From positions 124,001 to 188,000 of the forward strand of contig SUYI01000002.1 in NCBI GenBank assembly GCA_015060485.1: 64,000 bases of DNA. The letters are read 5' to 3'. The number at the start of each line of letters is the position of its first letter. Within the stretch, counting starts at the first letter, position 1. Positions 1-64,000 of this stretch are shown one piece after another. The notes beneath the pieces were generated by a model. It had not been told where the DNA came from, ran no database searches, and saw only the letters and a list, made by a program, of their open reading frames with translations. The position numbers and the translations under genes were made by a program. The stretch comes from Prevotella sp. GTDB lineage: Bacteria; Bacteroidota; Bacteroidia; Bacteroidales; Bacteroidaceae.

Positions 1-3000
1 TCAAGTATGTGGATGATCTTGAGGAATACAACGAACAGGAGGGTCTGGCCCTGAGTCCTGAGGAGATTGAGTATCTCCATGGACTGGAGAAGCACAATGG
101 TCGTCCACTGACGGATTCAGAGATCTTCGGTTTTGCCCAGATCAACTCTGAGCACTGCCGTCATAAGATCTTCGGTGGTACGTTTATCATCGACGGCAAG
201 GAGATGGAGTCGAGTCTCTTCGCGATGATTAAGAAGACCACTCAGGAGAACCCCAACAAGATTCTCTCAGCCTATAAGGACAACGTGGCCTTTGCACAGG
301 GGCCCGTCGTTGAGCAGTTTGCCCCGAAAGACCAGAGCACAAGCGACTGGTTCCAGGTGAAGGATATCGAGAGTGTCATCTCGCTGAAAGCTGAGACGCA
401 TAACTTCCCCACGACCGTAGAGCCTTTCAACGGTGCAGCTACCGGTACTGGCGGTGAGATCCGCGACCGTATGGGTGGTGGCGTCGGTTCTTGGCCAATC
501 GCTGGTACCGCTGTCTATATGACGGCGTATCCTCGTCTTGACGACTCGGAAATTAAGAATGAAGAATTAAGAATTAAGAGAGACTGGGAGAATATCCTGC
601 CCGTGCGCCAGTGGTTGTATCAGACCCCACAGCAGATTCTGACGAAGGCCTCGAATGGTGCCTCAGACTTCGGTAACAAATTTGGCCAGCCACTGATTTG
701 TGGTTCTGTGCTGACCTTCGAGCATCAGGAGGGTAAGGAGAAGTATGCCTACGATAAGGTTATCATGCTGGCTGGTGGCGTGGGTTACGGCACTAAGCGC
801 GACTGCTTGAAGAAGGAGCCTCAGAAGGGTAACAAGGTGGTCGTTGTGGGTGGTGATAACTATCGCATCGGATTGGGCGGTGGTTCTGTATCATCAGTTG
901 ATACTGGCCGTTACAGCAACGGTATCGAACTGAATGCTGTTCAGCGTGCCAACCCAGAGATGCAGAAGCGTGCCTACAACCTCGTTCGTGCACTCTGCGA
1001 GGAGGATGTGAATCCTGTTGTTTCAATACACGACCACGGATCAGCAGGTCACTTGAACTGCTTGTCTGAGCTTGTTGAGGAGTGCGGTGGCGAGATTGAC
1101 ATGACCAAGCTGCCTATTGGTGACAAGACCCTTTCATCGAAGGAGATTATCGCCAACGAGAGTCAGGAGCGTATGGGCTTGCTCATCGACGAGAAGCATA
1201 TCGAGCATGTACGTAAGATTGCTGAGCGCGAGCGTGCTCCGCTGTATGTCGTTGGTGAGACCACAGGCGATGCCCACTTCTCGTTCAAGCAGGGCGACGG
1301 CGTAAAGCCTTTCGACCTCGACGTGGCCCAGATGTTCGGACACTCTCCGAAGACCATCATGCGCGACAATACCGTTGAACGCCATTACGAAGATGTAACT
1401 TATACACAGGATAAGATTAACGAGTATCTCGAGCGTGTGCTCCAGTTGGAGGCTGTGGCTTGTAAGGACTGGTTGACGAATAAGGTAGACCGCTCTGTGA
1501 CAGGTAAGATTGCCCGTCAGCAGTGTCAGGGTGAGATCCAGTTGCCTTTGAGCGACTGTGGTGTCGTAGCCCTCGACTACCGTGGTGAGAAGGGTATCGC
1601 TACAGCCCTTGGTCATGCGCCTCAGGCTGGTTTGGCTGATCCTGCTGCAGGCAGTGTGCTCTCTGTGGCAGAGGCGCTGACGAATATTGTCTGGGCGCCT
1701 ATGGCTGAGGGTATGGACTCTATTTCATTGAGTGCCAACTGGATGTGGCCATGCCGCTCTCAGGAGGGTGAGGATGCCCGTCTCTATGCTGGTGTGAAGG
1801 CGCTTTCAGACTTCTGCTGCGACCTGCATATCAACGTGCCTACTGGTAAGGACTCTCTCTCATTGAGCCAGCAATATCCTAATGGCGAGAAGATCATCTC
1901 CCCGGGAACCGTGATTGTATCAGCAGGCGGTGAGGTCAGCGACATTAAGAAGGTGGTATCGCCCGTATTGGTTAACGATAAGAATGCATCACTCTATCAT
2001 ATCGACTTCTCGTTCGACGAGCAGCACCTTGGTGGTTCTGCTTTTGCCCAGAGCTTGGGCAAGGTGGGCGACGATGTGCCTACTGTGAAGAATCCGGAGT
2101 ATTTTGCAGATGCCTTTATGGCCGTGCAGCAGATGATTGAGAAGGGTTGGATTATGGCAGGTCACGATATCTCGGCTGGTGGTCTGATTACCACGCTGCT
2201 CGAGATGTGCTTCGCCAACACGAAGGGCGGACTGCACATCAACCTGCATGATATCTGCAAGGATGGCGACATCGTAAAGACCCTCTTCGCAGAAAACCCT
2301 GGTGTGGTCATCGAAGTAAGCGATAAGTACAAACAGGAGTTCAAGGAGTTTATGGAGGAGCAGGGTATAGGCTATGCCAAGATTGGCTACCCCGTAGAGG
2401 ACGCTCGCACCATCGTGATAAAGGCAGGCGACGATGAGAAGACCTTCGACATCGATGCCCTGCGCGATGTATGGTATAAGACCTCTTATCTGCTCGATCG
2501 CAAGCAGAGCTTCAACGGCAAGGCTAAGGAGCGTTTCGAGAACTACAAGAAGCAGCCTCTCGAAATGAAGTTCCCCAAGGGCTTCACTGGTAAGTTTTCT
2601 CAGTATGGTATCTCTGCTGATCGCCGCGATGCTTCAGGCATTAAGGCTGCGATTATACGTGAGAAGGGTACCAACGGAGAGCGCGAGATGGCATATATGC
2701 TCTACCTCGCTGGCTTCGACGTGAAGGATGTAATGATGACTGATTTGATTACGGGTCGCGAGACACTGGAAGAGGTGAACCTCATCGTATTCTGCGGTGG
2801 TTTCTCTAATTCCGACGTGCTTGGTTCTGCGAAAGGTTGGGCAGGTGCTTTCCTCTTCAACCCCAAGGCCAAGGAGGCCCTCGATAAGTTCTATGCCCGT
2901 AAGGACACCCTCTCACTGGGTATCTGTAACGGATGTCAGCTGATGGTAGAGCTTGGCCTCACAGGTGCCAAGGGAGCCAAGATGCTGCACAACGACTCGC

Positions 3001-3386
3001 ATAAGTTCGAGAGCGAGTTTATCTGCCTCGACATTCCTCAGAACAACAGCGTGATGTTCGGAAGCCTGAGTGGTTCGAAGTTGGGTCTTTGGGTAGCTCA
3101 TGGAGAGGGTAAGTTCCATCTGCCAGAGGCAGAGAGCGCCTACAACGTGATTGCCAAGTACAACTATGCTGGCTATCCCGCTAATCCTAACGGCTCAGAC
3201 TATAATGTGGCAGGTATCAGCTCTGAGGACGGTCGTCATCTCTGTATGATGCCTCATCTGGAGCGTGCCTTCTTCCCCTGGCAGAATGCCTGGTATCCCG
3301 CTGACCGCAAGAACGACGAGGTGACACCTTGGATAGAGGCCTTCGTCAATGCACGCCGCTGGGTAGAAGAAAAGGTAAAAAAGTAA
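1..3386 (+). CDS. purL: Phosphoribosylformylglycinamidine synthase (PurL), 5' end truncated by window
   Basis: Long FGAM synthase protein with ATGTGGEIRDR, GASDFGNKFGQPLI and C-terminal glutaminase motif (GICNGCQLM). Confidence 0.97.
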   Translation, partial: KYVDDLEEYNEQEGLALSPEEIEYLHGLEKHNGRPLTDSEIFGFAQINSEHCRHKIFGGTFIIDGKEMESSLFAMIKKTTQENPNKILSAYKDNVAFAQGPVVEQFAPKDQSTSDWFQVKDIESVISLKAETHNFPTTVEPFNGAATGTGGEIRDRMGGGVGSWPIAGTAVYMTAYPRLDDSEIKNEELRIKRDWENILPVRQWLYQTPQQILTKASNGASDFGNKFGQPLICGSVLTFEHQEGKEKYAYDKVIMLAGGVGYGTKRDCLKKEPQKGNKVVVVGGDNYRIGLGGGSVSSVDTGRYSNGIELNAVQRANPEMQKRAYNLVRALCEEDVNPVVSIHDHGSAGHLNCLSELVEECGGEIDMTKLPIGDKTLSSKEIIANESQERMGLLIDEKHIEHVRKIAERERAPLYVVGETTGDAHFSFKQGDGVKPFDLDVAQMFGHSPKTIMRDNTVERHYEDVTYTQDKINEYLERVLQLEAVACKDWLTNKVDRSVTGKIARQQCQGEIQLPLSDCGVVALDYRGEKGIATALGHAPQAGLADPAAGSVLSVAEALTNIVWAPMAEGMDSISLSANWMWPCRSQEGEDARLYAGVKALSDFCCDLHINVPTGKDSLSLSQQYPNGEKIISPGTVIVSAGGEVSDIKKVVSPVLVNDKNASLYHIDFSFDEQHLGGSAFAQSLGKVGDDVPTVKNPEYFADAFMAVQQMIEKGWIMAGHDISAGGLITTLLEMCFANTKGGLHINLHDICKDGDIVKTLFAENPGVVIEVSDKYKQEFKEFMEEQGIGYAKIGYPVEDARTIVIKAGDDEKTFDIDALRDVWYKTSYLLDRKQSFNGKAKERFENYKKQPLEMKFPKGFTGKFSQYGISADRRDASGIKAAIIREKGTNGEREMAYMLYLAGFDVKDVMMTDLITGRETLEEVNLIVFCGGFSNSDVLGSAKGWAGAFLFNPKAKEALDKFYARKDTLSLGICNGCQLMVELGLTGAKGAKMLHNDSHKFESEFICLDIPQNNSVMFGSLSGSKLGLWVAHGEGKFHLPEAESAYNVIAKYNYAGYPANPNGSDYNVAGISSEDGRHLCMMPHLERAFFPWQNAWYPADRKNDEVTPWIEAFVNARRWVEEKVKK

Positions 3387-3397
3387 AAAGGTAAAAA

Positions 3398-3931
3398 GTG
3401 AACATCTATTGGGAATCATTTAAGACCTTCTTTAAGATTGGCATATTCACCCTCGGGGGTGGATATGCCATGATTCCTTTGATAGAGGAAGAGGTGGTTA
3501 ACAAACACAAATGGGTGGATAAGGACGAGATGCTCGACCTGATAGCCATTGCCCAGAGCTGTCCTGGGGTCTTTGCCATTAATATTGCCACCTTTATCGG
3601 CTATAAGCTGAAAAAGGAGCGAGGTGCCATTGCTACCACTATGGGTACGGCACTTCCCTCGTTTCTGATTATTCTGCTGATAGCGATGTTCTTCCACCAG
3701 TTTGAAGACAATCGCATCGTTGCTGCTATCTTCAAAGGTATCCGCCCTGCAGTTGTTGCCCTCATCGCTGTACCTACCTTCAATCTAGGCAAACGGGCCC
3801 AGCTGAACAAATGGACGATATGGATTCCCATTGTGTCTGCCCTATTGATATGGCTATTGGGTGTTTCGCCCATTTGGATTATCATTGCTGCTGGTGTAGG
3901 CGGTTACATCTGGGGAGAGGTAATAAAGTAA
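3398..3931 (+). CDS. Chromate transporter (CHR) half protein 1
   Basis: FKIGIFTLGGGYAMIPLIEEE motif; tandem short CHR pair. Confidence 0.9.
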   Translation: MNIYWESFKTFFKIGIFTLGGGYAMIPLIEEEVVNKHKWVDKDEMLDLIAIAQSCPGVFAINIATFIGYKLKKERGAIATTMGTALPSFLIILLIAMFFHQFEDNRIVAAIFKGIRPAVVALIAVPTFNLGKRAQLNKWTIWIPIVSALLIWLLGVSPIWIIIAAGVGGYIWGEVIK

Positions 3932-3947
3932 AAAGGTAAGTGAAACG

Positions 3948-4526
3948 ATGATATTCTTCTGGTTATTCGTTACATTCTTCGAGATAGGCGTCTTTGGCTT
4001 TGGTGGGGGATACGGTATGCTCTCGCTGATTCAGCACGAAACTGTAGAGCATTGGCATTGGCTGTCGAGCAGTGAGTTTACGGATATTGTGGCTATTTCG
4101 CAGATGACCCCTGGTCCCATTGGTATCAACTCCGCCACCTATTGTGGATATACCGCTGTGAAGAATGCGGGATTCTCAATGCCAATGGCTGTGTTAGGAA
4201 GTGCTACTGCCACCTTTGCGTTGGTATTGCCTTCGCTCATACTCATGGTTCTTATCAGTAAGATGTTCATGAAGTATATGCATACCAGAACAGTCGAAAG
4301 CGTATTCAAGGCCCTGCGTCCTGCTGTTGTTGGTCTGTTGGCAGCTGCTACATTATTATTATGTACGCGCGAAAACTTCAGTACTCCCCAAGAAAACCTG
4401 TGGCAGTTCTGCATCAGCTGTTTCCTTTTCGCTGCTTCCTTTTATGGGGTCAAGGTAATGAAAATCAACCCCATCCACATGATACTTTTCAGCGCTGTGG
4501 CGGGGTTGGTATTGTTCTATGAGTAA
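3948..4526 (+). CDS. Chromate transporter (CHR) half protein 2
   Basis: FEIGVFGFGGGYGMLSLIQHE and MTPGPIGINSATY motifs. Confidence 0.9.
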   Translation: MIFFWLFVTFFEIGVFGFGGGYGMLSLIQHETVEHWHWLSSSEFTDIVAISQMTPGPIGINSATYCGYTAVKNAGFSMPMAVLGSATATFALVLPSLILMVLISKMFMKYMHTRTVESVFKALRPAVVGLLAAATLLLCTRENFSTPQENLWQFCISCFLFAASFYGVKVMKINPIHMILFSAVAGLVLFYE

Positions 4527-4529
4527 GCA

Positions 4530-4562
4530 AAAAACGCGGCCCATGAAAGGTCGCGCTTTTGT
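4530..4562. terminator. Bidirectional Rho-independent-type terminator
   Basis: AAAAACGCGGCC-loop-GGTCGCGCTTTTG between convergent genes. Confidence 0.7.
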
Positions 4563-4565
4563 TTG

Positions 4566-4946
4566 TTATTTGTGCTTCTTATAATAGTCAACAGCACGAC
4601 GGATGTTTTCCTGCATCGCCTTTGAAGTGAATGTGGCACCCGTCACGGCATCCACGTCCTCAACAGTGCCCTTCTTGACGTTCATGCCCTCGTAGCTGGG
4701 CAGCATCTGCTTTTTCACCTTGGCATTATACTTGGGACCGTCTTGGTTCTTCAGCACAACGACCTTTACAATCTTATTCTTTTTAATATGAACCTCAAGG
4801 GGTGTAGCACCAGCATATCCTTCCACGTCTTGAGCCAGCGTGGTGGTATTTACAATATAGGTGCCGTCCTGGGTTTTCGTCATTACGTTGTCTGCCTGTG
4901 CCGTCATTGCGAACACCAGCAGCATAGCTATTAAAAACTTCTTCAT
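4566..4946 (-). CDS. FMN-binding domain protein, secreted
   Basis: Signal peptide; DAVTGATFTS flavinylation-type motif. Confidence 0.8.
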   Translation of the reverse strand: MKKFLIAMLLVFAMTAQADNVMTKTQDGTYIVNTTTLAQDVEGYAGATPLEVHIKKNKIVKVVVLKNQDGPKYNAKVKKQMLPSYEGMNVKKGTVEDVDAVTGATFTSKAMQENIRRAVDYYKKHK

Positions 4947-5503
4947 TTTCCTAATGCAAATTTATATCCTAAAGTGATAGAGAACCAAGAGTGTCTGGCG
5001 GAACCAGGATTGTCAGCTTTGCTTGCGCCGAAATGATATCTGGCATCAACGACAAAATTCTGGTATTCATACGATGCACCAACGGGGAAAGAGAAATAAA
5101 CGCCATTCGCATCGTCATTGTTGCTATCGTCAACCTTTGCAGAGAGTTTGATACCAGGCTGTATACCAGCTTTAATGGCAAGTCCTGGATAAACATAGTA
5201 ATTGGCGAGAATGGGAATATTAAGGTAATCGTACTTTAAGGAAGCGTAATTTTCAGAATCTGAAGATTTCTCACCTTGCATAGAATAGAGCAGACCTGCA
5301 GATATGGAGAATTTTTTGGCCAATCCATATTCTCCCTCAACACCGGCAACAGCACCGATGCGTAGGCTGGCAGTTCTCATATTGGTCATTGTTGCAAGAT
5401 TAACACCAGCCATTGGCTTCAAGGTAATCTGCCCAACTTCATTCTGCGCAAACATACCGATGCTTGTAAGCATCATAGCTGCAATCATAAATAGTTTTCT
5501 CAT
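4943..5503 (-). CDS. Outer-membrane beta-barrel protein (PorT-like family)
   Basis: Signal peptide, GVNLATM, beta-strand pattern, terminal SFALGYKFALGK; paralog of 21988..22596. Confidence 0.75.
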   Translation of the reverse strand: MRKLFMIAAMMLTSIGMFAQNEVGQITLKPMAGVNLATMTNMRTASLRIGAVAGVEGEYGLAKKFSISAGLLYSMQGEKSSDSENYASLKYDYLNIPILANYYVYPGLAIKAGIQPGIKLSAKVDDSNNDDANGVYFSFPVGASYEYQNFVVDARYHFGASKADNPGSARHSWFSITLGYKFALGK

Positions 5504-5549
5504 ATTATTTTTGTTTTATTTTGATGAATATTCTTTGATGTCAGATAAA

Positions 5550-7601
5550 TCAATAGTTACCCAAGGCACTGATGCTCTGTGGCATCCAAACCTCCATATC
5601 GCCAGGTCCGCGATGGTTCCAGGCGTAGTAGGGAATCATGGTCAGTACGGCAGGACGCACGTGGGCATGTCCTATTTTATCTGTATCAAGCGCCTCACCG
5701 TCCACTTCAATGGCTGTGACGGTAAATGTCACGTCGCGCGTGCCATTGATGGTACGCTCGGCAGTACGGAAGCGAGGCTGGGCGGGCATCAGGAAGTTGA
5801 AGATGCTGAAGCGTTCGTTGTCGGCTCCCTCAGCACAATAGACCAGCGGGCCGCGTTCTACGGCAATGCGTCCGCGATCGTCCACTACGGCAGGGTGAGC
5901 CTTGATGGTGCGAACAGGCATGTCGAAATGGATGGTTACCACGTCGCCCTTCTTCCACTTGCGGTCGATGGCGAGGTAACCGTTTTCAAGTGCACCATTG
6001 ACAGGCTGGCCGTTTACCTTTATCGAGTAGCTGCCCAGCACATCGTCACTGAAGCTATAGAGACGCGAGGGAACAGGACGATCCGTTACCCATTCCGGTA
6101 TGCGTACCATAAGGGCAAACTGTTTCGCCAAGTTCTTCTTGATGGTAACAGTGATGTCGCCATCCCAGGGATATTGCGTAGCCTGTTCCAGCACGACGTC
6201 CTTGCCTGCTACCTGAATAGTAGCGGTATTGCCAGCAAACAGGTTTACAAACAATTTGCGGTCCTTGACAGCATACATATAGCCTGGGAACGAGGGTATG
6301 AAGCGGCAGAGGTTCGAGGGACAGCAGGCACAACCGAACCAAGGCTGACGCTCGACGGTGCCATCAGCGTTGAACTTATACTTGCCATCCGACGACAGCG
6401 GATTGGGATAGAAGAAACGTCCGCCGTCGACACTCATGCCACTGATGACACCGTTATACAGCGTACGCTCCATGCAGTCGATGTATTTGGCGTCGCCATG
6501 CAACAGGAACATACGATGGAAGAGATAAACCATCGAGATGGCTGCACATGTTTCGTTGTACGACGTCAGGTTGGGCAATTCGTAGTCAGCGCCAAAGGCT
6601 TCACCATTGTGACGGGCACCCACACCGCCTGTGATATAATACTTCTTGGAAACGATGTTGTCGTAAAGCGTGTCGATGGCTTTGATGTAAGCAGAATCGC
6701 CAGTCAGCGCAGCGACATCAGCCATACCGGCATACATATATCCGGCACGAACGGCATGTCCCCAGGCCTCAGTCAGTTCAATGGCGGGCTTGTCGCTCTG
6801 CGAATAGATGTTCTTGGTCTTCGTCTTGCCACGATAGTCGAGCAGGAACTTGGCCTCGTCCAGATACTTCTTTTCACCGGTGAGCACATAAAGGCGGGCC
6901 AGTGCCATCTCGGCAATCTGGTGACCGGGTGTCACACAAGCCTGTCCGGGATTGGGACCCACCTCGCGGATGACGCAGTCAGCATATCGCTTGGCAATGT
7001 TCAGGAACTTGTCTGAACCAGTAGCCTGATAGTGTGCGCAGGCAGCATCCACCATGTGTCCAAGGTTATAGAGCTCGTGGCTGAGCACTTCCTCTACCTC
7101 CCAGCGGTTCTTGCCCGACCAGTGGTGGGGATGCTCAGGATTGATGGTACGTGCGGTATAGAGGTAACCGTCGGGTTCCTGGGCAGCAGCAACGATGTCG
7201 AGTACCGAGTCGATATACTGCTTCAGTTTGGCATCAGGATAGGTCTGCAGCACATATGACGCGCCCTCGATGGTCTTGTACACATCCGTATCGTCGAACG
7301 AAAACCCCATGAACTTCGACACGTCCCACTTTGGAGTCTTCAGTCCTTCGTGGCCTGGATGTTGCAGGGTGTATGCCGCCATATTGAAATTCTCGTAACG
7401 ATGCTCACTCTCACATTTCGAGAAAGCCAGCGGGATAGTCACCTCGCGGGCTGCACGAATACGTTCTCCCCAGAATGAGCCGGGGGTCACCTTGACGGCA
7501 GTAAACGGAACTTGACTAATGGGATAGCCATTGGAAATAACCTGTGCGGTAAGGCCTTGCATAAGCATTAAACCCAATACAATGATGCTCAGTCGTTTCA
7601 T
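5550..7601 (-). CDS. GH127-type (DUF1680) beta-L-arabinofuranosidase, secreted
   Basis: CACCPSN motif, HYQATG, GGVGARHNGEAFG; start trimmed from 7634 to the signal-peptide Met. Confidence 0.9.
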   Translation of the reverse strand: MKRLSIIVLGLMLMQGLTAQVISNGYPISQVPFTAVKVTPGSFWGERIRAAREVTIPLAFSKCESEHRYENFNMAAYTLQHPGHEGLKTPKWDVSKFMGFSFDDTDVYKTIEGASYVLQTYPDAKLKQYIDSVLDIVAAAQEPDGYLYTARTINPEHPHHWSGKNRWEVEEVLSHELYNLGHMVDAACAHYQATGSDKFLNIAKRYADCVIREVGPNPGQACVTPGHQIAEMALARLYVLTGEKKYLDEAKFLLDYRGKTKTKNIYSQSDKPAIELTEAWGHAVRAGYMYAGMADVAALTGDSAYIKAIDTLYDNIVSKKYYITGGVGARHNGEAFGADYELPNLTSYNETCAAISMVYLFHRMFLLHGDAKYIDCMERTLYNGVISGMSVDGGRFFYPNPLSSDGKYKFNADGTVERQPWFGCACCPSNLCRFIPSFPGYMYAVKDRKLFVNLFAGNTATIQVAGKDVVLEQATQYPWDGDITVTIKKNLAKQFALMVRIPEWVTDRPVPSRLYSFSDDVLGSYSIKVNGQPVNGALENGYLAIDRKWKKGDVVTIHFDMPVRTIKAHPAVVDDRGRIAVERGPLVYCAEGADNERFSIFNFLMPAQPRFRTAERTINGTRDVTFTVTAIEVDGEALDTDKIGHAHVRPAVLTMIPYYAWNHRGPGDMEVWMPQSISALGNY

Positions 7602-7648
7602 TTTTTCTTCTTCGTTTTTGTTTTCAGTCGACAAAGGTACGCATTTAG

Positions 7649-7680
7649 TTACAAACCGCCAAGTTTTTCGTCTTAATTAT
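7649..7680 (+). promoter_or_regulatory. Shared upstream motif TTACAAA-N13-CGTCTTAAT
   Basis: ACAAA (7651) N13 CGTCTT (7669), 27 nt before ATG 7696; one of seven sites. Confidence 0.6.
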
Positions 7681-7695
7681 AAATAAATAGGTAAC

Positions 7696-10600
7696 ATGAT
7701 GAAACGTTTTTGTTCTTTTTTCTTGCTACTGACAGTCTGTTTGATGGTATCAGCACAGCAAAAAGTGTATATATCAACCTCGTTCCACGAGCCAGCCACA
7801 GATGGTTTGCGGTTTATCTACAGTCGTGACGGGTGGACTTGGCAACAGGTCGACGGCATCTGGTTGAAGCCTGAGGTGGGCAACCAGCGAGTGATGCGCG
7901 ATCCCTCGATTATCCGTACGCCTGACGGCATGTTCCATCTTGTGTGGACGTCGAGTTGGCGAGGCGACAGGGGTTTTGGCTATGCTTGTTCGAAGGATCT
8001 GGTACACTGGAGCGAACAGCGTTTCATCGAGGTGATGACGGACACGTCGACAGTCAATGTCTGGGCACCCGAACTCTTCTGGGATGACGTCAAGAAACAG
8101 GCCATCATCATCTGGGCTTCGTGCATTCCAGGCAAGTTCCCTGATGGTTTGGAAGAGCACAGAAACAACCACCGCCTCTACTATACCACCACGAAGGATT
8201 TCAAGACCTTTGCGCCTACGAAGCTGATGATTGACCCAGGGTTTTCGTGCATCGACGCCACGTTGGTGAAGCGTGCCAAGAACGACTACGTGATGGTGCT
8301 GAAGGACAATACCCGTCCTGAACGCGACATCAAAGTCGCCTATGCCAAATCGCCCTATGGCCCGTGGTCGAAGGCATCAGAGCCCTTTACGGGAAAGATG
8401 ATGGAGGGTCCCACGGTACTGAAACTGGACGAGCAAATAGTAAATAGTAAATCGTCAAATAGTAAATCAGGTTGGTTGATATACTACGACCGCTATCGTC
8501 TCTTCGACTTCGGAGCCCATTATACGAAGGACTTTGTGACGTTCGAAGATGTCAGCGACCAGACAACGATTCCGCCTTTGCATAAGCACGGCACCATCTT
8601 CGAGGCTGATGAAACAATCCTGCAGGGGTTGTTGAATGCCAAAAAGATTCATTATTCGGGCAAGACGCTAAGCAATCCTAATCGTCACGACGGAGGACTG
8701 AGTCCTGTGGTGGGTGTGCACAACATCCAGATTATGCGGGCCAATCGCGAGCAGCGCTCTGAAGCTAATGGCAACGGCTGGACGTATAACCACCAGCCCA
8801 TGATGGCTTACTGGAACAATCAGTTCTTTGTACATTACCTCTGCGACCCTAAGGATGAACACGTGCCTCCCTCTCATACCTTGCTCCAAACCTCAAAGGA
8901 CGGCTATACGTGGAGTACCCCGCTGGTTCTCTTCCCTGAGGTACAGGTGCCTGAAGGTTTCCAAAAGCCCAATCGTCCTGAGAAAGCCCACGACCTCATT
9001 GCCATCATGCATCAGCGTGTGGGCTGGTATGTCTCGAAGAGTGGACAGCTGTGGGCTCTTGGCAATTATGGCGTCGCCTTCGACAAGAAGGACGACCCCA
9101 ACGATGGTAATGGTATGGGCCGCGTCATCCGTGAAGTCAGGAAGGACGGCACGCTGGGCCCGATTTATTTCATCTATCTGAACCATACCTACAAAAGCTA
9201 CAAAACCTACTTCCCTTTTTACACCAAGGCCGACAAGGCCACCCGTCAGGCCTGTGAAGAAATCCTCGCCAACCCCCGCTATCGCATGCAATGGGTAGAG
9301 GAGGCTGATCGCGAAGACCCGCTTATTCCTTTGCATAAGGAGTACAAGGCCTATTGCGACTATACCCTGCCCGACGGACAGATTGCATCGCTGTGGAAGC
9401 ATGCATTGACGTCGACAAGTGCTGATGGTGGGCTTACATGGGCCCAGCCTGTGGAACGTGCCAAGGGCTTTGTCAACAGCAACGCGAAAATCTGGGGACA
9501 GCGTCTCTCGGATGGCACCTATGCTACCATCTATAACCCTTCCGAATTCCGTTGGCCGTTGGCTATTTCGTTAAGCAAGGATGGCTATGAATACACCACG
9601 CTGAATCTGGTTCAGGGCGAAGTACCCCCCATGCGCTATGGCGGCAACTACAAGAGCTACGGCCCTCAGTATGTGCGAGGCATCCAGGAGGGTAACGGGG
9701 TTCCCAAAGACTCTGACCTCTGGGTGACTTACTCAATGAACAAAGAGGATATGTGGGTAGCGCATATCCCCGTGCCCGTCCAGACGGAAGCTCACAACCA
9801 CGCTGACAGCACGGAGTTTACTGTGGGCAAGATTTCAGATCTTGCCACCTGGAACATCCACTCCCCAGTCTACGCCCCCGTATCCTTAAACGACGGCTGG
9901 CTGACCCTCAGCGACAGCGATCCCTTTGACTATGCCCGCGTAGAAAGGAAGATTCCTGCCACTAAGGAGCTGAAGGTCAGTTTCGACCTTCGTGCCTCAC
10001 AAAACGACAAGGGTTTGTTACAGATTGAATTCCTCGATGCTCACGGTACTGCCTGTTCACGCATCGAACTTACAGACGAGGGTCTGATGCGCTGCAAAGG
10101 CGGTGCCCGCTATGGCGGACTGGACAGGTACGAGCCCAACACCACCTATCACATCGAAGCAGTCCTGAGTGTCTCGAAGCGAATGATAGAGGTCTTTATC
10201 AACGGCAAGAAGGCTGGTCAGCGCATGTTCTTTGCTCCTGTGGAGGCCATCGAGCGCGTCATGTTCCGCACGGGTTCTGAGCGCCGATTCCCTGATGTCG
10301 ATACGCCTGCCGATTGGGACGGAGTGCTTGACAATGCTGGCGACAAGGCCCCCACAGCCACCTTCGCCATTGCCAGCGTTTGTACTGTGCCCGTTGGTTC
10401 TGCCAACGGGGATGGCGCCTTCCTCCGCTACGACGACTACAAGCACTACGTCGACTACTTCAACACGATGGAGGACGAAAACATCGTACAGGCCATTCCC
10501 AACAGCAAGGCATGGGAGTGGATGATGCAGAACGTGCCCCTCTTCGACTGTCCCAACAAGGCCTTCGAAGAAATGTGGTACTATCGCTGGTGGACACTCA

Positions 10601-36622: not shown

Positions 36623-39022
36623 ATGAAGATACTAACGCTGAAGGCATTTTTATTTTTTATTTTTTGTTTTCTATTGACTCCTGCTAGAGCGCAACACCGC
36701 TTGTGGTACGACCAGCCTGCCCAGACGTGGACGCAGGCACTGCCCATCGGTAATGGTGTGATGGGTGGAATGGTGTTTGGAACTCCAGCGGTAGAGCATA
36801 TTCAATTGAACGAGGAAACCATTTGGGCCGGACAGCCTAATAATGTGGTGAACCCCAATGCGAAGGAGGCTCTGCCCGAGGTGCGCAGACTGATTTTCGA
36901 AGGAAAATACAAAGAGGCGCAGGACTTGGCCAACGCCAAGGTGATGCCCCGTGCCGTAGACAAGAATATGGGTATGCCCTATCAGCCGTTTGGCGACCTG
37001 TATATCGCAATGCCTGGACACGCAAACTACTCTGATTATGAGCGTTGGTTGGATTTGGACAATGCCAAAAGCGTGGTGAGCTACCAAGTAGCCGGGGTGC
37101 AGTATGAACGTGAAACGATAGCCCCGTTGGGAGGTCATCAAGTTATTGCTATCCGCCTGACTGCCAGCGAGAAAGGCAAGATTACGTTTACTGCCAATAT
37201 GACGTCGCCCCATGAAAACGTGCTCATCAACATGGATGGTAACGAGGCGACGCTGCTGGGTGTTTCCAGCAAGCACGAAGGTTTGAAGGGTAAGGTGCGC
37301 TTTATGGGGCGTATGGCTGTACAGACAAAGGGCGGTCAGGTCAGCGGTTCGAATGGAATCATCAGCGTCGTTGGTGCCGATGAGGCTACGCTGTATGTCA
37401 CTGTTGGCACTAATGTCAAGAGTTATAAGGACATCACGGGCGACGAAGTCCAGCAGTCGAAAGAACGCCTGAGCGGAGCAATGGCCCTAGGCTATGAGGC
37501 GCTGAAGGCCCTGCACGAAAAGACCTATAAGCACTATTACAACCGCGTGACGCTTGACTTGGGCGAAGACCAATATGCCAACGTCCCCATGAATAAGCGT
37601 ATCGAGCGCTTTAGTGTGGTCAGCGATTCTGTCGCTGACAATCACCTCGTTGCCACTTACTTTCAGTTCGGACGTTACCTGTTGATTTGCAGCAGTCAGC
37701 CCGACAATATGAACCCTGCTAACCTTCAGGGTATCTGGAACGACAAGATGTTCCCCTCGTGGGACTCGAAATACACCACGAACATCAATCTCGAGATGAA
37801 TTACTGGCCTTCGGAGGTCACGAACTTGACAGAGATGAACGAGCCTTTGTTTAAACTCATCCGTGAGATTTATGAACAAGGTAAGGAAACGGCTCGCGAT
37901 ATGTATGGTGCAGAGGGTTGGGTGCTGCACCACAATACTGACCAGTGGCGTATTACGGGCCCTGTGGATCGTGCCCAAACGGGACTCTGGCCTGTAGGTT
38001 CTGCTTGGCTCTGTCGCCATTTGTGGGAGCACTATCTTTATACGAGCGACAAGGATTTCCTTCGTCAGTACTATCCCATCATGCTCGACGCAGCCCGTTT
38101 CTATACGCAGACACTGCAAAAGCATCCAACGAAGGGCTGGCTTGTCGTCTGTCCTGGTGAGTCGCCAGAACATGGTGGTAAGGGCCGCCCCACACCGCTC
38201 GACGCAGGTGTGACGATGGACAATCAGATTGTTACTGAGCTATACACCAACGTACTGGAAGCTGCTAAAATCATTGGCGACAACAACCCTCTGCTCTCAG
38301 TTTTCAGTTCTCAGTTAGCACAACTTCCTCCCATGCAGATAGGTCGTTGGGGCCAGTTGCAGGAGTGGCTCGACGATTTAGATGATCCCAAGGACGACCA
38401 TCGCCATTTCTCACATCTCTACGGACTCTATCCTTCGTATCAGATTTCTCCCACTCGCACCCCAGCGCTTTGGGAAGCTGCACGTAAGTCGCTTGAGGCT
38501 CGTGGCGACGTATCGACAGGTTGGTCGATGGGTTGGAAAGTCTGTTCGTGGGCCCGTTTGCTCGATGGCGAGCACGCCTACAAGCTCATCAAGGACCAGT
38601 TGACGCTGACTGCCGACACCTTCTTGATTTTTGGCACCGTCAAACAACGTGGCGGTACCTATCCCAATATGTTCGATGCCCATCCACCCTTCCAGATTGA
38701 CGGCAACTTCGGTTGTACGGCTGGTATTGCCGAGATGCTGATGCAGAGCTACGATGGATTTATCTATCTGTTACCAGCCCTTCCCTCTGTATGGAAAGAC
38801 GGTAGCATCAAGGGCCTTGTGGCTCGTGGAGGATTTGAGATTGATATCGACTGGAAGGACGGAAAACTGACGAAGGCTGTTGTTCGCTCTCGTAATGGAG
38901 GAACTTGTCTGCTTCGTTCGAATACTCCCATCAAGGGTAAAGGTTTGAAAAAAGGTAAGCAGAACCTCTATACCTTGAACACCAAAGCTGGCGGAGTCTA
39001 TGAATTAAAGGTAAAAGAGTAA
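36623..39022 (+). CDS. GH95 alpha-L-fucosidase, secreted
   Basis: [66 protein letters not shown]. Confidence 0.92.
36647..36674 (+). repeat. Heptamer array (TTTTTAT x4) encoding the GH95 signal-peptide core
   Basis: tttttat tttttat tttttgt tttctat -> [10 protein letters not shown]. Confidence 0.75.
38296..38316 (+). repeat. In-frame heptamer array (CTCAGTT x3)
   Basis: ctcagtt ttcagtt ctcagtt, encoding part of [12 protein letters not shown] in GH95. Confidence 0.65.
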
Positions 39023-39050
39023 AAAACTATCACTAAACAAAAATACGATT

Positions 39051-40475
39051 ATGAAGAACGGAAAAACATGTTTTGGCGTGATTATCGGAACACGCGCCTA
39101 TTTTAACTCTGAGTTGGCCAAAGACGTGCGTAAGCAACTGCTGAAGACACTCGAAGATGGAGGTTATGAGTACATCATTCTGCCTGAGGATGCTACACCT
39201 ACCGGCAGTTCAAGCATCGAGACTCGCGAGGATGGTCTGAAGGTTTCGAAGCAGTTCCGTGAGCATCGCGACGAGATTGACGGTATCATTGTCTCGCTGC
39301 CTAACTTCGGCTTCGAAATTGGTATCATCAACGCCATTAGCGATGCTGACTTGAACGTCCCCGTATTGGTACAGGCTTGTGACGACGAGAATGACAAGGT
39401 TGACCTTGATTCACGTCGCGATGCTTTCTGCGGTAAGATCAGTGTGTGTAACAACCTCTATCAGTATGGTATTCCCTTTACGGACACCACTCTGCATACT
39501 TATAGCATCTACGACCCACTGCTCCGCAAGGACATCGACCGCTTTGCTGCTATCTGTCGCGTAGTCAATGGTTTGCGCCACTGTCGACTGGGACAGATTG
39601 GAACGCGTCCTTTGGGTTTCAACACATGTCGTGCATCAGAAAAGCTGTTACAGCGCTCAGGCATCACCGTTGTTCCTGCTGACCTCAGCGAGATCCTTTA
39701 TGCTGCCCAGAAGATCAGCGACGACGATCCCAAATTTATCGAGATGTGTAATCGTACCTGCAATTACGCCAAGGTGCCCGACAGCTATAAGGAGAAGTTA
39801 GGCTTGCAGGCTAAGTTCAGCGTGGCTGTTGAAAACTGGATTGAGCAGAACGATGTGCAGGCTGTAGCCATTCAGTGTTGGGATTCGTTGGAGCAGAACT
39901 ACGGCTGTGCCCCCTGTGTCACCATGTCGATGCTAAGCGAGAAACTGATTCCTGCTGCTTGTGAGACTGACCTCGCTGGTGCCGTATCGATGTACGCCCT
40001 CGCCCTCGCCTCGCAGAATGCTCCTGCCTTGCTCGACTGGAACAACAACTTCGCTGAGGATCGCAACAAGTGTGTCTGCACACACTGCGGCAACTTCCCC
40101 AAGCAGTTTGTGGGGAATGGCGACCTCAAGTTAGGTCCGTTGGGCGTGTTGGGTCGTACACTGGGTAAAATCAATACCTTTGGCGCTGTCTATGCTAAGG
40201 TCAGCGAAGGACCCTTCACCTTCTTCCGTATCTCGACAGACGATCCCAAGGGTCAGATCAAGGCTTACCTGGGCAAGGGCGAAATCACCAACGATCCCTA
40301 TGGCATGGACGGTTGTATCGCAGTTACTCAGGTCGACAACCTGCAGCAGCTGATGAAGTATATCTGCAAGAATGGCTTCGAACATCATGTGGCCATGTGC
40401 CGCACTGATGTGGTCGACATCCTCAATGAAGCTATTGAGACCTACCTCGGCTGGAATTTATACGTCCACGAGTAA
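39051..40475 (+). CDS. L-fucose/L-arabinose isomerase-family protein
   Basis: Sugar isomerase fold; AVAIQCWDSLEQNYGCAPC, CVCTHCGNFP. Confidence 0.75.
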   Translation: MKNGKTCFGVIIGTRAYFNSELAKDVRKQLLKTLEDGGYEYIILPEDATPTGSSSIETREDGLKVSKQFREHRDEIDGIIVSLPNFGFEIGIINAISDADLNVPVLVQACDDENDKVDLDSRRDAFCGKISVCNNLYQYGIPFTDTTLHTYSIYDPLLRKDIDRFAAICRVVNGLRHCRLGQIGTRPLGFNTCRASEKLLQRSGITVVPADLSEILYAAQKISDDDPKFIEMCNRTCNYAKVPDSYKEKLGLQAKFSVAVENWIEQNDVQAVAIQCWDSLEQNYGCAPCVTMSMLSEKLIPAACETDLAGAVSMYALALASQNAPALLDWNNNFAEDRNKCVCTHCGNFPKQFVGNGDLKLGPLGVLGRTLGKINTFGAVYAKVSEGPFTFFRISTDDPKGQIKAYLGKGEITNDPYGMDGCIAVTQVDNLQQLMKYICKNGFEHHVAMCRTDVVDILNEAIETYLGWNLYVHE

Positions 40476-40491
40476 ATAAATAACCAAAAAA

Positions 40492-40523
40492 TTTGCAAGA
40501 TACGAAAAAAGTTCGTACCTTTG
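40492..40523 (+). promoter_or_regulatory. Bacteroidetes-type promoter of rimP-nusA-infB
   Basis: TTTG (40492) N20 TACCTTTG (40516). Confidence 0.75.
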
Positions 40524-40536
40524 CAGCCGTTCAGAG

Positions 40537-40568
40537 GAATGAGGGACTCCAGCGCGAGTCTCTCATTC
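40537..40568 (+). promoter_or_regulatory. 5'-leader hairpin of the rimP operon
   Basis: GAATGAGGGACTC-cagcgc-GAGTCTCTCATTC, 13-bp stem with one G-U, then a T-rich run. Confidence 0.6.
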
Positions 40569-40596
40569 TTGCATTTTAAATACATCAATATCGTTT

Positions 40597-41070
40597 ATGA
40601 TAGACAAGAACGTAGTAACAAAAGCTGTTGAGGAGTGGTTGCAGAAGGGCGACTACTACCTGGTAGACGTCGAAATGACTGCTGACGACCGTATCGTGAT
40701 TGAGATAGACCATGCTGACGGTGTGTGGATTGAAGACTGTGCTGACCTGAGCCGTCACTTGCAGGAGGCGCTGGGCGAGGAGCTGGGCGACTATGAACTG
40801 GAAGTGGGTTCGGCGGGTATCGGACAGCCTTTCAAGGTGATGCAGCAGTATGTGAACCACGTCGGCAAGGAGGTGGAAGTGCTGCAGAGCAACGGGCTGA
40901 AGGTGCAGGGCATCCTGAAGGAGGTCGATGCCGATGCCGGACAGTTCACGGTAACCGTGAAGGAGAAGCAGCAGGTGGAGGGCAAGAAGCGCCCCCAGCT
41001 GGTAGATGTCGACAAGTCGTTCCTGGTGAGCGACGTGAAGTACTGTAAGTACTTGTTAAACTTCAAGTAA
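40597..41070 (+). CDS. rimP: Ribosome maturation factor RimP
   Basis: Position before nusA and DYELEVGSAGIGQPF (SPGLxRP-like). Confidence 0.92.
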   Translation: MIDKNVVTKAVEEWLQKGDYYLVDVEMTADDRIVIEIDHADGVWIEDCADLSRHLQEALGEELGDYELEVGSAGIGQPFKVMQQYVNHVGKEVEVLQSNGLKVQGILKEVDADAGQFTVTVKEKQQVEGKKRPQLVDVDKSFLVSDVKYCKYLLNFK

Positions 41071-41097
41071 TTCAAAAAAGTAAAAATATAAAAAAGA

Positions 41098-42357
41098 ATG
41101 GCAACATTGAAAAAAGCGAAAGGGCCCTCAATGATCGAGACCTTTCAGGAGTTTAAAGAGACCAAGAACATTGATCGTACGACCTTGGTGAGCGTGTTGG
41201 AAGAAAGCTTCCGTAACGTCATTGCCAAGATGTTTGGTTCGGACGAGAACTATGACGTCATTGTCAACCCCGACAAGGGTGACTTTGAGATTCATCGCAA
41301 CCGTATCGTGGTGGCTGACGGTGAGGTGCAGGACGAGAACAAGGAGATTGCCCTGAGCGAGGCCCAGAAGATTGAGCCCGACTACGAGGTGGGCGAAGAG
41401 GTGTCGGAGGAGGTAGAGTTCCAGAAGTTTGGCCGCCGTGCCATCCTGAACCTGCGTCAGACACTGGCTTCGAAGATTCTGGAGCTGGAGCACGACTCGC
41501 TGTATCAGAAGTATAAGGACAAGGTGGGACAGATTGTTTCGGCTGAGGTTTATCAGATTTGGAAGCGCGAGGTACTGCTCATCGACGACGAGGGCAATGA
41601 ACTTCACTTGCCAAAGGGCGAGCAGATTCCTGCTGACAACTACCACAAAGGGGAGACCATCCGTGCTATCGTCAAGGAAGTGCAGAACGAGAACAACAAT
41701 CCACGCATCATTCTGAGCCGCACCTCGAACCAGTTCCTGGAGCGTCTGCTCGAGGCTGAGGTTCCTGAGATTAACGACGGACTTATCACCATCCGCCGCA
41801 TTGCCCGTATGCCGGGTGAGCGTGCCAAGGTGGCTGTCGAGAGCTACGACGACCGCATCGATCCCGTAGGCGCCTGTGTGGGTGTAAGAGGTAGTCGCGT
41901 GCATGGCATCGTCCGCGAGATGTGCAACGAGAACATCGACGTCATCAACTTCTCGAACAACGCGCAGCTGTTCATCCAGCGCGCCCTGTCGCCTGCAAAG
42001 GTGACCAGCATTACGCTGAACCCTGAGGAGCACAAGGCAGAGGTTTATCTACAGCCCGAGGAAGTGTCGCTGGCCATTGGTAAGGGCGGACTGAACATCA
42101 AGCTGGCTTCCATGCTGACAGAATATACCATTGATGTATTCCGCGTAGTGAACGAGAACGAGGCAGACGAGGATATTTACCTCGATGAGTTTGCTGACGA
42201 GATTGACCAGTGGATTATCGACTCTATCAAGGCCATTGGTCTGGATACCGCCAAGTCTGTACTCAACGCTCCACGTGAGATGTTGATTGAGAAGGCCGAC
42301 CTGGAGGAAGAGACCGTCGACCATGTAATTGAAGTGCTGAAGGCAGAATTTGAGTAA
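41098..42357 (+). CDS. nusA: Transcription termination/antitermination factor NusA
   Basis: S1/KH motifs, [27 protein letters not shown]. Confidence 0.96.
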
Positions 42358-42368
42358 GAAGAGTTTTT

Positions 42369-45260
42369 ATGGGAGTAAGATTAAATAAAGTATTATCAGA
42401 ACTGAATATAGGACTTCAAACGGCAGTTGATTTCCTTAAAAAGAAGAGCGCGTTGGGTGAAATCAAGGACGACGCTACGCCGAATACCAAGATTTCCGAC
42501 GAGCAGTATGATGCTTTGGTCAATGAGTTCAGCACCGACAAGGCTGTCAAGACCAAGGCAGAGATGCTGTTTGCGAAAAAGCCCAAGGAGAAGAAAGTCG
42601 CGGAGAAGCCGGAGAAGAAAGCCGTCGTTGCCGCTGACGAACTATTGGAGAGCCATCCGCAGTTTAAACCTGTGGGTAAGATTGACTTGGACACCATCGG
42701 AAAGGCCAAGGCTGCGAGTAAGCCAGAGCAGAGTGATGCGAGCATCGACTCTGCCGAGCATGAGCAGGCCGCTCCGAAGGCTGAACCAGAGCCCGTGGAT
42801 GCTGCCGAACCACAGGAAGAAGTAAAAGCAGAGCCAGCAGTCGCTGAACCCGAAGTGGAGCGGATCACAGGGGACGGTTCTGATGATCCAATTTCCAAAG
42901 GAAATGGTATCACGCAGAACCGTCCCCATGATCCTGATTCTGAGGAGGAGGCAGTTGTCGAGGAGGATGACGACGAGGAGGAGGAAGAGGATGTTGAAGA
43001 AGAAACAGCTGCTCCTGCCCCCGTCAAGACTCCCGGCGAACTGAAAGCCGCTCAGAATATGCCCCAGCTGAACGTGTTGGGCAAGATAGACCTCTCGTCG
43101 CTGAACCAGAGCACTCGTCCGAAGAAGAAGACAAAGGAAGAGCGCCGCAAAGAACGCGAGGAGAAGGCTGCCGGCGAACGTAAGAAGCGCGAGCGCATCC
43201 GTCAGGGTCGGGTCGATATCGAGGCTGCCGCCAAGCAGGCTAACCAGCAGCAACAGCAGCAGAACAAGAAAAACCAGAATAAGAATGGCAACCAGCAGCA
43301 ACAGCAGGGTGGCAAGAAGAACAAAAAGAACCGTCCTGTGAAGCCGCTGGAGGTTGACGACGAGGCAGTAGCACGCCAGGTCAAGGAGACATTGGCCCGT
43401 CTGACTTCGAAGACCAACCAAAACAAGAAGGGTGCCAAGTATCGTAAGGAGAAGCGCGACGCAGTTGCAGAGCGCATGAACGAGGAGATGGCAGCTGAGG
43501 CAGCAGAGAGCAAGGTGCTGAAACTGACCGAGTTCGTGACTGTTTCCGAGTTGGCTACGATGATGAACGTGGGTGTCAATCAGGTTATTGGTACTTGTAT
43601 GAGCATCGGTATCATGGTGTCTATCAACCAGCGTCTGGATGCAGAAACTATCAATATCGTTGCTGATGAGTTCGGATTCACTACTGAATACGTTTCTGCT
43701 GAGGTTCAGAACGCCATTACTGAAGAGGAGGACGACGAGAACGATCTGATCTCTCGCGCTCCTATCGTGACGGTGATGGGTCACGTCGATCATGGTAAGA
43801 CCTCGTTGCTCGACCACATCCGCAACACCAACGTGATTGCCGGTGAGGCTGGTGGTATTACCCAGCACATCGGTGCTTACAACGTGAAGCTGAAGGACGG
43901 CCATAGCATTACTTTCCTCGATACCCCTGGTCATGAGGCCTTCACGGCTATGCGTGCCCGTGGTGCCCAGGTGACGGATATTGCTATCATCATCGTTGCT
44001 GCCGACGACTCTGTGATGCCTACCACCAAGGAGGCCATCGCTCATGCTCAAGCTGCTAACGTGCCGATGGTGTTCGCCATCAACAAGATTGATAAGCCGG
44101 GTGCTAATCCCGATAAGATTCGTGAGGACTTGGCCAACATGAACCTGCTGGTAGAAGACTGGGGCGGTAAGTACCAGTGCCAGGAGATTTCGGCCAAGAA
44201 GGGACAGGGCGTCTATGAACTGCTCGAAAAGGTGCTGCTCGAGGCTGAAATGCTCGACTTGAAGGCTAATCCTAACCGTAAGGCTACAGGTTCTATCATC
44301 GAGAGTTCGCTCGACAAGGGTCGTGGCTATGTGTCAACAGTACTCGTGTCGAATGGTACCCTGAAGATTGGTGATGTGGTTATCGCCGGTACCGCTTGGG
44401 GCCGTGTGAAGGCTATGTTCAATGAGCGTAACCAGCGTATAGAGAAGGCCGGTCCTGCTGAGCCTGCTATCATCCTGGGTCTGAACGGTGCACCTACTGC
44501 TGGTGACTCGTTCCACGTGATGGAAACAGAGCAGGAAGCCCGTGAGATTGCCAACAAGCGAATCCAGCTGCAGCGTGAGCAGAGTCTGCGTACTACCACC
44601 AAACTGGGTCTCGACGAGTTGTCACATCGTATCGCTTTGGGTGAGTTCCACGAGTTGAACATTATCGTCAAGGGTGATACTGATGGTTCTATCGAGGCAC
44701 TCTCCGATTCTTTCATCAAGCTCTCTACCGAGAAGGTGCAGGTCAATGTCATTTCGAAGGCTGTCGGTCAGATTTCAGAAAACGACGTCATGTTGGCTTC
44801 TGCTTCGCAGGCCATCATCATTGGCTTCCAGGTTCGTCCTTCTGCTGATGCCCGTCGTGCTGCCGATCGTGAGGGTGTCGAGATCAACACCTATTCGATT
44901 ATTTATGACGCCATCGATGATGTGAAGTCAACGATGGAAGGTATGCTCGACAAGGTGAAGAAGGAAATCGTCACGGGTGAGATTGAGGTCAAGCAGGTGT
45001 TCAAGATTTCGAAGGTGGGTACCGTTGCCGGTGGTCTGGTGACCGATGGTAAGGTGCACAACAAGGACAAGGCCCGTGTGGTTCGCGACGGTATCGTCGT
45101 ACACACTGCTCCTATCGATGCCTTGAAGCGCTACAAGGACGACGCCAAGGAAGTGGCAACGGGCTTGGAGTGCGGTATCTCGCTGGTTAACTTCAACGAC
45201 ATCCAGGTTGGCGATATCATCGAGACCTTCACGGAAATCGAGGTAGAGCAGAAACTGTAG
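42369..45260 (+). CDS. infB: Translation initiation factor IF-2
   Basis: [28 protein letters not shown]; charged low-complexity N-terminal extension. Confidence 0.97.
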
Positions 45261-45292
45261 GCAGATGGCTGCCGGCGAGACACCGTTCAAAT

Positions 45293-46744
45293 ATGGAAGA
45301 AAAAAACCAATATGTCCGTCAGGTGGCTGAGCAAAAATACGAGTTTGGCTTTACCACCGATGTACATACCGAAATCATACCTGTCGGACTGAACGAAGAT
45401 GTGGTCCGGCTCATCTCTGCTAAGAAGGGCGAACCGGAATGGATGCTCGAGTTCCGCCTGAAGGCGTTCCGTTACTGGAAGCAGCAGACGGAGCCCCGAT
45501 GGGGCCATGTGCATGTGCCTGAGATCGACTATCAGGCCATCTCGTACTATGCTGACCCGACAGCCCGTCCTGTGCCCAGCGCTTCTGCCGCCGGGATAGA
45601 CCCCGAACTGGAAAAGACCTTCGATAAGCTGGGCATTCCCCTCGAAGAGCGTCTGGCTCTTTCAGGCAACACCGCCGTCGATGCCATCATGGACTCGGTA
45701 AGCGTCAAGACCACCTTTAAGGAGAAGCTCCGCGAAAAGGGTGTCATCTTCTGCTCCATTGGCGAGGCCATCAAGGAGCATCCCGACTTGGTTCAAAAGT
45801 TCTTGGGCACCGTAGTGCCTTATCGCGACAATTACTTTGCTGCATTGAATAGCGCTGTGTTCAGCGACGGCTCGTTTGTATATATCCCAAAAGGTGTGCG
45901 CTGTCCGATGGAGCTTAGCTCTTATTTCCGCATCAATGCCCGCAATACGGGGCAGTTTGAGCGTACGCTGATTGTGGCGGACGACGATTCGTATGTCAGC
46001 TATCTCGAAGGCTGCACCGCCCCCATGCGCGACGAAAACCAGCTGCATGCGGCAATTGTCGAGATAATAGTAATGAATCGTGCCGAGGTGAAGTATTCTA
46101 CCGTACAGAACTGGTATCCTGGCGACGAGAACGGCAAGGGTGGTGTGCTGAACTTGGTAACCAAGCGTGGAGACTTGCGTGGTGAGGGCAGCAAACTCTC
46201 GTGGACGCAGGTGGAGACGGGCTCTGCTATCACGTGGAAATACCCCTCGTGCATTCTTCGTGGCGATAACAGTACGGCGGAATTCTATTCCGTCGCTGTT
46301 ACCAACAATTATCAGGAGGCCGACACGGGCACGAAGATGATTCATATCGGACGGAATACCAAGTCGACGATTATCTCGAAGGGTATCTCGGCTGGTCATT
46401 CTCAGAACAGCTATCGTGGTTTGGTGCGCGCGGCAGCAACCGCTGACAATGCCCGTAACTACTCGTCGTGCGACTCGCTGTTGCTGGGTTCCGACTGTGG
46501 CGCGCATACCTTCCCCTATATGGATGTGCATAACGACTCGGCCATCTTCGAACACGAGGCGACGACCTCGAAAATCTCTGAAGACCAGCTCTTCTATTGC
46601 AATCAGCGCGGCATCCCTACCGAACAGGCCGTCGGACTCATCGTCAACGGCTATGCCAAGGAGGTGTTGCAGAAACTGCCGATGGAGTTTGCCGTCGAGG
46701 CGCAGAAACTTCTCTCCGTCTCCCTCGAAGGCACGGTAGGATAA
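45293..46744 (+). CDS. sufB: Fe-S cluster assembly protein SufB
   Basis: [38 protein letters not shown]. Confidence 0.95.
45572..45595 (+). repeat. In-CDS hairpin element (degenerate), GTG CCCAGCGC TTCTG CCGCCGGG
   Basis: Encodes VPSASAAG in SufB; shares GCCCGTCCTGTGCCCAGCG with the 11515 copy. Confidence 0.65.
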
Positions 46745-46769
46745 GTAACTGTCAATTGAATATGAGTGC

Positions 46770-48485
46770 ATGAAACGATTTCCGCTGTTCTGCTGGCTGA
46801 TTTTCTGCTACCTATCGTTAGCAGTGGCATCAGGTGATTCCACAGACTCCTGTGCTGTGAGGAAACTGGAAGTCGAACGGCTGCCCGACCTGAATATCCC
46901 CCGCAATGCCCATAACATCCTTTGCGTGAATGGCGAGGTAACGGTGGTTGGTGGCCATACCAAGAGTTTCATTCCTACTGCGACGGCAGAATACTATAAG
47001 GATGGCGAGTGGCACCTGATGGAGACAGAATATCCGCACGACAATGGTATATGTGTGGTGCTGAAGTCGGGTAAGGTGCTTCTGGCAGGAGGTCATGCCG
47101 AGCCGATGGGCGTCGGTCAGACCTACCCTGTAGAGGAATACGACCCTGCGACGCATACCTTCAGAGGCTTCAGTTGTCTGAGCACCAAGCGCACATTGGC
47201 TGTTGGAGCAGAGCTGGACAGCGGCAGGGTCGTGGTGACAGGCAACTGGTATGCCAAAGACGGCATCGAACTGTTCGATGGTGACAGGGATTTCTCTCGT
47301 GTGAAAGGCGTTTCCGTCGGTCGTGCCACACCCTACCTTCTCCGTACTTCTGACGATAATGTCCTCATCTTGGGCAGCGGTGGCACACATGGTGAAGCAT
47401 TATTCTCCGACAAGGTGGATCGCCTAAAGGGCGACCCGCTGCAAGTTCCCCTGCTGCGGCAGTGGCAACCGCTATTCTATGAAGCACCTTTTTGTAGCAA
47501 TATAGGATTCATTGGCAACGAGGATGCTAACGACTATTCCTGGCTGGTGCCCGTGCAAGACAGGACGGTTGGCGACAGCACCGATTGGGTGTTATTCAAG
47601 CCGTTGGCTTTCCTTCATGTTCGCGACACCATCTTCTCGCTGCTGCCTACCACATGTCCTGCTCCCGTGAAGGGTCCTTATGGCCCGATTCATTATTACA
47701 GCCCCGTCATTGCCGACCGCCAGGCGCATCGTGGCTATATGCATGGCATCGACAAGGATAACCGCCATTATGTGCTCTGCGTGGAGTATGACAAGACGCC
47801 GGCTCCGCTGACGCTCTACTATACCGACCCGCTGCCGGAGGCTGGCTTTCCTGAGATAGTCCTCACCGACGATGGCAACCTGATGATTGTGGGTGGCATC
47901 ACCTATAACAAGCCCCTCAACGGCACGCTGCAGAACGACAACTTCTCGCCCTTATCCACCGTCTTTCTCTTGCGTGTTGGTAACAGTGATGTCGCAGAAT
48001 CATCCGATGGAGTCATTGGTAAATGGCTATGGGGCATTCTCGCTTTGGCAATTCTGGCGATAGCCATTGCTTTATTCCTGATTCGCAAGCGGCACAACCA
48101 CCAGACATCTGTCGTCGATGCACCAGACTCTGACACATCCGCTTCCAATCCGAACGAAGTCCTGATGCAGCGCATCAGCCGCCTGATGGAACAGCAACAA
48201 CTCTATCTCGACAGCGACCTGAAACTATCTGACGTAGCCGCTATGCTTGCCACCAACCGCAATGCCATCTCCAACTGCATCAACTCGCAGCACGGCTGCT
48301 CGTTCACCCAGTTCGTCAACACCTATCGTGTGGAATATGCCCAAAAACTGATGCGACAACAATCAGACATCAAAATCTCTGAGGTTTGGATGTCATCGGG
48401 ATTCTCCACCGAACGAACTTTTCTTAGAACCTTCAAGCAACAGACGGGCATGACTCCCAGCAACTGGAAATCCAAAATCGACTGA
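46770..48485 (+). CDS. Membrane-spanning regulator: Kelch-like beta-propeller sensor + TM + AraC-type HTH
   Basis: Signal peptide, Kelch-like repeats (VTVVGGHTKSF, VLLAGGHAEP), TM WLWGILALAILAIAIALFLI, C-terminal AraC HTH (SDVAAMLATNRNAISN...SSGFSTERTFLRTFKQQTGMTPSNWK). Confidence 0.85.
   Translation: MKRFPLFCWLIFCYLSLAVASGDSTDSCAVRKLEVERLPDLNIPRNAHNILCVNGEVTVVGGHTKSFIPTATAEYYKDGEWHLMETEYPHDNGICVVLKSGKVLLAGGHAEPMGVGQTYPVEEYDPATHTFRGFSCLSTKRTLAVGAELDSGRVVVTGNWYAKDGIELFDGDRDFSRVKGVSVGRATPYLLRTSDDNVLILGSGGTHGEALFSDKVDRLKGDPLQVPLLRQWQPLFYEAPFCSNIGFIGNEDANDYSWLVPVQDRTVGDSTDWVLFKPLAFLHVRDTIFSLLPTTCPAPVKGPYGPIHYYSPVIADRQAHRGYMHGIDKDNRHYVLCVEYDKTPAPLTLYYTDPLPEAGFPEIVLTDDGNLMIVGGITYNKPLNGTLQNDNFSPLSTVFLLRVGNSDVAESSDGVIGKWLWGILALAILAIAIALFLIRKRHNHQTSVVDAPDSDTSASNPNEVLMQRISRLMEQQQLYLDSDLKLSDVAAMLATNRNAISNCINSQHGCSFTQFVNTYRVEYAQKLMRQQSDIKISEVWMSSGFSTERTFLRTFKQQTGMTPSNWKSKID
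48470..48485. repeat. 16-bp direct repeat, left copy
   Basis: ATCCAAAATCGACTGA, identical at 49955..49970. Confidence 0.85.
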
Positions 48486-48497
48486 TAGCTTATATTC

Positions 48498-48580
48498 CAC
48501 AAACAACCGAACAAAATCATCACAAACAACCGAACAAAATCATCACAAACAACCGAACAAAATCATCACAAACAACCGAA
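48498..48580. repeat. 23-bp tandem repeat, 3 full copies + partial
   Basis: cacaaacaaccgaacaaaatcat x3 + cacaaacaaccgaa. Confidence 0.95.
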
Positions 48581-48594
48581 AAGTTTCCAAATTA

Positions 48595-48626
48595 TTTGCA
48601 TAATTCAATAATAATCAGTAACTTTG
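48595..48626 (+). promoter_or_regulatory. Bacteroidetes-type promoter
   Basis: TTTG (48595) N20 TAACTTTG (48619). Confidence 0.65.
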
Positions 48627-48654
48627 CCGTCAAATTGCAATTCATAGTTATAAG

Positions 48655-49932
48655 ATGAATATTGATTATAAGTCAAGAATAGCCGACAGCCTGCTTTCCC
48701 GTAAATTAGCAGGTAAGGGTGCCGTACTGATTGAAGGTCCTAAGTGGTGCGGTAAGACGACAACCGCCAAGCAGCAAGCTAAAAGCATACTTGATCTGGG
48801 AGACAGCGCTGTTTTGAAACAAAGTCGGCAGATGATGGACATCAGTCCTAAAACACTGTTACAAGGCAATACACCTCGTCTGATTGATGAATGGCAGATA
48901 ATACCACCTCTGTGGGACAGCATACGTGACGAGGTTGACAAACGGAGCGACTTCTCACAATTCATCCTGACGGGATCGTCGGTGCTCCCCCAGGCTGATG
49001 AGAGCATTCATAGTGGAACTGGTCGTTTCGCAAGAATCAGAATGCGCCCCATGACGCTGTTTGAGTCGGGCGATTCATCAGGAGAAGTTAGTCTTGGAGA
49101 ACTTTTCAAAGGAAACACGTTTGAACCAATCAAATGCAATACTGAACTCCGGGATATTGCCTATCTTACCTGTCGGGGAGGTTGGCCTATGGCAACATTT
49201 CTCAGTGGTGGCATTGCGCTGGATCAGGCATTCGACTACGTAGATTCTGTTGTTGAGCGTGATATTCAGAGGGTAGATGGGGTGAAACGAAGTGCTGAAC
49301 GCACCCGACTTCTTTTACGTTCTTATGCCAGGAACATTTCCCAACAGGTTTCATACGGAACTATCAAGGCTGATATGCTGTCGAATGATTCACAGACTCT
49401 CGACGAAGATACGGTGGCGGATTATATCAAGGCTCTTAAAAAATTATTCGTCATTGAAGACCTTGCAGCTTGGAATCCAAACCTTCGTAGCAAATCGGCA
49501 ATCCGTACCAGTGATACCCGACATTTTGTAGATCCAAGTATCGGGACAGCCTCGCTTGGACTTGGCCCTGATGACCTGATGAACGATTTGCTATCATTCG
49601 GTCTGTTTTTTGAGGATTTGGCAGTGCGCGACTTACGAGTCTTCGCCGAGACACTCGACGGCAAACTGTATCATTATCGCGACAGTTCTGGACTGGAGTG
49701 CGACACTGTGTTGCACCGCCGTAACGGCACTTATGCTTTGATAGAGGTTAAGTTAGGTGGTGAGAAGTTGATAGAGGAGGGAGCTGCCGCCCTGACGTCC
49801 TTGGCAGAGGCCATTGATACGACACGTATGCCGAGACCATCGTTTATGATGGTGCTCACAGCCGTTGGGCAATATGCATATCAGCGTCCAGATGGCGTAT
49901 TTGTCGTTCCCATCGGTTGTATAAAGGTATAA
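48655..49932 (+). CDS. AAA ATPase with DUF4143-type C-terminal domain
   Basis: IEGPKWCGKTTTAKQ (Walker A), FILTGSSVLP, C-terminal FEDLAVRDLRVFAE...YALIEVKLGG. Confidence 0.88.
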   Translation: MNIDYKSRIADSLLSRKLAGKGAVLIEGPKWCGKTTTAKQQAKSILDLGDSAVLKQSRQMMDISPKTLLQGNTPRLIDEWQIIPPLWDSIRDEVDKRSDFSQFILTGSSVLPQADESIHSGTGRFARIRMRPMTLFESGDSSGEVSLGELFKGNTFEPIKCNTELRDIAYLTCRGGWPMATFLSGGIALDQAFDYVDSVVERDIQRVDGVKRSAERTRLLLRSYARNISQQVSYGTIKADMLSNDSQTLDEDTVADYIKALKKLFVIEDLAAWNPNLRSKSAIRTSDTRHFVDPSIGTASLGLGPDDLMNDLLSFGLFFEDLAVRDLRVFAETLDGKLYHYRDSSGLECDTVLHRRNGTYALIEVKLGGEKLIEEGAAALTSLAEAIDTTRMPRPSFMMVLTAVGQYAYQRPDGVFVVPIGCIKV

Positions 49933-49954
49933 TAGAGTGGCAAAAAGCTGATTC

Positions 49955-49970
49955 ATCCAAAATCGACTGA
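49955..49970. repeat. 16-bp direct repeat, right copy
   Basis: ATCCAAAATCGACTGA. Confidence 0.85.
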
Positions 49971-50055
49971 CAAAACGTAAATTGTCGGTCGTTTTTGTTG
50001 TTTTGTCAGTTACCACTGCTTTCTTTTCCCTATCTTTGCACAAAAAACTAAAGAT

Positions 50056-50205
50056 ATGAAACAGACAATGAACAAGAAACGAAAGTATGAGCGGCCGCGG
50101 ACAACGGTCGTGGAACTGCAGCACAGAACGATGCTGCTGGCAGGAAGTGAAGTTAGTGCCAACCGCAATAGCTATGGTACTGCGACAGAAGATACGTGGA
50201 ACTAA
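50056..50205 (+). CDS. Short upstream ORF, 49 aa (not in the supplied track)
   Basis: MKQTMNKKRKYERPRTTVVELQHRTMLLAGSEVSANRNSYGTATEDTWN*, preceded by TATCTTTG. Confidence 0.55.
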   Translation: MKQTMNKKRKYERPRTTVVELQHRTMLLAGSEVSANRNSYGTATEDTWN

Positions 50206-50218
50206 GGAGAATTCGGAG

Positions 50219-52798
50219 ATGCAAAGGATTTTAAGCAAAACGGGCTGGCTGGTTGTGGCCGCAGCCCTCGTGATGGGATTCACTGCCTGTTCGAGCACAG
50301 AGGATGGCGCTATTGAGAACCCCCACCAGCCATTAGCGGTGCAGACCTACACCATAACCGTCGAGGCTTCGAAGAGTGATAGCGGAACCCGTGCACTCTC
50401 GCTCGACAACAAGACGCTCAATGCCACATGGGCGGAGGGCGAGGAAGTAACCGTATATAACGAGACAAAGAGTGAAACTCTCACGGGAACACTTATAGCC
50501 CAAGGCACAGGTGCCAATACCATACTGAAAGGCACCCTTACCGGTACCATCGAGAAGGATGACGTACTGACGCTGAAGTTCCTCAGCCCTACCTACGGTA
50601 CGCAGGACGGTACGCTCACGGGTTCGAATACGAGTATCGACAAGGTGTGCGACTATGCCGAGGCCACTGTTCACGTAGCCAATATTGATGGCAGTAACAT
50701 CACCATCACGGAATCGTCTGCAGACTTTCAGAACAAGCAGGCCATCGTGAAGTTCACGTTGAAGAACCATGGAGGCACAGCCATCAGCGCATCAAGACTG
50801 ACAGTCAATGACGGTACCAACAATTACATCGTTACTCCAACATCGGCAACCGATGAACTCTTTGTCGCTATACCGGCAACAAATACAGTGACCCTAACGG
50901 TAACGGACCCAACTTCCAAACCATACATCTATGAAAAGACAGGTGCAGGATTAGTAGCAGGCAAGTATTATGAGATAGGAGTGAAAATGTCGGTTTATCT
51001 CGACAACGCCACCACTAACGTAACGCTGGCAGACGGCGACGTGGTTGTGGGCGAACTTAAGAGCATAGTACAGATTAATATGGCTGATGACGCTACGGTA
51101 ACGCTAAACAACGTAACCATTAATGGTGTGTACCATGATACTTATTACAGGTGGGCGGGAATCAACTGTTTGGGAGATGCCACTATCATCCTCCAAGGTA
51201 CGAACGTCGTGAAGGGATTCAACTATAATTTCCCAGGTATATGTGTTCCTGAAAACCATACGCTCACCATTCAGGGTGACGGAGTGCTCAATGCGAGCAG
51301 CAACGGCTATGGAGCAGGCATCGGTGGCGGCTACAACATTAAATGCGGTAATATCAAGATTATGGGCGGCACCATCACGGCCATTGGTGGTACATACGCT
51401 GCCGGAATCGGTGGTGGATCCAGTGGTACTGATGGAAAATGTGGTAACATTGAAATCTGTGGAGGCACCATAAATGCCACTGGTGGCGAAGGTGCTGCCG
51501 GCATAGGCGCTGGAAGTAACTCACGTTGCGGTACCATTACTATTAGTGGCGGTAATATCACAGCCCAGGGCGGTCGCTATGCTGCAGGTATTGGCAGTAG
51601 TGCCGGTACAAGCACAAGCATAAGCGGTAATGTCGGCGTCTGTCAGGACATAACGATTACTGGCGGTACCATTGTTGCTACAGGTGGCGACGCTTCTGCC
51701 GGTATCGGCGGCGGTAAGGTTTGCGGAGACATTACCATCAGCGGCGCCAACATTACTGCGACGAAAGGCAGTGGGGCTCCCTATAGCATTGGGGCAGGCA
51801 ATGATGGATACTGTGGTACTGTGACGATAAATGGTGTAGAAGGTCCTGTTTCAACCAATCCATATACATTTTCCGTTACTGACCTTAGCGCGGCAGGAAA
51901 TGCTAATACTTACATTGTTTCATCGGCTGGCACATATAAGTTCGATGCTACAGTGAAGGGGAACGGAGGTCTTGATCCCCTGACAGGTACGACGGCAACT
52001 AAGATTGACAAGTCGAGCATTGCTGGCGTGAAAGTACTGTGGGAGGTGTATGACAAGGGCCGTGCCATCAAACACGACGGAACGAAGTACGACATCAGCT
52101 ACAACGATGGCTACGTCTATTTCTCTACACCGAATGAGTTCACAGAGGGCGATTGCTACGTAGCGGTCTATGATGCTGAAGATAACATCTTATGGAGCTG
52201 GCTTATCTGGGCGGCAGCTACCCCAAGCGAACAGGCTGTTGGCAGCGATAAGTTTATGAATTGTAACCTTGGATCAATCCAGGTTGCCTATTGTACACGT
52301 GGATTCCTATATGAATGGGGACGCAAAGATCCTTTCCCGTCGACAAAATATAACAATAATGAGCCTTATGACTACTATCCGGCCCGAATGACTTGCTATA
52401 GTTTTGTAACTTCATCGCAAAGTGTATCTTACGCCACCCAGCACCCCACAACATACATACCTGGAGCCTGGGTGACAGAGGATGATTACAGGACAGATCT
52501 CTGGAGTGACACTCAAAAGACCATCTATGATCCTTGCCCAGTAGGATGGAGAGTCCCAACCAGTTCCCAGATGTCATCATTCAAGAGTATAGTAGGATTG
52601 GGGAACTTGCCTGCTACTGGCTTTACAGGCGGAATCAATAGTGAAGGGGATTTCGGTTATGGGAATCCGGGTACTGGTTATTACTGGTCGAGTACAGGAG
52701 TTAATAGGAGTAATGCATTGGCTTCTTGCAACGATGGCCGTCTTAATCAAAGTTGGCCCGTTAATGAGGGTTATGCTATCCGCCCGGTGAAGGAATAA
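50219..52798 (+). CDS. Surface lipoprotein with fimbrillin-like N-terminal region, glycine-rich beta-repeats and C-terminal fibrobacter-type (FISUMP-like) domain
   Basis: Lipobox MGFTACSS; CGxIxIxGGTIxAxGGxxAAGIGGG repeats; DPCPVGWRVPTSSQ...YYWSST...GYAIRPVKE. Confidence 0.75.
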   Translation: MQRILSKTGWLVVAAALVMGFTACSSTEDGAIENPHQPLAVQTYTITVEASKSDSGTRALSLDNKTLNATWAEGEEVTVYNETKSETLTGTLIAQGTGANTILKGTLTGTIEKDDVLTLKFLSPTYGTQDGTLTGSNTSIDKVCDYAEATVHVANIDGSNITITESSADFQNKQAIVKFTLKNHGGTAISASRLTVNDGTNNYIVTPTSATDELFVAIPATNTVTLTVTDPTSKPYIYEKTGAGLVAGKYYEIGVKMSVYLDNATTNVTLADGDVVVGELKSIVQINMADDATVTLNNVTINGVYHDTYYRWAGINCLGDATIILQGTNVVKGFNYNFPGICVPENHTLTIQGDGVLNASSNGYGAGIGGGYNIKCGNIKIMGGTITAIGGTYAAGIGGGSSGTDGKCGNIEICGGTINATGGEGAAGIGAGSNSRCGTITISGGNITAQGGRYAAGIGSSAGTSTSISGNVGVCQDITITGGTIVATGGDASAGIGGGKVCGDITISGANITATKGSGAPYSIGAGNDGYCGTVTINGVEGPVSTNPYTFSVTDLSAAGNANTYIVSSAGTYKFDATVKGNGGLDPLTGTTATKIDKSSIAGVKVLWEVYDKGRAIKHDGTKYDISYNDGYVYFSTPNEFTEGDCYVAVYDAEDNILWSWLIWAAATPSEQAVGSDKFMNCNLGSIQVAYCTRGFLYEWGRKDPFPSTKYNNNEPYDYYPARMTCYSFVTSSQSVSYATQHPTTYIPGAWVTEDDYRTDLWSDTQKTIYDPCPVGWRVPTSSQMSSFKSIVGLGNLPATGFTGGINSEGDFGYGNPGTGYYWSSTGVNRSNALASCNDGRLNQSWPVNEGYAIRPVKE

Positions 52799-52873
52799 GC
52801 TTGATCAATGGGATATGAACGGTTCTTCTGGTGAATCTGGGCTCTCAGTGATCCACTTGGGAATCATGGGGAC

Positions 52874-53077
52874 TCTCCGACCTGAAGGTCTGAGTGTGGC
52901 TTCGCAATCTCGGTGATCCACTTTGATATTCAAGGCACTGTTCTGTTTTTCAGGGCGGTGCTTTTGTTTCCAGAATTTTTCTCCGTACAGAATTTTTATT
53001 TTAGCGGACGAAAATTTTGTTTCGCTGGGAGTATTGCCAAACGCTTCCTCGATACAAATAAGAGAAAGAAAGTGAGC
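52874..53077. repeat. Left copy of direct repeat flanking ATPase 2, split by about 68 bp of extra sequence
   Basis: Blocks 52874-52951 and 53020-53077 match 54487-54618. Confidence 0.9.
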
Positions 53078-53130
53078 AGAATGTCATGTCGCTCCTGCTT
53101 TTTTGAACTAACAGAGAAAGGAATAAGGGG

Positions 53131-54327
53131 TCAGTATATAAGACCAAAAAGCCAGAGGGGTATTTTGTTGCCGTAGCCGGTCTCGATGTTGGCAGCGACA
53201 ACGTAGCTGTCGGGGAGGTCGGCAATCTGTGTAAAGCCCTTTTTGCGGCCTCCGACCTCGAAGAGATACTTCTCGTCCACCTGCAAGTCACCCTGGGGGG
53301 CATGATGAATGGTATGGTTAAAGGACATCATGGAGGAGAAGAAAGACTCGCGGGCGGTGCCTTCGTCAGCACTGGAACCGAGGGCGTGCATGAGGTTGGT
53401 GTTGTTGAGTAGTATCTTGTCGGGCTTTCCTATTGCTTTGAGACCTTTGCCCTGGGCATGGAGTTGACGGATGAGGGCTGCGCGCTCGAGAAGGGAGAGA
53501 AGGTGTATGAGCTGATTGCGGGTGGTGGAGAGGTTGGTGCACATGTTGGCAATGTTGGGCGTGAAGGGTGCTAACTGTGCAAGGATCATGAGCAGTCGCT
53601 TGGCTTTCTGGAGTGTCTCGTACTCAATGTTTTCGACTGCGGGGATGTCGTTCTCGATGATGGTGGAGACGACTTGCTGGAGGCGCTCGTAGAAACTTTC
53701 GTCTGAGGCTGTCTCAAGGAAGAAGGGGTAGTAGCCGGTCTTGAGGTACTGCTCGAAGTGGGGCAGTGGCTTGAAGTCGCGGGTGATGCCGGAGGCGAGC
53801 TGCATGTGAGAGGTGAGGATGTCGGTGAGAGAGAGTACGGGCAGGTGGGCGGCTCCGGTGATGTCAAGGTACTCGCGGAAGGAGAGTCCGTGGAGGGTGT
53901 ACATGCGGAGGCGTCTGGAGAGGTCGCCCTCAGCATTGTCGATTTCCAGGAGTGAGGAACCGGTGAAGACGATGTGGAGTTTGGGGTAGTCGTCGTATAG
54001 GTTCTTGATGGTGCGCACCCAACCTTGGTATTTGTGAACTTCGTCGAGGAATAGGTGGGTGACGCCGTGGGTGTATAGGTATTCGGCGAGTTCGGGGAGA
54101 GAATGAGTGGCGAACCAGATGTTGTCGAGTGAGGCGTAGAAAGCACTGGTGCGGTCTGGGAAGGTAAGGAGGATGTGCTGTAGGAGCATAGTGGTCTTGC
54201 CGACTCCCTTGGCACCCTTAATACCTATAAGGCGTTCGCTCCAGTCGATAGAGGCGTAGAGGTAGCGAAGGTAATGGGTCTGGGTTTCTTCCAAGCGGCG
54301 ATTGTAGGCGCGAAATAATGTTTCCAT
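53131..54327 (-). CDS. AAA ATPase with DUF4143-type C-terminal domain
   Basis: IGIKGAKGVGKTTMLLQH (Walker A), THLFLDEVHKY, LHIVFTGSSLLEI. Confidence 0.9.
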   Translation of the reverse strand: METLFRAYNRRLEETQTHYLRYLYASIDWSERLIGIKGAKGVGKTTMLLQHILLTFPDRTSAFYASLDNIWFATHSLPELAEYLYTHGVTHLFLDEVHKYQGWVRTIKNLYDDYPKLHIVFTGSSLLEIDNAEGDLSRRLRMYTLHGLSFREYLDITGAAHLPVLSLTDILTSHMQLASGITRDFKPLPHFEQYLKTGYYPFFLETASDESFYERLQQVVSTIIENDIPAVENIEYETLQKAKRLLMILAQLAPFTPNIANMCTNLSTTRNQLIHLLSLLERAALIRQLHAQGKGLKAIGKPDKILLNNTNLMHALGSSADEGTARESFFSSMMSFNHTIHHAPQGDLQVDEKYLFEVGGRKKGFTQIADLPDSYVVAANIETGYGNKIPLWLFGLIY

Positions 54328-54486
54328 ATACGTATCTTTATTCTAAATTCACGCTGCAAAGATACTAAATATTTCTTTATGGAGAAAGAAAACGCAGGAA
54401 AAAGTTTCTTTGAAAGGATGGAAATTAAAAAGTATTGTCACACGAGGGTCAGTGAATTGTGGGGGCTGAATCGTGGGGAATGCGGT

Positions 54487-54618
54487 TCTCCGACCTGAAT
54501 GTCTGAGTATGGCTTCGCAATCTCGGTGGTCCACTTTGACATTCAAGGCACTACTCTGTTTTTCGCTGGGAGTATTGCCAAACGCTTCCTCGATACAAAT
54601 AAGAGAAAGAAAGTGAGC
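54487..54618. repeat. Right copy of direct repeat flanking ATPase 2
   Basis: Includes GCTGGGAGTATTGCCAAACGCTTCCTCGATACAAATAAGAGAAAGAAAGTGAGC, identical to the left copy. Confidence 0.9.
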
Positions 54619-54624
54619 GGACCG

Positions 54625-54656
54625 TTTGGTTGGCTCGTTTTTTATTCGTAACTTTG
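54625..54656 (+). promoter_or_regulatory. Bacteroidetes-type promoter of sufCD
   Basis: TTTG (54625) N20 TAACTTTG (54649). Confidence 0.65.
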
Positions 54657-54678
54657 CAGCCCAAAGGTTATAAGCATT

Positions 54679-55434
54679 ATGTTAGAAGTCAAAAACTTAC
54701 ACGCCAAGATCGGCGACAAGGAGATATTGAAAGGCATCGACCTCGTGATTAACGACGGTGAGACGCATGCCATCATGGGGCCCAACGGCTCGGGCAAGTC
54801 GACGCTGAGTGCCGTGCTCGTGGGTAATCCGCTCTACGAGGTGACGGAGGGCGAGGCATGGTTCAACGGCAAGAACCTGCTGGAGATGAAGCCGGAGGAC
54901 AGAGCGCACGAGGGATTGTTCCTGTCGTTCCAGTATCCTGTAGAGATTCCGGGTGTGTCGATGACCAACTTCATGAAGGCGGCCATCAACGAGAAGCGCA
55001 AGTATCAGGGCTTGGAGCCGATGAACGCCGCTGAGTTCCTGAAGCTGCAGCGCGAGAAGCGCAAGATTGTGGAGCTTGACTCCAAACTGGCCAACCGCTC
55101 GGTGAACGAAGGCTTCAGCGGTGGCGAGAAGAAGCGTAACGAGATTTTCCAGATGGCCATGTTGGAACCGAAGTTGAGTATTCTCGACGAGACGGACTCT
55201 GGTCTCGACGTTGACGCTATGCGCATTGTGGCCGAGGGTGTCAACAAACTCCAGACGCCTGAGACCTCGTGCATCGTCATCACCCACTACGACCGTCTGC
55301 TGGAGATGATCCGTCCCCAGTTCGTCCACGTACTCTATAAAGGCCGTATCGTCAAGACGGGCGGTCCCGAACTGGCCAAGCAGATTCAGGAGCACGGCTA
55401 CGACTGGATTAAGGAAGAAATCGGAGAAGAGTGA
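54679..55434 (+). CDS. sufC: Fe-S assembly ATPase SufC
   Basis: GPNGSGKSTLSAVLVG, FSGGEKKRNEI, DETDSGLD. Confidence 0.96.
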   Translation: MLEVKNLHAKIGDKEILKGIDLVINDGETHAIMGPNGSGKSTLSAVLVGNPLYEVTEGEAWFNGKNLLEMKPEDRAHEGLFLSFQYPVEIPGVSMTNFMKAAINEKRKYQGLEPMNAAEFLKLQREKRKIVELDSKLANRSVNEGFSGGEKKRNEIFQMAMLEPKLSILDETDSGLDVDAMRIVAEGVNKLQTPETSCIVITHYDRLLEMIRPQFVHVLYKGRIVKTGGPELAKQIQEHGYDWIKEEIGEE

Positions 55435-55467
55435 GTTAAGTGAAGAGTGAAGAATGAAGAGTGAAGA
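55433..55467 (+). repeat. Heptamer array between sufC and sufD, containing the sufD start codon
   Basis: gagttaa gtgaaga gtgaaga atgaaga gtgaaga. Confidence 0.85.
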
Positions 55468-56842
55468 ATTTGCTTCCGCCCATGATATGCAGTCAGAACA
55501 GCAATACATAGAACTCTACGAGCAGGCGAGGGAGATGATTTTCTCTCATGCGCCTGAGGCGATGAATGCCGTGAGGGATGAGGCTTTTGAGAACTTCCGC
55601 AAGCAGGGCTTTCCGTCTCGAAAGGTCGAGCGTTACAAATACACTGACATTGCCAAGCTCTTTGCGCCTGACTATGGTGTCAATCTCAATCGCCTCGAGA
55701 TACCCGTTGACCCCTACGAGGCCTTCCGTTGCGATGTGCCCAACCTCTCTACGAGTCTCTATTTCGTGGTGAATGATACTTTCTATAACAAGGCACTGCC
55801 ACAAGCACATCTGCCAGAGGGTGTCATTATCGGTTCACTGAGAGAAAATCCCCATTTCATCGAGAAATATTACGCAAAACTTGCCAAGACTTCTGAAGAC
55901 GCTGTTACTGCCCTCAATACCATGTTGGCACAGGATGGTATGGTGGTCTTTGTGCCCAAGAATGTAAAGGTAGACCGTGCCATACAAGTCATCAACATCC
56001 TGAAGGCAACGCCCAGCAATGCCCAGCGCCAGGTGCCCGACCTCATGGTCAACCGTCGCGTGCTGATTATTCTTGAAGAAGGTGCAGAGCTGAAAATGCT
56101 GTTCTGCGACCATGCCGCCGACGACAAGAATTTCCTTGCTACACAGGTCATCGAGGCCTATGTAGGCGAGAATGCCTCGCTGGATCTGTATTGCCTCGAG
56201 GAGACCCACGCCAAGAATGTCCGCATTAGCAATGTCTATATCGACCAACAGGCCAACAGCCGAGTGAAACATAATGTCATCACGCTGCACAACGGCATCA
56301 CCCGCAACAAGCTCGACCTCACCTTCTCGGGCGAGGGAGGAGAGTGTCAGTGCTACGGCTGCGTGATTGCCGACAAGCAGCAGCACGTCGACAACAACAC
56401 GCTGATTACGCATAAGGTACCCCATTGTACCAGCAATGAACTCTATAAATATGTGCTCGACGACAAGGCCACAGGAGCCTTCGCTGGTCGTGTGCTCGTG
56501 GAGCACGGAGCCCAGAAGACCTCGTCGCAGATGACAAACCAGAACCTGACGGCCACCCGCGAGGCCCGCATGTACACCCAGCCCATGCTCGAAATCTATG
56601 CCGATGACGTGAAGTGTGCCCATGGCTCTACCGTCGGACAGCTCAACGATGCAGCCCTGTTCTATATGCGACAGCGCGGCATTTCGCTCGACGAGGCCAA
56701 ACTCCTGTTGCAGAACGCCTTCATCAACGAGGTTATCGACAAGATGCAGCTCGAACCCCTCCGCGACCGACTGCACCACCTGGTGGAAAAGCGCTTCCGA
56801 GGCGAGCTCAACAAATGCGAGGGCTGCAAACTCTGCAAATAA
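55454..56842 (+). CDS. sufD: Fe-S cluster assembly protein SufD
   Basis: FPSRKVERYKYTDI, CAHGSTVGQLNDAALFYMRQRGI. Confidence 0.93.
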   Translation: MKSEEFASAHDMQSEQQYIELYEQAREMIFSHAPEAMNAVRDEAFENFRKQGFPSRKVERYKYTDIAKLFAPDYGVNLNRLEIPVDPYEAFRCDVPNLSTSLYFVVNDTFYNKALPQAHLPEGVIIGSLRENPHFIEKYYAKLAKTSEDAVTALNTMLAQDGMVVFVPKNVKVDRAIQVINILKATPSNAQRQVPDLMVNRRVLIILEEGAELKMLFCDHAADDKNFLATQVIEAYVGENASLDLYCLEETHAKNVRISNVYIDQQANSRVKHNVITLHNGITRNKLDLTFSGEGGECQCYGCVIADKQQHVDNNTLITHKVPHCTSNELYKYVLDDKATGAFAGRVLVEHGAQKTSSQMTNQNLTATREARMYTQPMLEIYADDVKCAHGSTVGQLNDAALFYMRQRGISLDEAKLLLQNAFINEVIDKMQLEPLRDRLHHLVEKRFRGELNKCEGCKLCK

Positions 56843-56903
56843 GCAACTCGTGGGCGTGAACGTATTGTTCACCCCATTTTTTTTGCTATCCCCCTTCTCT
56901 TAG

Positions 56904-56935
56904 TTACAAAACGTGCGCGTGTTCGTCTTTATTAT
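56904..56935 (+). promoter_or_regulatory. Shared upstream motif TTACAAA-N13-CGTCTTTATTATAAA
   Basis: ACAAA 56906, N13, CGTCTT 56924, upstream of GH2. Confidence 0.6.
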
Positions 56936-56948
56936 AAATATAAAAGTA

Positions 56949-64000: not shown

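Follow-up and report, generated by a model that had tools for sequence, protein, structure and literature searches.

Among the described systems closest to the one proposed here are the HTCS proteins BT0981, BT4111, and BT4178, which likewise control pectin degradation and differ in being membrane-bound two-component activators encoded inside the PUL. For the loci that degrade rhamnogalacturonan-II (RG-II), two RG-II-induced PULs of Bacteroides thetaiotaomicron are described without an associated regulator (PMC3243724), and the RG-II PUL of Bacteroides xylanisolvens yielded none either, for which a sequencing gap was suggested (PMC4769552). Alternative Bacteroides promoters have been attributed to the ECF sigma factors EcfO (PM2) in Bacteroides fragilis and SigH-1 and SigW-1 in B. 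thetaiotaomicron, which concern oxidative stress and stationary phase and are tied to no RG-II or pectin regulon in the texts searched (PMC7366714, PMC12596196); they are set apart from the present system by these descriptions rather than by base-by-base comparison of motifs. The prediction of ECF promoters has been called challenging, and a motif for BT0981 was not predicted (PMC3878776); by 2020 a promoter motif was known for no ECF sigma factor of B. thetaiotaomicron (PMC7366714), and the main text of a 2025 network study contains neither rhamnogalacturonan nor pectin (PMC12596196).

Here we describe a two-box motif, [GA][AG]TKACA-N15/16-MGTCTT-(A/T)n, that on sequence evidence is very probably the −35/−10 promoter of an orphan ECF sigma factor directing a dispersed RG-II regulon in gut and rumen Bacteroidales. 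Like the FecI/FecR pairs of PULs, this system has an ECF sigma factor with regions 2 and 4, a partner with homology to the FecR N terminus, and glycan-related targets. It differs from them in that the partner corresponds to the N-terminal domain alone and has neither the transmembrane helix nor the FecR (PF04773) and FecR_C (PF16344) domains of PUL partners, the sigma gene does not lie beside susC/susD (the motif-bearing SusC/D pair is on another contig), one sigma factor would serve many distant loci, and the sigma gene has a housekeeping promoter instead of being autoregulated. The enzymes of the regulon, relatives of BT1017, BT1020, BT0986, and BT0997, are of the kind encoded by the RG-II PULs of B. 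thetaiotaomicron (PMC3243724) and by PUL 2 of B. xylanisolvens XB1A (PMC4769552); the difference is that a trans-acting sigma factor is proposed here, whereas no associated regulator was reported for those PULs. The family of ECF sigma factors with FecR-related partners is already known; what is new is that the partner stands alone, that the pair lies apart from SusC/D, and that the regulon is RG-II-wide. A description of this sigma factor was not found in the open-access literature.

The window, a stretch of 64,000 nucleotides, is part of the 220,390-bp contig C9 of a 3.94-Mb draft genome of Prevotella sp. An initial annotation had placed a promoter-like motif, ACAAA-N13-MGTCTT, before seven carbohydrate transcription units, and all seven sites are present in the window sequence at the positions it gave. 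Four of the seven match exactly, where 0.03 would be expected from dinucleotide shuffles, and four or more exact matches occurred in none of 100 such shuffles; the variants are also as it had reported (N14 at 12180, ACAAC at 22711, and ACATT/AGTCCTT at 36578). Alignment of the sites bears out the conserved flanks on both sides of the core, TGATKACAAAAC-N11-YGTCTT with an A/T run behind it. The motif itself stands, but its ACAAA half has to be redrawn as a longer heptamer (GATGACA, GATTACA, or AGTTACA), and the geometry becomes 15 nt, rarely 16, from ACA to MGTC. The refined motif, [GA][AG]TKACA-N15(16)-MGTCTT plus an A/T run, ends 12 to 45 nt before start codons. The sites and the genes behind them, all on the forward strand, are listed below in window coordinates with the scores of a weight matrix described further on.

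7647..7674, forward strand: promoter motif AGTTACA-N15-CGTCTT before the BT1020-like gene; exact core match; matrix score 23.1; NGTC-to-ATG distance 24 nt
7696..11979, forward strand: BT1020-like multidomain RG-II hydrolase (Pfam BT_1020 beta-propeller; PDB 5mqr, 1681 bits)
12176..12204, forward strand: promoter motif GATGACA-N16-CGTCTT before GH78; matrix score 25.6
12214..14616, forward strand: GH78 alpha-L-rhamnosidase (Pfam); ATG 12 nt beyond NGTC
19278..19305, forward strand: promoter motif GATGACA-N15-CGTCTT before aldolase and symporter; exact core match; matrix score 26.1
19337..20275, forward strand: DHDPS-family aldolase (Pfam PF00701)
20266..21777, forward strand: sodium:solute symporter (Pfam SSF), overlapping the aldolase gene
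22707..22734, forward strand: promoter motif GATGACA-N15-CGTCTT before fucI; one mismatch to the core; matrix score 25.4
22774..24597, forward strand: L-fucose isomerase fucI (NCBIfam fucI, 1050 bits, above the cut-off)
27405..27432, forward strand: promoter motif GACGACA-N15-AGTCTT before the BT1017-like gene; exact core match; matrix score 20.8
27462..28784, forward strand: BT1017-like RG-II pectin methylesterase (PDB 6goc, E 4e-179)
36574..36601, forward strand: promoter motif GATGACA-N15-AGTCCT before GH95; matrix score 18.2
36623..39022, forward strand: GH95 (Pfam GH95, 583 bits)
39051..40475, forward strand: sugar isomerase with a fucose-isomerase C-terminal domain (Pfam PF02952), weakly similar to sulfoquinovose isomerase
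56902..56929, forward strand: promoter motif AGTTACA-N15-CGTCTT before GH2; exact core match; matrix score 19.1
56949..59870, forward strand: GH2 glycoside hydrolase (Pfam)
59903..62965, forward strand: GH106, BT0986-like RG-II rhamnosidase (Pfam GH106; PDB 5mqm, 1172 bits)

Judged by homology, the genes behind the motif are an RG-II set: the regulon comprises close homologs of BT1020, BT1017, BT0986, and BT0997, an apiosidase, GH141, GH95, SusC/D, aldolases, and fucI. The PDB entries 5mqr, 6goc, and 5mqm we take to be BT1020, BT1017, and BT0986, respectively, and the BPa0997 relative was matched to the solved structure 6hzf. The 6goc match covers residues 23 to 434 of the 658-aa chain. The esterase at 27462-28784 is without the C-terminal DUF3826 found in the B. 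thetaiotaomicron enzyme, and the gene that follows it (28781-29347) encodes a TPR-like protein. The BT1017 structure has been reported, and the methylesterase is essential for RG-II use (PMC7939467). The GH106 gene starts 33 nt beyond the GH2 gene, and the sugar isomerase is probably in one operon with GH95. A specific assignment for the aldolase was not found in the NCBIfam search; its substrate is probably a 3-deoxy sugar acid of RG-II. Pairs of a DHDPS aldolase and an SSF symporter occur twice in the regulon (window 19337-21777 and C9:107538-110001), possibly for Kdo and Dha.

In the whole genome, exact ACAAA-N13-MGTCTT occurs 12 times, 7 of them on C9, versus 3 times for the reversed pattern, and GATKACA-N15/16-MGTCT occurs 16 times versus 3 in the control. 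The loosest genome-wide search, the long pattern with three mismatches, was uninformative (26 matches versus 36 in the control), so that only the strong form of the motif is informative. The GAGTACA pattern seen in other lineages matches this genome at chance level only, because this lineage uses GATKACA. A weight matrix was trained on 46 promoters at the sigma loci of other genomes, with this genome unseen; the spacing is 15 nt in all 46 training sites and 15 or 16 nt elsewhere. When C9 (220 kb) was scanned, all seven window sites fell within the top 11 (scores of 18.2 to 26.1), and within the window scores of at least 18 marked exactly these seven and nothing besides. The top 11 also contained the sigma locus (32.1) and new sites at contig positions 36005 (minus strand, before a split transketolase), 105044 (minus strand, before an iron alcohol dehydrogenase), and 112878 (before a BPa0997-like RG-II enzyme). 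The matrix maximum in 20 block shuffles of C9 was 16.6, and the reversed contig held one site at 19.6, above two window sites, which makes the sites at 18.2 and 19.1 individually less certain. Weaker scores were obtained at the second aldolase and symporter (17.4), a pectate-lyase-like gene (13.4), and the apiosidase (12.2). Well-scoring sites on other contigs stand before a SusC/SusD pair (25.2), before GH141 with GH31, a symporter-like open reading frame, and GH127 behind it (29.9), and before a xylose-isomerase-like protein (27.5); contig C61 has a site before a pectinesterase. The seven sites first annotated are one part of about 17 likely sites across the genome, and the absence of the motif from housekeeping genes holds for the whole of C9.

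Some of the genes near these sites merit separate mention. Behind the site at contig position 36005 lie a two-gene transketolase and then a glycerol-kinase-like FGGY kinase (C9:32597-35950, minus strand; L040:12597-15950), possibly a pathway for apiose or another RG-II sugar. The xylose-isomerase-like protein behind the motif (L319:693-1601) is a secreted-looking TIM-barrel protein (PF01261); a sequence-similar relative adjoins the sigma gene at locus L100, and at loci L137, L145, and L152 the motif is followed by open reading frames of similar length. A 1010-aa DUF6298 protein closely behind the pectate-lyase-like gene of the regulon (C9:200636-203668; L046:12636-15665) is a candidate RG-II or pectin enzyme.

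The likely reader of the motif is encoded outside the window on the same contig.

C9:208760-209317: candidate RG-II sigma factor (PF04542 + PF08281; 185 aa)

The motif comes directly after this sigma gene, and an 86-aa gene comes next. The sigma gene product consists of sigma regions 2 and 4 only, at a length within the range of about 160 to 200 aa that defines the ECF type, and it scores 72 bits against TIGR02937 (cut-off, 42.9) and 74.9 bits, under the curated cut-off of 126.4, against TIGR02985 (Bacteroidetes FecI-like sigma). The genome contains 24 ECF-like matches above the family cut-off. The regulon promoters show the traits of ECF promoters, namely two boxes, fixed spacing, a CGTC-type −10, and a position near the start codon. 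TAnnTTTG is absent between motif and ATG at the regulon promoters, and a standard housekeeping promoter was rejected as a reading of the sites on this ground. Upstream of the sigma genes themselves the picture is reversed: TAnnTTTG lies within 150 nt of all 79 testable genes (7% in random stretches), and the RG-II motif lies within 200 nt of none of the 79. We conclude that a housekeeping promoter serves the sigma gene, which thus lacks the autoregulation that is common, if not universal, among ECF sigma factors.

In region 4.2, the residue preceding SVRN is H at 47 of 47 motif-bearing loci with [GA][AG]T[GT]ACA and Q at 57 of 58 with GAGTACA. This switch in the recognition helix is one change on the tree, so that the covariation at 104 of 105 loci counts as a single event and is supporting evidence only. 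Segatella buccae (L240:9272, L174:4002) has an H-type sigma factor but GAGTACA at the lyase promoter, so that the H type does not hold strictly to its −35 box. The suggestion in the initial annotation of an ECF-type promoter, read by an alternative sigma factor in a sugar-responsive regulon, gains support by an independent route, since the motif is the promoter inside the candidate's own locus in about 60 relatives and a matrix built from sigma-locus promoters recovers the window sites; the regulon can now be specified as that of RG-II pectin and the catabolism of some of its sugars.

Across the Bacteroidaceae the sigma gene pairs with a gene of about 85 aa, and the motif is the promoter of this small gene. 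A profile of the small protein located the gene beside sigma at 74 of 80 loci (on the opposite strand in L148), and the same search did not detect it at a few (L162, L163, L184, and L185). In one clade the small gene precedes the sigma gene, and by inspection the boxes are retained at 8 of 9 small genes, with scores that for most of them reach or exceed the 99% background (11.1); because the boxes follow the small gene, they belong to its promoter. The small protein had no notable sequence match in Pfam, NCBIfam, or PDB and no match in a fold search, and it is predicted to be all-helical (pLDDT 79.5). Its profile A2 matches three FecR N termini (E values of 5e-9, 1e-5, and 1e-3) that belong to full FecR anti-sigma factors encoded beside other ECF genes. 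We therefore read the small protein as an isolated FecR N-terminal (anti-sigma) domain that has neither membrane nor sensor parts, and the simplest model is a soluble anti-sigma factor controlled by its own sigma factor.

The inhibitory role is deduced from the FecR homology, and some FecR-type proteins are required for the activity of their sigma factors. The small protein might accordingly be a co-activator or adaptor that the sigma factor needs, a reading consistent with the place of the small gene within the regulon; the link between sigma factor and promoter would stand, and control would be a positive feedback. We consider this improbable, as the homology is to the sigma-binding N terminus of FecR, whose usual basal role is inhibition.

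Clear sigma orthologs were present in 17 of 301 genomes of the family (E < 1e-39; next group, 1e-32), and in most of the 17 a similar pair of boxes separates the sigma gene from a small gene, even with the GAGTACA half-site. Phocaeicola vulgatus ATCC 8482 carries an ortholog at position 3,701,125. Among 80 named loci from Prevotella, Segatella, Bacteroides, Phocaeicola, Mediterranea, and others, GA[GT][GT]ACA-N15/16-NGTC lies within 120 nt of the sigma stop codon in 59, and four further loci carry GGTGACA or GGTTACA by eye. In 10 Bacteroides/Phocaeicola genomes with the sigma factor, GAGTACA-N15/16-CGTC occurs 60 times versus 15 in the control, while 24 genomes from these genera that lack the sigma factor show the pattern 36 times versus 57. 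Several genomes with an ortholog (G177, G135) show little excess under this rigid pattern.

The sigma factor also occurs together with BT1017. The comparison took in 83 Bacteroides genomes with a completeness of at least 90% in which both genes were tested for: 30 have both, 2 have BT1017 only, none has sigma only, and 51 have neither (Fisher P = 1e-20, in a test that ignores shared ancestry). For the two genomes with BT1017 and no detected sigma ortholog (G375 and G362), a draft gap, loss, or another regulator is possible. The best BT1017 identity among the genomes searched was 93%, so that B. thetaiotaomicron itself is apparently not one of them. Where both genes are on one contig they are 28 to 245 kb apart, so that the link would escape a search of gene neighborhoods. 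In Phocaeicola, Bacteroides, and Segatella the same RG-II genes have the motif in front of them: with matrices trained on sigma loci, sites scoring at least 17 in other genera lie before the pectate-lyase-like gene in more than 20 loci and also before BT1020, GH2, GH127, GH106, GH95, and BPa0997 relatives. In two Bacteroides genomes, by inference B. xylanisolvens XB1A and B. ovatus ATCC 8483, the motif occurs in the RG-II cluster before GH95, lyase, and BT1020-like genes (scores of 14.8 to 19.0).

A very unlikely alternative to a sigma-dependent promoter is an operator: the motif would bind a dedicated transcription factor (AraC, HTCS, or other), this factor would activate promoters read by the housekeeping sigma factor, and the sigma gene would be just a neighbor or one more target. 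An AraC-type regulator is encoded in the window at 46770-48485, and BT0981 is an HTCS within the rhamnogalacturonan-induced BT0977-1030 of B. thetaiotaomicron (PMC3878776). Such an operator is at odds with two boxes at a fixed spacing of 15 to 16 nt, 12 to 45 nt before start codons without TAnnTTTG, and with a motif that about 60 genomes carry at the locus of a single sigma lineage and that tracks the small gene when gene order is reversed. The AraC-type regulator has 571 aa and lies between sufB-like and ATPase genes.

That the motif is read by the ECF sigma factor encoded in the window itself (29397-29894), which is ECF by Pfam/NCBIfam and only 2 kb behind a motif site, is hardly credible, because it has a different promoter of its own (an AAC...CGTA-like sequence and no motif), the motif stands at the locus of another sigma factor on which the matrix recovering the window sites was trained, and its neighbors are a membrane-spanning protein and MG2-domain proteins; it was rejected as the reader and is probably unrelated. 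The segment 29397-35510 comprises this second ECF gene, a small membrane-spanning partner (29894-30481, no Pfam match), and two consecutive large MG2-domain proteins, and the sequence upstream of the ECF gene, cttaacattcgtaagccttatgcgtatat, resembles a different ECF promoter (AAC...CGTA).

The motif, the genes behind it, the architecture of the sigma locus, conservation, co-occurrence, and FecR homology observed here suggest a model of promoter binding, inhibition, and release by a cue. The sigma gene would be transcribed constitutively by the housekeeping sigma factor, and the free-standing FecR-type anti-sigma domain of about 85 aa would keep its product inactive. During growth on RG-II, a cue would free the sigma factor from the small protein; since the latter is without any membrane or periplasmic part, we infer that the cue is probably intracellular. 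The freed sigma factor would transcribe the RG-II esterase, glycosidases, lyase, SusC/D, and sugar-catabolic genes together with the gene for its own anti-sigma factor, closing a negative feedback loop. In its fullest form, which we offer tentatively and with slightly less than even confidence, the proposal is a membrane-free switch in which a stand-alone FecR N-terminal domain responds to an intracellular sugar or metabolite derived from RG-II and frees one sigma factor that commands the entire scattered RG-II program across the Bacteroidaceae, including the loci of B. thetaiotaomicron that have no assigned regulator.

Of the plant polysaccharides that gut bacteria are known to consume, RG-II is the most complex, and the proposed sigma factor fits the missing regulator of RG-II PULs. 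With a conserved sigma factor, a promoter sequence, and a likely target list, the question of the regulator can be put to a direct test in type strains. The motif is also a tool at genome scale, in that genes behind it are candidates for a part in RG-II use. A FecR anti-sigma domain that has shed its membrane and sensor segments suggests that sensing takes place inside the cell, unlike the sensing at the cell surface by the usual sigma systems of PULs.

Follow-up and report, generated by a model that had tools for sequence, protein, structure and literature searches.

How a single ATPase gene came to lie between two copies of its neighbour's end is the question raised by the 64,000-nucleotide stretch of Prevotella DNA analysed here (the window). 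An earlier, sequence-only reading had described the last 16 bp of a Kelch-AraC regulator gene as recurring behind the ATPase gene, with only 23-bp tandem repeats, a promoter and the ATPase in the intervening 1.47 kb, and had taken the arrangement for a one-gene cassette, devoid of a recombinase, that was inserted with target duplication. The duplication turned out to be exact at both positions (Table 1); the copies of ATCCAAAATCGACTGA are identical, and a search of the whole genome returned these two and no others. The description of the contents also held: a perfect array, a promoter of the Bacteroidetes type and one ATPase gene were found. The ATPase gene stands alone between the repeats, with no gene for a recombinase or integrase beside it, which sets the locus apart from integrase-type integrative elements. 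Terminal inverted repeats at the unit ends and a transposase domain in its single ORF, the marks of insertion sequences and DDE transposons, are likewise absent.

Table 1. Positions of the proposed insert, its target and the second ATPase in the window
Feature	Position	Strand	Remark
Kelch-AraC regulator gene	46770..48485	+	3' end is the proposed target
Left 16-bp copy of the target duplication, ATCCAAAATCGACTGA	48470..48485	+	Final codons and stop of the Kelch-AraC gene (TGA included)
Putative inserted unit	48486..49954	+	1469 bp between the repeat copies
23-bp tandem array	48498..48580	+	3.6 perfect copies, unit CACAAACAACCGAACAAAATCAT; left end of the putative mobile unit
Promoter	48595..48626	+	-33 TTTG (48595-48598), -7 TAACTTTG (48619-48626); 14 nt past the last array core; spacing conserved across homologues
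AAA_14-DUF4143 ATPase	48655..49932	+	425 aa; PD-(D/E)XK-like C-terminus; PDC-S01 candidate
Right 16-bp copy of the target duplication	49955..49970	+	Runs on into the operator-like inverted repeat and the next gene's promoter
Operator-like inverted repeat	49958..50010	+	Whole at the right copy alone; in relatives, directly behind the Kelch-AraC stop codon or overlapping it
Left target repeat of the second ATPase	52874..53080	.	52874-52951 and 53020-53080, 92% and 98% identical to the right copy
Second PDC-S01/AAA_14 ATPase	53131..54327	-	Bracketed by direct repeats
Right target repeat of the second ATPase	54487..54621	.	Adjoins the sufC promoter

The proposed insert and its target

Exact repeats of at least 16 bp at a spacing of 300-2500 bp occur in the 64-kb window only around its two DUF4143-type ATPases, at 48470/49955, 52897/54510 (19 bp) and 53020/54561 (58 bp). 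The direct repeat of the second ATPase is long and slightly diverged. Both ATPases, together with the Kelch-AraC gene and a beta-helix protein, occupy a gap of 8 kb between sufB and sufC in the region 45293-54679; the two suf genes are adjacent in several Prevotella, and the gap is variable across the genus. The operator-like repeat is separated from the gene of the beta-helix protein by a small ORF (50057-50206, MKQTMNKKRKYERPRTTVVELQHRTMLLAG...).

Prevotella has a multicopy family of Kelch-AraC regulators, and the stop codon of the gene often falls in the first half-site of an inverted repeat beside a downstream promoter. Many relatives carry an inverted repeat of the type AAAATCGACTNACAA...TTGTNAGTCGATTTT after the gene, and at four loci (L024, L038, L041 and L042) its left half-site includes the stop codon. 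In the window, the gene is ended only by the left copy of the 16-mer and the inverted repeat is completed only by the right copy. Removal of the insert would rebuild the layout typical of the family, with the Kelch-AraC stop inside the downstream operator half-site, which is indirect evidence for an insertion. The join that the sequence-only reading had predicted for an empty site, ...GGAAATCCAAAATCGACTGACAAAACGTAAATTG..., restores the same layout; the join itself was not recovered, as the 16-mer was absent from all 149 other Prevotella genomes searched and the joined flanks gave no spanning match in 399. The sufB-sufC neighbourhoods of 29 relatives had unrelated contents, and the empty site of the window was not found among them. 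The Kelch-AraC island is specific to its lineage and shared by no relative examined, hence an orthologous empty site was not found.

Array, promoter and ATPase

The letters of the array unit vary between lineages and the period of 23 bp is constant. When upstream regions were scanned for periods from 15 to 59, the best period was 23 (or 46) in 71 of 72 homologues versus 15 of 297 other genes. The distance from the last array core to the -33 TTTG is 13-15 nt in 45 of 68 sequences, and TTTG and TAnnTTTG are 24 nt apart in 38; as judged from these spacings, the array is phased to the promoter. A best period of 23 was also found for plasmid homologues of 27-61% identity from Bacteroides, Collinsella (Actinomycetota), Lentilactobacillus (Bacillota), Prosthecochloris (Chlorobiota) and Actinomyces, some of which have merely two or three array units. 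Four units about 23 bp apart were seen by eye upstream of a Mycobacterium homologue, the repeats of a Pseudomonas homologue measure 22 bp, and upstream of a Thermus homologue no repeats were seen.

Solo 23-bp arrays lacking the ATPase gene occur at ten loci (L215, L220, L224, L226, L229, L230, L232, L236, L237 and L238), and some of them end just past the -33 box and look like remnants. The idea that the solo arrays of Prevotella form a separate system was rejected, as they look like decayed units with differing breakpoints; they show that units turn over.

The encoded protein matches DUF4143 (106.8 bits) and AAA_14 (48 bits) of Pfam, both above the gathering score, and the PADLOC profile PDLC04790 for PDC-S01 over the full protein (E 7e-58, residues 4-420). 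PDC-S01 profile matches were obtained for both ATPases of the window (E 7e-58 and 1e-24). Among 43 homologues, no variation occurs in Walker A, Walker B or the PD-(D/E)XK residues D350, E364 and K366. The AlphaFold model is of moderate confidence (pLDDT 77, C-terminal domain mostly >85), and its Foldseek matches, weak and over the whole chain, are to the CARF-nucleases Cdn1/Card1, an archaeal AAA+ ATPase, clamp loaders and restriction enzymes; short of proof, they are consistent with an ATPase plus nuclease fold. PMC12988326 ranks PDC-S01 as the fourth commonest prokaryotic defence candidate and describes validation as pending for most PDCs, and PMC13356809 names PDC-S01 as the most frequent individual defence locus in rumen genomes.

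Homologous loci

The comparison drew on 80 homologous loci of 61-84% identity, mostly from rumen and gut Bacteroidales and for the most part derived from metagenome-assembled genomes, and flanking repeats were sought by local alignment of the 300 bp upstream of the array with the 300 bp downstream of the stop codon (cut-off score at least 15). The cut-off was reached at 25 of 75 loci, or 23 of 73 after removal of L105 and L109, which were contig-edge artefacts. Mismatched pairs of upstream and downstream flanks reached a score of at least 15 in 0.2% of cases and a score of 16 in 0.16%. Among control genes, flanking repeats were present in 10 of 256 (4%), and the top control matches listed include the second ATPase of the window and two further ATPases of related families; the difference between homologues and controls, with the second ATPase of the window omitted from the latter, is significant by Fisher's exact test (p 3e-10). 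A more divergent set, in which some loci are duplicated, reached the cut-off at 7 of 55 loci, and complete plasmids of Pseudomonas and Sphingomonas have long flanking repeats (scores 64 and 54 with 600-bp flanks). Each locus has repeats of its own, in sequence as well as in length, and two-thirds of the homologues have no flanking repeat detectable by this test. The idea that all DUF4143-type genes of the same genome have strong flanking repeats was rejected: among those checked, only the two of the window showed convincing repeats close to the gene. A general preference for 3' gene ends was rejected, with 62 of 114 facing ends matching the baseline mix.

Sequences from before the insertion are preserved at two other loci. 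The isolate Prevotella sp. tf2-5 (L098) has the arrangement A-B-[unit, 3830-5393]-B-C-[second PDC-S01 ATPase]-A-B-C, where B is ATTGAAATAATAGGACAATC, a 20-bp duplication identical at either end of the unit. When the left A-B-C is put together by leaving out the unit, its alignment with the intact right A-B-C continues across the junction. At L095, a gene end is present in two copies of 145 bp with a PDC-S27 ATPase between them; L096, from another genome, is the corresponding empty site, with no PDC-S27 ATPase and an intact reading frame straight through. An empty allele with a single copy of the target is at hand for tf2-5 and for L095/L096, where target-duplicating insertion is demonstrated most clearly; none was found for the window's own site. 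Joined junctions of the other loci gave strong matches, besides the source genome, only in the amidase gene of L100, where the left flank is missing.

Pairs of loci whose units are at least 86% identical mostly share only the stretch that begins with the array and ends 0-60 bp beyond the stop codon, with no further homology of more than 120 bp within the flanks compared. Some pairs (e.g., L116/L118/L119 and L140/L143) have short flanks in common and may be orthologous sites. One genome (G058) has two copies that lie in different contexts and match at 99.6% identity over exactly 1391 bp, and one of them brings along 22 bp of the gene that flanks the other; since the moved copy carries part of its old flank, the ends of the unit are imprecise. 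A 187-bp repeat at copy A of this genome was not counted as a clean duplication, as it is about 95% identical against 99.6% for the copies and possibly represents paralogous genes. In a different subfamily, a block of 1361 bp is common to an Agrobacterium pAt and a Rhizobium pTi plasmid, and the block common to two Sphingomonas plasmids stops exactly at the stop codon. Homologues are present on plasmids and on phage-labelled contigs. Array-to-stop units, to judge by these shared edges, move between unrelated sites.

At one further locus (L132), a PDC-S01 ATPase and a HipA-type toxin gene are set apart by three copies of one target (3572-3675, 5498-5600 and 7507-7659), a layout which suggests that a toxin-antitoxin module may have been inserted by the same mode. 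On two related Collinsella plasmids (L328 and L329), different DUF4143 ATPases follow the same helix-turn-helix gene, so that one site was seemingly occupied by different units.

Since relatives in other genomes bear the same marks, one of the most common candidate phage-defence genes appears to spread as a one-gene mobile unit. The data support the view of the window insert as one case of a wider pattern in which a very common defence candidate, a phased array with a period of 23 bp and target-duplicating insertion go together.

Proposed mode of insertion and known systems

The proposal of a one-gene cassette thus gains support from the duplication and the anatomy of the unit, both of which recur at homologues, and from the pre-insertion sequences kept at two other loci. 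The 1469-bp insert is probably a mobile unit of one gene (array, promoter and AAA+ ATPase-PD-(D/E)XK gene of PDC-S01) that was inserted with target duplication, and it is best read as a selfish unit of a single gene that moves by 'insertion with long target duplication', in which the protein is a candidate for the driving role. Several observations count against a mobile unit: terminal inverted repeats and a fixed target length are lacking, the empty site of the window was not found in 399 Prevotella genomes, two-thirds of the homologues and most other DUF4143 genes of this genome show no flanking repeat, the ends are imprecise, and most loci come from metagenome-assembled genomes. It is very improbable that the right copy is just an operator half-site that resembles the gene end by chance or through paralogous regulatory repeats: the 16-mer does overlap a half-site used by the Kelch-AraC family, but gene end and half-site are one overlapping sequence at the four loci named above, so that a single copy would be expected before insertion, and flanking repeats recur at other loci. 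A remnant of a larger mobile element (an insertion sequence, integrative element or satellite), with the 16-bp repeat as its attachment site, would account for a repeat at a gene's 3' end, which resembles integrase attachment sites, and for homologues on plasmids and phage-labelled contigs. Such an origin is improbable, however, given that the unit has neither integrase nor transposase, that the repeat differs in sequence and length from locus to locus and that the array-to-stop unit is reproducible in unrelated flanks.

Two sub-versions of the mobile-unit reading differ in who performs the insertion. The gene may be a passive selfish passenger of illegitimate recombination by the host (template switching or end joining at staggered breaks, as has been suggested for restriction-modification genes), with the array as a transcriptional operator only, a possibility that we rate seriously and yet below even. 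Variable duplication lengths, imprecise ends, the phasing of the array to the promoter, the same target copied around the HipA gene of L132, the similar insertion of PDC-S27 and the precedent of restriction-modification genes (PMC3031569 and PMC1643837) all agree with it, whereas random capture should often bring neighbours along and most pairs have their edges at the array (left) and the stop codon (right); the retention of period 23 across phyla also speaks against it. Tentatively, the unit may instead be self-mobile, its AAA+-PD-(D/E)XK protein recognising its own 23-bp array, nicking the target at variable spacing and driving insertion. This would fit the invariant ATPase and nuclease motifs, the discrete unit copied within one genome and an array conserved in period and not in sequence, but defined ends are absent and the catalytic step would be common to unrelated gene types at the same sites. 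Discrete edges and invariant catalytic residues would thus favour self-mobility, and the like treatment of PDC-S27 and of the HipA-type gene would favour a shared or host mechanism. With a HipA-type gene between copies of the same target and PDC-S27 inserting alike, the duplicating step need not be catalysed by the PDC-S01 protein.

In the mechanism proposed for the mobile unit, it would insert at the 3' end of the Kelch-AraC gene and duplicate 16 bp of the target, and because of this duplication the gene would keep its end and the downstream operator would remain whole. The array, phased to the promoter, is predicted to bind the unit's own protein for autoregulation and perhaps for recognition. 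Less certainly, insertion may proceed from staggered nicks or template switching, whose variable spacing would yield duplications of about 15-150 bp; the driving agent may be either the encoded ATPase-nuclease or the host's repair machinery, which would then act on a selfish gene. The broader notion that PDC-S01 genes are autonomous, primarily selfish one-gene mobile elements across bacterial phyla, whose protein would recognise the rapidly changing 23-bp array of its own promoter and bring about its own insertion with variable target duplication, so that a leading defence candidate would be chiefly a selfish element, is likewise tentative.

Travel of single genes with target duplication would be another reason for the presence of PDC-S01 genes in variable islands, and it raises the question of defence versus selfish spread. 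From an array whose period is fixed across phyla and whose sequence is free, a specific recognition between protein and DNA is predicted, which is open to direct test. A search of the open literature yielded no account of the 23-bp array or of movement of PDC-S01 genes.

Plasmid iterons, which accompany Rep proteins, are likewise direct repeats of about two helical turns beside the gene of a DNA-acting protein. The array of the window differs from them in being chromosomal and phased to a promoter, with no replication function seen. Target duplication is shared with insertion sequences and DDE transposons, whereas the unit has no terminal inverted repeats, fixed duplication length or recognisable transposase. 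In the accessible text of PMC12988326 and PMC13356809, PDC-S01 and PDC-S27 (PADLOC) are likewise ATPases fused to PD-(D/E)XK and are treated as defence genes; that text mentions neither a repeat array nor a target duplication. The closest likeness is to restriction-modification genes of Helicobacter pylori, for which 'insertion with long target duplication' was described (Nobusato et al. 2000, as presented in PMC3031569 and PMC1643837). That mode also involves a small unit without a recombinase and long target repeats of variable length, and its empty sites in relatives have their counterparts here in tf2-5 and L095/L096. In the same way, direct repeats of variable length bracket the present unit (16 bp in the window, about 15-150 bp at homologues), which differs from the H. 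pylori case in carrying a single ATPase-nuclease gene with a 23-bp array and not a restriction-modification pair, and in its occurrence in other bacterial groups. A mode of insertion known from restriction-modification genes would then apply to the movement of genes more widely.
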